64,000 nucleotides of DNA from the NCBI RefSeq assembly GCF_001078705.1, contig NZ_CDMW01000001.1:439106-503105 (forward strand). Direction: 5' to 3'. Origin of the DNA: Streptococcus sanguinis. Its GTDB lineage: Bacteria > Bacillota > Bacilli > Lactobacillales > Streptococcaceae. Below, in pieces: positions 1 through 64,000 of this stretch. How positions within the stretch are numbered: the stretch's first letter is position 1; each line of letters opens with the position of its first letter. The notes below the pieces were generated by a model. The model saw only the letters and a list, made by a program, of their open reading frames with translations. It had not been told where the DNA came from and made no database searches. A program made the translations under genes and the position numbers.

Positions 1-1
1 C

Positions 2-244
2 TTGGGCAGTCAAAACCAAGATCCAGTGGCCATGTATCTGGCTGACCTTTTGACCATTCCAGTCAATCTGGCCGGCCTGCCTGGCATTTCAATCCCGGCT
101 GGCTTTGCGGATGGTCTTCCAGTCGGTTTGCAGTTGATTGGGAACCACTTCGATGAAGCGACCATCTATCAGGCAGCCGCAGCATTTGAAGCGACGACTG
201 ACTATCACAAACAGCAGCCAGTTATCTTTGGAGGTGAAAAATAA
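2..244 (+). CDS. gatA: Glutamyl-tRNA(Gln)/aspartyl-tRNA(Asn) amidotransferase subunit A, C-terminal part
   Basis: This is the last 80 residues of the amidase subunit of the GatCAB complex, which converts Glu-tRNA(Gln) to Gln-tRNA(Gln). The segment contains the family's tail ([18 protein letters not shown], then LPVGLQLIG). The open frame enters from the left edge, so the start and the Ser-cisSer-Lys catalytic residues lie outside the window. The TAA stop shares one base with the ATG of gatB (TAATG), so the two are translationally coupled. The identification also rests on the neighbouring gatB. Confidence 0.95.
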
Positions 245-1677
245 TGAACTTTGAAACAGTTATCGGACTGGAAGTCCATGTTGAATTGAAGACCAATTCA
301 AAAATTTTCTCACCGGCTCCAGCTCACTTCGGTGAGGATCCCAATGCCAACACCAATATCATTGACTGGTCCTTCCCAGGTGTCCTGCCTGTTATGAACA
401 AGGGTGTCATTGACTATGGTATCAAGGCTGCTCTGGCCTTGAACATGGATATTCACCAGAAGATGCACTTTGACCGCAAGAACTACTTCTATCCGGACAA
501 TCCAAAAGCCTATCAAATTTCTCAGTTTGATGAGCCGATTGGCTACAATGGCTGGATTGAGATTGAGCTAGAAGATGGCACGACCAAGAAAATCCGTATC
601 GAGCGGGCCCACTTGGAAGAAGATGCTGGAAAGAATACCCACGGCAGCGATGGCTACTCTTATGTGGACCTCAACCGCCAAGGTGTGCCGCTGATTGAGA
701 TTGTATCGGAAGCAGATATGCGCAGTCCAGAAGAAGCTTATGCCTATCTGACTGCCCTCAAGGAAATCATCCAGTACACGGGTATTTCGGATGTCAAGAT
801 GGAAGAGGGCTCCATGCGGGTTGATGCCAATATTTCTATCCGTCCTTACGGCCAGAAAGAGTTTGGTACCAAGACTGAGCTGAAAAATCTTAATTCCTTC
901 AACTTTGTCCGTAAGGGTCTGGCATTTGAGGAAAAACGCCAAGCAGAAATCCTACGCAGTGGCGGTCAAATTCGTCAGGAAACCCGTCGTTACGACGAAG
1001 CAACTGGCGAAACCCTGCTCATGCGAGTTAAGGAAGGTTCAGCGGACTACCGTTACTTCCCAGAGCCTGATCTACCGATCTTTGAGATTGAGGATGCTTG
1101 GATTGAGCAAGTACGTAGCAGCTTGCCAGCCTTTCCAAAAGAACGACGTGCCAAATATGTGGGTGACTACGGTCTGTCTGACTACGATGCCAAGCAGCTG
1201 ACAGCGACGAAGGCTGTGTCAGACTTCTTTGAAGCAGCTGTTGCCGCAGGTGGTGACGCTAAGGCTGTCTCTAACTGGCTCCAAGGAGAAGTGGCTCAAT
1301 ACCTCAATGCCGAAGGCAAGACTATCTCTGAGATTGAGCTGACACCTGAGAATCTGACTGAGATGATTGCTCTGATTGCAGACGGAACGATTTCCTCTAA
1401 GATTGCTAAGAAGGTCTTTGTTCATCTAGCCAAAAATGGCGGCTCTGCTAAAGAGTATGTGCAGAAAGCAGGCCTGATTCAAATCTCAGATCCTGCCCAG
1501 CTTCTTCCAATCATCCAAGAAGTATTTGCCAACAATGAAAAAGCTATCAATGACTATAAAGGCGGCAATAAGAATGCTGCTAAATCCCTGATCGGTCAGC
1601 TCATGAAGGCCACCAAGGGTCAAGCTAACCCACAAGTAGCACAAAAACTGCTCAATGAAGAGTTGGAGAAATTGTAG
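244..1677 (+). CDS. gatB: Asp-tRNA(Asn)/Glu-tRNA(Gln) amidotransferase subunit B
   Basis: At 477 residues this is full length for GatB, the tRNA-binding and phosphorylating subunit of cytosolic GatCAB. The N-terminal cradle opens with [13 protein letters not shown] and carries the family signatures [16 protein letters not shown] (about residues 79-94) and [10 protein letters not shown] (about 147-156). The C-terminal GatB/YqeY tail domain (about 330-477) ends in the [15 protein letters not shown] segment. It starts on the ATG overlapping the gatA stop, with the purine-rich end of gatA (GGAGGTG) as its ribosome binding site. A hairpin terminator follows the stop, so gatB closes the operon. Confidence 0.97.
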
Positions 1678-1687
1678 AAATAAGTAG

Positions 1688-1714
1688 AAAACCAGTCAAG
1701 AGGCTGGTTTTTGT
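1688..1714 (+). terminator. Rho-independent terminator after gatB
   Basis: AAACCAG pairs with CTGGTTT across an 8-base loop, followed by a short T run. It sits just past the gatB stop. Confidence 0.75.
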
Positions 1715-1763
1715 TGTGGAGAATAAATATGATAAAATAGAAAAAAACATAGGAGCTATAGAT

Positions 1764-2420
1764 ATGAAACAAGTCTCAAAAATAATTATTCTCCTACTAG
1801 CTGGAATATTGATAATGATAGGATTAAGTGCATGTGGAGAGAAAATACCAGAAAATCGCACAAAAGAACAGTACGAATTAGAGAAGGAGTTTCAGCCACT
1901 TTTTGACTTTTTAGCAGAAGAAAAGAAGGATTTCTCAAATGTAAAATTATATAGCAGTAAAATTTTTATGATAGATGAAAATGCTAATAGTAAAATATCA
2001 AGGATTGTTTATTTAAAACCTGATAATACGGGAGAATATGCAATTGAGCAAGGGGGACAAATTACGGAGTTTCTTGTTCATTATCATAACAGAGAATTAC
2101 AATATAATAAGGAGGTTCCCCAAGAGTATGATTTAGATGTTTTAAATCTGAAATTAGAACCTCAATTTTTTAAAAAGCTATCTATTTTTGATTATATGGC
2201 CAAACATCCTGGTACAGGTATGAAAAGGATTGATTATGATACTGTAGATACTAGTAAATACTTTAATAATTTAAAAGAAAAGTATGGTTTTAAAAAAGAT
2301 TGTTCAACTAATGTAGATGTGATGATTAATAGCAAAGGCCATTTTGAGCTGATATTAGAATTCTCTGACAAAAAACGATTACTTGTCATTACGAATTCAA
2401 TCATGGTAGATCTGGAGTGA
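1764..2420 (+). CDS. Putative lipoprotein, unrecognised family
   Basis: A 218-residue exported protein that I cannot assign to a family. It has a type II signal peptide with lipobox GLSAC (lipidated Cys24), so it should be anchored on the outer face of the membrane. The start at 1764 is chosen over an upstream in-frame ATG at 1716 because AGGAG lies 8 bases before it and the signal peptide begins there. The mature part is charged (EKEFQPLFDFLAEEKKDFS) with no repeats or recognisable catalytic motif. Base composition is visibly more AT-rich than the flanking housekeeping genes, which could mean acquired DNA. It stands alone between the gatB terminator and the next gene. An immunity-type or other accessory role is possible, but nothing in the sequence proves it. 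Confidence 0.75.
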   Translation: MKQVSKIIILLLAGILIMIGLSACGEKIPENRTKEQYELEKEFQPLFDFLAEEKKDFSNVKLYSSKIFMIDENANSKISRIVYLKPDNTGEYAIEQGGQITEFLVHYHNRELQYNKEVPQEYDLDVLNLKLEPQFFKKLSIFDYMAKHPGTGMKRIDYDTVDTSKYFNNLKEKYGFKKDCSTNVDVMINSKGHFELILEFSDKKRLLVITNSIMVDLE

Positions 2421-2423
2421 TTA

Positions 2424-2540
2424 GTGAATAAAAAAGTAATTGTAGACAGGTGTGAGAATGTTTCAGCAAATATTCCTTATTATGTTTATATATTTGAAAA
2501 TAGTAAAAGTCATATATCAAGCAGTCAAATTAAGAGATAA
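2424..2540 (+). CDS. Possible 38-residue ORF with GTG start
   Basis: A short frame begins at a GTG 4 bases after the lipoprotein stop. A GGAG inside the end of that gene sits 6 bases upstream and could serve as its ribosome binding site. It encodes a Tyr/Ser-rich peptide (NIPYYVYIFENSKSHISSS) with no signal or membrane segment. It may be a coupled small protein or the decayed tail of a lost gene. Its size and AT-rich context make a chance ORF quite possible. Confidence 0.25.
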   Translation: MNKKVIVDRCENVSANIPYYVYIFENSKSHISSSQIKR

Positions 2541-2663
2541 GGAATAGAGGCGACCATATGTTTCTTATGTTATAGACAACTAATAGCTTAGTTTTTTTAA
2601 TATAACAGCCTTTTATTTAGCCATTAGTTATGTTAAAATAATAGAAAAAACAAAGGAGTTTTT

Positions 2664-3020
2664 ATGTCAGAAATTAAAATTAAACGCGAGACAGGTTTTG
2701 TTGGGATTATTGGGAAATTTCCAATCTTTATTAATGGCCAGAAAGTTGGCGTAATCAAAAACGGAGAAGAGGCTGTTTTTCCAATTGCAGCTAATGAAGC
2801 AGAAGTCCGTGCGGGATCTGCTCCTATGAAAACCAAGCCAGTGACAGTTAAAGCAGGCCAAACCTTGCTGATTGAAACTAATTTTACTAACTTTTCTGTT
2901 TATTTGGGAACTTTAGTGGTGGCTCTTCTATTTGGCGGATGGCTCCGTGTGATTCTCTTGATTCTGTGTATTAGCTTCCTCTTCCTTCTGCCTTTTTATA
3001 CGGCTAGAATTGCAGAATAA
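2664..3020 (+). CDS. Small hypothetical membrane protein
   Basis: A 118-residue protein with a soluble N-terminal half (about residues 1-75, KIKRETGFVGIIGKFPIFINGQKVG, beta-rich in appearance) and two C-terminal hydrophobic segments (about 76-95 and 96-112). The ATG at 2664 follows AGGAG at 2654-2658. The N-terminal half resembles the small domain of other streptococcal proteins that position a short beta-sandwich in front of membrane helices, but I do not recognise a named family. It is monocistronic, flanked by AT-rich spacers. Confidence 0.7.
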   Translation: MSEIKIKRETGFVGIIGKFPIFINGQKVGVIKNGEEAVFPIAANEAEVRAGSAPMKTKPVTVKAGQTLLIETNFTNFSVYLGTLVVALLFGGWLRVILLILCISFLFLLPFYTARIAE

Positions 3021-3141
3021 GTCTATGACCAGCTGATGCTGGTTTTTTGTATGTTATTTTTTGAAAATGTAGCTAATCTTTTGACAAGATTTCTGAAAGG
3101 GTTTACAATTAAACTAACAAATTATAAAGCGAGGTATGTTT

Positions 3142-4188
3142 ATGGCAAAAATGAATGCTGCGCGTTGGTATGGCGCTAAAGATGTCCGTATTGAAGAAGT
3201 GGATGTACCGGAAGTCCAACCGCATCAGGTCAAAATTGCGGTCAAGTATACAGGAATCTGTGGAACTGACTTGCATGAATATCTGGACGGACCGATTTTT
3301 ATTCCGACAGAAACAGAGCATGTCTACTCTGGTCAGAAAGCGCCTGTAACCTTAGGACATGAGTTTGCTGGGGAGATTGTTGAGGTCGGCAGTGCTGTGA
3401 CACGGGTCAAAGTTGGCGACCGGGTGACAGTTGAGCCCATTTTGGCTAAGCATAATCTTGTCGGTGATTACAATCTGGACCCTAATCTAAACTTTGTCGG
3501 TTTGGCGGCAGACGGTGGTTTTGCCAAATACTGTGTTTTGGACGGAGACATTGTTCACAAAGTTCCAGACAGCCTTAGCTATGAGCAGGCAGCCTTGACA
3601 GAACCTGCTGCTGTGGCTGTTTACGCAGTCCGTCAGTCAGCTCTTAAGACGGGCGATACAGCGGTGGTCTTCGGTTTGGGGCCAATCGGTCTCTTGATAG
3701 TTGAGGCTTTGCGGGCAGCCGGTGCCTCTAAGATTTATGGTGTCGAGTTATCTCCAGAACGCCAAGCCAAGGCTGAGGAGCTTGGGGCCATCATTGTGCG
3801 TCCAGAAGAAGGCGAAGACGTGGTAGCTGCTATTCATCGTTTAACTGGTGGCGGGGCAGATGTGTCTTATGAAGTGACTGGGGTGCCGGTTGTGCTGGGA
3901 CAAGCTTTAGCTGCTGTCCACAAGGCCGGAGAATGTATGGTGGTTTCTATCTGGGAACGAGAAGCTAGCATCAACCCTAATGAATTTGCCATTCAAGAAA
4001 AATCGCTTAAGGGTATTATCGCCTATCGGCATATTTTCCCTAAGGTGCTGGAACTGATGGAGCAGGGTTATTTCTCTGCTGACAAGCTTGTGACCAAGAA
4101 GATTAAGCTGGAGGATATTGTGCAAGAAGGCTTTATTGAGCTGACTCAGGACAAGGCGCAGATCAAGATTTTGGTATCGCCAGAATAA
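3142..4188 (+). CDS. Zinc-dependent 2,3-butanediol dehydrogenase (MDR family)
   Basis: A 348-residue medium-chain dehydrogenase, predicted to interconvert acetoin and 2,3-butanediol with NAD(H) in the cytoplasm. Catalytic zinc ligands are visible as Cys40 (GICGTD), His73-Glu74 (GHEFAG) and the later Glu of TEPAAVA. The Rossmann glycine motif is GLGPIG, near residue 180. The four-cysteine structural zinc loop of classical alcohol dehydrogenases is missing, as is usual for this butanediol/sorbitol dehydrogenase branch. The start at 3142 is preferred over 3136 because GAGG (3131-3134) is too close to the earlier ATG. The gene is monocistronic with its own terminator. Related polyol dehydrogenase substrates cannot be excluded. 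Confidence 0.88.
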   Translation: MAKMNAARWYGAKDVRIEEVDVPEVQPHQVKIAVKYTGICGTDLHEYLDGPIFIPTETEHVYSGQKAPVTLGHEFAGEIVEVGSAVTRVKVGDRVTVEPILAKHNLVGDYNLDPNLNFVGLAADGGFAKYCVLDGDIVHKVPDSLSYEQAALTEPAAVAVYAVRQSALKTGDTAVVFGLGPIGLLIVEALRAAGASKIYGVELSPERQAKAEELGAIIVRPEEGEDVVAAIHRLTGGGADVSYEVTGVPVVLGQALAAVHKAGECMVVSIWEREASINPNEFAIQEKSLKGIIAYRHIFPKVLELMEQGYFSADKLVTKKIKLEDIVQEGFIELTQDKAQIKILVSPE

Positions 4189-4211
4189 AATCTTTGCTTA
4201 ATCATGAGACG

Positions 4212-4239
4212 AAAATCAGTCAAAACTGGCTGATTTTTC
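4212..4239 (+). terminator. Terminator after the butanediol dehydrogenase gene
   Basis: A perfect 8-bp stem (AAAATCAG / CTGATTTT) with a 10-base loop and a following T run. Confidence 0.8.
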
Positions 4240-4286
4240 TTTATGGTTTGTGTTGTAATAAGCAAAGATATATAAAGAGGTTTGGG

Positions 4287-4544
4287 ATGTCAAAAGTTTT
4301 GAAAGGAATCATCTTTTCCTACACGGTCTTTCTTAAGTGTACTTCCCTGATAGGTCCTGTCAAATCCAGTCTTCTAGCTTCCATTGAGCCTATTTCAGCG
4401 GTTTTCTTTGCCTTTTTTCTGATGAAGGAGAGCTTTTATGTCGTTGACCTGGTAGGGATTGCTATGATTTTAATAGCTGTCTCGCTCATTTCCCTTAAAG
4501 ATTTATGGCTGCAAAAAAAGAAAAAGTCCTGCAGCCTCTCCTAG
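4287..4544 (+). pseudogene. Truncated EamA/DMT-family transporter remnant
   Basis: About 85 residues matching only the C-terminal end of a drug/metabolite transporter. The segment SLIGPVKSSLLASIEPISAV and the final two helices (SAVFFAFFLMKESFYVVDL, then GIAMILIAVSLISLKDLW) are typical of the last EamA repeat, which in an intact protein follows about 200 residues of earlier helices that are absent here. An ATG with AGAGG upstream could still allow translation, but the fragment lacks most of a transport path. The simplest reading is a deletion relic lying between two terminators. Confidence 0.8.
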
Positions 4545-4582
4545 TTGAATCATTATATATAAGAAACAAAAAAAGGATAAAT

Positions 4583-4616
4583 AAAAAAGGAGTTGAACTT
4601 CATTCAACTTCTTTTT
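4583..4616. terminator. Bidirectional terminator
   Basis: A-rich tract, 7-bp stem AGTTGAA / TTCAACT with loop CTTCA, then a T-rich tract. It serves both the remnant transporter on the plus strand and the VTT-domain gene on the minus strand, whose stop codon lies in the T tract. Confidence 0.75.
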
Positions 4617-5241
4617 ATTTGGAGACCATTTTCCAGAAAAAATCAATGATATAAGTTAGTCCGTAGGTATAGATGATGAGAGTGACGGGCTTGCAGAGAA
4701 GGATAATCAGCATGTACTTTTTGAAAGTCATCTTGGTCAGAGCAGCCAACATGCAGAGAAAGTCGGCTGGACTGATGGGCCAAATCATCATGAAGATAAA
4801 GAAGCGCTCAAAGCGATTACTCTTATCCAGCCAGCCGATGTATTTATCATAGGTGCGCTTGCTGACGACGGATTGGACAAAGGCTGGACCATAGGTGCGC
4901 GCTAGATAAAATATCAAGGCGCAGCCAATGACAATGCCGATATAGTTATAAATGGTGCCGACGATATGGCCGTAGATGAAAACGCCAGCGACAGAGGTTA
5001 GGGCGCCAGGAATAATGGGTACGACCGTCTGTAGAATCTGCAGGAAGATAAAGAGAGGTGGACCCCAGACGCCTGCCTGCTGGATGAAGGCTGAGAGAGT
5101 TTCCTTGGACTGGAGAATGCCTGCGAAATATGCCCAAAGACAAAAGGCCACCGTTCCTAGAGCGCCAATGGCGGACGACCAGTTGATAATCTTTTGCAAA
5201 AGAGGGGAAACAGCCTGCATCTGTCTGTTTTTTTCTGCCAT
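4615..5241 (-). CDS. TVP38/TMEM64 (VTT/DedA-like) membrane protein
   Basis: A 208-residue integral membrane protein of the VTT family. It has a hydrophobic segment at about 17-37, then a core with LQILQTVVPIIPGALTSVAG, GTIYNYIGIVIG and a C-terminal FFIFMMIWPISPADFLCMLAALTKM signature typical of this family. Bacterial relatives have been linked to lipid-carrier or phospholipid handling; the exact substrate here is unknown. GGAGG precedes the ATG at a normal distance. The gene stands alone on the minus strand and shares a bidirectional terminator with the transporter relic. Confidence 0.85.
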   Translation of the reverse strand: MAEKNRQMQAVSPLLQKIINWSSAIGALGTVAFCLWAYFAGILQSKETLSAFIQQAGVWGPPLFIFLQILQTVVPIIPGALTSVAGVFIYGHIVGTIYNYIGIVIGCALIFYLARTYGPAFVQSVVSKRTYDKYIGWLDKSNRFERFFIFMMIWPISPADFLCMLAALTKMTFKKYMLIILLCKPVTLIIYTYGLTYIIDFFWKMVSK

Positions 5242-5337
5242 ACAAACCTCCAGAACATTTATACTATCACCACTATAATATCATCTTTTGTCCTTTTTGT
5301 AACCCTTGAGGCTGAAGGTGTCAAAAAGCTTGAAAGA

Positions 5338-5346
5338 TGATATAAT
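5338..5346 (+). promoter_or_regulatory. Extended -10 promoter of the 5.4-kb membrane gene
   Basis: TG-A-TATAAT forms a strong extended -10; the -35 region (GTGTCA at 5318) is weak. It lies about 75 bases before the chosen GTG start. Confidence 0.6.
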
Positions 5347-5421
5347 GATGTAATTAGTAAACCATAAGTTTTCAAATAATTGTTCAAAATCAAAGAAAAA
5401 TGCGTAAGAGGAGAGCCTATA

Positions 5422-6111
5422 GTGGAAGAATATCTAAATTTATATCATCAAAAATTGTGGGAAATTGCATATGATAATCTCATAAGAGTATTTTCCCACC
5501 CTCATACAATTATTCTCTTTGTATTATTTTTAATTATTTGTTCCTTAATTTGTTTCTTATTTTTCGGAAAAACACGTACTTTACTATTTGTAGTTAGTTA
5601 TTTCTTCTTGTTCCTTTTGGGAGGAGTCGCAGAGTATGTGAATAGCTATAGCAAAATTATGAATCCATCTTCTCCATACAACAATTCTTTAAGCATTGCT
5701 TCATTAAAACATGAAACCGTTCTTCCGATGCTTGAGCGTGTAGATGAGATTCCCCTAGCTAGTGTCGATGGAGAGCTCAAGAGAGAAGATATTATATTGT
5801 TTGCAGTGTCGAATCCTACCTACTACGACGGTCTTTTTAATGATATAGCAATGTTATTAACCGGTGAGTATAAAATAGGAACAGATTTTCTAGTTGCTTT
5901 AGTAGGCTACGAAGAGAAAGATGGTGAATGGCAATCTGTCGATATTCGTATCGCCCCAGGTGTTGAGGAGAAGGATTTTCAGAAATTTTCTAAGGTTCTT
6001 CACATTAAAAAAGATGAAGCAGAGGGTGCTACCGGTATTATTCTCGATCTTCAAGAATTTTATGAATTAAAATTACGTAAAGAAAAAGATGGCCACTGGC
6101 CTAGACTATGA
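5422..6111 (+). CDS. Hypothetical membrane protein, unrecognised
   Basis: A 229-residue protein that I do not recognise. Two hydrophobic segments near the N-terminus (about 27-48 and 54-75, HPHTIILFVLFLIICSLIC and LLFVVSYFFLFLLGG) are followed by a roughly 145-residue hydrophilic domain, probably outside the membrane. The frame opens upstream at a TTG (5380), but the GTG at 5422 has AAGAGGAG 8 bases before it and is the better start. Composition is AT-rich compared with the operon downstream. There is no neighbour on the same transcript and no motif that gives a function. Confidence 0.65.
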   Translation: MEEYLNLYHQKLWEIAYDNLIRVFSHPHTIILFVLFLIICSLICFLFFGKTRTLLFVVSYFFLFLLGGVAEYVNSYSKIMNPSSPYNNSLSIASLKHETVLPMLERVDEIPLASVDGELKREDIILFAVSNPTYYDGLFNDIAMLLTGEYKIGTDFLVALVGYEEKDGEWQSVDIRIAPGVEEKDFQKFSKVLHIKKDEAEGATGIILDLQEFYELKLRKEKDGHWPRL

Positions 6112-6246
6112 GCATGAATTTTGCCCATTTTAAAATAAAGCTTCCCGCTTGGGGAGCTGTTTTCATTTGCTTGGAAAATAGAAAAGGGCACATCACCTAG
6201 CCACTCTAGAAGAAATAGGACCAAGAGTGCCAAAAAGCCCATTTTA

Positions 6247-6255
6247 TGCTATAAT
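6247..6255 (+). promoter_or_regulatory. Promoter of the yqeG-tmcAL operon
   Basis: Extended -10 TG-C-TATAAT, about 30 bases before the yqeG start; no clear -35. This is the only good promoter seen before the eight-gene run. Confidence 0.65.
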
Positions 6256-6284
6256 AATGAGAATACGAATTTTTGGAGAGAGAT

Positions 6285-6809
6285 GTGGCGATTGAAGATT
6301 ATATGCCGGACTTTGCGGTCGAGGCAGTTTACGATTTGACAGTAGAGAGTTTGAAAAGACAGGGGATCAAAGCGGTTTTGGTGGATTTGGATAACACCTT
6401 GATTGCTTGGAATAATCCTGACGGGACCCCAGAGATGAAGAAGTGGCTCCATGATTTGCGGGACGCGGGCATTCGGATTATCGTGGTGTCCAATAATAAC
6501 CAAAAACGGGTCAAGCGGGCTGTTGAAAAGTTTGAAATTGACTATGTCTACTGGGCCATGAAACCCTTCACTTGGGGAATTGACCGAGTGCTCAAGCTTT
6601 TTCATTTTGAAAAAAATGAAGTGGTCATGGTGGGCGACCAGCTCATGACGGATATTCGGGCAGCACATCGAGCCAGGATTCGTTCGATTTTGGTTAAACC
6701 ACTGGTCGAGCATGACTCTATCAAGACTCAGATCAATCGGGCGCGTGAACGCCGTGTGCTCAAGAAAATCACTGAAAAATACGGCCCAATTCAATACAAA
6801 AAAGGAATT
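6285..6809 (+). CDS. yqeG: YqeG family HAD IIIA-type phosphatase
   Basis: A 174-175 residue HAD-superfamily phosphatase that opens the ribosome-maturation operon. HAD motif I is LVDLDNTLIAW (about residues 28-38), motif II is VVSNN, and motif III/IV is MVGDQLMTDI with its paired acidic residues. The frame extends back to a TTG at 6273, but the conserved N-terminus (AIEDYMPDFAVEAVYDL) and a GGAGAG just upstream support GTG at 6285. The frame closes with its TAA at 6810-6812, two bases before yqeH. The substrate is unknown; constant linkage to yqeH suggests a role in ribosome assembly or tRNA/NAD metabolism. Confidence 0.88.
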
Positions 6810-6814
6810 TAAGC

Positions 6815-7921
6815 ATGGAAGAACTTCTCTGTATCGGCTGCGGAGCCACTATTCAGACAGAAGATAAGGGCAAGCTAGGCTATACGCCCCAGTCGGCTCT
6901 AGAAAAAGGTTTGGAGACAGGTGAACTCTATTGTCAGCGCTGTTTCCGCCTGCGCCATTACAATGAAATCAGCGATGTTCAGCTGACGGATGATGACTTT
7001 CTACGGCTTCTGCATGAGGTTGGAGATAGCGACGCTTTGGTCGTCAATGTTGTCGATATTTTTGACTTTAATGGATCAGTTATTCCTGGTCTGCCTCGCT
7101 TTGTTGCTGGAAACGATGTTCTCTTGGTTGGGAATAAAAAGGACGTTCTGCCTAAGTCGGTCAAGGATAGCAAGGTGACCCAGTGGCTGACGGAGCGGGC
7201 TCACGAAGAAGGCCTGCGTCCAGTCGATGTGGTATTGACTTCTGCTCAGAACAAGCTGGCCATCAAGGACTTGATTGACAAGATTGAGTATTGCCGCAAG
7301 GGACGTGACGTATATGTCGTCGGCGTGACCAATGTAGGCAAGTCTACTTTGATTAATGCCATCATTCAGGAAATTACGGGCGATAAGGATATTATTACGA
7401 CTTCGCGTTTCCCGGGTACAACTCTGGACAAAATCGAGATTCCTTTGGCAGACGGCAGTCATATCTATGATACACCGGGCATTATCCATCGTCACCAGAT
7501 GGCTCACTATCTTTCTGCTAAGAATCTCAAATACATTAGTCCCAAAAAGGAAATCAAGCCCAAAACCTATCAGCTCAATCCTGAGCAAACCCTATTTTTG
7601 GGTGGCCTAGGCCGCTTTGACTTTGTGGCAGGCGACAAGCAAGGCTTCACGGCTTATTTTGACAATGAGCTCAAGCTCCACCGGACCAAGTTGGAAGGTG
7701 CCAGCGGCTTTTATGACAAGCATGTCGGCAGTCTCTTGGTGCCGCCAGTTGGCAAGGAAAAGGAAGACTTTCCGGCCTTGGTCAAGCATGAATTTACCAT
7801 CAAGGACAAGACGGATATTGTCTTCTCTGGTCTGGGCTGGATTCGCGTCAGTGGTCCTGCCCGAGTAGCCGGCTGGGCGCCAGAGGGTGTGGCAGTTGTC
7901 ACTCGGAAAGCTATTATATAA
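6815..7921 (+). CDS. yqeH: Circularly permuted ribosome biogenesis GTPase YqeH
   Basis: A 368-residue GTPase required for 30S subunit assembly. An N-terminal treble-clef zinc finger (Cys6, Cys9, Cys40, Cys43) precedes a GTPase domain in permuted order. G4 (NKKD) and G5 (TSAQN) come first, then G1 (GVTNVGKST) and G3 (DTPG), which is diagnostic of the YqeH/YlqF/YjeQ class. The C-terminal third is the RNA-binding-type domain of the family. It follows yqeG by two bases with the ATG at 6815, and is followed by a 105-bp spacer before yhbY. Confidence 0.96.
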   Translation: MEELLCIGCGATIQTEDKGKLGYTPQSALEKGLETGELYCQRCFRLRHYNEISDVQLTDDDFLRLLHEVGDSDALVVNVVDIFDFNGSVIPGLPRFVAGNDVLLVGNKKDVLPKSVKDSKVTQWLTERAHEEGLRPVDVVLTSAQNKLAIKDLIDKIEYCRKGRDVYVVGVTNVGKSTLINAIIQEITGDKDIITTSRFPGTTLDKIEIPLADGSHIYDTPGIIHRHQMAHYLSAKNLKYISPKKEIKPKTYQLNPEQTLFLGGLGRFDFVAGDKQGFTAYFDNELKLHRTKLEGASGFYDKHVGSLLVPPVGKEKEDFPALVKHEFTIKDKTDIVFSGLGWIRVSGPARVAGWAPEGVAVVTRKAII

Positions 7922-7934
7922 TACTCAAGACACC

Positions 7935-7953
7935 AAGGGGAAGAAATTCCCTT
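7935..7953 (+). other. Small hairpin in the yqeH-yhbY spacer
   Basis: AAGGGGAA can pair with TTCCCTT across a GAAA loop. No T run follows, so it looks like an intercistronic stem and not a terminator. It ends just before the GGAAGG ribosome binding site of the 18-codon ORF. Confidence 0.4.
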
Positions 7954-7973
7954 AAAAAAGGAAGGAAAAGGCT

Positions 7974-8030
7974 ATGAACAGTGGGGGAAAAGCAGGTCCC
8001 AACTGTCTCAAGCCTTATAGAAGAACATGA
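7974..8030 (+). CDS. Putative 18-residue leader ORF coupled to yhbY
   Basis: An 18-codon frame (MNSGGKAGPNCLKPYRRT) has a purine-rich GGAAGG site at 7960-7965. Its TGA overlaps the yhbY ATG in an ATGA arrangement. yhbY itself has no good Shine-Dalgarno sequence, so translation of this peptide may deliver ribosomes to yhbY. It is too short to judge by composition; function is inference from spacing only. Confidence 0.35.
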   Translation: MNSGGKAGPNCLKPYRRT

Positions 8031-8338
8031 CACTAACATCAAAACAACGGGCCTTTCTCAACAGTCAGGCACATAGTCTCAAACCTATCATTCAGATTGG
8101 GAAAAATGGACTCAACGACCAAATCAAAACCAGCGTTCGTCAGGCACTGGATGCACGAGAGCTGATCAAGGTTACGCTCTTGCAGAATACAGATGAGAAT
8201 ATCCATGAGGTCGCGGAGATTCTGGAAGAAGAGATCGGAGTAGATACTGTGCAGAAGATTGGCCGGATCCTGATTCTCTATAAGCAGTCCAGCAAGAAGG
8301 AAAATCGCAAACTCTCTGTCAAAGTCAAGCAAATTTAA
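8027..8338 (+). CDS. yhbY: Ribosome assembly RNA-binding protein YhbY
   Basis: A 103-residue CRS1/YhbY (CRM) domain protein that binds pre-50S RNA. The family GxxG-type loop is seen as IGKNGLND (residues 25-32), and the fold is otherwise complete (LTSKQRAFLNSQAHSLKPI at the N-terminus). A basic C-terminal tail (KKENRKLSVKVKQI) is usual in streptococci. Its start is overlapped by an 18-codon ORF, and the region immediately before it lacks a strong ribosome binding site. It lies within the yqeG-tmcAL operon. Confidence 0.95.
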   Translation: MTLTSKQRAFLNSQAHSLKPIIQIGKNGLNDQIKTSVRQALDARELIKVTLLQNTDENIHEVAEILEEEIGVDTVQKIGRILILYKQSSKKENRKLSVKVKQI

Positions 8339-8366
8339 GGAAAAATTTCTGTGGAGATGTCAGCCT

Positions 8367-8999
8367 ATGGCTATTGAATTACTGACCCCCTTTACCAAGG
8401 TGGAATTAGAACCAGAAGTTAAAGATAAAAAACGCAAGCAGATTGGCATACTAGGTGGGAATTTCAACCCTGTCCACAATGCTCATTTGGTCGTGGCGGA
8501 TCAGGTCCGCCAACAGTTGGGCTTGGATCAGGTCCTGCTCATGCCAGAGTACGAACCGCCGCATGTGGATAAGAAAGAGACCATTGATGAGCAGCATCGG
8601 CTGAAAATGCTGGAGCTGGCTATTGAGGGCATCGAAGGCCTAGGAATTGAAACCATTGAGTTGGAACGGAAGGGAATTTCTTACAGCTACGACACCATGA
8701 AGCTCCTGACAGAGCATCATTCAGATACGGACTATTACTTTATCATCGGTGCGGATATGGTGGACTATCTTCCCAAGTGGTACCGGATTGATGAGCTGGT
8801 TGAGCTGGTTCAGTTTGTCGGTGTTCAGCGGCCGCGCTACAAGGCGGGGACTTCTTACCCTGTCATCTGGGTGGATGTGCCGCTTATGGATATTTCCTCC
8901 AGTATGGTGCGGGATTTTCTGGCTCAGGGACGGACTCCAAATTTCCTGCTGCCTCAGTCAGTCTTAGACTATATCGAGAAAGAAGGGCTATACCTATGA
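8367..8999 (+). CDS. nadD: Nicotinate-nucleotide adenylyltransferase
   Basis: A 210-residue NaMN adenylyltransferase that makes deamido-NAD from nicotinate mononucleotide and ATP. The nucleotidyltransferase signature [12 protein letters not shown] (about 28-39) and the C-terminal [12 protein letters not shown] (ISSxxIR-type) motif are present. A roughly 26-residue N-terminal extension before the core is typical of streptococcal NadD. GGAG at 8353 serves the ATG at 8367. Its TGA overlaps the yqeK start (ATGA), indicating coupling. Confidence 0.96.
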
Positions 9000-9598
9000 C
9001 CTATGAAAGCTATATCAGTATGGGCCGTGAGGCCTTGCTGGCTAAGATGGAAACAGTCATGTCTGAGAAACGCTTGCGGCATTGTCTAGGTGTGGAAAAG
9101 GCTGCCCGTGAATTAGCGGAGCGCTTCAGTCTTGATGTCGAAAAAGCTGGTCTGGCAGGACTCCTGCACGACTATGCCAAAAAGGTCTCGGATGAGGATT
9201 TTCTATCCTTGATTGACAAATATCAGCTGGACCCTGACCTGAAAAACTGGGGCAATAATGTCTGGCATGGCATGGTGGGCATCTATAAAATTCAGGAAGA
9301 TTTAGGCATCAAAGATGCTGAGATTCTAAGAGCCATCGAAGTTCATACAGTGGGCAGTGGCACCATGTCTGAGTTGGACAAGGCCGTCTATGTTGCCGAC
9401 TACATTGAGTACAACCGCGACTTTCCGGGAGTGGAAAAGGCAAGAGAGCTGGCCCAGCGGTCACTCAATCTAGCTGTGGCCTATGAAACAGCAAGGACTG
9501 TGGAGCATTTGGCTCACAAAGGGATGCCCATCTATCCGCAGACCTTGGAGACCTACAATGCCTTTATAGGATATTTGAAGGAAATAGAAGAAAATTAA
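8996..9598 (+). CDS. yqeK: HD-domain symmetrical Ap4A hydrolase YqeK
   Basis: A 200-residue HD-superfamily protein. YqeK enzymes cleave diadenosine tetraphosphate into two ADP. The metal-binding His of [10 protein letters not shown], the HD doublet in LLHDYAKK, and later His residues ([25 protein letters not shown]) fit the family. It overlaps nadD by four bases and is followed nine bases later by rsfS, the standard Firmicute order. Confidence 0.94.
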
Positions 9599-9607
9599 AG
9601 AGGAACT

Positions 9608-9973
9608 ATGAAAGAACAAGAATTATTGGAACTGGTCGTGAAGGCGGCTGATGAAAAGCGTGCAGAAGATATTGTGGTTTTGGACTTGCAAGGTCTGACT
9701 ACTGTGACAGATTACTTTGTCATCGTCAGCTCTATGAACAGTCGTCAGCTGGATGCAGTCGCTGAAAATATCCGTGAGAAAGCTGCGGCGGCGGGTGTTT
9801 CTGCTGATCATGTTGAGGGAGACGCAGCTGGCGGCTGGGTGCTCTTAGACTTGGGCGGCATCGTTGTCCATGTCTTTTCTGAGGAAATGCGGGCGCATTA
9901 CAATCTGGAAAAACTCTGGCACGAAGCGACTGGTGTGGATGTTGCAGCCTTATTGGAAGAAAAAAACAAGTGA
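9608..9973 (+). CDS. rsfS: Ribosome silencing factor
   Basis: A 121-residue RsfS/YbeB protein. The family binds uL14 on the 50S subunit and blocks joining with 30S when nutrients are short. The signature [21 protein letters not shown] (about 18-38) and the [20 protein letters not shown] block are intact. AGAGGAAC precedes the ATG. A hairpin with a T tract follows the gene, so some transcripts may end here before the methyltransferase. Confidence 0.96.
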
Positions 9974-10002
9974 TTTTTTGCCCTTAGGCAGAAAGCAGAA
10001 TT

Positions 10003-10035
10003 TAGCTCAGTCAGCCTGCTGGCTGGGCTATTTTT
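10003..10035 (+). terminator. Internal terminator-like hairpin after rsfS
   Basis: AGCTCAGTCA pairs with TGGCTGGGCT (two G-T wobbles) and is followed directly by TATTTTT. It sits inside the operon, a dozen bases before the methyltransferase start, so it probably lowers expression of the last two genes. Confidence 0.65.
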
Positions 10036-10047
10036 GAAAGGAAAAGT

Positions 10048-10782
10048 ATGGCAACTTATGAAACCTTCGCGTCGGTTTACGATGCGATTATGGATGATTC
10101 TTTGTATGAGAAGTGGACAGATTTCAGCCTGCGTCATTTTCCCAAGGATAAGAAAAAGCTGCTGGAGTTGGCCTGTGGTACGGGCATCCAGTCTATTTAT
10201 TTTAAGCAGGCTGGTTTTGATGTAACGGGGTTGGACCTTAGTCAGGAAATGCTGGATTTGGCGGAGAAACGTAGCAGAGAGGCCGGTTTGGATATTCCCT
10301 TTATCCAGGGCAATATGCTGGATTTGAGTGGCGTCGGTCAGTTTGATTTGGTGACTTGTTATTCGGACTCGATTTGCTATATGGAAGACGAAGTCGATGT
10401 CGGTCAGGTTTTCATTCAAGTCTACCAGCATCTAAATGAGGGCGGTCGTTTTATCTTTGACGTGCACTCGATTTACCAGATTGACGAGGTTTTTCCTGGC
10501 TATTCCTATCACGAAAATGCTGAAACCTTTGCTATGGTCTGGGATTCTTATGCGGACGAACCGCCTCATTCCATCGTACATGAGTTGACCTTCTTTGTCC
10601 AAGATGAGGATGGTCGCTTCACGCGCCATGATGAGGTGCATGAGGAGCGGACCTATGAGATTCTGACCTATGATATCTTGCTGGAGCAGGCTGGTTTTAA
10701 GAATGTCAAGGTTTACGCGGACTTTGAGGACAAGGAGCCAACTGACAAGAGCGCTCGCTGGTTCTTTGTGGCGGAGAAATGA
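10048..10782 (+). CDS. Class I SAM-dependent methyltransferase
   Basis: A 244-residue methyltransferase. SAM-binding motif I is [15 protein letters not shown] (about 38-52), followed by the acidic [11 protein letters not shown] loop. The substrate is not known. The gene keeps this place between rsfS and tmcAL in streptococci, which hints at a translation-related small-molecule or RNA/protein target. The ATG at 10048 has a GAAAGGAAAA site that lies immediately after the T tract of a hairpin. The next gene begins one base after its stop. Confidence 0.88.
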
Positions 10783-10783
10783 G

Positions 10784-11878
10784 ATGACAGTTACTGGTAT
10801 TATCGCAGAGTTTAATCCTTTTCATAATGGGCACAAATATCTGCTGGAGCAGGCTTCTGGTCTGAAAATTATCGCTATGAGTGGCAATTTTGTTCAGCGA
10901 GGGGAGCCGGCTATCGTGGACAAGTGGACTCGGGCACAGATGGCTTTAGAAGCGGGAGCGGATTTGGTTCTTGAACTGCCTTTCTTGGTCAGCGTTCAGG
11001 CGGCAGATTTTTTCGCTAAGGGAGCAGTGGACATCTTAGAGAGACTGGGCATTGATCATCTAATGTTTGGAACTGAGGAAGTGTTGGATTATGAAAGTAT
11101 CTCTAGGGTCTATGGTGAAAAGGCAGAGCAGATGGATGCTTATCTGGCTAGCCTACCTGATTCCCTATCCTATCCCCAGAAGACTCAGGCCATGTGGCAG
11201 GAATTTGCAGGGCTCAATTTCTCAGGCTCTACTCCCAATCATATCTTGGGCTTGGCTTATGCCAAGGCTGTGGCGGGAAGAGATATAAAACTGTGCCCGA
11301 TTCAACGTCAGGGAGCTGGCTACCATTCCTTATCAGCTAATCAAGAATTTGCCTCTGCAACTGCCCTTCGTCAGAATCTGGATCAGCCAGACTTTCTCAA
11401 GAAATTCACTCCAGCCTACCACTTGCTTGAAATGGCACCCAAGGTGACCTGGTCGGACCTCTTTCCTTATCTTCGATACCAGATAGTGACCTGTCCGGAT
11501 TTGACGGACTTTTATCAGGTCAATCAGGAGTTTGCCGTTAGGATTAGAGAGGCCTTGAAAAACAGTGAGACTATAGAAGAGTTGGTTGAGCAGGTGGCGA
11601 CCAAGCGCTATACCAAGGCTCGGGTCCGGCGTCTGCTGACCTATATCCTGGTCGGAGCTAGGCAAGAAGAGATTCCGTCAGCTATTCATATCTTAGGCTT
11701 TTCCGAGCAGGGGCGCCAGCATTTGTCCCAGCTTAAGGGAAAAGTTGAATTGGTCAGCCGTATCGGCAAGGAGCCATGGGATAGTTTGACCCAGCAGGCC
11801 GACAAGGTCTATCAGCTAGGCAATCCTGCACTTAAGGAACAGAACTTTGGACGAGTTCCGATTATGAAAGACAAGTAA
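10784..11878 (+). CDS. tmcAL: tRNA(Met) cytidine acetate ligase (YlbM)
   Basis: A 364-residue enzyme that, in Bacillus, forms N4-acetylcytidine at the wobble base of elongator tRNA-Met from acetate and ATP. The nucleotidyltransferase-like N-terminus [20 protein letters not shown] is diagnostic, with [14 protein letters not shown] following. The frame runs open upstream to 10670, but that part overlaps the methyltransferase gene; the true start is ATG 10784, one base after its stop, with GGAG in the preceding gene. It closes the operon at a strong terminator. Confidence 0.95.
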
Positions 11879-11899
11879 GGCTGAATGTTCAGCCTTTTT
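11877..11899 (+). terminator. Terminator of the yqeG-tmcAL operon
   Basis: A perfect 9-bp stem AAGGCTGAA / TTCAGCCTT with a TG loop, followed by more Ts; it begins within the tmcAL stop codon. Confidence 0.85.
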
Positions 11900-11905
11900 G
11901 CTTTG

Positions 11906-11935
11906 TTTGCGAAGGTAAATAAAAAATGGTATAAT
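11906..11935 (+). promoter_or_regulatory. Promoter of the 12-kb lipoprotein
   Basis: TTTGCG, 18-base spacer, then extended -10 TG-G-TATAAT. It leaves an unusually long leader of about 140 bases before the lipoprotein ATG. Confidence 0.7.
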
Positions 11936-12083
11936 AAACAAATAAACTTGTTTTCACTAAGGAGCATGATTTGCTTTTTAGTGGTTTGACTGTAGGTATG
12001 AAAGCTAGCATTCGGTCAATAAAACATTGCTGTGCTGATTGAATGCTTATCTTTCCTATCCATGTCTCAAAGGAGGAAGATTC

Positions 12084-12887
12084 ATGAAATTCAAAAAGAT
12101 TACCTTTATGGCCCTTACAGCTTTGCTGACGCTTAGTTTAGGTGCTTGTGGCTTGATTGGGCAGAAGCATTCTCAAAAGAATCAGGGTGGGACTGAGAAT
12201 AGCTCCCGTGAGATCCAAAAGAATACTTCTTCTGACGATATTGAAGAACTCTTGGAGAAAGCAGAAACTGCGAATGAAGATCTAACTTCAATGAAAATGA
12301 AGGTAAAACTATCCATCACTGTAGATGGTTCCAATAAAACTCAAACGATGAGCGGAGACCTTCTGTATGACAAAAGCACAGATGAGCTGGCCAAGGGGCA
12401 TTTAGTAATAGATGGAAAAGAGAGCGGTCAAGAGAGCTATCAAGAAGCGATTATGCCAGGCGGACAGGATAAACTTTTGTATACTCGTTCTTCTAAAAAT
12501 GGAACATGGTCTAAGAAAGAAATGGGAAGTGGGGCAGATTATTATGTTCAGCCCGATTATTTCAAACTTATGGATGGCTTTTATCAAATGGCTGATGATG
12601 TCACTGTAAAAGAAAGCGGTGATGAATATGTTTTTAAATTAAGCAGTAAAAATGCTGACTTGCTGGGGCTCTTTGGTGAAGAATTCAAACTAGAGCTGAC
12701 AGGTGTTACTCAGGCTGATATGGATAAAACGTTAGAAGTACGCTTGGATAAAAAGACCTTATTCTTAAAAGACTTTAAGTTAGGTTTATCTTATAAAGGT
12801 GAAGAAGGCAGTTTGGATGTTCAAACAGATACTCAATATTCTGACTGGAATAAGGTAGAGGAAGATGAATTTAAGGCGCCTCAGTAA
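12084..12887 (+). CDS. Putative lipoprotein (DUF6612-like)
   Basis: A 267-residue surface lipoprotein with lipobox SLGAC (Cys22), then a Ser/Asn/Gln-rich linker to about residue 55. The folded domain begins with DIEELLEKAETANEDLTSMKMKVKL. A start of 'average over conformers' strands (MSGDLLYDKSTDELAKGHLVIDG) resembles the LolA/LppX-like DUF6612 family of Firmicute lipoproteins. The start at 12084 is set by a near-perfect AAAGGAGGAAG site; the frame is open further upstream without a site. The next gene (broken) lies 37 bases downstream and may share the transcript. Its function is unknown. Confidence 0.82.
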   Translation: MKFKKITFMALTALLTLSLGACGLIGQKHSQKNQGGTENSSREIQKNTSSDDIEELLEKAETANEDLTSMKMKVKLSITVDGSNKTQTMSGDLLYDKSTDELAKGHLVIDGKESGQESYQEAIMPGGQDKLLYTRSSKNGTWSKKEMGSGADYYVQPDYFKLMDGFYQMADDVTVKESGDEYVFKLSSKNADLLGLFGEEFKLELTGVTQADMDKTLEVRLDKKTLFLKDFKLGLSYKGEEGSLDVQTDTQYSDWNKVEEDEFKAPQ

Positions 12888-12924
12888 AGCATAAGCAAAA
12901 CTATTAGCTGAGAAAGGAAAAGTC

Positions 12925-13478
12925 ATGCCTTTATTGTTTGCATTTCGCTACCGTAGAGGACTCTATTTGACCATAGTCATCTTGGCATCTGTCTTTTGGT
13001 CTCTGGCATCATTTTTGGCGTTTTAGCTTGCTTGCTCTTGTTTTCAATTGATAAAGCCATGCCTGGATCAGGAATTTTTTCATTCGGTTTGCCTTCTTTC
13101 CTTACCTTTCTTTTAGCCAGTCTACTTGAAATTTTTATAATAATCCATGCAGGACGCAAGCTGAGTAAAAAGTGCTTTGTTCTTGCGGGAACAGAATGGG
13201 GCCTAACCGTGCGAGGTGCTTTCTTGAAAAAGCATAGCTTTGCTTGGAATCAGCTGGAAAGTGTCCTTTACCGGCCGGCTTGGGGCAGAACTTCTGATGG
13301 GCAGCCTTCTTTTCGACTGGGGGTCAGGCGCTATCGGAGAGACTACCTATATGTCAAGCCTTATCATGGCAAGTCCGTTCGAGTAGATGTCACTTTTTTA
13401 GATGGCAGAATAGAGGATGTTTTTGACTGTTTAAGCAGGTGCAAACCGGATTTATCTATTGTGAAAAATGATCAGTGA
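12925..13478 (+). pseudogene. Frameshifted membrane protein with PH-like C-terminal domain
   Basis: Two overlapping frames look like halves of one gene. Frame one starts at ATG 12925 after AGAAAGGAAAA, encodes RYRRGLYLTIVILASVF and stops at 13023. The other frame takes over at about 12996 with LVSGIIFGVLACLLLFSID, a second helix pair, and a soluble domain (GLTVRGAFLKKHSFAWNQL, YVKPYHGKSVRVDVTFLDG) to 13478. The join falls on a run of four Ts at about 12993-12996; one more T would restore one frame of about 184 residues. This may be a true mutation, phase variation or a sequencing error. The intact protein would resemble bacterial PH-like/YcxB-type membrane proteins. Confidence 0.7.
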
Positions 13479-13548
13479 TATTTTTGATGGATTTCGGTAA
13501 AGGTCCGTTATGACAGACCTGCCGGTTTCGGGAAATAGAATGTACCGT

Positions 13549-13578
13549 CCAGTTGCTCTTTTAGCGACTGGATTTTTT
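13549..13578 (+). terminator. Terminator before the YebC-family gene
   Basis: CCAGTTGCT pairs with AGCGACTGG (one G-T wobble) across a 5-base loop, followed by ATTTTTT. Confidence 0.8.
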
Positions 13579-13667
13579 ATGGAATAGAAATAGGTGTAAA
13601 GTTAAAGAAACCAAGCTGGTTCTTCTAAAAGCTATCATTTTTTCTTAGTGATTTTTCTGATTCCCTG

Positions 13668-13676
13668 TGTTATAAT
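13668..13676 (+). promoter_or_regulatory. Promoter of the YebC-family gene
   Basis: Extended -10 TG-T-TATAAT about 40 bases before the ATG; no convincing -35. Confidence 0.65.
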
Positions 13677-13718
13677 AAGAAAGATTAAAAATGTAATTTA
13701 TCAAAAGGAGAATCTCCA

Positions 13719-14435
13719 ATGGGACGTAAATGGGCCAATATTGTGGCAAAGAAAACGGCCAAAGACGGCGCAAACTCAAAAGTGTATGCTAAGTTTGGTG
13801 TAGAAATCTATGTAGCGGCTAAAAAAGGTGATCCAGATCCAGAGTCTAACACAGCTTTGAAATTTGTTATTGACCGAGCTAAGCAGGCTCAGGTGCCGAA
13901 GCATGTCATTGACAAGGCCATCGATAAGGCAAAAGGAAACACTGACGAAACCTTTACTGAAGGCCGCTATGAAGGATTTGGGCCAAACGGCTCTATGCTG
14001 ATTGTTGATACTCTGACTTCAAATGTCAATCGGACTGCAGCTAATGTCCGTGCTGCTTTTGGTAAAAATGGCGGTAATATGGGAGCTAGCGGCTCTGTAT
14101 CTTATCTTTTTGATAATAAAGGCGTGATTGTCTTTGCTGGGGACGACGCTGACAGTGTCTTTGAACAGCTGCTGGAAGCGGATGTGGATGTTGATGATGT
14201 TGAAGCAGAAGAAGGAAGCATCACTGTTTATACAGCGCCAACTGACCTTCACAAGGCTATCGTGGCTCTGCGTGAATCTGGCATTCAAGAATTCCAAGTA
14301 ACCGAGCTTGAAATGATTCCTCAGTCTGAAGTAGAGTTGACCGGTGAAGACCTCGAAACCTTTGAAAAACTCTATAGCGTTTTAGAAGACGACGAAGATG
14401 TCCAAAAAATCTATACGAATGTAGATGGATTCTGA
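13719..14435 (+). CDS. YebC/PmpR family protein
   Basis: A 238-residue, full-length member of the YebC/TACO1 family. Members have been described as transcription regulators and, more recently, as factors that relieve ribosome stalling on proline stretches. N-terminal [20 protein letters not shown], the [17 protein letters not shown] block (about 89-105) and the acidic C-terminus are intact. The N-terminus (GRKWANI, not GHSKWANI) is the shorter YeeN-like form common in streptococci. AAAAGGAG precedes the ATG. It is monocistronic, with promoter and terminator. Confidence 0.93.
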
Positions 14436-14745
14436 TTACAGTATAATTATAAGAAGCTGAGTTTATATCGGCTTTTTTAGTTTGAGAAAAAATATTGATG
14501 AGATGTTACAAATATATCTTTTGTATTAGCGTTTTGTAAACAAAGTGTAAAAAAAGGGTTTACACTAATAGGCAAATATGGTAAAATAAATTTTAAATTA
14601 TAATGTTTTTAATTAGAGATGCTTAACTTTCTTAACAGACTATCTTTATAGTTTTGGTAACTAATGGTTATCTTTTCAATACAAATAAGATATAATTAGC
14701 AGCTCTTTTTGATGTTATATTTTATATTATAAAAAGGAGAAAATC
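14436..14745 (+). other. AT-rich spacer with terminator and promoter
   Basis: The first part holds the YebC-gene terminator (14455-14478: AGCTGA / TCGGCT, then Ts). The rest is very AT-rich, with a TATAAT at 14691-14696 that probably drives the following lipoprotein. A tract with direct GTTTACA / GTTTTGTAAAC-like repeats lies near 14530-14560. No ORF or RNA gene was recognised. Confidence 0.6.
14455..14478 (+). terminator. Terminator after the YebC-family gene
   Basis: A 6-bp stem AGCTGA / TCGGCT followed by TTTTTT. Confidence 0.65.
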
Positions 14746-15909
14746 ATGCAAAAGGTTTTTCGATATTTATTTCTTTCAGTCTTGGTTGTTTTTCTTACTG
14801 GTTGTAGCTTTACTAAAAAAGCAATTGAGAATGGAGTTTCCGGTAATAACGATGTAGATGTTAAAATAAAAGGCGGTACTTATGTCTTACCAAATGATGA
14901 GTCTTCAGATTCAAAATATCTTGCTTTAAATGTTGAAATTAAGAATAAGAGCGATAAGAAACTCCGTCTTTCTGAGGGAGATATTACACTATATAATTCT
15001 GATGATGAAAAAATTAAGCCACTTAATGTTTATGATTCAAATGATAAATTTAAAACAATGTCATTTGAACAAGTTTCTAAAAACAAGAGTATCAGTGGCT
15101 ATGTTGTTTTTGAAGTAGATCCGAAAGAAAAGTACGAACTTCATTATTCTCCTCTCTATACTGATATAGATGCGAAAGAAAAAGAAGATGTCACTATTAA
15201 AGTTGATGCTGCTAAATATCCTGATAATGTTGAAAAAATTGAAGAGCTTGCTAAACAATATGTTGATCAAGTTTTCTTAAACGGAGCTGACTCAGCTAAT
15301 GCGGGAAATGTTAGCAACAACAACCCCAATTCTGCGACCCTTACCCCATTAGCAGATAAAAAAGATGATAAGAAGAAAAATAAAGATGCCGATAAGGGAG
15401 ATGAATTTATTCTAGGTGGAGATTTAGCTAAGGCCAAGAGTGATTTTACAAAAGCTTTCACAACACAATTTGGAGAAGAATTCACTTACTACAAACCTTC
15501 TGAAGCAGAGTTGCGTACATTTGTAGATGCCTATACTAAGGCGAATGCAAAACGTGCTAAGATTAGCTATCAAGTGAAGAGTTTCTTCCCTGAAAGCGCA
15601 ATTGTCTATGTTCGTCCTGAGACAATTGGCTTGGAAAATATTCGAACTTATGATCTAGTTTCAAAATTTGCAGATGAACATAAGGCTGATTACTCTAACT
15701 ATAATGATGCATACTCTGCTGCTGAAAAATACATCTTAGAACAAGCCCCAAGTCAATTTGACAGCATTCCGTTAGTGACAAGTAAGTACATGGAAAATGA
15801 AGGCTATGAACTTAAATTAGTCAAGAAAAATGGCAAGTGGGTAGTTGATACGTCTGATAGTATTGGCTACAAATCGCTTGTTCGAGCATTTAGTGGAAAT
15901 TCTTATTAA
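14746..15909 (+). CDS. Putative lipoprotein, possibly DUF5105/DUF4352-type
   Basis: A 387-residue lipoprotein with lipobox FLTGC (Cys20). An N-terminal beta-sandwich-like domain (about 35-150, YLALNVEIKNKSDKKLRLS, a pattern typical of DUF4352-like Ig-fold domains) is followed by a Lys/Asp-rich linker (about 200-225, KKDDKKKNKDADKGDE). A C-terminal helical domain with FTKAFTTQFGEEFTYYKPS ends in the KLVKKNGKWVVD repeat-like strand seen in DUF5105 lipoproteins. AAAAGGAG precedes the ATG. The gene is a single unit between a promoter and a long hairpin. Family naming is tentative. Confidence 0.78.
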   Translation: MQKVFRYLFLSVLVVFLTGCSFTKKAIENGVSGNNDVDVKIKGGTYVLPNDESSDSKYLALNVEIKNKSDKKLRLSEGDITLYNSDDEKIKPLNVYDSNDKFKTMSFEQVSKNKSISGYVVFEVDPKEKYELHYSPLYTDIDAKEKEDVTIKVDAAKYPDNVEKIEELAKQYVDQVFLNGADSANAGNVSNNNPNSATLTPLADKKDDKKKNKDADKGDEFILGGDLAKAKSDFTKAFTTQFGEEFTYYKPSEAELRTFVDAYTKANAKRAKISYQVKSFFPESAIVYVRPETIGLENIRTYDLVSKFADEHKADYSNYNDAYSAAEKYILEQAPSQFDSIPLVTSKYMENEGYELKLVKKNGKWVVDTSDSIGYKSLVRAFSGNSY

Positions 15910-15955
15910 AAGAAAAAATGATTCTTTAATCATATAAAGAGTCATTAATAGAAAG

Positions 15956-16006
15956 AAACGAACAGATTTATCGAAGCAGATTCTTGCTGATAAATTTGTT
16001 CGTTTT
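15956..16006 (+). terminator. Long hairpin after the 14.7-kb lipoprotein
   Basis: A 17-bp stem from AAACGAACAGATTTATC to its complement at 15989-16005 (one G-T pair) with a 16-base loop that can form an inner AGCA/TGCT stem; only TTTT follows. Probably a terminator, but longer than is usual here. Confidence 0.65.
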
Positions 16007-16096
16007 ACGTTACAAAAACTTCCTATTATAGAAATATCTTATTCTAATTTTCAATAACTGGTACTTATTTTGAGTTTATTTTAGAAGGAGTCTGCC

Positions 16097-17239
16097 ATGA
16101 AAAAATTTTATGATAAACTGATGCAAACGCGGCATTATCTTCATCAGCATCCAGAGCTGTCTGGGCAGGAATTTGAGACGACGGCTTTCCTAAAAGGCTA
16201 TTTGGAAGATTTGGAGATTAGGATTTTAGATTCTGGTCTGAAAACGGGTTTGATTGCTGAGATTGGTTCTGGCAAGCCAGTCATTGCTCTGAGGGCAGAT
16301 ATTGATGCGCTGCCCATTTTGGAGCGGACTGGTCTGCCTTACGCCAGTCAGAATCCAGGTGTCATGCATGCTTGCGGCCACGATTTTCACCAGACCAGCC
16401 TTTTAGGCGCAGCAGAGTTACTCAAGGCCATGGAAGGAGATTTAAGAGGGACGATTCGTCTGATCTTTCAGCCTGCTGAGGAAATTGCACAGGGAGCTAG
16501 TCAGGTCCTTGCGACCGGTCTGCTGGACGATGTAGCTGCTATTATCGGCTTTCACAATATGCCACAGCTTAAGGCGGGGCAGCTGGCACTCAAGGCTGGA
16601 GCCATGATGGCTGGTGTTGAGAAATTTAAGGTTGAGGTAGAAGGAGTCAGCAGTCATGCGGCTAGACCAGATCTGGGTGTTGACACGGTACTGACCTTGA
16701 CCAGCATGATTCAAAACTTACAGGCTCTGGTGGCTCGAACTGTGTCTCCTTTTGAAGCGACTGTCTTGTCAGTGACCCATATCGAAGCAGGAGCGACCTG
16801 GAATGTGCTGCCGCAGTCGGGCTTTTTCGAAGGGACCATTCGCAGCTTTAATCCAACCTTGCAGCAGCGCATCAGGGAAGACTTTATTCGAATTGTAGAG
16901 AATACAGCAGAAAATTTTGGGGCTCAAGTCAGGATTTCTTGGGCGCCTACATCGCCAGTCACCTATAATGACCCCGAATTGGCTGAGCTGCTCTATGAAC
17001 ACTCACAGAATCTGGCAGAGGTCCTACCTGCCAATCCATCCTCGGCTGGAGAAGATTTTGCCTTTTATCAGGAGGAGCTTCCAGGCGTCTTTGCCTTTAT
17101 CGGCTCAAATGGTGCGGAAAATGCTCCTGATCTCCATCACGACAGCATGGTCATTGACGACGAAGCCTTCAAAGTTTCCGTTCCTTACTATGTAGAAAGT
17201 GCACTCTTTCTCTTGCAGCACTACAGGCAGAAAGTTTAG
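16097..17239 (+). CDS. M20 family amidohydrolase (N-acyl amino acid deacylase type)
   Basis: A 380-residue M20D metallo-amidohydrolase. It probably removes an acyl group from an N-acyl amino acid or related compound in the cytoplasm. Visible metal ligands are the Cys-His of HACGHDFH (about 92-99), the Glu pair in FQPAEEIAQGA, His of GFHNMP, and His of LHHDSM near the C-terminus; the dimerisation lid lies at about 175-285. The set HACGHD plus PAEE is the hippurate/IAA-amino-acid hydrolase pattern. Related N-acetyl-diaminopimelate deacetylases look similar, but no dap genes are next to it. The start has GAAGGAG. It appears monocistronic. Confidence 0.88.
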   Translation: MKKFYDKLMQTRHYLHQHPELSGQEFETTAFLKGYLEDLEIRILDSGLKTGLIAEIGSGKPVIALRADIDALPILERTGLPYASQNPGVMHACGHDFHQTSLLGAAELLKAMEGDLRGTIRLIFQPAEEIAQGASQVLATGLLDDVAAIIGFHNMPQLKAGQLALKAGAMMAGVEKFKVEVEGVSSHAARPDLGVDTVLTLTSMIQNLQALVARTVSPFEATVLSVTHIEAGATWNVLPQSGFFEGTIRSFNPTLQQRIREDFIRIVENTAENFGAQVRISWAPTSPVTYNDPELAELLYEHSQNLAEVLPANPSSAGEDFAFYQEELPGVFAFIGSNGAENAPDLHHDSMVIDDEAFKVSVPYYVESALFLLQHYRQKV

Positions 17240-17297
17240 TGAATGGCTGCCTCAAGGCTGATAAAGAAAAGCTATCACCTCCATAAAAAATATATAA

Positions 17298-17326
17298 TGG
17301 TCAAGTTTCTCCTTATTTGATATGAT
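17298..17326 (+). promoter_or_regulatory. Promoter of the amino-acid-binding lipoprotein
   Basis: TGGTCA, 17-base spacer, TATGAT with an upstream TG; about 30 bases before the start codon at 17358. Confidence 0.5.
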
Positions 17327-17357
17327 AAAGAAAGACTTTTTAGGAGGAATTCGAAAT

Positions 17358-18185
17358 ATGAACCTGAAGAAAACCTTGAAATACTTCTCTCTGGCAGCCG
17401 TCAGTGTCTTGGCCATTGGTGCCTTGGTGGCTTGCTCATCATCAAGTGAGAAGAAAACAGAGAAAACAAAGGTAGAAGTCGGAACAGTGGGAACGACCAA
17501 ACCATTTTCATACGAGGATAAAGACGGTAAACTGACTGGCTACGATATCGAAGTCCTTCGTGCTATCTTTAAGGATTCAGACAAGTATGAAGTCAATTTC
17601 AATAAGACCAAGTGGGCTTCTATTTTCTCAGGTCTAGACAGTGACCGCTACCAGATCGGTGCCAATAATATCAGCTATTCTGAAGAACGGGCTAACAAAT
17701 ATCTCTATGCTAGTCCATATGCGAAAAATCCAACAGTTTTAGTTGTCCGTAAGGGTGAGGGAATCAAATCGCTGGATGACATTGGCGGCAAGTCTACTGA
17801 GGTTGTTCAGGGGACTTCGACAGCTCAGCAACTAGAGGACTACAACAAGGAGCATAGCGACAAACCGACAAAAATCAATTATACGGATGGAACCATTCAG
17901 CAAATCTTGGCCAATCTCAATGATGGCCGTACGGACTATAAGATTTTTGAGCGCATAACGGTAGAGTCTATTATCAAAGACCAAGGCTTGGATAATGTAG
18001 AAGTGATTGAACTTCCAAGCGACCAGCAGCCTTATGTCTATCCGATTATTGCAAGCGGTCAGGAAGACCTGCAAAAATTTGTCAACAAGCGAATCAAGGA
18101 ACTCTATGAGGACGGTACGCTTGAAAAACTTTCACAAGAATTCTTTGGCGGTTCTTACCTGCCAGATGCAAAAGATATCAAGTAA
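17358..18185 (+). CDS. Amino-acid ABC transporter substrate-binding lipoprotein (orphan)
   Basis: A 275-residue family 3 solute-binding lipoprotein (lipobox ALVAC, Cys26) for a polar amino acid. The PBP2 fold is clear: [25 protein letters not shown], then [17 protein letters not shown] and [21 protein letters not shown]. It resembles the pneumococcal binding protein encoded at the metQ/M20 locus (from memory). No permease or ATPase gene lies nearby, so it must dock with a transporter encoded elsewhere or act alone. The start at 17358 is set by AGGAGG; the frame is open 12 codons further up. An M20 dipeptidase follows after a strong hairpin. Confidence 0.9.
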
Positions 18186-18242
18186 GAAATCCCATCAAGT
18201 TCGGTCTGCATTTGGCTGACTAGACTTTGATACAAGAAATAC

Positions 18243-18280
18243 GATAAGGGCGGGGAAGCTTATTTCCCCAGCCCTTTATC
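18243..18280 (+). other. Strong intercistronic hairpin
   Basis: GATAAGGGC-GGGGAA pairs with TTCCCC-GCCCTTTATC with one bulged base; no T run follows. It lies between the binding lipoprotein and the M20 dipeptidase, where it could protect the upstream mRNA end or partly terminate. Confidence 0.6.
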
Positions 18281-18301
18281 TGCTGTTAATAGGAGTAACG
18301 C

Positions 18302-19684
18302 ATGCCTTTCTCAACTGAGACTGAACTAATCAAGAAATTTGAAAACGACGAGGTAGCCCAGCACTATTTTGAAGTGCTGCGGACCTTGATCTCTAAAAAA
18401 TCAATCTTTGCCCAGCAGGTTGGCTTGCAGGAAGTAGCCAACTATTTGGGAGAGATTTTTACAGCTGCAGGTGCCAAGGTCATGATTGACGATAGCTATA
18501 CTGCTCCATTTGTTTTGGCGGAGTTTCTTTCTTCAAATCCTGCTGCTAAGACCATTATTTTCTACAACCACTACGATACAGTGCCGGCAGATGATGACCA
18601 GCCTTGGACCAATGATCCCTTTACACTGTCGGTTCATTACGGGGTTATGTATGGGCGAGGAGTGGATGATGACAAGGGGCACATTACTGCTCGCCTGACG
18701 GCTGTTCGCAAGTATATTCGAGAGCACGGTGATTTGCCGGTCAATATCATTTTTATGATGGAAGGGGCAGAAGAGTCTGCTTCGACAGACTTGGATAAAT
18801 ATTTGTCCAAGCATCGCAAACGCCTGCGGGGAGCAGATTTGCTGGTCTGGGAGCAAGGCAGCCGCAACAATCTAGGTCAGCTGGAAATCTCGGGCGGTAA
18901 CAAGGGGATTGTTACCTTCGATATGACGGTCAAAAGTGCAGATGTAGATATCCATTCCAGCTTCGGCGGGGTTATCAATTCCGCTTCTTGGTATTTGCTC
19001 AATGCTTTATCCAGCTTACGCAGTCCAGACGGCCGCATCCTGGTTGAGGGCATATATGAGCAGGTTCAAGAGCCAAATGAACGAGAGCTGGCCTTGATTG
19101 AGGAATATGCCCTGCGGACTCCTGAAGAGTTGAGTCAAGTCTATGGCTTGAAATTGCCAGTTCTATTGGACGAACGTAAGGAATTTCTCCGTCGATTTTA
19201 CTTTGAGCCTTCGCTGAATATTGAAGGCTTCGGATCAGGCTATCAAGGCCAAGGGGTTAAAACCATTTTGCCTTCAGATGCCCATGCCAAGATGGAGGTT
19301 CGTCTGGTGCCAGGTCTGGAGCCTGAGGATGTGTTAGACAAGATTCATCAGCAGCTGGATAACAATGGCTATCCAGCGGTTAAGCTGACCTATACCTTGG
19401 GAGAGATGAGCTATCGCAGCGACATGAGTGCGCCTTCCATTCTCAATCTTATCGAATTAGCCAAAGATTACTACCAAGAGGGCATTTCTGTTCTGCCGAC
19501 CTCAGCTGGAACTGGTCCGATGCACACGGTATATGAAGCCTTGGAGGTTCCTATGGCAGCTTTTGGACTTGGCAATGCTAATAGTCGAGACCATGGCGGA
19601 GATGAGAATGTGAAAATTGCTGATTATTATACACATATAGAGCTCATTCAGGAGCTGATCGGCAGTTACAGTAAAGCTGACTAG
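18302..19684 (+). CDS. M20 family dipeptidase
   Basis: A 460-residue M20 metallopeptidase of the PepV/carnosine-dipeptidase-like branch, predicted to cut dipeptides in the cytoplasm. Di-zinc site residues are visible in YNHYDTVPADDDQPW (His and Asp), GRGVDDDKGH (bridging Asp), MEGAEESAS (catalytic Glu pair), and His near the C-terminus (SRDHGGDEN). ATAGGAG precedes the ATG. Pairing with an amino-acid-binding lipoprotein suggests a peptide or amino acid salvage unit. A membrane protein of ECF S-component type follows after 16 bases. Confidence 0.9.
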   Translation: MPFSTETELIKKFENDEVAQHYFEVLRTLISKKSIFAQQVGLQEVANYLGEIFTAAGAKVMIDDSYTAPFVLAEFLSSNPAAKTIIFYNHYDTVPADDDQPWTNDPFTLSVHYGVMYGRGVDDDKGHITARLTAVRKYIREHGDLPVNIIFMMEGAEESASTDLDKYLSKHRKRLRGADLLVWEQGSRNNLGQLEISGGNKGIVTFDMTVKSADVDIHSSFGGVINSASWYLLNALSSLRSPDGRILVEGIYEQVQEPNERELALIEEYALRTPEELSQVYGLKLPVLLDERKEFLRRFYFEPSLNIEGFGSGYQGQGVKTILPSDAHAKMEVRLVPGLEPEDVLDKIHQQLDNNGYPAVKLTYTLGEMSYRSDMSAPSILNLIELAKDYYQEGISVLPTSAGTGPMHTVYEALEVPMAAFGLGNANSRDHGGDENVKIADYYTHIELIQELIGSYSKAD

Positions 19685-19700
19685 CGGGAAAGGAAGACTT

Positions 19701-20294
19701 ATGCTATACTCTATAAGAAAAGACAAACTGAAGCAGGCTGGCTTCTTTTACCTCTTTTATTTCCTAGCCATGATTTTAGGCGTCTTGGTTGGGCTTCTAT
19801 TTGACCGCTCAGGCAATATGTTTTACGCTCCGGCTTTTACAGCTTTCTTTGGCGGAGTTCTGTTCATCTTCTACACTGAGAAAATAAAGACCTTCGGTCT
19901 AATCAGCGGCCTAGGCTGTCTGCTAGGTCTCTTCTTTCTGCTTAGCCGACATGGCTTTGGAGCCTTTCTACCAGGTTTGATTTGCGGTGTTTTAGCGGAT
20001 CTGATAGCTCGGTCAGGCGGTTATCAAAAGACTGTTAGAAGCTTGCTGTCTTTTATGGTTTTCAGCTTTAGCACAGCGGGTCCTATTTTCCTAATGTGGC
20101 TGGCGCCCAAGCAGTATGAAGCTAGTCTTCTTGCCAGAGGAAAGACTCAGGCTTATATCGAGCAAGTCATGCTTAAGCCGGAACCCAGCTTAGTCCTTTG
20201 GTTTGTAGCCAGCATTTTACTGGGTGCTTTACTTGGAGCCCTGTTAGGAAGGAAGATCCTCAAAGCAAGACTTTCAAAGTCAGCTTCGGCCTAA
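19701..20294 (+). CDS. MptD/Trep_Strep family ECF transporter S component
   Basis: A 197-residue integral membrane protein with five to six hydrophobic segments (for example FFYLFYFLAMILGVLVGLLF, GLISGLGCLLGLFFLLS, VLWFVASILLGALLGALLG). The fold length and the GFGAFLPGLICGVLADLIAR segment (about 90-109) match the MptD/Trep_Strep group of putative ECF substrate-capture components. The substrate is unknown. It has GGAAAGGAAG upstream, follows the dipeptidase closely and precedes the SAM hydrolase by 31 bases, so the three probably share a transcript. The energising module lies about 9 kb downstream. Confidence 0.75.
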   Translation: MLYSIRKDKLKQAGFFYLFYFLAMILGVLVGLLFDRSGNMFYAPAFTAFFGGVLFIFYTEKIKTFGLISGLGCLLGLFFLLSRHGFGAFLPGLICGVLADLIARSGGYQKTVRSLLSFMVFSFSTAGPIFLMWLAPKQYEASLLARGKTQAYIEQVMLKPEPSLVLWFVASILLGALLGALLGRKILKARLSKSASA

Positions 20295-20325
20295 ATACCA
20301 TTGAAAATATAACTAAGGAGAAAAC

Positions 20326-21171
20326 ATGAACAATATACTCGTACTCCAGTCGGACTTTGGTCTGGTGGATGGAGCTGTGTCAGCCATGATCGGAGTGGCG
20401 CTAGAAGAGTCGCCCACTCTGAAAATTCATCATCTGACTCACGATATCACCCCTTACAATATCTTTGAGGGAAGCTATCGTCTCTTTCAGACAGTTAATT
20501 ATTGGCCTGCAGGAACGACCTTTGTGTCAGTAGTGGATCCGGGTGTGGGCTCCAAGCGTAAGAGTGTGGTAGCCAAGACTAAAAAAGGTCAGTACATCGT
20601 TACGCCTGATAACGGCACCCTGTCTTTCATCAAGAAGCATGTCGGCATTGAGGCCATTCGGGAGATTTCTGAGGTGGAAAATCGCCGTAAGAATACGGAA
20701 CATTCCTATACTTTCCACGGTCGTGATGTCTATGCCTATACGGGTGCTAAGCTAGCCAGCGGCCATATCAGCTTTGAAGAGGTTGGACCGGAGCTTAAAG
20801 TTGAAGACATCGTCGAAATTCAGGTAGTAGAGACTACGCTTGCGGAGAATTATGTCAGCGGAGCTATTGATATCCTGGATGTCCGTTTCGGCTCTCTCTG
20901 GACCTCTATCACCCGCGAGGAATTCTGCATCTTGAAACCGGAATTTGGCGACCGCTTCGAGGTTACCATCTACAACAATGACATGCTGGTTTATCAAAAC
21001 CAAGTAACCTATGGCAAGTCCTTTGCGGATGTCCGCATCGGCCAGCCTATCCTTTATATCAACTCCCTCTATCGGGTCGGCTTAGCGATTAACCAAGGTT
21101 CCTTTGCTAAGGCCTACAATGTTGGTGTCGGTGCCCAATGGCATATTGAAATCAAAAGAATTGAAAATTAA
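20326..21171 (+). CDS. SAM hydrolase (S-adenosylmethionine hydroxide adenosyltransferase, DUF62)
   Basis: A 281-residue member of the fluorinase-like SAM hydroxide adenosyltransferase family, which splits SAM with water into adenosine and methionine. Signature residues are visible in LQSDFGL (Asp10), VVDPGVGS and TPDNG (Asn). The chlorinase/fluorinase-specific loop is not evident, so hydrolysis is the best call. It lies between two S-component-like membrane genes with spacings of 31 and 11 bases, which links the reaction to uptake of a related compound. AAGGAG precedes the ATG. Confidence 0.9.
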
Positions 21172-21182
21172 GGAAGAAGAAA

Positions 21183-21725
21183 ATGAAAAATAATACAATC
21201 AGAAACGTAGTCGCAACAGGAATTGGAGCAGCCCTATTCGTGGTTATCGGAATGATCAATATTCCAACGCCTGTACCAAATACCAGCATCCAGCTCCAAT
21301 ACCCTCTGCAAGCTCTTTTTAGCGTCATCTTTGGACCAATCGTTGGTTTCCTGATGGGCTTCATTGGCCATGCCATTAAAGACGCTATGAGTGGTGGCGG
21401 ACTTTGGTGGTTCTGGATTGCTGGCAGCGGGGTCTTTGGTCTATTGGTTGGCTTCTTTAGAAAATTCTTCCAAGTGGAAGAAGGAAAATTTGAAGTCAAG
21501 GATATTATTCGCTTTAACTTGATTCAGTTTGGAGCCAATGCAATCGCTTGGCTAATCGGCCCGATTGGTGACGTGATTGTGTCTGGTGAGCCGGTCAATA
21601 AGGTTATTGCTCAAAGTATTGTAGCGATTCTGGTGAATTCTGCGACGGTTGCAGTCATCGGAACTGTCCTGCTGACTGCTTACGCTCGCACCCGCACCCG
21701 CGCAGGAAGTCTCAAAAAAGATTAA
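21183..21725 (+). CDS. UPF0397 family ECF transporter S component
   Basis: A 180-residue membrane protein of the UPF0397/YkoE-like family, a substrate-binding component of ECF vitamin-type importers. It has five to six helices and the family motifs [20 protein letters not shown] (about 24-43) and [20 protein letters not shown]. In other streptococci, as I recall, it sits directly before a fused two-domain ECF ATPase and a T component; here those genes are 7.6 kb away at 29289-31803. The start follows AGGAAGAAA, 11 bases after the SAM hydrolase. A terminator follows. Confidence 0.88.
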
Positions 21726-21749
21726 TCATAGTAGTTTCTATCAAAGAAT

Positions 21750-21779
21750 AGCTGCCTATACGACTAGGCGGCTTTTTTT
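21750..21779 (+). terminator. Terminator after the UPF0397 gene
   Basis: AGCTGCCTA pairs with TAGGCGGCT (one G-T wobble), 6-base loop, then seven Ts. Confidence 0.85.
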
Positions 21780-21951
21780 GCTAGTGGTGAATCATACAGT
21801 TGTCCACTGGGAACTGGAAAATTTAAGCAATTCATGACTTCCTAAATCTACTTACAATATAAGACGGTATATTTAGACGAGCTAAAAGACAAGAGCAAAT
21901 GTTAGAACAGCTCTTGCGAATCTGAATTTTGTAGATTTTTCTAGTCTTTTT

Positions 21952-21980
21952 TTGAAAACGCTTTAAATTTGTACTATAAT
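21952..21980 (+). promoter_or_regulatory. Promoter with overlapping cre (CcpA) site
   Basis: TTGAAA, 17-base spacer, TATAAT. The -35 is embedded in TGAAAACGCTTTAA (21953-21966), which matches the catabolite-responsive-element consensus at all but one position. CcpA binding here would block the promoter, so the following leader and transaldolase should be repressed on preferred sugars. Confidence 0.8.
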
Positions 21981-21986
21981 AGGAAA

Positions 21987-22276
21987 TAGGAGTCGGTAAG
22001 TTCGTTGCCAACGAATCAAGATCAACCAAAGATGTGAATGGTTTAAAGTGTCTTTGGTTCTTATGTGACTCAGCCAGTTCCAACGTGTTATTGATGATTG
22101 TGCCTATAGCGCAAAATCAGCTGCCCTGACGGCTGGATGTCTGGACCTCTAAGATATAGATATGATTTGGGTAGAAAAGGTTTCAGTTGAGTTGGTTGTG
22201 ACTTGCAATTTTTGCACTTCTTGATTCGTAAAAGATAGCCCTTTTAATCTTTAGGCTCAAGGATTATCGAATTCCA
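21987..22276 (+). other. Long structured 5' leader or small RNA
   Basis: About 290 bases from the predicted transcription start to the 41-codon ORF contain no convincing gene but several stems: TTCGTT/AACGAA at 22001-22015, AACCAAAGA/TCTTTGGTT at 22024-22059, and a CAGC/GCTG stem near 22119. No known riboswitch was recognised. It may be a regulatory leader, a small RNA, or the decayed start of a lost sugar-transport gene. Confidence 0.45.
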
Positions 22277-22402
22277 ATGTGTATTTTAGGTAAAATTGGT
22301 CAGTTTGGCTGGATGGCCTTTATGATGACCATTGTTGTATTTGTTCTACTTGTTGTGATGACAAGTGCTATTTGTAATAAAGGCTTAAATGAAGAAGCCT
22401 AG
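22277..22402 (+). CDS. 41-residue single-helix membrane peptide
   Basis: A short frame encodes a peptide with one strong transmembrane segment ([20 protein letters not shown], residues 13-32) and an acidic tail (GLNEEA). Its TAG is part of the TAGGAGG ribosome binding site of the transaldolase gene, so translation of the two may be linked. The ribosome binding site of the peptide itself is poor. It is not a family I recognise; a short accessory membrane peptide or the last helix of a lost PTS permease are both possible. Confidence 0.5.
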
Positions 22403-22415
22403 GAGGACATGTGGT

Positions 22416-23060
22416 ATGAAATTTTTCTTAGATACAGCTGATGTGGCGGCTATCAAAGAGATTAATGAATTAGGTGTTGTGGATGGCGTAACAACTAACC
22501 CAACAATTATTTCCCGTGAAGGCCGCGATTTTAAAACGGTTATTCAAGAAATCTGTGAGATTGTAAGTGGTCCTGTTAGTGCAGAGGTTACTGGTTTGAC
22601 GGCAGCTGAAATGATTGCAGAAGCACGGGATATTGCTAAATGGGCTGATAACGTTGTTGTCAAAATTCCAATGACAACGGAAGGCTTAAAAGCAGTCTCT
22701 GTCCTTTCAAAAGAGGGAATTAAAACGAATGTTACCTTGATTTTTACAGTTTCTCAAGGACTCATGGCTATGAAAGCTGGAGCTACCTTCATCAGTCCTT
22801 TTGTTGGACGTTTGGAAGATATCGGAACAGATGCCTATCAACTGATTGCAGATTTGCGCACGATTATTGATATTTATGATTTTGAAGCTGAAATCATCGC
22901 AGCCAGTATTCGTAATTCAGCACAGGTTGAAGCTGTTGCAAAACTTGGTGCTCACATTGCGACCATTCCGGATAATTTATTTGAAAAAATGACGCAGCAT
23001 CCACTGACTACTAATGGAATAGCCCAATTTATGAAGGATTGGGAAGCATTTAAAAAATAA
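22416..23060 (+). CDS. Transaldolase / fructose-6-phosphate aldolase-like protein
   Basis: A 214-residue short-form transaldolase (TalC/MipB type) of the pentose phosphate route. The catalytic Schiff-base lysine lies in [14 protein letters not shown] (about residues 80-93); [15 protein letters not shown] and [15 protein letters not shown] are the family N-terminus. The ATG at 22416 with GGAGG at 22402-22406 is chosen; the frame is open nine codons upstream. Whether it has transaldolase or fructose-6-phosphate aldolase activity cannot be read reliably here. Expression is predicted to be under the cre-containing promoter at 21952. Confidence 0.88.
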
Positions 23061-23182
23061 GTTTTGGGCCAGGTATGGGAAATAACGGTCTCTGCCTCTG
23101 ACTATATTTTAAGCAGGCCATAGCGACTGAGAAGACTTTGGCTCTTTGTCAACAGAGCTAGGTTGCGGATAAGCTAAGATTT

Positions 23183-23212
23183 GGAGAAGACCAAACTGGC
23201 CTTCTCTTTTTG
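23183..23212 (+). terminator. Terminator downstream of the transaldolase gene
   Basis: GGAGAAGACC pairs with GGCCTTCTC (one mismatch), loop AAACT, then TTTTT. It is 120 bases after the stop. Confidence 0.65.
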
Positions 23213-23364
23213 ATGTTTAGATTTGTGGAAATTGCTTCTGAAATTCTGTAAGATAATAGAAGAAAAAAAGCGCTTTGAAAAGTATTTGGATCAATTGGAA
23301 GAAGAGTGATAAGTTGTCTTTCTCGCTTAAACTTTCCAGCTCTGCTATTTTTCAAACAAATATT

Positions 23365-23393
23365 TTGCCCAGCTTTTCTTCTCGCGTTATAAT
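23365..23393 (+). promoter_or_regulatory. Promoter of trhO
   Basis: TTGCCC, 17-base spacer, TATAAT. Confidence 0.75.
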
Positions 23394-23450
23394 AAATACA
23401 TGAATTAAAAAATTCAGAAAATTTTATAGAGAAAAGAGAGTTGAAATCTT

Positions 23451-24437
23451 ATGGCAAAAGATATTCGCGTCCTACTTTACTACAAATATGTTCCGATTGA
23501 GAATGCTGAGAAATTTGCAGCTGATCATCTGGCTTTCTGTAAATCTATCGGTCTTAAAGGCCGTATCCTGGTAGCAGATGAGGGAATCAACGGAACGGTT
23601 TCTGGTGACTATGAAACCACTCAAAAATACATGGATTATGTGCATTCCCTGCCAGGCATGGAAGATCTTTGGTTCAAGATTGACGAAGAAAACGAGCAAG
23701 CCTTCAAGAAAATGTTTGTTCGCTACAAGAAAGAAATCGTGCACTTGGGCTTGGAAGACAATGATTTTGATAATGACATCAACCCGCTGGAGACGACAGG
23801 AGCTTACTTGTCACCTAAGGAATTTAAGGAAGCTCTCTTGGACGAAGACACTGTTGTCCTAGACACTCGTAACGACTATGAGTATGATCTGGGTCACTTC
23901 CGCGGTGCCATCCGTCCAGACATCCGCAACTTCCGCGAATTGCCACAATGGGTTCGTGATAACAAAGAGAAGTTCATGGACAAGCGCGTGGTTGTTTACT
24001 GTACCGGTGGTGTTCGCTGTGAGAAATTCTCAGGCTGGATGGTACGGGAAGGCTACAAGGATGTCGGTCAGCTTCATGGCGGTATCGCGACTTACGGTAA
24101 GGATCCAGAAGTTCAAGGTGAGCTTTGGGACGGTAAGATGTATGTCTTTGATGAGCGTATCTCGGTTGATATCAACCATGTTGATCCAGTTGTGATCGGG
24201 AAAGACTGGTTTGACGGTACTCCTTGCGAGCGCTATGTCAACTGTGGCAATCCAGAGTGTAACCGCCGCATCTTGACTTCAGAAGAAAATGAAGACAAGT
24301 ACCTCCGTGGCTGTTCTCATGAATGCCGTGTTCACCCTCGCAATCGCTATGTTGCTGAAAACGGCCTGAGCCAGGCAGAAGTGATGGAGCGTTTGGCTGC
24401 GATTGGAGAAAGCTTGGAAACACTGGTGGCTCAGTAA
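23451..24437 (+). CDS. trhO: tRNA uridine(34) hydroxylase, rhodanese family
   Basis: A 328-residue TrhO/YceA protein that hydroxylates the wobble uridine of tRNA on the way to 5-methoxyuridine or cmo5U. It has an N-terminal acylphosphatase-like domain (residues 1-100, [20 protein letters not shown]), a rhodanese domain with the active loop [17 protein letters not shown] (Cys184 and Cys190), and a Cys/His-rich C-terminus ([24 protein letters not shown]). Length and motifs are complete. A monooxygenase-like small gene follows 15 bases later and probably shares the transcript. Confidence 0.94.
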
Positions 24438-24452
24438 TAAGGAGAAATCCTA

Positions 24453-24761
24453 ATGGAAAAATTTTGCGTTTATGGGAAATTAATGGCCCAAGAAGGAAAG
24501 GTGCAGGAACTTACTGCTTACATGCAAGAAGTTGTCAAAGAAATGCAAAATCTTGACACTTGTTTCTGCTATATCTTAGGTGAGAAGGCAGATGAACCCA
24601 ACAGCATCTATATTTACGAAGTTTGGGAGAGCGAGCAGGCTCACAATGATAGTCTGACCTTGGAAGTTTTTCAAAACCTCATTGCAAAAGCTAGACCCAT
24701 TATTGCAGACATGGAAAATTTGCATAAGCTGACTATTTTTGATGGTAAGGCAAGTTTCTAA
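24453..24761 (+). CDS. Putative quinol monooxygenase (ABM domain)
   Basis: A 102-residue antibiotic-biosynthesis-monooxygenase (YgiN-like) domain protein. Family pattern: MEKFCVYGKLMAQEGKVQEL at the N-terminus, then YEVWESEQAHNDSL (about 51-64), the usual W-x-S/D-x2-A-h-x2-H-type helix, with His-Asn here. Such proteins form dimeric ferredoxin-like barrels and act on quinones or as stress proteins. Its substrate is unknown. AAGGAGAAAT precedes the ATG; a strong terminator follows. Confidence 0.85.
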   Translation: MEKFCVYGKLMAQEGKVQELTAYMQEVVKEMQNLDTCFCYILGEKADEPNSIYIYEVWESEQAHNDSLTLEVFQNLIAKARPIIADMENLHKLTIFDGKASF

Positions 24762-24779
24762 ATTCCTAAGAAAAACTAA

Positions 24780-24816
24780 AAACTTTAGACGCTTGAATCG
24801 TCTAAAGTTTTTTATC
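24780..24816 (+). terminator. Terminator after the ABM-domain gene
   Basis: AAACTTTAGACG pairs perfectly with CGTCTAAAGTTT over a 7-base loop, then TTTAT. Confidence 0.9.
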
Positions 24817-24962
24817 ATTTATTTACATGTAAAAGACTTGTTGGAAAGGGATTTGGGAAAGAAGACTATTTCCTCATGTTCTTGGGACATCTTGCGGAGC
24901 ATCACTTGATTTCTGATTTTCTTTCCACAGTTCTGATTTTTTGTCCTTTCTTTATGATGTGA

Positions 24963-24968
24963 TATAAT
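24963..24968 (+). promoter_or_regulatory. -10 box of the AraC-family gene
   Basis: TATAAT with a TGA just upstream, about 30 bases before the start codon at 25000; the -35 is unclear. Confidence 0.55.
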
Positions 24969-24999
24969 GAGCTTAAATAAATGGGAAAGGAGCAAGTCT

Positions 25000-25803
25000 A
25001 TGTCTAAAGCTATCATGGAAGAAGTGGCAGCCTATCTGCGTCAGCATGCAGATGAAGAGCTGAGTCTGACCGATTTGGCTCAGCATTTCTATTATAGTTC
25101 TTCCCATCTATCCAGAACTTTCAAGAAAAAGATGGGCTTTTCTATCAAGCAATATATGGAAGCTCTTAAGATGGAAAAAGGAATTCAGGAGATTGTGGAA
25201 GGTCGGCAAAATGTGACCGAGACCTCTATGGAAGCTGGTTATGATAGTATAGGCAGTTTTTCCAATACTTTTAAGCGGCATACTGGACTTTCGCCTAAAA
25301 AATATTATCAGGAATCAACCAAAGCTTATGATTTTATGGTAAAACAGCTGGATGAGAAGGGAGCTTTGTTGCATCAGGATCCCGACTGTAAAAGTGGCAA
25401 TCGGTTGACTGTGGCGCTATCTTATCCTGAGGGGTATGAACCACGCATTAGCTGTGTCGGGCTTTTTAAAACCCGCATACCCAAAGAAGAGCCAGTTATT
25501 GGAGTAGCACTGAGTCAGGAGAGACGGTTTACTTTTGAAAATGTACCCGATGGTCGCTACTATCTTTTGGCCTGTGAATTGCTGGAGGATTTACGCCTAA
25601 CTAAAAACTATGTCTTGAAGCATAACTTTCGCTGGGGCAGCGATGAGCCTCTCACTTTTTCAGGCGATAGCATCTATCAAGAGGAAATCAGCATGCGCAG
25701 GCCCTTGCCCAGCGATCCCCCTATTACAGTTAATCTTCCAGTTTTAATCATGCGTTCCCTAGCCAAACAAGCGCAATTGAGAATAAGAAAATTTTTATCC
25801 TAA
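25000..25803 (+). CDS. AraC family transcriptional regulator
   Basis: A 267-residue regulator with the DNA-binding domain at the N-terminus. Two helix-turn-helix units lie in residues 15-105 (LSLTDLAQHFYYSSSHLSRTF; SMEAGYDSIGSFSNTFKRH; GLSPKKYYQ). The C-terminal 160 residues have no similarity that I recognise and may sense a small molecule (compare the SoxS/Rob layout, where a GyrI-like domain follows). The start at 25000 is chosen for its AAAGGAGCAAG site; the frame is open 11 codons further. It lies just ahead of a VOC and a TfoX-type gene, which it may control. Confidence 0.88.
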   Translation: MSKAIMEEVAAYLRQHADEELSLTDLAQHFYYSSSHLSRTFKKKMGFSIKQYMEALKMEKGIQEIVEGRQNVTETSMEAGYDSIGSFSNTFKRHTGLSPKKYYQESTKAYDFMVKQLDEKGALLHQDPDCKSGNRLTVALSYPEGYEPRISCVGLFKTRIPKEEPVIGVALSQERRFTFENVPDGRYYLLACELLEDLRLTKNYVLKHNFRWGSDEPLTFSGDSIYQEEISMRRPLPSDPPITVNLPVLIMRSLAKQAQLRIRKFLS

Positions 25804-25859
25804 TTGATAAACTGATACTAGAGATCTATTCTCAGATATAAAAAATTGGAGGAACAATA

Positions 25860-26273
25860 ATGAAATTAGACGTGTTTTTAAGTTTTAATGGTCAGGCCGA
25901 AGAAGCTTTTCGTTTTTATGCAGATCTTTTTCAGATAGAGATAAAGGGACTTGCCCGAGCCAGTGAGATGCTGGATCCAGCTGACCTTCCTGCAGAAAAA
26001 CGAGATAAGGTTGCCTGGATTGCCTTGGATACTGAAAATCTAACCCTGCATGGTGAGGATGTTGGTGTCTTCAATGATCTTTCCATCCCTAGCAATCATC
26101 AGCCCAATCAATGGTTAGTTCTGAGCCCAGACAGTAGAGAAGAAGCCGATGAGCTTTTTGCCAAGCTTGCTGAAGGTGGGCAAATTCTCTATCCTTTAGA
26201 GGAACAAGCTTTCGCAGAGTTTTATGGCCGCTTGATTGACCGCTTTGGTATCGGCTGGGATGTGATGAAATGA
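25860..26273 (+). CDS. VOC family protein (PhnB/glyoxalase-like)
   Basis: A 137-residue single-domain vicinal-oxygen-chelate protein of the PhnB type. Typical start is KLDVFLSFNGQAEEAFRFYADLF, with the later EFYGRLIDRFGIGWDVM signature. Catalytic metal ligands of true glyoxalases are not clear, so no reaction is proposed. GGAGG precedes the ATG. Ten bases separate it from the TfoX-like gene; the two and the AraC gene upstream probably form a unit. Confidence 0.87.
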   Translation: MKLDVFLSFNGQAEEAFRFYADLFQIEIKGLARASEMLDPADLPAEKRDKVAWIALDTENLTLHGEDVGVFNDLSIPSNHQPNQWLVLSPDSREEADELFAKLAEGGQILYPLEEQAFAEFYGRLIDRFGIGWDVMK

Positions 26274-26282
26274 GGTGAAAGG

Positions 26283-26642
26283 ATGGCTTATAGTGAATCC
26301 TTAGCCCAGCAAGTCCGTGCCATTTTAGCTACTGAACTTCCTCCTCATGTTTTTGAAGAAGAGGTAGAAGAGAAGAAGATGTTTGGTGGTTTGGCTTTTA
26401 TGGTCCGTGGTAAGATGACCGTTACTGTGAGTTCGAGAAGTCAAGAGCTTGTCATGGTACGTATCGGTAAGGAACTGGAAAAGCAGGTCCTGCCTAAAAA
26501 TGGTGCCAGTGTCACAGTGATGAAAGGCAGGCTTTATCATGGCTATATTGATTTAGATGGCGAAGGACAAAAAGAACTGTCTTACTGGATCAAGCTAGCC
26601 TTGGCCTATAATCAGGAGCTGACGCAGCAGGATAAAAAGTAA
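26283..26642 (+). CDS. TfoX N-terminal-domain protein
   Basis: A 119-residue protein with the TfoX N-domain: EKKMFGGLAFMVRGKMTVTV (about 29-48), then KQVLPKNGASVTVMKGRLYHGYIDL. This small domain is usually found without the C-terminal competence domain, as here, and it should not be read as a competence regulator. The pairing with a VOC protein is common. GGTGAAAGG precedes the ATG. Confidence 0.86.
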   Translation: MAYSESLAQQVRAILATELPPHVFEEEVEEKKMFGGLAFMVRGKMTVTVSSRSQELVMVRIGKELEKQVLPKNGASVTVMKGRLYHGYIDLDGEGQKELSYWIKLALAYNQELTQQDKK

Positions 26643-26720
26643 GAAGTACTCAGAATGAGTTTTGTTCTCTTAGAAGTTTATTCATTACCTTTTTATAAAA
26701 TTCAAATATATTCTTAGAAT

Positions 26721-26776
26721 CTGTATTGATGAAGCTTTCAATTTCCGGAAAGCCTCTTCATGGATACAGGTTTTTT
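26721..26776 (+). terminator. Large hairpin terminator
   Basis: CTGTAT...ATGAAG pairs with CTTCAT...ATACAG around an inner CTTTC/GGAAAG stem, followed by TTTTTT. It closes the AraC-VOC-TfoX group. Confidence 0.7.
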
Positions 26777-26795
26777 CGTCTTTTTCTTCCGAAAA

Positions 26796-26804
26796 TGTTA
26801 TACT
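26796..26804 (+). promoter_or_regulatory. Promoter of the DUF4299 gene
   Basis: Extended -10 TG-T-TATACT; about 130 bases of leader follow. Confidence 0.55.
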
Positions 26805-26939
26805 AATACCAGAGTCCGTTTTAAGAATGGAGTTTATCCTTAAAAGTCTTTGAGAAAAGCTAGTTTGTACCTGTATTGAGTTTTGATTTTGCATTTTCTC
26901 GCTTTCTGAAAGGCTTTTGTCGTTAGAAAGGAGCATGGT

Positions 26940-27857
26940 ATGAGTATTTCTTTTTACATTCAGAACCGAAAGGGCTTGTTTAGCTATAAGGCGGTCGAGA
27001 CACCCTTGTCTCTGGTTTCCTTAGTAGAAGGCCTTGAGGTCGTAGGCCTCGAGGGCGATAAGGCTTATCAATCCTTGGATCAGGTCGGAACTTTTCTGGC
27101 TGTCTATTGGGAAGGGGCAGGCCGCGGGTTTGAAGTTTATTACCTGCCAGACCGGGAAACCTACCAGGTCCGCGTCTTGACACCATCAACGGTGGGCGAC
27201 TGGAAAGGGGCTATTCTCTTCATGAGTCGTTTGGCTCAGAAGATGAAGCAGGATATTGTTGATGAATACGGTACCACTTACACGGCTGATGGGATTTTTA
27301 ATATTGATTTTGAAGCGGATATTCTCTACGGCCTGAACGATGCCAGAGTTGCAGCTGCGCCTATGCATGTTTTTGAGGGCTATGTTCATGATTTGTACAT
27401 GTCGCAGGAAAAGCTTCTGGAACTTTTCAAGTCTGAAGATCCTGTGGAGGAGTTTGGCAGGCAGATGGCCGAGATGCAGCAGGTTCAGAGTCAATTTTCT
27501 ACTCCGAAGTATTATAAGGATCAGGGTGGGAAATACCTGGGTTCCTATGTTCTGGCAGAAGGAGTGGAGACAGTCCTTCCGACTCAGCCCATGCCCAAGG
27601 GCTACCTGATTAAAGAGATGATTGAGAGCGGTGATAGTCAAGACATGGAATGGCATCTTCATATCCTGATAGAGGATGCTAGCAGTCCCCAGGGCTATAA
27701 ATATCTGACAACAAAGGATTTAAAAGCTTTTTTGGAGAAAATTCCAGACACTCACCGCACCTATCTGGATTCCAGTCAGATCCGGATTCAGCCACTCAAT
27801 CGGCTGGAACTGGAAGCCATTTTGGATCAACTTCCCGAAGGAGAACCGAAGTTTTAG
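26940..27857 (+). CDS. DUF4299 family protein
   Basis: A 305-residue soluble protein of a streptococcal family of unknown function (DUF4299 from memory). The N-terminus (MSISFYIQNRKGLFSYKAVE) and a Y-x-V-R-V-LTPST block near residue 80 are typical. There is no signal peptide, membrane helix or catalytic motif. AGAAAGGAG precedes the ATG. The gene stands alone between a promoter with a long leader and a terminator. Confidence 0.75.
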   Translation: MSISFYIQNRKGLFSYKAVETPLSLVSLVEGLEVVGLEGDKAYQSLDQVGTFLAVYWEGAGRGFEVYYLPDRETYQVRVLTPSTVGDWKGAILFMSRLAQKMKQDIVDEYGTTYTADGIFNIDFEADILYGLNDARVAAAPMHVFEGYVHDLYMSQEKLLELFKSEDPVEEFGRQMAEMQQVQSQFSTPKYYKDQGGKYLGSYVLAEGVETVLPTQPMPKGYLIKEMIESGDSQDMEWHLHILIEDASSPQGYKYLTTKDLKAFLEKIPDTHRTYLDSSQIRIQPLNRLELEAILDQLPEGEPKF

Positions 27858-27890
27858 CGCTAGGAAAATTTACTTTTTGAATCTTAACAG

Positions 27891-27912
27891 AGCTGCCAAA
27901 AGGCGGCTTTTT
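27891..27912 (+). terminator. Terminator after the DUF4299 gene
   Basis: AGCTGCC / GGCGGCT stem with an AAAA loop, then T6. Confidence 0.8.
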
Positions 27913-28037
27913 TAGGTCTGTAAGCAGTTCTCACAATTTTGTGACTCTTTTCGTTTTGATAACATTATTGAAAATATCTTGAAAATTTCAAAAAGAAGCT
28001 ATAGAATAGAGGTCAGTTTTATAAAAAGGAGAACGAA

Positions 28038-28298
28038 ATGAAAGAAAAACACATGTTAATCTTGGGCTGGGTGGCTACTTTTATGTCTGTTATGATGTAT
28101 GTTTCCTATATCCCACAGATTATGAATAATCTAGCTGGCAATAAGGGTGACTTTATTCAGCCTTCAGTAGCTGCTCTAAACTGTACTCTCTGGGTCATTT
28201 ATGGTCTATTTAAAGAGAAGCGGGACATTCCTTTGGCAGCGGCTAATATGCCGGGCATTGTATTTGGCTTGATTACTGCTGCAACGGCCCTTATGTAA
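28038..28298 (+). CDS. SemiSWEET sugar transporter
   Basis: An 86-residue three-helix PQ-loop protein that should dimerise in the membrane to pass sugars. The signature YVSYIPQIMNNLAGNKGDF (about 22-40) includes the Pro-Gln kink, and LNCTLWVIYGLFKEKRDIPLAAANMPG gives the Trp/Asn pair of helix 3 known to line the sugar pocket in this family. AAAAGGAG precedes the ATG. It is a single-gene unit with a terminator directly after the stop. Confidence 0.93.
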   Translation: MKEKHMLILGWVATFMSVMMYVSYIPQIMNNLAGNKGDFIQPSVAALNCTLWVIYGLFKEKRDIPLAAANMPGIVFGLITAATALM

Positions 28299-28303
28299 GA
28301 TGA

Positions 28304-28331
28304 GATTGGGAGTTATGCCCAGTCTTTTTTT
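28304..28331 (+). terminator. Terminator after the SemiSWEET gene
   Basis: GATTGGG pairs with CCCAGTC (one wobble), then seven Ts. Confidence 0.8.
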
Positions 28332-28517
28332 GTTGGAAAATCATTGGACAAAGTGCTCACTTCACTTGAGCTATAGAGCCTGCCTATGGCTTTGGCTATG
28401 TAGAAAATATGCAGGCAGCGTTCAGCAGACCGCCTTTTTATGATACAATGGTAAGATGAAGTCAGCAGAGTTCTGCTGGTTCTTTCATCAGGAAGAAAGG
28501 GATAAGAGAGCAAGCCT

Positions 28518-29279
28518 ATGATACTTGAAGAATTTGACCAAAGTCGCAAGGCCATCATCAATCCAGAGGACTTGAATGAATCCATAGAAGTCTTTCCGGA
28601 GACGGCTGTTTCCTGCTTTGCCAGAGAGACTTTTGCGCGGATGTTGGCGGATTTTGAGCATGAGCTGATTACGACGACCAGCATGGCAAATATTGAAATT
28701 CCTATCTATCGTGTTTTCGTGGATGGACGGGAACTGGCTCTCTTCAATGCCCCGGTTGGAGCTTCGGCTTGTGTAGCTATTCTGGAAGACTTGATTGCTT
28801 TTGGCATGAAGAAGCTGGTTCTTTTCGGTACTTGCGGCATCTTGGATGAGGAGATTAAGGAAACGTCCGTCATTATCCCGACGGAGGCCCTGCGTGATGA
28901 GGGGACTAGTTATCACTACCAGCCAGCTAGCCGTGAGCAGGAAGTCAATCTTGGCTTGAAAGATTTTTTGACGGCTTTTCTGGATGAGCGTGGTATTTCC
29001 CACAGCAAGGGCAAGGTCTGGACGACAGACGGCATTTACCGTGAGACGCCAGCTAAACTTCGCCTGAGAAAGGCTGAGGGAGCTATCTGTGTGGATATGG
29101 AATGCTCAGCTGTAGCGGCTTTGGCAGCCTTTCGAGAGATATCCGTCTGCCAGTTCTTTTATGCAGCCGACCACTTGTCTGAGGAAGCTTGGGATATGCG
29201 CAATCTGGCCAATCATGCAGACTTAGACGAAAAAGATAAGATTGCCAATCTAGCGATTCAAATCGCTCTGACACTATAG
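28518..29279 (+). CDS. Nucleoside phosphorylase (PNP/UDP family)
   Basis: A 253-residue protein of the purine/uridine phosphorylase family. The phosphate/ribose-site block APVGASACVAILEDLIAFGMKKLVLFGTCGIL (here split around residues 78-112) and the VDMECSAVAALAAF motif, with the Glu that contacts ribose (about residue 194), are seen. The base specificity is uncertain; uridine- or adenosine-type substrates are both possible. It sits 9 bases before the ECF ATPase gene, so the transporter may bring in a nucleoside-like compound. The -10-like TACAAT at 28444 may be its promoter. Confidence 0.88.
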   Translation: MILEEFDQSRKAIINPEDLNESIEVFPETAVSCFARETFARMLADFEHELITTTSMANIEIPIYRVFVDGRELALFNAPVGASACVAILEDLIAFGMKKLVLFGTCGILDEEIKETSVIIPTEALRDEGTSYHYQPASREQEVNLGLKDFLTAFLDERGISHSKGKVWTTDGIYRETPAKLRLRKAEGAICVDMECSAVAALAAFREISVCQFFYAADHLSEEAWDMRNLANHADLDEKDKIANLAIQIALTL

Positions 29280-29288
29280 AGAAATAAG

Positions 29289-30974
29289 ATGAAAAAACCA
29301 ATTATCCAATTTGAAGACTTTAGCTTTCAATATCAGGCCCAGTCTGAGCCGACCCTCAAGCAGATCAATCTGACTATTTACGAGGGAGAGAAGGTTCTGA
29401 TTGTTGGGCCATCTGGCTCTGGTAAATCAACGCTGGGCCAGTGTCTCAATGGGATTATCCCCAACATTTATAAAGGAGAGGCCAGCGGTCAGCTCTTGAT
29501 TAAGGGGCAGCCAGCCTTTGAATCCAGCATTTATGATAAGTCCAATCTAGTCAGCACGGTCTTGCAGGACACGGATGGCCAGTTTATTGGGCTTAGTGTA
29601 GCAGAAGATCTGGCCTTTGCGCTGGAAAATGACGTGATGGAGCTGTCACTCATGCGCGAAAAAGTCCGAACCTGGTCAGAGAAGCTGGATTTATCAGAGC
29701 TTTTAAAGCATCGGCCTCAGGATCTATCAGGAGGTCAAAAGCAGCGCGTCAGTCTGGCTGGAGTTTTGATTGATGAGAGTCCTATTCTGCTCTTTGACGA
29801 GCCCTTGGCCAATCTGGATCCCAAGTCGGGTCAGGATACCATTGATTTGATTGACCAACTTCATCGGGAGACGGAAACGACGACTCTGATTATCGAGCAC
29901 CGCTTGGAAGATGTCCTCTATCGGCCAGTAGACCGACTAGTGCTTGTCAATGATGGGTTCATCCTCTTTGATGGACAGCCGGATGACCTGCTCAGAACCC
30001 AACTGCTAGCTGAAAATGGCATCCGCGAACCGCTCTACATTACCACCTTGCGCCAGCTAGGGGTTGATGTAGAAAAAGCGGAGGGATTGTCCCACTTGGA
30101 TCAGCTGCAGTTGACAGATGTGACCTTTGAGGGCAGGGACTGGTCTGACTCTGATAAAGAGTCTCAGGATCCCTTGCTAGAATTGGAACATGTTTCCTTT
30201 GCTTACCAGAGCGGCGGCAAGCCTATTTTGCAAGATATCAGCCTGAAGATTTTCGAGGGTGAGCGGATATCCATCGTTGGTAAAAATGGAGCTGGTAAGT
30301 CAACCCTGGCCAAGGCTCTCTGTCAGTTTATCGAGACTGAGGGGAGCTATAGCTGGCAGGGGCAGGATATCAAAGGAGACTCTATCAAGGAGCGAGCAGA
30401 GCGGATTGGCTATGTCCTGCAGAATCCCAATCAGATGATTTCGGCAGCCATGATTTTTGATGAAGTGGCTCTAGGCTTGCGCTTGCGCGGACTGGCAGAA
30501 GCGGAAATCGAAGAGCGGGTCCATGCAGCTCTCAAGACCTGTGGACTCTATGAATTCCGTAGTTGGCCGATTTCTGCCCTGTCTTTCGGCCAGAAGAAGC
30601 GGGTGACTATTGCGTCTATCTTGGTGCTGAATCCGGAGATTATCCTCTTGGATGAGCCGACAGCTGGTCAGGACCAGCGCCATTATACAGAGATGATGGA
30701 CTTTCTAGACGAGCTCAATCAGCAGGGACATACCATTATCATGATTACGCACGATATGCAGCTGATGCTGGATTACTCAGATCGGGCAGTGGTTGTGGTG
30801 GATGGACAGATTTTAGCCGATAAGGCGCCTGCGCAGGTGCTGACAGATCAAGAGTTGATTACGGCGGCTTATCTAAAGGAAACGTCAATCTTTGCTCTGG
30901 CTGAGAAGATTGGAACGGACCCTCTGGCTTTGACCGAGTTTTATATGCGAAAAAAGGAGGACAAGCATGCTTAA
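29289..30974 (+). CDS. ECF transporter energy-coupling ATPase, fused two-domain
   Basis: A 561-residue protein with two ABC domains in one chain, the EcfA-EcfA' pair. Domain one (residues 1-270): Walker [10 protein letters not shown], signature [10 protein letters not shown], Walker B ILLFDEP. Domain two (about 295-540): Walker [10 protein letters not shown], a less usual signature [10 protein letters not shown], Walker B IILLDEP. It drives uptake by S components through the T protein next door. This fused type goes with UPF0397/YkoE-like S components. It overlaps the T gene by 8 bases. Confidence 0.94.
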
Positions 30975-31803
30975 TCAGCGAAAATTAATCGGCTACCATG
31001 CAGGCGAGACGTTTATTCATGCTCTGTCCGGTGCCAGCAAGATGCTCTTCTTCGTTCTGGTATCAGTGGCAGCCATGATCAGCTATGATACCCGATTTTT
31101 GCTGGGGCTAGCCCTGCTGTCCCTCTGCCTCTTTCGGCTGTCTCACATCCGCATCCGAGACATTTCATTTGTTTTAGTCTTTGCGGCATCCTTTGCTGCT
31201 CTTAACTTAGTGATGGTCTATCTTTTCGCGCCTCAGTATGGTGTTGATATCTATGGAGCCAAAGATGTCCTCTGGACCGGGTGGGGAGCTTATAATCTAA
31301 CAGCTCAGGAGCTGTTCTACCTCTTTAATCTCCTGCTCAAGTATGTTTCTACTATACCTCTGGCAGTGATTTTCCTCATGACAACCCATCCCAGTCAGTT
31401 TGCTTCCAGCCTACATCAGCTTGGTATTTCCTATAAAATTGCTTACGCGGTCAGTCTGACGCTCCGCTATATTCCAGATTTGCAGGAAGAATTCTTCCTC
31501 ATCAGGATGTCTCAGGAAGCGCGGGGGCAGGAATTATCCAAGAAAGCTAAACTGGCTCAGCGCGTGAAAGGAAATCTGCAGATTATCATTCCGCTGATTT
31601 TCAGCTCGCTAGAGCGCATCAATACTATTGCCACAGCCATGGAGCTGCGCCGTTTCGGGAAAAATAAAAAACGGACCTGGTATACCTATCAGGCTCTAAG
31701 CAAACGAGATATGCTGGTACTGACACTGGCAGTCGCCTTTCTATTGCTCTGCTTTGTCCTTTTCGCAGTCAATCACGGCCGCTTTTATAACCCGTGGAGG
31801 TAG
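30967..31803 (+). CDS. ECF transporter transmembrane (T) component
   Basis: A 278-residue EcfT/CbiQ-type membrane coupling protein with about five helices. The two coupling motifs are visible: RMSQEARGQ (about 180) and [16 protein letters not shown] (about 222), the conserved Ala-Arg-Gly-type helices that bind the ATPases. Its ATG overlaps the end of the ATPase gene, with AAAGGAGG inside that gene. No S component lies in this operon; the closest are UPF0397 at 21183 and MptD-like at 19701. Confidence 0.93.
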
Positions 31804-31821
31804 GATGGAGGAAAGTAAAAT

Positions 31822-32283
31822 ATGGATATTTACGCTTATCAAAGACCTTTGGGCAAAATAGAGGACGCGCCAGACCTGAAGAAAGCCTTTATTAAAGTTT
31901 ATGAAGAAAAAACACATCAAGAAGTAGTGCGATTTTGCCAGGTGTATGCTGCTTATCTTTCGGAACTAACTAATTTTGTATTTACAAAAGAGATGAAACA
32001 GGCTCTTATCGCTATGGATAACTGGTTAGCTGGGGAGACTTCTTATCATGCCGCTAGAAATCTGAGCTTTGAGATTTCACGTTTAGCAAAAAAGGAAGAA
32101 GATGTAGTTAAAGTGAGATTCTACCGAACTATGGCTCAGCTTGTAGCTAGTCCCCATGTTAAATATCATGGTCTTTGGGCAGCAGATTTTGCTATTACCG
32201 TGATAAACAAGATGTATCCAGGTAATTTTGAAGCTGTTAAAAAAGAACGGCTGAAGCAAATTGAATTATTGAAGATGACATAA
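31822..32283 (+). CDS. Putative immunity protein, Imm-5-like
   Basis: A 153-residue, mostly helical soluble protein. Its pattern of short helices (AARNLSFEISRLAKKEEDV, YRTMAQLVASPHVKYHGLWAADFAI) resembles the Imm-5-like family found near polymorphic toxins, but the match is from memory and weak. It has no adjacent toxin gene, so it would be an orphan immunity protein if the assignment is right. GGAGGAAAG precedes the ATG, 18 bases after the T component. A shared terminator with rsmG follows. Confidence 0.6.
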   Translation: MDIYAYQRPLGKIEDAPDLKKAFIKVYEEKTHQEVVRFCQVYAAYLSELTNFVFTKEMKQALIAMDNWLAGETSYHAARNLSFEISRLAKKEEDVVKVRFYRTMAQLVASPHVKYHGLWAADFAITVINKMYPGNFEAVKKERLKQIELLKMT

Positions 32284-32285
32284 AA

Positions 32286-32312
32286 AATCAGGCAATCCTT
32301 GCCTGATTCTTT
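32286..32312. terminator. Bidirectional terminator between the Imm-like gene and rsmG
   Basis: AATCAGGCAA / TTGCCTGATT perfect 10-bp stem with a TCC loop, A tract before and T-rich tract after. Confidence 0.85.
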
Positions 32313-32314
32313 TC

Positions 32315-33028
32315 TTATAAGGGCCTTTTATTTGGCATGCCGGCTTTGCGGGGGTATTTATTGGGGGTCTCTTTCTTCTTTTCCACCACTGTGATAAAGC
32401 GGGGGTCCCCGTTTGGTAGGGCATAGCTGAGATTGTCTTGGACCTTGCTAAAGAGTAAATTGAGGGCATTTTTTGCTTCTTCCAGTTCTTCTGGAGCATT
32501 AGAAGCCTTGAGCGCTAGGAGCTTGCCACCCACTTTTAGATAGGGAATGGTCAGCTCAGATAGGACCTGCATCCGAGCGACTGCACGGGCGGTGACTAGG
32601 TCAAATTGTGCCCGAAAGGCCTTGTCCTGAGCAAAGTCTTCTGCACGACCGTGGTAGAAGTGAACCTTGTCCAACTCCAGCTCCTCTGCCAGCAGTTTGA
32701 GGAAGTTGATGCGTTTGTTGAGCGAGTCAATGATAGTCACATCCAGCTGGGGGCAGATGATTTTCATAGGGAGACTGGGAAAGCCAGCCCCGGCTCCGAT
32801 ATCCAGCAGTTTAAGCTCTTGATTATCAATCAGGCCTTGCAAAACGGGCGCTATTGAATCATAGAAATGCTTGAGGTAGACTTCATTTTTCTCTGTGATA
32901 GCTGTCAGATTGATTTTTTCATTCCATTCGACCAGAAGTTCAAAATAACGCTCAAACTGGTCTTTCTGGCGGTCGGTCAGCTCGATTCCCTGCTGGGCTA
33001 AGAGCTGGTAAAATTCTTGCGGTGTCAT
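32315..33028 (-). CDS. rsmG: 16S rRNA (guanine(527)-N7)-methyltransferase
   Basis: A 237-residue RsmG/GidB methyltransferase that modifies G527 of 16S rRNA; loss gives low-level streptomycin resistance in several species. SAM motif: [17 protein letters not shown] (about 72-88); [23 protein letters not shown] is the family N-terminal signature; [14 protein letters not shown] follows. The ATG is preceded by AGGATGAAA. The gene shares a bidirectional terminator with the convergent Imm-like gene. Confidence 0.96.
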
Positions 33029-33109
33029 AGTTTCATCCTTGTTTGTCAGTATTCATCCTATTATATCACAAAAAGAAGTCCTCGGCATTCTGCCAAAGGG
33101 CCTCTTTTC

Positions 33110-33853
33110 TTATATGCCAATCTGATTGAGCTCCGCCAAGAGCAGCTGGCGCCGCTCATCCTGATTAGTGGTTTGGTCAAAGAGAACTTCTTTTTTTATC
33201 TTGCCATCTAAAATAAGCAGCACCTTGTCGGCATAGGTCGCCACACTGGCATCGTGCGTCACTAGGAGAATGCTTGCGCCCTGCTGGTGGAAGTGCTGCA
33301 TGAGCTCCATAGCTTGACGGCCAGCCTGAGAGTTGAGCGCTCCTGTCGGCTCGTCAGCAAAAATGATTCGAGGCTGGTTCATGAGAGCTCGGCAGATGCC
33401 GGCTCGCTGGAGCTGGCCACCCGATACCTGATGGATAGAGCGGTGAGCAATGTCCTTAATGCCGGTCAGAGCCATTAACTCCTTGGCTCGCTCATAGGCT
33501 GCCTTTCGCTCGCTGCTTTTCTTACCAATAATACTCGGTAGGCAGATATTGTCTAGGATATTGAGATTTTTCAGGAAGGTTGCCTGCTGGAAGACAAAGC
33601 CGAAAGCCTCTCTGCGAAGGCGGTCTAAGTCCTTGTCTTTCATAGCTAGCAGGTCCTGTCCCTGGTAAAGAATCTGGCCTTGGTCAGGTCTGTCAATGGT
33701 AGACAGAAGATTGAGAAGAGTGGATTTCCCGCAGCCAGACGGCCCCATGATGGCGATGAATTGGCCGCTTTCAATCTCCAGCGACAAATCACGAAGAATG
33801 GGCTCCTGATTTTCCTGATAGCTTTTGCTGAGGTTGTGTGCTTCTAATAACAT
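33110..33853 (-). CDS. ABC transporter ATP-binding protein (MacB/LolD type)
   Basis: A 247-residue ABC ATPase. Walker A GPSGCGKST (36-44), Q-loop FGFVFQQATFLKNL, signature VSGGQLQRAG, Walker B RIIFADEPTGALNS; the long D-loop is typical of the MacB/LolD/FtsE group. It energises the FtsX-type permease encoded just upstream on the same strand, likely for export or handling of an amphipathic compound or peptide. It is the last gene of the TetR-MFS-permease-ATPase series; an imperfect hairpin with Ts lies at 33070-33108. Confidence 0.93.
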   Translation of the reverse strand: MLLEAHNLSKSYQENQEPILRDLSLEIESGQFIAIMGPSGCGKSTLLNLLSTIDRPDQGQILYQGQDLLAMKDKDLDRLRREAFGFVFQQATFLKNLNILDNICLPSIIGKKSSERKAAYERAKELMALTGIKDIAHRSIHQVSGGQLQRAGICRALMNQPRIIFADEPTGALNSQAGRQAMELMQHFHQQGASILLVTHDASVATYADKVLLILDGKIKKEVLFDQTTNQDERRQLLLAELNQIGI

Positions 33854-33910
33854 AGGCTTCTCCTCGGATGTAAAATAAATACTAAGTGCTCGAAAGCTAT
33901 CTGCTTAAGG

Positions 33911-36247
33911 TCAATGTTCCTTGAGATAACGTCCAATTTCCAGATTGTTCAGCGCTCGGAGACTGATGTGTGCTGCTGCGAGTCCGCTAAGAAGCAGAGC
34001 CAGCGGTATCCATAGAAAAGTAAGGGACTTATTGATGATGAGCTGGAGTTTGCTGATACCGAAGCTGCTGAGCAGCAGACTGCAGACTTCTTGCCCCAGA
34101 CTAAGGAGCAGCAGATCGGCTATTGCCAGAGCCAGCATCAAGATGAAGCAGACGGCGAGCAGGTAGTGGCTCCTGAGTCGTTCACTGCCAAATCCCAGCA
34201 TCCGATAAAGTGCCAAGTCAGCTTGGTCCTTGGTGAAAATCATATAGACAAAGAGAGTCATTAGGATGAAGACAATGCCGAGCCCTGTCCAGAAAACGCT
34301 GGTCTGAATCAGGCGGAGCATGGCTAGAGTGTCATCAAAAGTCTGATGGAAAAAGTCTTCTACGTCGGTTAATTTATAATTGGAATAGCGTTTTTTCCAT
34401 TCGTTGATTTTTTGAGTTTTGTTGCTAGCATCTTTAAGGTGGATGGTCGTCAGACTATTGAGTGTTTGCGCTTGCTTTGTCACAAAGACAGCCTTGGCGG
34501 TCTTGCCGCCGTAGGTCAGGTCTGAGTAGATACCAACCACTTTTAGTTTTCTGGCTTGACCGTCTACCGTCAAGGTCAGGCTGTCTCCTACTTTTAGCTT
34601 GAGCTCTTCTGCCTTAAGCTTGGAGAGGGCAATTTCATGCTCGTTTTTAGGATAGCGGCCTTGGCTGTATTTGACTGGAAATCCTGCATGTTTTCCCAGA
34701 GTTACCCGCAACTGCTGAGTCTGACCTTGCTGGTCTTGATAGGAGAAATTCTGGCTCTGGTACTGATTGATTTCTGCGATATCCTTGTCTGCCTGCAGTT
34801 CTTTCAGAAGCTGGGCAGCCTTGGTATCGATTTCTTCAGTCTGAGAAATATCAACCAACACATCTGCCTGACCAGTTCCCATATACTGGATGAAATTCTT
34901 ATCCATCACAGTGCTATAGAGACTGGCTGGCAGCAGGATAAGCAGGCTAATCAGACTGACAATGAACAAGATAGTCAAATAGAGTTTTTTATGACTGAGA
35001 ATTATTTTCAGAGCGAAATAGGGTCTGTCTAAGAAGGGGATAGGCGGTAATCCCATTTTCGGAGTAGAACGAGTCTCGGTCAGACTGTTGGAAGAAGCTA
35101 ATCTTAAAGCTTGGACGGGAGTCAGTTTCTTAAAAGAGCTGAGAGGCCGGGCAGTCAGCCAGAAGACTAAGAGACAGAGCAACAGAGCCACTAGCATTTC
35201 CAAAAGATAGCTATAGAATGGCGTCGGACTTTGCCCCATAGACAGTGACATCTGCTTTTTAAAAGGACTACTCAGAAGAAAGGACAGTCCCCAGCCTACG
35301 ATGGTTGCTAGAGCCAGACAGAAATAATACTTGGTCAGGTAGACCCTGCTGATAAAGCTTTGGGGCAACCCCATTACCTTCATAACGGCAATCTGCTGCA
35401 GGTCTTCTTGAATCTTGGTCAAGAGGGCAAAGCGCATGCAGAGAAAGGTGATGCCAATGATGGTCACAATCAGCAGCCCCATGACTAGGATGACTAGAGC
35501 ATCATTGAAGCCGTTAATCATCTTGATCGTCGGATAGGTAATCATGGGCGGCCCATTGGACTCAAGCTCTGCATTTTTATAGGCTTGCTCGATAGCTGAG
35601 ATCTGACTAAGCTTATGCACTCGAAAGGCAATCAGGTTCTCATTAGATGTAAATGCTTCTTTTTTCAGAGTTTGCAAATCAGTCTGTGAGATGAGGAAGC
35701 GCTTGGAGGAGACTAGGCCAGCATTCATCTGGGCATCTCGGATAAAGCCCTGGACAGTTAGCCGTAGCTTGCCGACCCTTATTTGGTCGCCGATTTTGAT
35801 TTTTCCGCTATTGTAATAATAAAGGGGGATATAAACTTGCCCTGGCTGAGGCTGGGCAGGCTGGTTATTCTGATCCAGCAGAAAGTCAAAGTTTTGGTTC
35901 TGACTGGAAAAGCCATTATCCTGGGAGCTGTCCTGAAGTGAGTTTTTCTCATTGATGCGGATGGCTGATCCTTCCACATTGACAAAGTCTGTCAGCTGCC
36001 AAGAGGCAATTTCTGGATGCTGCTGGACGAAGTTTTGCAGGCGTTCTTGGTCAACGCTTCCGCTGTGCATCTGTAGCAGGTGAGGACTTTTAGCTGTTTC
36101 TACAAAGCGCTCAATCGAGCTAGTCAGACTGACGGTCAGGCGTGTAGCTGCAAAGCTTAGGGTCAGAGTCAGAAGAAGGAAAAGCCCGATGACTAGCATG
36201 CTGACTTTGTTTTCTTTTAAATCATTTTTTATCAAGCGTTGAAACAT
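33911..36247 (-). CDS. FtsX-like ABC transporter permease
   Basis: A 778-residue permease with two FtsX domains. One N-terminal helix (about 17-37) is followed by a large extracellular domain, then helices at about 252-365, a second single helix (about 425-445), a second extracellular domain (about 460-640) and a final group of helices (about 655-765). This is the layout of peptide-sensing/exporting permeases (BceB-like size but different topology) and of MacB-like exporters. The first 26 bases overlap the end of the MFS gene in another frame, so the pair is co-translated. The substrate is unknown. Confidence 0.9.
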   Translation of the reverse strand: MFQRLIKNDLKENKVSMLVIGLFLLLTLTLSFAATRLTVSLTSSIERFVETAKSPHLLQMHSGSVDQERLQNFVQQHPEIASWQLTDFVNVEGSAIRINEKNSLQDSSQDNGFSSQNQNFDFLLDQNNQPAQPQPGQVYIPLYYYNSGKIKIGDQIRVGKLRLTVQGFIRDAQMNAGLVSSKRFLISQTDLQTLKKEAFTSNENLIAFRVHKLSQISAIEQAYKNAELESNGPPMITYPTIKMINGFNDALVILVMGLLIVTIIGITFLCMRFALLTKIQEDLQQIAVMKVMGLPQSFISRVYLTKYYFCLALATIVGWGLSFLLSSPFKKQMSLSMGQSPTPFYSYLLEMLVALLLCLLVFWLTARPLSSFKKLTPVQALRLASSNSLTETRSTPKMGLPPIPFLDRPYFALKIILSHKKLYLTILFIVSLISLLILLPASLYSTVMDKNFIQYMGTGQADVLVDISQTEEIDTKAAQLLKELQADKDIAEINQYQSQNFSYQDQQGQTQQLRVTLGKHAGFPVKYSQGRYPKNEHEIALSKLKAEELKLKVGDSLTLTVDGQARKLKVVGIYSDLTYGGKTAKAVFVTKQAQTLNSLTTIHLKDASNKTQKINEWKKRYSNYKLTDVEDFFHQTFDDTLAMLRLIQTSVFWTGLGIVFILMTLFVYMIFTKDQADLALYRMLGFGSERLRSHYLLAVCFILMLALAIADLLLLSLGQEVCSLLLSSFGISKLQLIINKSLTFLWIPLALLLSGLAAAHISLRALNNLEIGRYLKEH

Positions 36248-37505
36248 ATTCCAGCTCCTTTACTGAACGTGCTCGGGAGAGCAGATAAGCACCGATGCTG
36301 ATAGAGATACCGGATAGGATAAAGAGCAAACCATAGCCTCTGCCTCCTCCAACACCGATGATTTTTCCGACAGAATTTGCCAGCCAGCCAAAGTAAGTCA
36401 GTGATGGCTTGAAAAGAGTGTCCGCTACCCAACCCATGCCGGCATAAGCTAGAACATAACCCAGCTGAGAAATAATCCCAATGGTCCCCCAAGTCTTGCC
36501 TTGATCGGCTTTGTTAATATTAATGCGGACCAGATAGTCAATGGCTGTATTGGCGAAAGGCAGGGCAGCAAAGAGGAGGAAGCCAAAGCTGCAAATCCAG
36601 ATGAAGTTTTCTTTCATTCCCAGCCCAACCATGAAGAGTCCCAGTAGAAATAGAGATAGCCAGAGCATACGATGGAAGTGTTTTTTTATAGCAAATATCC
36701 CCAGAACCAAGCCTCCTATCAGCATCCCGCTGCTGGAGATGGTCATGACCAAGCCGGCTGTTTTGGCGTCTGCGAAAGCTAGCACCAAGGGAGAAAGCAG
36801 GATTTGGACTGTTCCCAAAAAGAAGGAAAAGCCTGTTCCAGCTAGGACTAAAATCCAGATTCCTTTTTTTCTATAGACGATTTGAAAACCTTTAAGGAAA
36901 TCCGCCCAGAAACGACTATCACTGCTATAAACTTGTGTGTGAATGGCCCTACGAGCGAGCAAGGTGCAGGCTACTGTCACGAAAATGGTTGAAAAATCCA
37001 GCAACAGAATCGTGCTGATATGTCCACTCGCCAAAATCATTCCAGCCAAGGCTGGTGAAATCAGATAGCGAGCAATGCCATTAATCTGGGACAAACCAGT
37101 TGCTTTTGATAACTGATCCTCCGGCAGCAAGTCGGAAATCGTAGCTCGAAAGGCCGGATTGACCAAGGCTGAAAAGAGCGAACTAATGGCAGCTCCGATA
37201 CAGATAAAAATCAAAGCAGGATTCTTCAGACTAAAGTAAATCCAGAGAACGCCTAAGCCTGACAGGCCATCTCCCAGGGCCATCAGCGATCTTCGGTCAT
37301 AGCGATCTGCCAGAATTCCAGCCAGAGGAGTAACCAAAAGACCAGGCAGAAATGCACAAAGCGTAACAAAAGAAGAAACAGAAACCAAACCGGTCAGCTG
37401 GAAGATATAAACTCCTAAAGCGAAAGAAGTCATACCAGAGCCGATTTCCGAGATGAGACTTCCAATCCAAATCAATAAAAAGAGTCTAAAACCTGATTGT
37501 TTCAT
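36222..37505 (-). CDS. MFS transporter (drug efflux-like)
   Basis: A 427-residue major facilitator with 12 predicted helices. The loop 2-3 motif is GILADRYDRRSLMALGD (about 63-79), a classical motif A. The sequence resembles the enterobactin/macrolide-type exporters of Firmicutes (MefA-like) but is not diagnostic. It lies directly after a TetR-family repressor gene and overlaps the FtsX permease gene, so one inducing signal would switch on both transport systems. Confidence 0.9.
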   Translation of the reverse strand: MKQSGFRLFLLIWIGSLISEIGSGMTSFALGVYIFQLTGLVSVSSFVTLCAFLPGLLVTPLAGILADRYDRRSLMALGDGLSGLGVLWIYFSLKNPALIFICIGAAISSLFSALVNPAFRATISDLLPEDQLSKATGLSQINGIARYLISPALAGMILASGHISTILLLDFSTIFVTVACTLLARRAIHTQVYSSDSRFWADFLKGFQIVYRKKGIWILVLAGTGFSFFLGTVQILLSPLVLAFADAKTAGLVMTISSSGMLIGGLVLGIFAIKKHFHRMLWLSLFLLGLFMVGLGMKENFIWICSFGFLLFAALPFANTAIDYLVRININKADQGKTWGTIGIISQLGYVLAYAGMGWVADTLFKPSLTYFGWLANSVGKIIGVGGGRGYGLLFILSGISISIGAYLLSRARSVKELEYVSTLDKK

Positions 37506-37567
37506 AGTTGCCTCCTTATGTTTGCAATGTCAAGTAATTGTAAATAGTGAATCTAGTGCTTAGCTGT

Positions 37568-38185
37568 CTAGCTGCTTTGAGTCTGAATCAAAGATAGAAA
37601 GGGATTGAAGTAGCCTTGCCGGCTGTGGAAAAGAGTTTCTAAAAGATAGAGAAAAGCCTGAAGTTTTTGCTGCTGTTTTTCTGGAGGTAGAGCCTGAAAA
37701 CTGCTGCCAAAAGCTTGCAGCGAATAAGTAAGAATCATTTCCAGGCTTTCGTAGGGATAGTCGGTCCTCATATCTCCAGCAGTGATACCGTCTTGGATGA
37801 TGGGAAGTAAAATCTGGGGTGCTCGTTCAAGAAGAATTTGATTGGTCTTTTCGTGCAGGAGCGCATTTTGTGGCTGATTGAGATGCAGCAGTACTCCCTC
37901 TCCCTCTTGGTGATTGAGATTCAGAGCAGCCATACTGCCAACCAAGCGCTCTATGATAGTCAGTCCACGATTATCAGCAAAGGCTTGGGAAGCTGTAAAT
38001 GCTCTTTCAATGGTTCGCTCAATGATGGCATCCATTATCTCTTCCTTAGAAGAAAAGTAATAGTAGAGAGTACCGCGGGCGATTTGAGTCGCTTCTAAAA
38101 TCTGGGAGATAGAGGTCTGGTCAAAGCCTTGCTCCATAAAAAGCTTCTGAGCAGTATCTAAGATAAAGTCTTTTTTATTGGCCAT
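37568..38185 (-). CDS. TetR/AcrR family transcriptional regulator
   Basis: A 205-residue repressor. The N-terminal helix-turn-helix covers residues 5-50 (ILDTAQKLFMEQGFDQTSIS, then ATQIARGTLYYYFSSKEE); the rest is the ligand-binding dimerisation domain. Its own promoter carries a palindrome between -10 and the start codon, so it is expected to repress itself and the downstream MFS and ABC genes. The ligand is unknown, probably a toxic compound exported by those genes. Confidence 0.93.
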   Translation of the reverse strand: MANKKDFILDTAQKLFMEQGFDQTSISQILEATQIARGTLYYYFSSKEEIMDAIIERTIERAFTASQAFADNRGLTIIERLVGSMAALNLNHQEGEGVLLHLNQPQNALLHEKTNQILLERAPQILLPIIQDGITAGDMRTDYPYESLEMILTYSLQAFGSSFQALPPEKQQQKLQAFLYLLETLFHSRQGYFNPFLSLIQTQSS

Positions 38186-38217
38186 GTTTGCATCCTTTTT
38201 GGTAGTAAAACTTTATT

Positions 38218-38275
38218 CGACTGACAGTCGGTTTATTCTTTACTTTATCGTACATCTTTTCTAAATCAATGTCAA
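38218..38275 (-). promoter_or_regulatory. Promoter and operator of the TetR-MFS-ABC unit
   Basis: On the minus strand TTGACA (38270-38275), 17-base spacer, TACGAT (38247-38252). Downstream, over the transcription start region, lies the palindrome CGACTGACAGTCG (38218-38230), a typical TetR-type operator. No second copy is seen before the MFS gene, supporting one transcript. Confidence 0.8.
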
Positions 38276-38300
38276 GAATAAAGACACTTCTACTATTTTT

Positions 38301-38309
38301 TGATATAAT
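38301..38309 (+). promoter_or_regulatory. Promoter of lemA-htpX
   Basis: Extended -10 TG-A-TATAAT, with AAGACA 17 bases before it as a weak -35. Confidence 0.7.
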
Positions 38310-38338
38310 AAGTCTAATCAAAATTGGAGGAGTATATC

Positions 38339-38908
38339 ATGACTTTTATTATTGTTCTTATTATTGTCGCGGTTTTAGCATTCTTCGTTGTTGGTGCGTA
38401 CAATACCTTGGTTAAAAGCCGCATGCAAACTCAGGAAGCTTGGAGTCAGATCGATGTGCAGCTCAAACGCCGTAATGACCTGATTCCTAACCTCTTGGAA
38501 ACGGTCAAAGGCTATGGCAAGTACGAGCAGGCAACCTTGGAAAAGGTAACCCAACTGCGCAACCAGGTAGCTTCAGCTGCTTCACCAGCCGAAGCCATGC
38601 AAGCCAGCGACGCCCTTTCTCGTCAGATTTCTGGAATCTTTGCAGTAGCTGAAAGCTATCCAGATCTGAAAGCAAATACCAACTACTTGAAGTTGCAGGA
38701 AGAGCTGACCAATACTGAAAATAAAATTGCTTATTCTCGTCAGCTTTATAATTCAGTTACTAGCAACTACAATGTCAAGCTGGAAACTTTCCCAAGCAAT
38801 ATTGTTGCAGGAATCTTTGGCTTTAAAGCTGCGGACTTCCTCAAGACACCAGAAGAAGAAAAGGCTGTGCCAAAAGTTGACTTTGGCAGCACTGGACTAG
38901 GTGACTAA
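38339..38908 (+). CDS. lemA: LemA family membrane-anchored protein
   Basis: A 189-residue LemA protein with an N-terminal anchor helix ([20 protein letters not shown]) and a long helical-bundle domain ([20 protein letters not shown] is the family signature, about 41-60). The role is unsettled; it is regularly paired with htpX. The frame is open 5 codons upstream, but GGAGG at 38326 favours ATG 38339. HtpX starts one base past its stop. Confidence 0.93.
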
Positions 38909-38909
38909 G

Positions 38910-39806
38910 ATGCTATTTGATCAAATTGCCAGCAATAAAAGGAGGACTTGGCTCCTCTTTATCGCTTTTTTCGGACTCTTGGCTCTCCTTGGAGCAGCTA
39001 TTGGCTATCTCTGGCTGCGCTCTGCTGTTGGTGGTGTCTTGCTAGCCTTGATTATTGGAGCGATTTATGCCGGAGTGATGATTTTTCAGTCTACAGAGGT
39101 TGTCATGGCGATGAACGGAGCTCGTGAGGTCTCTGAGCAGGAAGCACCTGAGCTCTATCATATTGTTCAGGATATGGCCATGGTCGCTCAGATTCCTATG
39201 CCACGTGTCTATATCGTAGAGGATTCCTCTCCCAATGCTTTTGCGACCGGTTCTAAGCCTGAAAATGCGGCTGTCGCAGCAACGACAGGTATCTTGCAAA
39301 TCATGAATCGTGAGGAGATTGAGGGAGTGATTGGCCATGAAGTCAGTCATATTCGCAATTATGATATTCGAATTTCAACGATTGCTGTGGCTTTGGCCAG
39401 TGCTATTACCATGTTGTCTAGCCTAGCTGGTCGTATGATGTGGTTTGGTGGCGGACGGCGCAGTAGTAATGATCGAGATAACGATAGTGGTTTGGGAATT
39501 ATTCTCCTTATCGTATCGCTAATTGCCATCATTCTGGCACCTTTGGCAGCTACCTTAGTGCAGTTGGCCATTTCTCGTCAGCGGGAGTTTCTGGCTGATG
39601 CTTCCAGTGTAGAGCTGACCCGCAATCCGCAAGGGATGATTAATGCCCTACTTAAGCTGGATCGCAGCGAGCCTATGGAGCATCATGTTGATGATGCCAG
39701 CGCAGCTCTCTATATCAGCGACCCTAAGAAAGAAGGCGGACTGAAGAAACTCTTCTATACGCACCCTCCTATCTCAGAACGGGTGGAGCGCTTGAGGCAT
39801 ATGTAA
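38910..39806 (+). CDS. htpX: Zinc metalloprotease HtpX homolog
   Basis: A 298-residue M48 membrane protease for quality control of membrane proteins. The zinc motif is [11 protein letters not shown] with His143, Glu144 and His147; the third ligand Glu lies in [12 protein letters not shown]. Two N-terminal helices (about 16-57) and a helix pair around 190-215 surround the active site. ATG 38910 is used instead of the GTG at 38901, because the family N-terminus is [14 protein letters not shown] and the GTG overlaps lemA. Confidence 0.95.
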
Positions 39807-39809
39807 AAG

Positions 39810-39832
39810 CTGGGAGAAATCTCAGTTTTTTT
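39810..39832 (+). terminator. Terminator after htpX
   Basis: CTGGGA / TCTCAG stem closed by a GAAA tetraloop, then seven Ts. Confidence 0.8.
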
Positions 39833-39882
39833 ATTGTTTGTGCTATAATGATAGGCGAATAATATAGTAAGTAGGAAATATA

Positions 39883-41262
39883 ATGAAAAAACTAAAAGCC
39901 TCTAAAGATTTATTTGCAATTTTTTATATTGTTAATTGGATTTTGTCTATAATAATAGCCCCTTTGGGTGGCTATGCAGTTATAGTTCTAATGCTATCTA
40001 CTATAGAATTTCTGAGTTCAGGCAAGACAAGCATATTAATGCAGTTTATGATGTTTAGTATGATTTTTAAGTTTGTTGTTCTAATCTATCTGTTTATTTA
40101 TCTGATTTTGAGCCTTCGTTCGCTGATTCAGAGTATAAAGACAAGCAAGGACTCGCTTCATCTGGCTCCAATCAGTTTAATTCTGACTCTGTTGCTTCAG
40201 CTATTTCCATTCATCTCTGCTTTGAAAGATACGCGAACCATAGAACCTTATCGCTGGTTGATAGGGGTTGTGCCACTATGCTCGATTTTGTCTTTACTCA
40301 GCTATCTTTACGCTCGGTATGGACTCAAAGGACAAAGAAAGAAGGCACTGCTCTGGGCAGGGCATATGGTTAATGGCATGCTAATTTTGCTCATGATTGT
40401 AGCTTTTTTTCAGCCTATCATTCCCCAACTAACACGAACCAGCCGAGTTCTCAGCAGCTTGGAGCAGGAGTACAAAAAGCGGGGTATGGATGCTAAGGTA
40501 GAGACTGTACCAAGTGGATACGGGGAAGAAGATTCGAATAATCCAGACTTTAATGATATATACCCAATCGGGAAATTTAAAGTAACTATTGGCAAGCATT
40601 CTTTTTATGAAGAAGTTCGAGTCAATAAGGCAGGAGGCATTGAAGAAGCTGCGTTTATTGATCCGAAAACAACACCTTCTCCCATCCTGCGAGTTATTCT
40701 CCAAAAGGAAAATAGTCGAGAAAATCTAATCAAAACGAAAGAAAATGTAGAAAAAAGTCTAGATAATATAGATGAGAGTGTTAATATCATTCCTCATTAT
40801 GGGAATACAGAGGTTTCTGTAGAGTACATAACTAATCCTAAGCGCTCAAAACCCAAGAGCTTTGAGGAAAAAGATTTCAAGTTAAATTCTCTCTTTGATA
40901 TTACTGATGAGAAATTGCTAGAAAAAGAAGATGTTTGGATCAGTATTAGAATTGAGCTGAATCTGAAGCAAAGACTCTTTGCTTCAGATTCAGGAGAAAA
41001 ATTCTTGCATGATATGGACTATTCCCTCTTTCAGACAGGAAACTATGTCTTTGAGATAGAGGAGACAGACAAGGATAATGTTACTAGCAAAAAGCAATTT
41101 TTTGCTAAAATTAAGGACGGAAAGTTAGTCCAGTTAAACAAGAACGACAGTGACCAAGACTTGACTGAAGGGTCAGTATCATTGCTAGAATACTCTTATC
41201 GTGGTAGTATAGGCTATTCCATAGACGAAGGGTATGACCACATGGTTGATTGGCCTGATTGA
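39883..41262 (+). CDS. Hypothetical multi-helix membrane protein
   Basis: A 459-residue protein with five N-terminal hydrophobic segments within the first about 185 residues (including FAIFYIVNWILSIIIAPLGG and MVNGMLILLMIVAFFQPIIP). A hydrophilic C-terminal domain of about 270 residues is probably on the outer face. The tail contains YPIGKFKVTIGKHSFYEEVRV and a run of Asp/Glu/Lys-rich strands. I do not recognise a family. It is AT-rich relative to lemA/htpX and is followed by its own terminator; an accessory surface role is possible. Confidence 0.68.
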   Translation: MKKLKASKDLFAIFYIVNWILSIIIAPLGGYAVIVLMLSTIEFLSSGKTSILMQFMMFSMIFKFVVLIYLFIYLILSLRSLIQSIKTSKDSLHLAPISLILTLLLQLFPFISALKDTRTIEPYRWLIGVVPLCSILSLLSYLYARYGLKGQRKKALLWAGHMVNGMLILLMIVAFFQPIIPQLTRTSRVLSSLEQEYKKRGMDAKVETVPSGYGEEDSNNPDFNDIYPIGKFKVTIGKHSFYEEVRVNKAGGIEEAAFIDPKTTPSPILRVILQKENSRENLIKTKENVEKSLDNIDESVNIIPHYGNTEVSVEYITNPKRSKPKSFEEKDFKLNSLFDITDEKLLEKEDVWISIRIELNLKQRLFASDSGEKFLHDMDYSLFQTGNYVFEIEETDKDNVTSKKQFFAKIKDGKLVQLNKNDSDQDLTEGSVSLLEYSYRGSIGYSIDEGYDHMVDWPD

Positions 41263-41277
41263 TACGGAAAGGAATAG

Positions 41278-41316
41278 AAGAGGGGGATTTTATGATTCTA
41301 TTCCCTCTTTTTTTTA
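41278..41316 (+). terminator. Terminator before the rgg locus
   Basis: AAGAGGG pairs with CCCTCTT, followed by a long T run; an inner GGAATAGAA/TTCTATTCC pairing is an alternative form. Confidence 0.75.
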
Positions 41317-41639
41317 GTCAAATCTATTTTAGTTCATTAGGTGGATTCATTTTACTTCCTTTCATTCATGTCTAAAAAATATTCGTTTAGATTTTGTTAC
41401 AGTTTTATTTCAGTTATCTATAAACCTTAGATCATCCAAGTTTATTTTTGTATAAGTAAGGAGGCTAGTTTTGAAAAAGCCAGTGTTTTCAAGTTGTCAG
41501 GTTGAACCCTTCTGAAATTCTTATAAAATCAATATTTTCTTGAAAACCATATAACTTTCAGAAAAAATCACTATATTGAGTATTCCTATCTTTCAAATTA
41601 ATCTATTTGTATTATTTGGAAATATAAAGTAATTTTTTT

Positions 41640-41662
41640 GTAACATATTTGAAATATATTAC
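41640..41662 (+). promoter_or_regulatory. 23-bp palindrome upstream of rgg
   Basis: GTAACATATTT-G-AAATATATTAC is symmetric apart from one position. A TATATT -10-like sequence follows at 41666-41671. It is a candidate operator for Rgg or another regulator. Confidence 0.5.
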
Positions 41663-41718
41663 TAGTATATTAAATTTAGTAAAAAATTTTATTGCATATA
41701 TGAAACCGGGGGTTCGGT

Positions 41719-42600
41719 ATGTTGAAAACATTTGGAAAAATTTTCAAAGTCATTAGAGAATCAAAAAACATGTCTCTTAAAGAGGCGGCAGCCGGAGATA
41801 TTTCAGTGGCTCAATTGTCCCGTTTTGAGCGGGGAGTCAGCGGTATCACGCTTGATTCTTTCTATTGCTGCTTGAAGAATATGGCTGTTTCTCTAGACGA
41901 GTTCCAGTATGTTTACCATAACTACATTGAGGCAGATGATGCGCTCTTCTCGAAAAAAGTAGCTGATGCTTATCAGGAAAACAATGTTGTCAAGCTCCAA
42001 AGTATTTTGGCTAGCTCAGAAGCTTTGGCTGAAAAATTCCCTGAGAAGAAGAACTATAGGCTCAATACAATTGTTGTTAGAGCAGTATTGTCTTCCTGCA
42101 GTCCAGATTTTCAGATTAGCAAGAAAGATATAGAATTTCTGACCGATTATCTCTTTTCCGTTGAGGAGTGGGGGCGTTATGAGCTCTGGCTCTTCACTAA
42201 TAGTGTGGATCTATTGACCTTGGAAACACTGGAAACCTTTGCTAGTGAGATGATTAATCGCACCCAATTTTATAATAATCTACCGGAGAATCGCCGGCGT
42301 ATTATCAAGATGCTGCTTAATGTTATCAGCGTCTGCATAGAGAGTAATCATTTGCTAGTTGCTATGAGATTCCTCAATTATCTTGACCATTCTAAAATCC
42401 CTGAGACAGATCTTTATGATCGGATGCTGATTAAGTATCATAGGGCTCTTTATTCCTACAAGGTTGGGAATAGCTATGCTCTGAGTGATATTGAGGAATG
42501 CTTATCTTTCTTGGAATTTTTAGATTCCTTCGGTGTTGCCCAGAAGCTCAAAGCTCAGTTTGAAAGAATTTGCCGTTCTCAGTTGCAGATGTGCAAATAA
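41719..42600 (+). CDS. rgg: Rgg family transcriptional regulator of the glucosyltransferase
   Basis: A 293-residue Rgg/GadR/MutR regulator. The N-terminal helix-turn-helix is at residues 7-60 (FKVIRESKNMSLKEAAAGD, ISVAQLSRFERGVSGITLD); the rest is a helical TPR-like repeat domain (about 80-290) that may bind a peptide. In S. gordonii the gene next to gtfG, called rgg, activates the glucosyltransferase, and the arrangement here is the same. The start follows CGGGGG; no terminator separates it from the glucosyltransferase, so some readthrough is likely. Confidence 0.92.
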   Translation: MLKTFGKIFKVIRESKNMSLKEAAAGDISVAQLSRFERGVSGITLDSFYCCLKNMAVSLDEFQYVYHNYIEADDALFSKKVADAYQENNVVKLQSILASSEALAEKFPEKKNYRLNTIVVRAVLSSCSPDFQISKKDIEFLTDYLFSVEEWGRYELWLFTNSVDLLTLETLETFASEMINRTQFYNNLPENRRRIIKMLLNVISVCIESNHLLVAMRFLNYLDHSKIPETDLYDRMLIKYHRALYSYKVGNSYALSDIEECLSFLEFLDSFGVAQKLKAQFERICRSQLQMCK

Positions 42601-42620
42601 AATAGACTCATTTCTAAAAA

Positions 42621-42640
42621 TATACTAGAATAAGAGTATA
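42621..42640 (+). promoter_or_regulatory. Inverted repeat between rgg and the glucosyltransferase gene
   Basis: TATACT and AGTATA are mirrored around 8 bases. It may be an Rgg-binding site or a pair of opposing -10 elements; a further TATACC follows at 42645. It sits about 30 bases before the start. Confidence 0.5.
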
Positions 42641-42669
42641 ACTTTATACCAAATTCAGAAGGAGGTTTT

Positions 42670-45600
42670 ATGATGGAGAAAAAAATTCATTATAAGATGC
42701 ATAAAGTTAAGAAGAACTGGGTAGCCATCGGTGTGACTACCTTAGCACTTATCGTAGCACCAAAAGTACTTGGTCTCGAAGCAGGTCTTGTCCACGCTGA
42801 TGATGTTAAGCAGGTGGCAGTTCAAGAACCAGCTTCAGCTCAGGATAGCAGTTCTGGGCAGCCGGTTCAAGTACAAGCCAACTCAGCTTCTCCGCTGGAA
42901 GCAGAAAAAGCAACTTCTGCAGACAAGGTGACTGATGCTGCTGTAGCCAGTGAAAAAACTGTTGAAACTGCATCCAATACGGAAGCAGCGGCTCAAACAG
43001 ATGCTCAAGAGCCAGCTAAGCCGGCAGTAGCAGAAGCAGCAACTACAGAAAAGGCAGCCGTTGCTGAAGAAGCAAAAGCAGCTAATGCAACATCAGAAAC
43101 TGCTAAACCAGAAGCAGCTGATCAGGATAGACAAGCAAGTCCAGCAACTGCTGACAAACAAGCAAAGAAGACTGTTACAGACAAGATTGTTGCAAATCCA
43201 AAGGTTGCAAAGAAAGATCGCTTGCCAGAACCTGCTCAAAGACAGGGAGCGATAGCTGAAAGAATGGTGGCTGCTCAAGCCCAAGCGGCGCCTGTTAATA
43301 CTGAGCATGATGATGATGTCTTATCTCACATCAAGACGATTGATGGCAAGAAATACTATGTTCAGGACGACGGTACAGTTAAAAAGAATTTCGCTGTTGA
43401 GCTCAATGGAAAAGTTCTTTATTTCGATGCAGAGACTGGAGCATTGATTGATTCAGCTGAGTATCAATTCCAGCAAGGTACTAGCAGTCTCAATAATGAA
43501 TTCACTCAAAAGAATGCCTTCCATGGCACTACGGAAAAGGATATTGAAACAGTTGACGGCTACCTGACAGCAGATAGCTGGTATCGTCCAAAGTTCATCT
43601 TGAAAGACGGAAAAACATGGACAGCATCGACAGAAACAGACCTACGTCCGCTTTTGATGGCTTGGTGGCCTGATAAGCAAACGCAGGTTAGCTATCTCAA
43701 CTATATGAACCAGCAAGGTCTGGGAGCAGGAGCTTTTGAAAACAAAGTGGAACAAGCTATCCTGACAGGTGCTTCTCAGCAGGTTCAGCGCAAAATCGAA
43801 GAAAGAATCGGTAAAGAAGGCGATACTAAATGGCTGAGAACACTGATGGGCGCATTTGTCAAAACTCAGCCAAACTGGAACATTAAGACAGAGTCTGAAA
43901 CAACTGGTACGAATAAGGACCACTTGCAAGGCGGAGCTCTGCTTTATACCAATAGTGATAAGACTTCTCATGCTAATTCTAAGTACCGCATCCTGAACCG
44001 CACACCTACCAACCAAACTGGTACACCTAAGTACTTCATTGACAAGTCAACTGGCGGTTATGAGTTCCTGCTAGCTAACGACTTTGACAACTCTAATCCA
44101 GCTGTTCAGGCTGAGCAACTCAACTGGCTGCACTTTATGATGAACTTCGGAAGCATCGTAGCCAATGATCCGACTGCTAACTTTGACGGAGTCCGTGTCG
44201 ATGCGGTGGATAATGTCAATGCGGACTTGCTCCAAATTGCCTCTGACTACTTCAAGTCTCGCTACAAGGTTGGAGAAAGTGAAGAAGAAGCCATCAAGCA
44301 TTTGTCTATCTTGGAAGCTTGGTCTGACAACGACCCTGACTACAACAAAGACACCAAGGGTGCACAATTACCAATTGATAATAAGCTTCGCCTGTCCTTG
44401 CTTTATTCGTTCATGCGTAAGCTTTCTATCCGTAGTGGTGTAGAGCCAACGATTACGAATAGTCTGAATGACCGTTCTACTGAAAAGAAAAATGGCGAAC
44501 GGATGGCCAACTATATCTTTGTTCGGGCTCATGATAGTGAAGTGCAGACCGTTATTGCCGATATTATCCGGGAAAATATCAATCCAAATACGGATGGTTT
44601 GACCTTTACCATGGATGAGCTCAAGCAAGCCTTCAAGATCTACAACGAAGATATGCGTAAGGCGGACAAGAAGTATACGCAGTTCAATATTCCAACTGCT
44701 CATGCTCTTATGCTCTCCAACAAAGACTCCATCACTCGGGTCTACTATGGTGATCTCTATACAGATGACGGTCAATACATGGAGAAAAAATCTCCTTACC
44801 ACGACGCTATTGATGCCCTGTTGCGTGCTCGGATTAAGTATGTAGCTGGCGGACAGGACATGAAAGTCACCTATATGGGTGTGCCTCGTGAGGCTGATAA
44901 ATGGTCTTACAATGGAATTTTGACTTCTGTTCGTTACGGTACTGGTGCTAACGAAGCAACAGATGAAGGAACAGCAGAAACTCGCACCCAAGGGATGGCA
45001 GTTATTGCATCTAATAATCCGAATCTCAAGCTGAATGAGTGGGATAAACTGCAAGTCAATATGGGAGCAGCCCATAAGAATCAATACTACCGTCCTGTGC
45101 TCCTGACGACTAAAGATGGTATTTCCCGCTATTTAACTGACGAAGAAGTGCCTCAATCCCTCTGGAAGAAGACAGATGCCAATGGTATTTTGACCTTTGA
45201 TATGAACGATATCGCTGGCTACAGCAATGTCCAAGTTTCTGGTTATCTGGCTGTTTGGGTACCAGTTGGTGCTAAAGCGGATCAGGATGCTCGTGTAACA
45301 GCCAGCAAGAAGAAAAATGCCAGCGGTCAGGTTTACGAATCTAGCCCTGCTCTTGATTCTCAGCTGATTTACGAAGGCTTCTCTAACTTCCAAGACTTTG
45401 CAACTCGTGATGACCAATATACCAATAAAGTCATTGCCAAAAATGTCAACCTCTTCAAGGAATGGGGAGTAACATCATTTGAACTGCCACCTCAGTATGT
45501 ATCTAGCCAAGACGGTACTTTCCTAGATTCTATCATCCAGAATGGTTATGCATTTGAAGACCGCTATGATATGGCTATGAGCAAAAACAATAAATATGGT

Positions 45601-46992
45601 TCTTTAGATGACCTGCTCAATGCTCTTCGTGCTCTCCACAGTGTCAATATCCAAGCCATTGCGGACTGGGTGCCAGACCAAATCTACAACCTGCCAGGCA
45701 AGGAAGTGGTAACAGCAACTCGTGTCAACAACTACGGAACCTACCGTGAAGGCGCAGAAATCAAGGAAAATCTTTACGTTGCCAATACTAAAACGAATGG
45801 TACAGACTATCAAGGCAAGTATGGTGGAGTCTTCTTGGATGAACTCAAAGCTAAATATCCAGAAATCTTTGAACGAGTACAGATTTCCAACGGTCAAAAG
45901 ATGACGACTGATGAGAAGATTACCAAGTGGTCAGCTAAACACTTCAACGGTACCAATATCTTAGGACGCGGAGCTTACTATGTTCTTAAAGACTGGGCTA
46001 GCAACGAATATCTCAACAACAAGAATGGTGAGATGGTACTGCCTAAGCAATTAGTTAATAAGAATGCTTACACAGGATTTGTCAAAGATACTACTGGATT
46101 CAAGTACTATTCAACTAGTGGCTATCAAGCTAGAAATTCCTTTATCCAAGATGAAAATGGAAATTGGTATTACTTCGATAAACGAGGTTATTTAGCAACA
46201 GGTGCTCATGAAATTGATGGCAAGCAAGTTTATTTCCTCAAGAATGGTATTCAGCTGCGTGACTCTCTCCGTGAAGATGAAAACGGCAATCAGTACTACT
46301 ACGATAAGACTGGTGCCCAAGTTCTCAACCGTTACTATACTACTGACGGCCAAAACTGGCGTTACTTTGATGCCAAGGGTGTCATGGCTAGAGGCCTGGT
46401 AACCATGGGCGGCAATCAGCAATTCTTTGACCAAAATGGCTACCAAGTCAAGGGCAAGATTGCGCGTGCCAAAGATGGTAAACTTCGTTACTTTGATAAG
46501 GATTCAGGTAATGCTGCTGCTAACCGCTTTGCCCAAGGTGATAATCCAAGTGACTGGTACTATTTCGGAGCAGATGGTGTTGCAGTAACAGGTCTTCAAA
46601 AACTTGGCCAGCAAACACTTTACTTCGACCAAGATGGCAAGCAAGTCAAGGGTAAAATCGTGACACTTGCAGACAAGAGTATCCGTTACTTCGATGCCAA
46701 CTCAGGAGAAATGGCAGCCAACAAGTTTGTTGAAGGTACCAAGAACGAATGGTACTACTTCGATCAGTCTGGTAAAGCAGTGACAGGTTTGCAGCAGATT
46801 GGCCAACAAACCCTTTACTTCGACCAAAATGGCAAACAAGTCAAAGGTAAGATTGTCTATGTCAATGGTGCTAACCGTTACTTTGATGCCAATTCAGGCG
46901 AAATGGCACGCAATAAATGGATTCAGCTGGAAGATGGAAGTTGGATGTACTTTGACCGCAATGGTAGAGGCAGACGCTTCGGCTGGAACTAA
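42670..46992 (+). CDS. gtfP: GH70 glucosyltransferase (glucan sucrase)
   Basis: A 1440-residue secreted enzyme that builds glucan from sucrose. It has a long KxYKxGKxW-type signal ([15 protein letters not shown]) and an Ala/Glu/Lys-rich variable region (about 45-215). A first YG repeat lies near 225-260 and a circularly permuted GH70 domain at about 262-1065. Catalytic residues are Asp511 ([11 protein letters not shown]), Glu549 (LEAWSDND) and Asp622 (RAHDSEVQ). C-terminal glucan-binding YG repeats at about 1135-1440 are of the cell wall-binding type ([29 protein letters not shown]). There is no LPXTG anchor. The alternative start is 42673. The gtfP name rests on S. sanguinis context; the orthologue in S. 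gordonii is gtfG. Confidence 0.9.
46110..46980 (+). repeat. C-terminal YG repeats of the glucosyltransferase
   Basis: Coding repeats of about 20 codons, with aromatic-rich YFD/GxxxTG cores; adjacent copies near 46600-46680 and 46790-46860 are almost identical at the DNA level ([17 protein letters not shown]), making copy-number change by recombination plausible. Confidence 0.75.
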
Positions 46993-47038
46993 TAGCAATA
47001 GAAATAGCTGAAACTTAATCTTTAGCTTTCTAATAGAC

Positions 47039-47075
47039 AAAAACGATAACTTCTTATTTGAAAGTTATCGTTTTT
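47039..47075. terminator. Bidirectional terminator between gtfP and the MFS gene
   Basis: A perfect stem AAAAACGATAACTT / AAGTTATCGTTTTT with a 9-base loop works for both convergent genes. Confidence 0.9.
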
Positions 47076-47118
47076 GCTGTCTTTTAGGAGGACAAATATA
47101 GAAACAAGATTGAATCTA

Positions 47119-48360
47119 TCATCTTTCTTTAACACCTTTCTTTTTTTCAATAGATAGGAGCAGAGCAATTACACCGATAATGCTGAAGATGAGCCAGCTA
47201 GCGTTCATATTCCAGATGGCCAGGCTGCTGAAGACCATAGTACCAAAGGGGACAGAGAAAGAAAAGAGCAGACTCAGAAAGCTGGAAGTCTGAGCGAGAA
47301 CATCAGAAGGCAATTTGCTCAGTAAGAGGGTGTTGATTTTGGGATTGATCTTACCGGAGATATAAGCTAGTAAAAATCCAAAAGCAATGCCGACGAAAAC
47401 AGGCAGGTGTAAGAAATTGCTGACAGCAAGCAGAATCATTGTAAGAGCAGCCCAGAGGGTTAGTTGATTTAGAGAGAGACGGCTAAAGTAATCGTTGGGA
47501 GTCAGACTGGCTGCGATCATGGCTAGGACAAGAGTGGTCTGAAGAACCAAAAGAGACTGGCTAAAGGATAGCTGGAAGATGGGGTTGTCCAGCAAGTAGA
47601 GATTATAAAGAGCTATAAGAGAACCTGCCATAGCGTTGACAATCAGGATTTGAGCCAGCAGTTTGAGAAAATTGTTAGAACCTTCCTGCTCAAAGATGAG
47701 CTTGGACGATGTGTACATTTTCTTCAACTCTTCTTTCAGAGGAGCTTTTCTCTCAGAAATTGCCACAGGGTCATGGGTCAATCTGTGGCGGACTAGGTAG
47801 AGGATGGTGGAGGATAGGAGAAAGGTCAAGGCGTTAACCAAAGCAACTAAGAAAAAGTCTTGCTGGCTGACGGTTAGGAGCCAAACTCCCAAAGCTTGTC
47901 CGGCCAGGCTACAAAGAAAGCTGATAAGTTGGGTAAAAGAGAAGGCTTCCATAAGGTCTTTCTCTGGAACATTCTTTTTTAAAATCGGCATTTGTAGGCC
48001 ACTGCGGTAATCGCTGATGATATCTGAAAGAATATTCATCAAGCAGACGGCTGAAAAGTCTAGATAAGAGCTGGAGCGAGTCATGAAGGCAACAAGGACA
48101 AAGAGCAGGGCTTGAAGATAGCCGAAATAAATCAACCAGCGAGCCTTATGGACGGTCTTGTCGGCTTTGATACCAGCAAAGATAGTAAAGAATGTCGGAA
48201 CCAGAACGATAAAATTAGCCACAGCAATAGCAAACTTGGGATTGGGCATGCTGGACGCAAATACCACAAAAACAATATTGAAAATAGAAGCTCCCAAGGT
48301 GTTGAAGATCCGGGAGAGGCTGAGTGAGGCATAGACCCCATTTTTAAAGAATAATTTCAT
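47119..48360 (-). CDS. MFS transporter next to Rgg
   Basis: A 413-residue major facilitator with about 12 helices (for example LSRIFNTLGASIFNIVFVVFA; FGFLLAYISGKINPKINTLLL). It lacks a clear motif A, and the helix pattern resembles the Rgg-associated MFS proteins often found beside regulator genes. It lies downstream of a second rgg gene, separated by a terminator and its own promoter, and is probably activated by that Rgg. The substrate is unknown, and the adjacency gives no clue about sugar or peptide export. Confidence 0.85.
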   Translation of the reverse strand: MKLFFKNGVYASLSLSRIFNTLGASIFNIVFVVFASSMPNPKFAIAVANFIVLVPTFFTIFAGIKADKTVHKARWLIYFGYLQALLFVLVAFMTRSSSYLDFSAVCLMNILSDIISDYRSGLQMPILKKNVPEKDLMEAFSFTQLISFLCSLAGQALGVWLLTVSQQDFFLVALVNALTFLLSSTILYLVRHRLTHDPVAISERKAPLKEELKKMYTSSKLIFEQEGSNNFLKLLAQILIVNAMAGSLIALYNLYLLDNPIFQLSFSQSLLVLQTTLVLAMIAASLTPNDYFSRLSLNQLTLWAALTMILLAVSNFLHLPVFVGIAFGFLLAYISGKINPKINTLLLSKLPSDVLAQTSSFLSLLFSFSVPFGTMVFSSLAIWNMNASWLIFSIIGVIALLLSIEKKKGVKER

Positions 48361-48446
48361 TGTAGGCTCCTTTTCTAAACTGCAAGATTGTATAAACGCT
48401 GATTGGGCACATCTGTAATCTAGCTTTTTTTCTCTTTCTGATGACC

Positions 48447-48474
48447 ATTATAGACCGTTTAAAGCTAAAAACAA
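48447..48474 (-). promoter_or_regulatory. Promoter of the MFS gene
   Basis: Minus strand TTGTTT, 16-base spacer, TATAAT (at 48447-48452), leaving a leader of about 80 bases. Confidence 0.55.
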
Positions 48475-48654
48475 GAGCTTTTCTGCAACTGGTCAGGTCT
48501 CATAAGTAAGTGGTAAAATTCTGAAAGTGACTTGCAATAGCTCTTTCTGCTTTTAGTATAAAATAGAAAATCTAATCTGAAGGAAATATTGCATATATTC
48601 AACGATTTTTGAGTGCAATTGTTAAAATGAGTAAGTTGGAGTGTATTTTGCATT

Positions 48655-48701
48655 AAAAAACTCCACTTCCCAACTCAAAATCGCTGAGTTTAAAAGTGGA
48701 G
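48655..48701 (-). terminator. Terminator of the second rgg gene
   Basis: CTCCACTT/AAGTGGAG outer stem with AACTCA/TGAGTT inner stem and a T run on the minus strand. Confidence 0.75.
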
Positions 48702-48708
48702 ATTTGCA

Positions 48709-49578
48709 TTATTTGCTATATTTTTGAAAAGCAGTATCAAGAGCTTCTTGATAATAGTCAGCGCTATGCTGACAGTTCAAGATTCGGAAAATGTCGACAG
48801 CTTGCTTCATTTGAGTGAGTCCCTCTTCTTTTTGCCCTTTCAAACAAGCTAACTCTCCCTGAGCAAAGAGATAGACAATTCGGAAGTAAGTCTCATTTTC
48901 TTCATAGAAGTGTCGCTCAATGACTTGTTGGAAATAGCCTGCCTGTGTGATGTTTTCCTGACTAATGGCCAGCAAATATCCATTAAGAAAAGTAGTGTGC
49001 AGGGTGTTGCGATTGTTGGCAAACAAGGCGGCAAAATCCTTTCTTGAGAGGATTTCTTTGGTGTATTGGGAAAACAAGTCTAGAGATAAAACCGGAGTGC
49101 ATACAGAGAAGAGATTGAGCTCGTAGCGGCCCCAAATATCAACTGAAAAGAGGTAATCATGCAGGAAATCCAGCTCGCCTGGGCAGGCCTTTTCAGACTC
49201 CTTGAGGGCACAGAGATAGGCCTTTACAATCAGACGTTCAACCCAATCGCTAGCGCTCTTACTTTTTCGCGTGATTTTTTCTTTTTCCAGATAAAGTTCT
49301 TCTAAGAGATTAAGCTGATTGGCTTGCAACAGGTCTTGGATTTGGCTTAAGAGTTCCTTGTGAGAGTGATGGTTCTGGATGCCGGCTGCAATGGTAAATT
49401 CTTCCGTTTCCGTGTGGATGGCGCTGAGCGCGCTAAAAAGTTTCTGTGCCGATAGTTCGCTCTGCCCATTTTCAAAGCGAGAGAGCATAGATTTTGAAAA
49501 TTCTCCGCCAGTCGCCTCGGATAAAGAGATATGCCTAGCCTCGCGAAAAAATCTAAAAACTTGTCCTAGATATTCCAT
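48709..49578 (-). CDS. Second Rgg/MutR family transcriptional regulator
   Basis: A 289-residue Rgg-type protein with an N-terminal helix-turn-helix (FRFFREARHISLSEATGGE; FSKSMLSRFENGQSELSAQ) and a helical repeat domain. Similarity to the gtfP-linked rgg is clear in the phrase DYLFSVDIWGRYELNLFSV versus DYLFSVEEWGRYELWLFTN, so they are paralogues. The start at 49578 is set by AAGGAGGGAATACA. It precedes an MFS gene on the same strand, and the promoter at 49600 lies back to back with that of yceD. Confidence 0.9.
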   Translation of the reverse strand: MEYLGQVFRFFREARHISLSEATGGEFSKSMLSRFENGQSELSAQKLFSALSAIHTETEEFTIAAGIQNHHSHKELLSQIQDLLQANQLNLLEELYLEKEKITRKSKSASDWVERLIVKAYLCALKESEKACPGELDFLHDYLFSVDIWGRYELNLFSVCTPVLSLDLFSQYTKEILSRKDFAALFANNRNTLHTTFLNGYLLAISQENITQAGYFQQVIERHFYEENETYFRIVYLFAQGELACLKGQKEEGLTQMKQAVDIFRILNCQHSADYYQEALDTAFQKYSK

Positions 49579-49599
49579 TGTATTCCCTCCTTGCATTTT

Positions 49600-49651
49600 A
49601 TTATAACAAAATAATTTTCAATAACAGCGGAGCACTCAAACATGATATAAT
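49600..49651. promoter_or_regulatory. Back-to-back promoters of the second rgg and yceD
   Basis: Minus-strand TATAAT at 49600-49605 and plus-strand extended -10 (TG-A-TATAAT at 49643-49651). The two divergent genes share about 40 bases of control region. Confidence 0.6.
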
Positions 49652-49677
49652 ATAAAGAAAAAAGCAAAGAGGAACTT

Positions 49678-50208
49678 ATGTTGCATATTCAAGAAATTCG
49701 GAAGAATCCAGATGGACTAGCCTTTGAGAAAAAGCTGGACTTGGCAGAGGAGTTAAAAGAGCGCAATCCTGAGATTTTAGATGTTCAGGATATTTTAGCC
49801 AAAGGAAAGGTTCAATATGAAGACGGCCTCTATTTTCTGGATTATGACTTGTCTTATACCATCACTCTGACGTCCAGTCGCAGTATGGAGCCAGTGGAAC
49901 TCCAGGAGTCTTATCTAGTCAACGAAATTTTCATGGAAGAAGGACAGGCCACATCGCAGGATGTGATTGATCAGGACTTGGTGCTTCCGATTGAAAATGG
50001 CGAGATTAATGTAGCCGAGAGTGTAGCTGATAATATCCTGCTGAATATTCCACTGAAAATCCTAACAGCTGAGGAAGAAGCCGGTCAAGGCTTTCTGTCT
50101 GGTCAGGACTGGCAGGTTATGACGGAAGAGGAATTTGCCGCTGCTCAAGAAGCTCAAAAAGAGAAGAACAATCCTTTCGCCGGTTTGCAAGGACTTTTTG
50201 ATGAATAA
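49678..50208 (+). CDS. YceD/DUF177 family protein
   Basis: A 176-residue protein of the YceD family, linked to 23S rRNA accumulation. It is normally followed by rpmF (ribosomal protein L32) in many bacteria; here no rpmF follows and an IS-type remnant stands in that place, but in streptococci rpmF is often elsewhere. The N-terminus (MLHIQEIRKNPDGLAFEKKL) and the acidic VADNILLNIPLKILTAEEE motif are typical. GAGGAAC precedes the ATG. Confidence 0.85.
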   Translation: MLHIQEIRKNPDGLAFEKKLDLAEELKERNPEILDVQDILAKGKVQYEDGLYFLDYDLSYTITLTSSRSMEPVELQESYLVNEIFMEEGQATSQDVIDQDLVLPIENGEINVAESVADNILLNIPLKILTAEEEAGQGFLSGQDWQVMTEEEFAAAQEAQKEKNNPFAGLQGLFDE

Positions 50209-50251
50209 TTCTTGTAAAAATCTTGAAACGGTTAAAAAAGATAAATCGATT

Positions 50252-50330
50252 TGACTTTCACTCCAAAAGTTAGACAGAAAATCTAACTTTTGGGGTTTTT
50301 TAATATGAAATTAGGTTATACACATAAACT
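50252..50330 (+). mobile_element. Remnant of an IS3-family element end
   Basis: CTCCAAAAGTTAGA (50261-50274) and its complement TCTAACTTTTGGGG (50282-50295), then T6 and ATGAAATTAGGTTATAC, look like the left end and first codons of the IS861/IS3-group transposase orfA as I recall it. The frame collapses within about 20 bases. It may now act as a terminator for yceD (stem plus six Ts). The rest of the element is gone. Confidence 0.55.
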
Positions 50331-50345
50331 AGGTATATAACCTAA
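50311..50345 (+). repeat. Inverted repeat beside the IS remnant
   Basis: TTAGGTTATA and TATAACCTAA are exact complements, 15 bases apart. Confidence 0.55.
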
Positions 50346-50486
50346 AAAGAATGGCGTTTCTTGGGTTCGAATATAGCGGGCTCAAATCTTTAATGTTATT
50401 TGCCTGACTTAAAGCAATAAATAATTGAGAAGATTCTAGTAGATGATCAGTTCCATACAATAAGCTTCCAGACTTAGTTTGGGAGC

Positions 50487-50780
50487 TCATTGCTTTATAT
50501 CTTCTGTTTGGCCTTGATAGTGGTAAATGCAGAGTCGGTTTGCTTGGTCTGGGCGACTGACGGTAAAGTGGAAGTAATGGTCCTTCTTGTCCAAACTTTT
50601 GGTCTTGGATAGCTTGAAATAAGTGAGCTGGCGACTGGCCATGTGGAGTAGGATGTCATCTTCCATGACCATCAGAGGCTGGGGAAGATTGGAAAATTGA
50701 TAAAAATCCTCTTGAAATTGATAGTAATTCTGGGAAAAATAGTCAAATTGAAGTTCCTCATGTACATTTTGAGTGGTCAT
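50487..50780 (-). CDS. DUF5960 family protein
   Basis: A 97-residue streptococcal small protein (DUF5960 from memory; LQFDYFSQNYYQFQEDFYQF, then MVMEDDILLHMA). Function unknown. It ends the SOS-type cassette HdiR-UmuC-YolD. An AGGAGG site just before ATG 50780 decides the start; the frame is open 21 codons upstream, inside the preceding gene, and it overlaps that gene by 23 bases. Confidence 0.8.
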   Translation of the reverse strand: MTTQNVHEELQFDYFSQNYYQFQEDFYQFSNLPQPLMVMEDDILLHMASRQLTYFKLSKTKSLDKKDHYFHFTVSRPDQANRLCIYHYQGQTEDIKQ

Positions 50781-51132
50781 CTGCGCCTCCTGAAGCTTGT
50801 ATCGAAAGAATCTGATGGATAGCAAGGCCTTTGTAATGGTCACCTTCCTGCAGGAGGACCTGCTTGCAGTCCAGATGAAAGACGGTAGCAGTAATGTCGG
50901 TCAGCTTTCCCTGATTAAGAAAGGTGATTCTGATGGGAACTTGATGACTGTAGGCTTGGTTGAGTAACTGGAATTTCTCCTGTCTGTCAAGCTGGGCCAG
51001 GCGACTGATATCTAGTTCTTTTTTGGCCAAAGCAGTGCTATGCTCAGAGAGGAAAAAGCCAGCCCATTTAGCCATGCCCCGATCCTGAAAGTCACGAGCA
51101 GACTGATAGGGGAGATAAGAGCGGTCAGTCAT
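50758..51132 (-). CDS. YolD-like family protein
   Basis: A 124-residue YolD-like protein. DRGMAKWAGFFLSEHSTAL (about 18-36) matches the family's DRGMMKW-x-PF-x-LPEH signature. YolD partners a Y-family polymerase (UmuC-like) in Firmicute chromosomes and plasmids, and the same is seen here, with a 4-base overlap at its start (the ATG lies within umuC's tail). Its biochemical role is unclear, perhaps in SOS control. Confidence 0.85.
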   Translation of the reverse strand: MTDRSYLPYQSARDFQDRGMAKWAGFFLSEHSTALAKKELDISRLAQLDRQEKFQLLNQAYSHQVPIRITFLNQGKLTDITATVFHLDCKQVLLQEGDHYKGLAIHQILSIQASGGADDHSKCT

Positions 51133-52544
51133 GATAAGCCCTCCAAACCTCCAGCAGAATGGCCACCAGTTAACTTGCTTCTAGCAATAGCACGGGAGGA
51201 GTCCAGCAAGGCGGCTCCCTTAAGCAAAGAGGTAAAGCCGAAGCAATCTCTGATGCGGTCAATCGTCTGTTGGAGCTCCTCTTCTTTTTGAATTTGCAGA
51301 GGATCGTCAAAGAGAGAAATCAGACCATAACCTTGATCGACAAAGTCACTGTAAAAAACGCCAATCTGTCGGATAGCCCCGCCCAGGTATTTGGAACGAA
51401 AAAGCTGAACGATGATTTGAGCCAATCGATTGCTGTTGTTAGTGGGCTCAATTTTTTTTTGTGTATGAATGGAAGGCAGGCGCTCCTGCTTGGAATAGCG
51501 GGCATAGATGGAGACTCGCTGGCATTTCTTACCAGAACGTCTGAGCCGAATGGCGACCTGCTCAGCCATTTCTCGGAAAACAAGCTCGATCTCTGCCTGC
51601 TGTCTGTAATCTCGGGGGAGAATTTGCGAATTTCCCAGGCCATGTGATTTGACCTGATAAGGCTTGTGAACATTGCTTTCATCAATGCCGTGAGCATGAA
51701 ACCAAAGCTGCAGGCCCAGGACTCCCATTTCTTTTTTGAGAATATCGGGATTAAAGTGAGCCAAATCATAAATGGAGTGGATGCCTAGCTTCTTAAGACG
51801 GGTGGCCGTTCGGTGACCGATGCCCCAAAAATCAGTCATGTTTGGAATAGTCCAGACCTTACTGGGAACATCCTCATAGGACCAGTTGACCCGCATCTTT
51901 TTTGTATGTTTGGCTTCAATGTCCAAGGCTAGCTTGGCGAGAAGAGGATTGGAGTTGCTCAGGCCTATAGATGCATAAATCCCAGTCTTCTTCCAGATAG
52001 CCTGTTGAATGCGGGCAGCCAGCAGGTCCAGTTTGGTCCTGCGGTCCAGCGTCTGATCGGAAATGAAGTAGTTGATAGAGCTTGTCAAATCTAGGAAGCC
52101 TTCATCAATTGAGTAGGGGAAAATATCATCGGGAGCTGCGAAATCCTGGAAAATTTTTTGAATTTCCATGTTTTTCTGGATGTAGTAGTTCATCCGAGGT
52201 GGGACCAATAAGGTCTTTTGAGCAGCATCTTCAATAAAGCGCACATAATCTGCTGTAATTGGTAGTCCCTGCTTGTGGGCAGCAGCATAGTTGAACTTGC
52301 GGGTGTGGACATCAAAAGGAAGATTATAGCTTCGGCTGACATTCTGGCTGCCGAAATTCTTTTTAAAGAGAGGAGTGGCAGCTAATATCAGTCCAGCAGA
52401 ATTTTCAATTCGGCTCATGACACAGAGCGAGGTTTTTAAAGGGTCAAGGCCGAGGGAAATGCATTCGCAAGAGGCATAAAAACTTTTCATATCCACAAAA
52501 GCGATGTCTGAACGAGGCTCGCGTGAATAATCAAATAGGACCAT
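51129..52544 (-). CDS. umuC: Y-family DNA polymerase (UmuC/UvrX type)
   Basis: A 471-residue translesion polymerase. Palm-domain acids: Asp18 of AFVDMKSFYASCE and the SIDEGFLDLT pair (near residue 130); the little-finger domain follows with YKVKSHGLGNSQILPRDY-like residues. It copies past lesions and is induced by DNA damage. The start at 52544 is preferred over 52577 for its family N-terminus and position behind the hdiR stop (4 bases). UvrX-type genes in streptococci are normally under HdiR, as here. Confidence 0.92.
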   Translation of the reverse strand: MVLFDYSREPRSDIAFVDMKSFYASCECISLGLDPLKTSLCVMSRIENSAGLILAATPLFKKNFGSQNVSRSYNLPFDVHTRKFNYAAAHKQGLPITADYVRFIEDAAQKTLLVPPRMNYYIQKNMEIQKIFQDFAAPDDIFPYSIDEGFLDLTSSINYFISDQTLDRRTKLDLLAARIQQAIWKKTGIYASIGLSNSNPLLAKLALDIEAKHTKKMRVNWSYEDVPSKVWTIPNMTDFWGIGHRTATRLKKLGIHSIYDLAHFNPDILKKEMGVLGLQLWFHAHGIDESNVHKPYQVKSHGLGNSQILPRDYRQQAEIELVFREMAEQVAIRLRRSGKKCQRVSIYARYSKQERLPSIHTQKKIEPTNNSNRLAQIIVQLFRSKYLGGAIRQIGVFYSDFVDQGYGLISLFDDPLQIQKEEELQQTIDRIRDCFGFTSLLKGAALLDSSRAIARSKLTGGHSAGGLEGLS

Positions 52545-52548
52545 AGTT

Positions 52549-53226
52549 TTATACCTCAATCGGCAGAAAATGTCCAACTACGATACCAACAATGCTAGGC
52601 TGGTCTTCGTAGGGAGCAAAGAGATCCTCGTAGTCAGGATTGATAGACTCTAAACGTAGACCTTCAGCTTCGCGGTAGACTTTTTTGATATAGGTCTTGC
52701 CATTCCACATGAGAGCATAGACTGCCCCATCGTAGTCGAATCCTGTCTGTTTCATAAGGGCAACAGAGCCATTGGGATATTTGGGCTCCATAGAATCCCC
52801 AGAGACCCAGGATGCAAAGTCGTGCTGGATATCTTGATCAAAGTAGACAGTTTCGTAGTCTGTTTCATTGTCATAGTAACTATGACCTAGCCCTGCAGCC
52901 AGCTCAACGGACAGAACCTTATAGGCTGTAAGAGAGCCAACCTTGCGCTGTCTCTCTAGGAGATGACTAGCGAGCTGATCTACTTCCTTTTTATGCGGTG
53001 GGGTTAGTAAAGGGTAGGTGTAGAGCGCACTGGTTTCATCCACAAAGTAGTTCTCCTGGACCTTGAGACAGGTGGCCAACCTCCTGAGATTTTTTGCGTG
53101 GGGTTCTGCTAGACCATTTTCCCAAGCAGAGTAAGTTTTTCTGGAAATTCCAAGCTCTTGGTAAATGGAAGATTGTGTCAAATTAAGCTCCAAACGGCGT
53201 TTTTTTAATTTTTCATGCGAAAACAT
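52549..53226 (-). CDS. hdiR: HdiR-type XRE/S24 SOS repressor
   Basis: A 225-residue repressor that combines an XRE helix-turn-helix (residues 5-60; LTQSSIYQELGISRKTYSAW) and a LexA-like S24 peptidase. Ser145 (VSGDSM) and probably Lys181 (TYIKKVY) form the catalytic dyad; Ala111-Gly112 (LAAG) is the likely self-cleavage site. RecA-stimulated cleavage relieves repression of the following umuC, YolD and DUF5960 genes. AGGAGG precedes ATG 53226; the frame is open further up. Its operator is the palindrome at 53238-53262. Confidence 0.92.
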   Translation of the reverse strand: MFSHEKLKKRRLELNLTQSSIYQELGISRKTYSAWENGLAEPHAKNLRRLATCLKVQENYFVDETSALYTYPLLTPPHKKEVDQLASHLLERQRKVGSLTAYKVLSVELAAGLGHSYYDNETDYETVYFDQDIQHDFASWVSGDSMEPKYPNGSVALMKQTGFDYDGAVYALMWNGKTYIKKVYREAEGLRLESINPDYEDLFAPYEDQPSIVGIVVGHFLPIEV

Positions 53227-53237
53227 ATCACACCTCC

Positions 53238-53292
53238 TATGTAACGTTTTAAAAGTTACATATAGTATAACAAATGAAATCGAGAAAAGCAA
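53238..53292 (-). promoter_or_regulatory. SOS-cassette promoter with a 25-bp palindromic operator
   Basis: Minus strand TTGCTT (53287-53292), 17-base spacer, TATACT (53264-53269). Right after the -10 lies TATGTAAC-N9-GTTACATA (53238-53262), a perfect inverted repeat over the start of transcription. It is the probable HdiR binding site. Confidence 0.82.
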
Positions 53293-53368
53293 GTTCTTTA
53301 TTGAGCATTTTCATTCTTAGCAAGAATGTGATAAACTGTAGGGAGGAATATAACTTGTAGGTAGAGAG

Positions 53369-53857
53369 ATGTTTCCAATGACAGCAAAAACGATCATGAC
53401 AGAAGAAGCTTACCGCCGTTTCGCTTGGACCAATTTCTGGTATAAAAAGAATGGCATCTTCTCACTGATTCTCCCTGAGATAGTGGTGCTGATATGCAGT
53501 GTAATCTGTTTTTTTATTGGGGAACCTTTGCCAGGTGTAGCTTTTCTTGTTACTGTGGCTGTCCTTCCTTTTCTTTACTATCTGTCCATGAATCGACATA
53601 TTAAAAAGTTTTATAGAGGCAACCCCCTCTGGCATGATATAGAGCAGGAGTTTAGCTTCTATGAGACAGACTTTCGTGTCGTTAATCGTAATAACAATGC
53701 CAGATTTGACTATCAAGATATTGTGGCGATTATAGACAAGCCAGAAACTTTTTATATTATGGTTGGCCGGTCAATAGGGCTGATCTTGGATAAGGCAGAC
53801 TGTCAGCCTGAATTAATTGATTTTTTACTAAAACTAAAAGAAAACAGAAGTCTCTAA
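53369..53857 (+). CDS. YcxB-like membrane protein
   Basis: A 162-residue protein with two hydrophobic segments (about 30-52 and 54-72) and a C-terminal domain of the YcxB type: [25 protein letters not shown] (about 97-121). Function unknown. The start is uncertain: ATG 53369 and ATG 53378 are both possible and neither has a strong ribosome binding site. It is divergent from the SOS cassette and ends in a terminator. Confidence 0.78.
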
Positions 53858-53880
53858 TTTTGGGGGACTTCTGTTTTTTA
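53843..53880 (+). terminator. Terminator after the YcxB-like gene
   Basis: AACAGAAGTC pairs with GACTTCTGTT over a 13-base loop, then TTTTTT. It overlaps the stop codon. Confidence 0.85.
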
Positions 53881-53900
53881 TCTGTCAAGTTTTCAAAAAA

Positions 53901-53929
53901 TTGGCCTCTTGTGCGATGTGTGTTATAAT
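53901..53929 (+). promoter_or_regulatory. Promoter giving an apparently leaderless rsmD transcript
   Basis: TTGGCC, 17-base spacer, and extended -10 TG-T-TATAAT (53924-53929). The rsmD ATG begins 7 bases after the -10, so transcription would start at or within a base or two of the initiation codon, and no Shine-Dalgarno sequence exists. Confidence 0.7.
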
Positions 53930-53936
53930 GTTTTTT

Positions 53937-54476
53937 ATGAGAGTTGTGGCAGGTAAATACGGGGGCAGACCCCTCAAGACATTGGATGGCAAGACGACTA
54001 GACCTACGACCGATAAGGTCAAGGGAGCAATTTTTAATATGATTGGTCCCTATTTTGATGGCGGACGAGTGTTAGATCTTTATGCTGGGAGCGGGAGTTT
54101 GGCCATTGAAGCTATTTCGCGAGGTATGGAGACAGCTATCTTAGTCGAAAAGGATCGCAGAGCTCAGGCTATCATTTCAGAGAATATTCAGATGACTAAG
54201 GAGCCGGAACGTTTTGATTTGCTCAAGATGGAGTCTGGCCGAGCCTTGGAAATATTGACGGGAGCTTTTGACTTGGTTCTCTTAGATCCACCTTATGCTA
54301 AGGAGCAGATTGTGTCAGACCTTGAGAAACTGGAGGAAGGCCAGCTCTTGAGTCAAGATGTTCTAGTAGTCTGTGAGACAGAAAAGGAAGTTGAATTACC
54401 TGAGGAAATTGCAGGGCTGGGCATTTGGAAGCAGAAGATATATGGAATTTCAAAGGTAACGGTGTATGTCAGATAA
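53937..54476 (+). CDS. rsmD: 16S rRNA (guanine(966)-N2)-methyltransferase
   Basis: A 179-residue methyltransferase that modifies G966 of 16S rRNA. Motif I is [16 protein letters not shown] (about 47-62) and motif IV is [11 protein letters not shown] (NPPY-type). The conserved N-terminus [13 protein letters not shown] fixes the start at 53937; the frame runs open 12 codons upstream, but through the -10 element. There is no ribosome binding site, so it is probably translated from a leaderless mRNA. It overlaps coaD by 11 bases. Confidence 0.92.
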
Positions 54477-54960
54477 AATAGGATTATTCACAGGGTCTTT
54501 TGACCCGATGACCAAGGGCCATGTGGACCTGATTGAGCGGGCCAGCAGGCTCTTTGATAAGCTCTATGTAGGGATTTTCTATAACCGAGAAAAGTCTGGT
54601 TTTTTCACAATTGAGGCCAGAGAGCGCATGGTCAAAGAAGCTCTGCAGCATTTGGATAATGTCGAGGTAATCACTTCTCAGAATGAGCTAGCAGTGACAG
54701 TGGCCAGAAGACTGGGAGCCAAGGCCTTTGTGCGTGGGCTTCGTAACAGCCAAGATCTAGACTATGAAGCCAATATGAACTTTTTCAATCAGGAATTGGC
54801 AGGAGAGCTGGAGACGATTTTCTTGCTCAGCAAGCCAGTCTATCAGCATATCAGTTCATCACGTATTCGTGAGCTGATTGCTTTTCAACAGGATATCGCG
54901 GCCTATGTGCCCCAAAGTGTAATCAAAGAATTAGAAAGAATCAACCATGAAAAGAATTAA
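54466..54960 (+). CDS. coaD: Phosphopantetheine adenylyltransferase
   Basis: A 164-residue enzyme of CoA synthesis (4'-phosphopantetheine + ATP to dephospho-CoA). Signature [19 protein letters not shown] (about 8-26) has the T/HxGH-type nucleotide loop; [11 protein letters not shown]-like residues ([14 protein letters not shown]) are at the C-terminus. It is full length for the family and overlaps rsmD (11 bases) and sepM (14 bases). Confidence 0.97.
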
Positions 54961-55990
54961 GAAGTTTATATTGCCGACGGTCATTGGCGTCACGATTGCC
55001 TTTTTTATAGCAGCATTTTGGGTTCGTCTGCCTTATTATATAGAAGTTCCTGGTGGTGCCGAGGATGTTCGGCAGGTCTTGCTGGTTGATAATAAGGCTG
55101 ACAAGGAAGCGGGTTCCTACAACTTTGTGACGGTCGGAGTAGAGCAGGCAACCTTTGCTCATCTGGTCTATGCTTGGCTGACCCCTTTTACAGATATTTA
55201 TTCTGCCAAGGATATGACGGGTGGCTCCACGGACGATGAGTTCAATCGGATCAACCAATTTTACATGGAAACATCGCAAAATATGGCCAAATATCAGGGG
55301 TTGACGACAGCTGGTAAAGAGATCAAAATGGACTATTTGGGGGTTTATGTCCTGCAGGTAGCTGATAACTCAACCTTCAAAGGAGTTCTCAATATTGCTG
55401 ATACGGTAACCGGTGTCAATGATAAGACATTTGAAAGCTCTGAAGAGCTGGTTAAGTATGTCAACTCGCAGAAGCTTGGGGACAAGGTCAAGGTGACTTT
55501 CCAAGAAGATGGTCAGGAGAAATCGGCAACCGGAAAGATTATCAAGTTGGAGAACGGTAAGAACGGGATTGGGATTAGTCTGATAGACCGGACGGAAGTC
55601 AGCAGTAATATTCCGATTACATTTTCAACTGAAGGTATCGGCGGTCCTAGTGCTGGGCTTATGTTCAGCTTAGCCATTTATACACAATTGGCTGATCCGA
55701 CCCTTCGTGATGGCCGTGATATTGCAGGGACCGGCAGTATCAGCCGGGAAGGTGAAGTTGGCGAAATCGGCGGAATTGATAAGAAAGTCGTTTCAGCAGC
55801 CCAAAGTGGAGCAGATGTTTTCTTTGCACCTAACAATGAACTTACAGAGGAAGAGAAGAAGCTTTCTCCGAATGGGAAAAATAACTACCAAACGGCTCTA
55901 GAGACAGCCAAGAAGATTAAAACAGATATGAAAATTGTTCCAGTTAAAACGCTGCAGGACGCCATTGACTATCTGAAAAAGAACAAGTAA
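54947..55990 (+). CDS. sepM: SepM-family PDZ-S16 membrane protease
   Basis: A 347-residue surface serine protease. One N-terminal helix (7-27) anchors it, a PDZ domain follows (about 125-210, [17 protein letters not shown]), then a Lon-type S16 domain with the Ser of [12 protein letters not shown] and the Lys of [10 protein letters not shown]. In S. mutans SepM trims the competence-stimulating peptide; here it may do the same for a peptide signal, but the target is not shown. It forms a coupled operon with rsmD and coaD. Confidence 0.9.
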
Positions 55991-55991
55991 G

Positions 55992-56016
55992 ATCTTAGCT
56001 TTTGCTAAGATTTTTC
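55992..56016 (+). terminator. Terminator after sepM
   Basis: ATCTTAGC / GCTAAGAT stem with a TTTT loop, then five Ts. Confidence 0.85.
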
Positions 56017-56171
56017 TTGTGAAACAGACAAAATCATCTGGTCTTCTCTGCTTTAAATCGTCTGACTTTTTTCAGAAAGATATTTTTGATGAAAAGTCCG
56101 CGAAATACTGGCTGATTTATGATAGAATAAATTGTTGTAGATAAACTATCCAAGATTGTTAAAGGAAGAGT

Positions 56172-56753
56172 ATGCGTAAAGATATTTCACCTGAATTGTA
56201 TAATTATAATAAATTCCCAGGACCGGAGTTTAAACAGATTGACAGCAAGATTGTTGCAGAAAAATTCGAGTTTGAATTGATTGAGAACTATAAGGAAGGC
56301 TTTGACCTAACGGCCTTTCATCAGCGTTTTTCAGAAATTCTCACCAAGTTTGACTATATTGTCGGTGACTGGGGCAATGAGCAGCTGCGCCTGCGTGGTT
56401 TTTACAAGGACGAGCGGGCTAATGAGAGCGATGAGAAGATCAGCCGCTTAGAAGACTATTTGCTAGAGTACTGCAGTTATGGCTGTGCTTATTTTGTCTT
56501 GGAAAATCCAAATCCCCAGCGCGCTTCCTTTGATAAGAAATCGCATGGCAAGAAAGAGACAGAGGGGCGGTCAAAACGTTCTCGCAACAGCCGTTCAGGC
56601 GGCAATCGCAATCGCAGGAGCGAGCGAGACCGAGACAGTCGTTCTAAAAGGGATAATAAGCGCTCCCGCAACAATTCCCAGCAAGACAGGCAGAAAAAGC
56701 AAAAAGACAGCAATCGCCATTTTGTGATTCGCCAGAATAAAGGAGAAAAATGA
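56172..56753 (+). CDS. YutD family protein with Arg/Ser-rich tail
   Basis: A 193-residue protein. The first about 110 residues are the DUF1027/YutD domain ([20 protein letters not shown], then [19 protein letters not shown]), of unknown function. Residues about 120-190 are an unusual low-complexity tail rich in Arg, Ser, Asn and Lys ([20 protein letters not shown]), suggesting RNA or ribosome binding. It overlaps rlmN by four bases. AAAGGAAG precedes the ATG. Confidence 0.86.
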
Positions 56754-57838
56754 AACCATCTATTTATAGCTTAACGCGTCAGGAAATGATTGAATGGGCG
56801 GAAGCTCAGGGAGAAAAGAAATTCCGTGCTGCCCAGATTTGGGAGTGGCTCTATCGCAAGCGGGTCCAGTCTTTTGAAGAGATGACCAATCTATCTAAAG
56901 ACTTGATTGCTAAGCTAGACGATCAGTTTGTCGTCAATCCGCTTAAGCAGCGCATTGTTCAGGAGTCAGCTGACGGTACGGTCAAGTACCTCTTTGAGCT
57001 GCCGGATGGTATGCTGATTGAGACGGTGCTCATGCGCCAGCATTATGGACTTTCTGTCTGTGTGACCACCCAAGTAGGTTGTAATATCGGCTGTACCTTC
57101 TGTGCTTCCGGCTTGATTAAAAAGCAACGCGACCTCAATAACGGTGAGATTGTAGCTCAGATTATGCTGGTTCAGAAGTATTTTGATGAGCGTGGTCAGG
57201 ATGAGCGGGTCAGTCACATCGTGGTTATGGGAATCGGCGAGCCGTTTGACAACTATGACAATGTGCTCAAGTTTGTCCGGACGGTCAATGATGACAAAGG
57301 TTTGGCTATCGGTGCCCGCCATATCACGGTTTCGACATCAGGGCTGGCTCATAAGATTCGTGACTTTGCCAATGAAGGTGTGCAGGTCAATCTAGCTGTA
57401 TCCCTTCATGCCCCGAATAATGATCTGCGGACCAGCATCATGCGGATTAACCGGTCCTTCCCTATCGAAAAGCTTTTTGCAGCTATCGAATACTATATTG
57501 AGACGACCAACCGCCGGGTGACCTTTGAGTACATCATGCTCAATGAAGTCAATGACGGGGTAGAGCAAGCCAAGGAACTGGCTGAGCTGCTCAAGAATAT
57601 CAAGAAACTGTCTTATGTCAATCTCATTCCTTATAACCCAGTTAGCGAACACGACCAATACAGCCGCAGTCCCAAAGAGCGCGTGATGGCCTTCTACGAT
57701 ACCCTCAAGAAAAACGGAGTCAACTGCGTAGTTCGTCAGGAACATGGAACGGATATTGACGCAGCCTGCGGCCAGCTGCGTTCCAATACTATGAAGCGTG
57801 ATCGCGAGAAAGCATTGGTAGAAAATGTTCAGCCTTAA
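56750..57838 (+). CDS. rlmN: 23S rRNA (adenine(2503)-C2)-methyltransferase
   Basis: A 362-residue radical-SAM enzyme that methylates A2503 in 23S rRNA (and A37 of some tRNAs). The cluster motif is CNIGCTFC (Cys111, Cys115, Cys118), followed by [10 protein letters not shown] and the C-terminal [15 protein letters not shown] loop whose Cys (about residue 345) is the second catalytic cysteine. It overlaps the YutD gene (ATGA) and the VanZ gene (14 bases). Confidence 0.97.
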
Positions 57839-58364
57839 GAACTATCTGACTTCAGACGGTGAGCTGACTGCTAGGGGACGGAGATTGCTGATAGGAGGAA
57901 GCTGGCTCTATTTCTTGATGCTTTGCATTTTGTGCTTTATTCCTCAAGTTCCAGAGCCGGGAATGGAGACGCCGGGAATCCAGTATTTTGGCCGAATAGT
58001 GGTTTTGTTAATCCCTTTTAATTCCTTTGTTAACATTGGCGAGATTACTTCTTGGATTCAGCTAGTCAAGGTCTTTATCCAAAATTTAGCCAATATCTTT
58101 CTGCTGTCGCCTTTAATCTTTCAATTGCTTTGCCTCTTTCCAACATTGCGGAAGACCAAGAAGATTGTATGGCTGAGCTTTGGGATGAGTCTGTCTATTG
58201 AAGCGACTCAGATTCTGCTGGACCTTCTTATCAACGCCAATCGGGTTTTTGAGATTGATGATCTCTGGACCAATACTTTGGGTGGTTATCTGGCTTGGCG
58301 GGCATTTCAGCTTGGTCAAAAAATCTGGAAAAATCGTCAAGACGACGCTTTCAAAAGAGATTAG
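57825..58364 (+). CDS. VanZ-like family membrane protein
   Basis: A 179-residue protein with four to five helices, and the VanZ family motif [20 protein letters not shown] and [33 protein letters not shown] (here from about residues 125-155). VanZ proteins are linked to glycopeptide/lipopeptide tolerance, with the mechanism unknown. It overlaps rlmN, so the three genes form a single unit. Confidence 0.9.
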
Positions 58365-58407
58365 CGAGAGAAAGGTTCGGATTTAGGAGAAAAAATTAAA
58401 TTTTTTC

Positions 58408-58436
58408 TTGACAAGAAAAAGGGAAAGGCCTATAAT
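58408..58436 (+). promoter_or_regulatory. Consensus promoter of the trp block
   Basis: TTGACA, exactly 17 bases, TATAAT: the best promoter match in the window. It lies directly before the first Trp T-box. Confidence 0.9.
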
Positions 58437-58442
58437 AAAATA

Positions 58443-58700
58443 AATCATCAGAAAAGTAATAATTTTTTCTACTTTCAGGGAGCCTGTGGTTGGTGGAAAC
58501 AGGCAGTAGAAGATTATGAAGTGGGCTGATGGAAAAAATGAATTTGAAGCAATAAAAATTCGGTGAGCACACCTTACAGTGCAGCTTGTTGTTAGACAAG
58601 ACAGAGATATGGAGGCAGTCTATACTTTGCTCCATAATTGAGGTGGTACCGCGATTTTACGCCCTCACACAGAGTTTTTTCTGTGTGTGGGCTTTTGTTT
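58443..58700 (+). promoter_or_regulatory. Tryptophan T-box leader 1
   Basis: A tRNA-sensing leader. Stem I contains a GGGAGCCTGTGGTTGGTGG apical region, and the likely specifier TGG (Trp) is at 58522-58524. The T-box bulge is AATTGAGGTGGTACCGCG (58636-58653). The terminator is GCCCTCACACAGA (58661-58673) with its partner at 58680-58692, then a T-rich tail. Uncharged tRNA-Trp would stabilise the antiterminator and allow transcription of trpB. Confidence 0.9.
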
Positions 58701-58731
58701 TGTTTGAAAATAAAGAAAAGAGGCAATTAAG

Positions 58732-59913
58732 ATGACAGAAACTAAAGGATATTTTGGACAATTCGGTGGCTCCTTTGTACCGGAGCCTATCCAGGCCTTG
58801 CTAGATGAATTGGAAGCGACTTTTGAGAAGTATAAGGATGACCCAGAATTTTTAAATGAATACCGGCATTATTTGGCGGATTATTCAGGCCGGGAAACTC
58901 CGCTCTACTTTGCAGAAAGTCTGACCCAGCACCTGGGCGGAGCTAAGATTTATCTGAAGCGGGAAGATCTCAATCATCTGGGCTCTCATAAGCTCAATAA
59001 TGTTTTGGGGCAGATTCTTCTAGCTAAGCGCATGGGCAAGACCCGGGTCATTGCTGAAACTGGAGCTGGCCAGCATGGTGTGGCAACTGCGGCAGCAGCA
59101 GCTAAGTTTGGTATGAAGTGCGATGTTTACATGGGTGCAGAGGATGTAGAGCGCCAGCGCCTAAATGTTTTCCGTATGGAAATGATGGGAGCGACTGTTC
59201 ACGCTGTGGAAACAGGAACCAAAACCCTCAAGGATGCTGTGGATGCAGCCTTTGGAGCTTGGATGAGTGATTTGGAAGCCTTCTATGTTTTGGGTTCCGC
59301 TGTCGGTCCTCACCCTTATCCGACGATTGTCCATGAGTTCCAAAAGGTGATCAGTGAAGAATCTCGTCGGCAGATTTTGGATAAGGAAGGCCGCTTGCCA
59401 GACTATGTCATTGCCTGTGTAGGTGGCGGCTCCAATGCTATCGGCGCCTTCTCTCAGTATGTGGCAGATAAAGAAGTTAAGCTGGTTGGTGTTGAAGCGG
59501 CTGGGCGGGGCCTTGATACAGACCAGCATGCGGCGACCATGACCAAGGGAAGTGTCGGAGTAGTGGATGGTATGAAGACTTACGCTGTCTTTGCTGAAGA
59601 TGGTCAGGTCGCACCAGTTTACTCCATTTCGGCAGGCTTGGACTATCCTGGAGTTGGTCCTGAACATGCTTTCTTTAAAGATTCTGGTCGAGTAGAATAC
59701 GTGGCAGCGACAGATGATGAAGCTGTGGATGCCTTGCTCCTCTTGACGCAAAAGGAAGGAATTTTGCCAGCAATTGAAAGCTCTCATGCTATTGCTGAAG
59801 CTATCAAGCGAGCTCCGCAATTGTCATCTGACCAAATCATCGTTATCAACGTATCTGGTCGTGGAGACAAGGATGTGGCAGCCATTGCCGACTATCTAGA
59901 AAAACGAAAATAA
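58732..59913 (+). CDS. trpB: Tryptophan synthase beta chain
   Basis: A 393-residue PLP enzyme that joins indole and serine. The cofactor Lys87 lies in [25 protein letters not shown] and the GGGSNAIG phosphate loop are intact. It is full length. It lies first in the block, ahead of trpE, and not in its usual place next to trpA; a second trpB downstream cannot be excluded because the window ends in trpC. GAGG precedes the ATG. T-boxes flank it on both sides. Confidence 0.96.
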
Positions 59914-59934
59914 AATCCCAGCAGAAGAGTAGTA

Positions 59935-60200
59935 ACATCGCTCCTTTCAGAGAGTCTGTGGTTGCTGTAAACAGGCAGGAGAAGTTATGAAATGGGCTGC
60001 TGGAGTCAACATTTTGTCCTTTAGTTGATCTTTTATCATTTTGTTAGCATACTTTGCCATGACTCGGTGTGCTGCCTTCTACTAAAAGGAATCTAAATGA
60101 CTGTAAATAGGTAAATGAGATGTGGAGCCTGAAAACTCCATAACTGAGGTGGCACCGCGATGATACGCCCTCACAGGATGAACTGTGCGGGCGTTTTTCT
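59935..60200 (+). promoter_or_regulatory. Tryptophan T-box leader 2
   Basis: A second complete T-box between trpB and trpE. Stem I region AGTCTGTGGTTGCTG, likely specifier TGG at 59993-59995, T-box bulge AACTGAGGTGGCACCGCG (60142-60159), terminator CGCCCTCACAG / CTGTGCGGGCG with TTTTT (60166-60198). No clear promoter precedes it, so it probably acts as a second checkpoint on readthrough from trpB. Confidence 0.9.
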
Positions 60201-60316
60201 GTAGTTCTGGAGCAAGTTATGACAGTGAACAGGTGCTATCTGTTCTTGTGAAATGCGGTCATGGCTAGCAAATTACTCCTCCTTAAACGCTTCTGATTAA
60301 TATAGAAAGAAACATT

Positions 60317-61675
60317 ATGCAAAAGATTTTACCAGCTGATATTTTATCGCCGATTCTGGCTTATATGCGGATTCAGGGCGACCACAAGGTGATTTTGGAA
60401 AGTATTCCGAGAGATAGCGAGACAGCTCGCTTTTCTATCCTTGCCTATAATCCAGTTTTTGAAGTTCGCTATGAAAATGGCCAGTTAACAAAGAACGGGC
60501 AAGTAATCGAGGCAGATCCAATGGACTATCTGCATGAGTTAGCAGTAAAGAAAGATCATCATTCAGACCTGCCTTTTGGTGGTGGAGCCATCGGATTTGT
60601 CGGCTATGATATGATTTCCCTCTATGAGAAGATTGGCCAGATTCCAGCTGATGTGATTGGGACGCCAGATATGCACTTTTTCGTCTATGAGAGTTACATG
60701 GTTTTTGACCATAAAAAAGATAAGGTCTATATCCTTGAGGAGGCGCTCTACAGTAATAGAAGCGAAGCTGATATGGCTCATAGTCTGGAGCGTATCATGG
60801 CTGAGCTGGCGCAGCCTGCGGCAGATGAATTTTCACCACTGGAACTGTCCAGTTTGAACTTCCAGAGCCATATCGAGCAGGCATCTTTTGAAAAAATGGT
60901 GGAAGAAGCGCGTAGCTTGATTCGGCAGGGAGACATGTTCCAATGTGTTCTCAGTCAACGCTTTTCAGCAGAATATTCTGGTAAACCACTAGATTACTAT
61001 CGCAATCTGCGTGTGACCAATCCTTCCAACTATCTCTATTTTTATGATTTCGGGGATTATCAGATTATCGGAGCCAGCCCGGAAAGTCTGGTGTCTGTCA
61101 AGCAAGGTCAGGTTACGACCAATCCTATTGCTGGGACCAGACCGCGTGGGAAGGATGAGAGAGAGGATAAAGCCTTGGCGAAGGAGCTGTTGGCTGACGA
61201 GAAGGAAGTGGCGGAACACCGTATGTTAGTTGATTTGGGGCGTAATGATATCGGTAAAATTGCCCAGAATAAGAGCGTGGAGATCACGAAGTACATGGAG
61301 GTAGAGTATTTCCGCTATGTCATGCATCTGACCAGTGTAGTCCGTGGTCAGCTTTTGCCTCAACTGACAGCCATGGATGCGCTCAAGTCCACCCTGCCGG
61401 CTGGTACTGTCTCTGGAGCACCTAAGATTCGAGCTATGAAGCGAATTTATGAGCTGGAGCAGGAAAAACGTGGCATTTATGCGGGGGCTATCGGCTATCT
61501 GTCTGCGACTGGAGATATGGATGTTGCCATTGCTATCCGGACCATGATTTTGAAAAATGGCAGAGCTTATGTTCAAGCTGGAGCGGGTATTGTTTATGAC
61601 TCGATCCCTACTAATGAATACCAAGAAACCATCAACAAAGCCAAATCAATGACCAAGATAGGAGAGATGCAATGA
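60317..61675 (+). CDS. trpE: Anthranilate synthase component I
   Basis: A 452-residue chorismate-binding enzyme, first step of tryptophan synthesis. The N-terminal domain with the Trp feedback element (LLES-type; here VILESIPRDSETARFSI, about 24-40) is followed by the catalytic domain (FQCVLSQRFS, ASPESLV, TNPIAGTRPRGKDERED, VDLGRNDIGKIA, LPAGTVSGAPKIRAM). The start lacks a strong ribosome binding site (GAAAG). It overlaps trpG by four bases. Confidence 0.96.
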   Translation: MQKILPADILSPILAYMRIQGDHKVILESIPRDSETARFSILAYNPVFEVRYENGQLTKNGQVIEADPMDYLHELAVKKDHHSDLPFGGGAIGFVGYDMISLYEKIGQIPADVIGTPDMHFFVYESYMVFDHKKDKVYILEEALYSNRSEADMAHSLERIMAELAQPAADEFSPLELSSLNFQSHIEQASFEKMVEEARSLIRQGDMFQCVLSQRFSAEYSGKPLDYYRNLRVTNPSNYLYFYDFGDYQIIGASPESLVSVKQGQVTTNPIAGTRPRGKDEREDKALAKELLADEKEVAEHRMLVDLGRNDIGKIAQNKSVEITKYMEVEYFRYVMHLTSVVRGQLLPQLTAMDALKSTLPAGTVSGAPKIRAMKRIYELEQEKRGIYAGAIGYLSATGDMDVAIAIRTMILKNGRAYVQAGAGIVYDSIPTNEYQETINKAKSMTKIGEMQ

Positions 61676-62235
61676 TTTTATTGATTGATAATTATGATTC
61701 TTTTACTTACAATCTAGCCCAGTATATTGGAAATTTCGCAGAAGTTAAGGTCTTGCGAAATGATGATGCAGGTCTTTATCAAGCGGCAGAAGAAGCTGAT
61801 GCTTTGGTTCTGTCTCCGGGTCCAGGCTGGCCAGCAGATGCAGGACGGATGGAAGAACTTATCCGTGATTTTGCTGGTAAAAAGCCGATTTTAGGGATTT
61901 GCTTGGGGCATCAAGCCATTGCAGAAGTATTTGGAGGAAAGCTAGGATTGGCTCCCAAAGTCATGCACGGCAAGCAAAGTATTCTGCGCTTTGAGGGAAA
62001 CTCTCCTATTTATCAAGGGATAGAGGATGGGCAGCCGGTCATGCGATATCATTCGATTTTGATTGAGGAGATGCCAGAGGACTTTGAAGTGACAGCTCGA
62101 GCGGTTGATGACAACTCAATCATGGCTATCCAGCACAAGAGCCTGCCTATCTATGGTTTTCAGTATCATCCAGAAAGTATTGGCACGCCGGACGGCTTGT
62201 CGTCTATCAAGAACTTCATCGACTTAGTAAAGTAA
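61672..62235 (+). CDS. trpG: Anthranilate synthase component II (glutamine amidotransferase)
   Basis: A 187-residue class I amidotransferase that supplies ammonia to TrpE. Catalytic Cys in [17 protein letters not shown] (about residue 79), His and Glu in [12 protein letters not shown] (about 165-175). It may also serve folate synthesis, as in Bacillus. GGAG before the ATG lies within trpE. Confidence 0.96.
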
Positions 62236-62245
62236 AGGAGGATGT

Positions 62246-63250
62246 ATGAAAGAGATTATTGCAAAACTAGCTGATTTTAAGGATTTAAGCAGCGCTGAGA
62301 TGACAGATGTGATTGAGCGAATTGTCACCGGACGGGTGACAGAGTCTCAAATTGTAGCGTTCTTGCTGGGGCTCAAGATGAAGGGGGAGACGATTGAGGA
62401 ACGAACGGCTTTGGCTCAGGTTATGCGAGGCCATGCTAAGCAGATTCCGACCACTATTCGCACTGCCATGGACAATTGCGGTACGGGCGGGGACAAGTCT
62501 TTTAGCTTCAATGTTTCGACTACCGCAGCTTTTGTACTAGCAGGTGGCGGGATTAAGATGGCCAAGCACGGCAATCGCTCCATTTCTTCTAAGTCAGGCT
62601 CAGCTGATGTGTTAGAAGCTCTGGGAATTAATCTGGACTTAGACGCTGCTAGCTTGGGCAAGGTTTTTGAGCAGACAGGTATCGTCTTTCTCTTCGCAAA
62701 GAATATGCACCCAGCCATGAAATACATCATGCCAGCTCGTCTTAGCCTCGGCATTCCTACTATTATGAATCTAACTGGTCCTCTCATCCATCCCATGACT
62801 CTGGAAACTCAGCTTTTGGGGACCAGCCGACCGGATATGTTAGAGAGTACGGCAGAAGTCTTGAAAAATATGGGACGCAAGCGTGCAGTAGTCGTGTCGG
62901 GTCCAGATGGTCTAGATGAGGCCGGTCTTCATGGCCGTACCCAGTATGCTCTGCTGGAAAATGGGCAAATCAGCCTGCACAGCTTTCTGCCGTCAGATGT
63001 TGATATGGAAGAAATACCTCTTGAAGCGATCCGTGGGGGTAATGCCAAGGAAAATGCAGAAATTCTGCTATCTGTCCTGCAAAATCAAGCCGGCCCCTAT
63101 CTAGAAACGACAGTTTTGAATGCGGGATTGGGCTTCTATGCTAATGGGAAATCAGACAGCATAGAAGAAGGAATAGCTTTGGCCCGCCAAGTGATCGCTA
63201 GTGGCGCAGCTTATGAAAAACTCAAGCAACTACAGGAGTATCAGAAATGA
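62246..63250 (+). CDS. trpD: Anthranilate phosphoribosyltransferase
   Basis: A 334-residue enzyme that attaches the ribose phosphate to anthranilate. PRPP loop [20 protein letters not shown] (about 74-93), [21 protein letters not shown], and the metal-site residues [12 protein letters not shown]. Complete. AAAGGAGG precedes the ATG. Its stop overlaps the trpC start (ATGA). Confidence 0.96.
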
Positions 63251-64000
63251 GCAAAGAATTTCTCCCGACCATTCTAAATCAAAAAGAGCAGGAAGTGGTG
63301 GCTATGTCCTATGAAGAGCTGCAACCTCTGCGCTCGACCTATTCCCTCTATAACTATCTCAAAAGCCATCCTCAAGAGCTGCAGCTGATTGCTGAGGTTA
63401 AAAAAGCCAGCCCCAGTCTGGGAGATATTAATCTCGGTGTGGATATTGTGGAGCAGGCTCGCACCTATGAACGATGCGGTGCAGCTATGATTTCGGTCCT
63501 GACAGATGAAATTTTCTTTAAAGGACATCTGGATTACCTGAGAGAGATTTCCAGTCAAGTGACCATTCCAACCCTCAATAAAGACTTTATCATTGATGAA
63601 AAACAGATTGTTCGCGCCCGCAATGCCGGAGCGACAGTTATTCTTCTGATTGTAGCTGCCTTGCCTGAAAAGCGGCTGCAAGAACTTTATGATTTTGCGA
63701 CGGGTCTAGGCTTGGAAGTTCTGGTCGAAACCCATAATCTGGCGGAGCTGGAAATTGCCCATAGAATAGGAGCTAGGATTATCGGTGTTAATAACCGCAA
63801 TCTAGTCACTTTTGAGACAGATATCAATACAAGTCTCCAGCTGTCTGCCCATTTCAAAGATGGCAGGGTTTACGTATCTGAGTCCGCTATTTTCAGCAAG
63901 AAAGATTCTGAGCTAGTAGCTCCTTATTTCCATGCGGTTTTAGTCGGAACAGCCCTGATGCAGGCTGAAGATGTGGCAAAAAAAATCAAGGAGCTAAAAA
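63247..64000 (+). CDS. trpC: Indole-3-glycerol phosphate synthase, incomplete at window end
   Basis: The frame starts at ATG 63247, overlapping the trpD stop, and is still open at 64000, about 251 codons; only a few residues of the usual 255 are missing. Catalytic residues are seen in [10 protein letters not shown] (Lys), TLNKDFIID (Lys), and [10 protein letters not shown] (Glu); [13 protein letters not shown] and [11 protein letters not shown] complete the TIM barrel. trpF, and possibly trpBA, should follow beyond the edge. Confidence 0.95.

Follow-up and report, generated by a model that had tools for sequence, protein, structure and literature searches.

Two tryptophan T-boxes in series around an extra trpB gene of Streptococcus sanguinis: a likely salvage-first variant of tandem T-box control

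What would a cell gain from placing a gene for the beta chain of tryptophan synthase between two tRNA-sensing leaders? Tandem trp T-boxes were described as tightening control, and here a gene stands between them, near the end of a 64,000-nucleotide stretch of Streptococcus sanguinis DNA (contig NZ_CDMW01000001.1, positions 439,106-503,105; hereafter the window). A first-pass annotation, made from the letters alone, had read this arrangement as a double gate, in which trpB is passed first and the anthranilate genes are reached only when starvation for tryptophan is stronger. Comparison of the locus with its relatives indicates that this form of tandem T-box control is real, that it is conserved and well supported, and that a salvage-first reading of it is likely.

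Architecture and conservation of the locus

The unit consists, in order, of a promoter, T-box 1, the extra gene (here trpBx), T-box 2 and a complete trp operon. Its features in the window are as follows.

58408..58436, + strand: promoter TTGACA-17-TATAAT, 12/12 consensus, the sole strong promoter of the whole unit
58440..58669, + strand: T-box leader 1 (Trp), from a match of 107.9 bits to RF00230 and the stem I fold
58522..58524 and 58644..58647, + strand: specifier UGG and T-box UGGU (TGGT in DNA) of leader 1, from fold and sequence
58661..58692, + strand: terminator hairpin of leader 1 with a T-run after it, from sequence; -22.7 kcal/mol
58732..59913, + strand: trpBx, extra stand-alone-type tryptophan synthase beta chain, 393 aa, from the open reading frame, PDB matches and a tree
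59912..60175, + strand: T-box leader 2 (Trp), beginning at the trpBx stop codon, from a match of 81.7 bits to RF00230 and the stem I fold
59993..59995 and 60150..60153, + strand: specifier UGG and T-box UGGC (TGGC in DNA) of leader 2, from fold and sequence
60166..60193, + strand: terminator hairpin of leader 2 with a T-run after it, from sequence; -18.5 kcal/mol
60317..61675, + strand: trpE, open reading frame, name presumed
61672..62235, + strand: trpG, open reading frame, name presumed
62246..63250, + strand: trpD, open reading frame, name presumed
63247..64000, + strand: trpC, open reading frame still open at the window end; trpF, operon trpB and trpA come next in L016

The names trpE, trpG and trpD are our assumption from the families that the reading frames resemble and from gene order. 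Rfam matches and promoter scans bore out the proposal that one promoter serves two successive Trp T-boxes: leader 1 exceeded the gathering score of 93 for the Rfam T-box family RF00230, and leader 2 fell below it, with an E-value of 1.6e-17 in a 2.6 kb search. In both leaders stem I folded with the usual specifier loop, carrying UGG-G at the loop end before the closing helix, and the 3′ strand of that loop (GAAGUGGG in box 1 and GAAAUGGG in box 2) indicated that UGG is read in both, as had been annotated; no other codon was seen. GTG, GGG and AGT were also considered as specifiers of the window leaders and were ruled out by the stem I folds.

In leader 2, the terminator and a competing antiterminator hairpin both fold, and UGGC pairs with G73 of tRNA-Trp; UGGU of leader 1 stands opposite the same base as a G:U wobble. 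In the window genome, the discriminator base of the tRNA-Trp gene is G. Across the genus, a tRNA-Trp pattern ending in the discriminator G was matched with at most three mismatches in 84 of 118 genomes, the other 34 giving no match, and all matches listed end in G. The annotation had placed a promoter at the first leader only, and the scan of 57800-60500 agreed: the 12/12 site lies there, and no plus-strand promoter site of at least 9/12 was present between 58734 and 60317.

The gene had been described as a trpB lying apart from trpEGDC. It is indeed a separate gene, but an extra copy and not the displaced trpB of the pathway. The annotation had left room for another trpB after trpF past the window, and one was found: the complete operon trpEGDCFBA, which extends beyond the window end, has a trpB of its own, 56% identical to trpBx and 4.7 kb downstream of the trpBx stop. 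In a phage collection, the only matches among those listed were trpB-coding, at 63-65%.

A one-genome-per-species scan yielded 185 TrpBx relatives, and the best 80, together with the window, make up the 81 loci counted here. Box 1 lay ahead of trpBx in all 81, its specifier was TGG in all 81, and a promoter within 80 bases ahead of it matched 12/12 positions in 60 loci and 11/12 in 21. The layout box 1-trpBx-box 2-trpE was found in 58 loci, from sanguinis- and mitis-type records. Box 1 and trpBx stood alone beside rlmN and vanZ in 16 parasanguinis/australis-type loci, and six had box 1-trpBx-trpG, with the other trp genes absent within the flanks examined, the contig of L094 stopping ~1.8 kb past trpBx; in the one remaining locus the contig ended. 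Among the 58 loci with box 2, its specifier folded as TGG in 57, the exception, L064, giving GGG, and the distance from the trpBx stop to the first paired base of box 2 was 0-5 nt throughout (59911-59925 in the window). Moreover, the best scores upstream of box 2 in these loci (5-9, mean 7.4) resemble those of shuffled sequences (mean 7.1), and it therefore seems to lack a separate promoter.

Two further observations concern the surroundings. Many mitis-group records carry ~100-400 inserted bases between a T-box and its gene (L068 and L111 after box 2; L073 and L080 after box 1), presumably repeats of the BOX or RUP type. Two parasanguinis-type genomes have the small RNA gene csRNA1 (RF02379) close to the trp operon (L147:3000-3096, L152:704-800).

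The layout might be a historical accident, in which box 1-trpBx and box 2-trpEGDCFBA became joined, the operon promoter was lost and the resulting order brought no advantage. Parasanguinis/australis-type records have box 1-trpBx by itself, at the rlmN-vanZ site, as do outgroup streptococci; trp operons in other parts of the genus come with their own T-box. Since the two units each occur separately, their joining is the likely origin. The joined order has nevertheless been kept in 58 of the 81 loci, none of which has gained a promoter ahead of box 2; furthermore, an account of origin does not describe use, and function is not excluded by history. We therefore regard an order without any advantage as a possible but clearly less probable explanation than a functional one.

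TrpBx with and without the pathway

In a PDB search, TrpBx was TrpB1-type over its full length (563 bits to 5ey5 and 504 to 4neg), and its matches to entries named beta chain 2, the TrpB2 type, were weak (107-108 bits). A tree of 56 rows split the TrpBx side (38) from the operon TrpBs (18) with support of 99/97, and its deep part is unsure because L179 is long-branched. The TrpBx side also holds the nearest TrpBs of other Lactobacillales, in whose fetched flanks no other trp gene was present. In these bacteria the type of switch seems to have been exchanged and the trpB gene kept. The orphan Rfam trpB motif RF04312 was observed ahead of stand-alone trpB genes closely related to trpBx (L174:1887-1997, L175:1848-1958, L177:1897-2009).

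The genus sample of 118 Streptococcus genomes, which overlaps the best-80 locus set, contained TrpBx in 65 (at least 81% identity, nearly full length). Of these 65 genomes, 54 also have trpA; in the other 11, trpA, operon trpB, trpE and trpD were absent genome-wide. A T-box was still present ahead of trpBx in 10 of the 11, and the leader was gone in G013. There (L122:1500-2070), trpBx lacks both the T-box and its usual start, and the upstream sequence resembles a transposase gene by eye. In L043, L095, L098, L105 and L109, trpG is kept beside trpBx and trpE is gone. A weak 33% match to TrpE was found in the trpE-less G077 and G104 and likewise in the window genome, and we take it to be probably PabB. 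Because G077 and G104 keep trpG together with this weak TrpE-like gene, the trpG beside trpBx may serve folate synthesis.

The median dN/dS of trpBx was 0.036 in the trpA-less outgroup set (14/28 pairs with dS >0 and <3) and 0.030 in the trpBx-trpG set (13/15 pairs within these limits; six sequences equivalent to about four independent ones, as L105/L150, L095/L151 and L098/L192 are the same records), compared with 0.024-0.034 in the prototroph sets. These values point to strong purifying selection on TrpBx also in genomes that lack the pathway. As TrpBx is kept under a switch for tryptophan starvation without a partner that makes indole, the best explanation is that it most likely salvages indole from outside. 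The role in indole rescue that had been proposed for the gene is thus favoured by the 11 of 65 genomes that keep trpBx without trpA, operon trpB, trpE and trpD. Overall, TrpBx is best described as a stand-alone-type TrpB, retained under constraint without trpA and presumably active independently.

TrpB enzymes are promiscuous, and TrpBx could in principle make another product derived from indole or serine, or serve TrpA as an alternative beta subunit. Its TrpB1 character along the whole length, the control of trpBx by a Trp T-box in 81/81 loci (window plus best 80 of 185) and its persistence without trpA in 11 genomes all argue against either role, which we consider very unlikely.

Deleted forms, gate strength and the proposed circuit

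Relatives that have lost part of the unit form a natural experiment, some keeping gate 1 and trpBx, others keeping both gates but only fragments of the gene. Records such as L043 lost box 2 and trpE and kept box 1-trpBx-trpG. In G070 (L125:3112-3153) trpBx runs into trpE with ~30-40 nt between them and no second T-box, indicating that the unit can do without its second gate. The operon is present and trpBx absent in eight mitis-type genomes; they were chosen by an operon TrpB of at least 84% identity over its length, leaving out G090, whose operon TrpB is split in two and which showed one T-box in 7 kb, and G099, with an N-run in trpBx. In all eight, two adjacent T-boxes precede trpE (Rfam scores of 92.9-102.5 bits), and in seven a remnant of the 3′ end of trpBx lies between them, with a score reached by 0/200 shuffles. 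L133 has a long insert between its T-boxes, with the trpBx 3′ remnant adjoining box 2. In L132, no trpBx remnant was detected between the T-boxes, its score being reached by 78/200 shuffles. On sequence comparison, the tandem T-boxes of the sampled trpBx-less mitis-type genomes are thus read as a deletion scar.

Control tandem leaders of other streptococci (L139, L141 and L144) contained no trpBx remnants, though their spacers are short, and their second T-boxes scored only 37-44 bits. For both reasons these tandems seem to have arisen differently. Their second T-box seems to be without a normal stem I, and stem III, antiterminator and terminator are repeated.

The annotation had further suggested that TGGT in the first leader and TGGC in the second, facing G73, would set different thresholds. 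The letters and the discriminator base are as described; the threshold drawn from them did not hold. Box 1 has TGGC in 60 of the 81 loci (window plus best 80 of 185), including all 14 other sanguinis-group loci, and TGGT in 21, the other 20 being mitis-group records, many labelled S. infantis; box 2 has TGGC in 57 of 58. TGGT of the window is thus a local variant, and the TBDB paper (PMC7778990) reports UGGU opposite G73 for 46% of Trp T-boxes. The TGGC majority in box 1 and this figure rule out the two letters as a conserved basis for a threshold. In addition, rough energies, in which the cut at the T-run varies, gave box 1 the stabler terminator hairpin in 47 of 58 loci, and such modelling gives no evidence that box 2 is the stricter of the two. 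Their order in series already makes trpE depend on both gates, even with equal tRNA affinities.

Given a single promoter ahead of two consecutive terminators, trpBx requires one antitermination event and trpE two; the earlier statement that the anthranilate genes lie behind both gates and trpBx behind one follows from this order. We therefore propose, as the reading that we hold to be probable, that a single transcript passes two tRNA-Trp gates, opening indole salvage first and tryptophan synthesis second. The promoter would give one transcript with two T-box terminators. Uncharged tRNA-Trp would let polymerase pass box 1, so that trpBx is made, and TrpBx would most likely condense scavenged indole with serine. 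At a distance of 0-5 nt behind the trpBx stop, box 2 would terminate transcription again unless uncharged tRNA-Trp were bound there too, and its passage would lead to expression of trpEGDCFBA. The output of trpE would then approximate the product of the two passage probabilities, P1 x P2, and never rise above that of trpBx. Where indole is present, TrpBx would recharge the tRNA pool and box 2 would remain shut. Switching in vivo, the use of indole as substrate and this order of induction are what we infer from the sequences.

In an extension of this circuit, the ribosome ending trpBx would cover the 5′ strand of box 2 stem I and help to hold the gate shut; strong starvation would slow translation of trpBx and free box 2, which would thereby sense both tRNA charging and trpBx translation. 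We regard this addition as highly speculative and improbable. In the same speculative vein, tandem T-boxes elsewhere may also be scars of lost salvage genes.

Published expression data bear on the circuit in part. In pneumococcus grown in rich medium, transcription covered both T-boxes and the intervening repeat but not trpE and the operon, according to the accessible part of the report (PMC3049150), a pattern consistent with leaky passage of box 1 and a closed box 2. In S. sanguinis SK36, trpF is SSA_0636, as given in the portion available of PMC5817204, and counting tags back from it we infer that trpBx is SSA_0631. RNA-seq values excerpted from PMC6904348 were 60.92 FPKM for SSA_0631 vs 43.18 for SSA_0637 and 37.89 for SSA_0638, and in the ccpA mutant 367.74 vs 200.86 and 135.65. 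The 1.4-2.7 fold excess of trpBx has the direction that gating would give, but it is modest and could reflect mRNA decay. No data on the response of these leaders across tryptophan or indole levels were found in the literature.

The same values, as excerpted from PMC6904348, would also suit T-boxes that act as one redundant lock, alike in response, with box 2 tightening the shut-off and trpBx supplying an extra beta subunit along with the operon: trpBx and the operon genes rise together, and the differences are modest. Retention of the T-box pair in 8/8 mitis-type genomes that lost trpBx points the same way. The series order, however, exposes trpBx to one gate only unless a second promoter exists, and purifying selection acts on trpBx also where trpA, trpE, trpD and operon trpB are absent from the genome. 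On balance, a redundant lock seems unlikely to us, and we favour gates that open in sequence.

If so, the gene between the gates would turn a tandem leader into an ordered circuit, with cheap indole rescue followed by costly synthesis under one promoter and one signal. Such a circuit suggests how oral streptococci might use the indole of their neighbours. The deleted forms, moreover, suggest a specific way in which the pneumococcal double T-box could have arisen, and they raise the question of why two gates are kept.

Comparison with known systems

In the part of the literature covered, we found neither a pair of T-boxes with trpB between them nor a deletion-scar origin described. For S. tigurinus, PMC4978470 implies that an additional copy of trpB is present, without mention of T-boxes in the available text. 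Tandem T-boxes on trp operons of Bacillota are known, and a 2025 survey, in its accessible portion, counts pairs within one intergenic region (PMC12452182). These leaders share with the present locus two complete Trp T-boxes with terminators before trpEGDCFBA and the need for two uncharged tRNAs; they differ in that both T-boxes lie in one intergenic region, whereas here trpBx (58732-59913) lies between them. Because trpBx separates its T-boxes, the split pair falls outside the definition of that survey as far as its available text shows.

Two further systems are also close. The trpXYZ leader of S. suis is likewise a streptococcal Trp T-box with a UGG specifier, and in reporter assays it was induced by low tryptophan and abolished by mutation of the specifier or the T-box; in contrast to the present locus, it is a single T-box on a transporter operon (PMC9382623, available text). 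The trpB motif RF04312 (PMC11109978, available text) also represents RNA control of a stand-alone trpB and precedes the trpBx relatives in L174, L175 and L177, but it is another, orphan RNA motif, and neither a second gate nor a trp operon was present in the flanks retrieved.

Another close system is the pneumococcal trp leader, which belongs to the same genus, has two T-boxes and the same promoter position, and is cotranscribed in rich medium; it differs in having a BOX repeat and no intact gene between its T-boxes, according to the part of PMC3049150 available. By analogy with L133, which has the same kind of layout together with a trpBx remnant, the pneumococcal leader can be read as a deleted form of the unit in the window.
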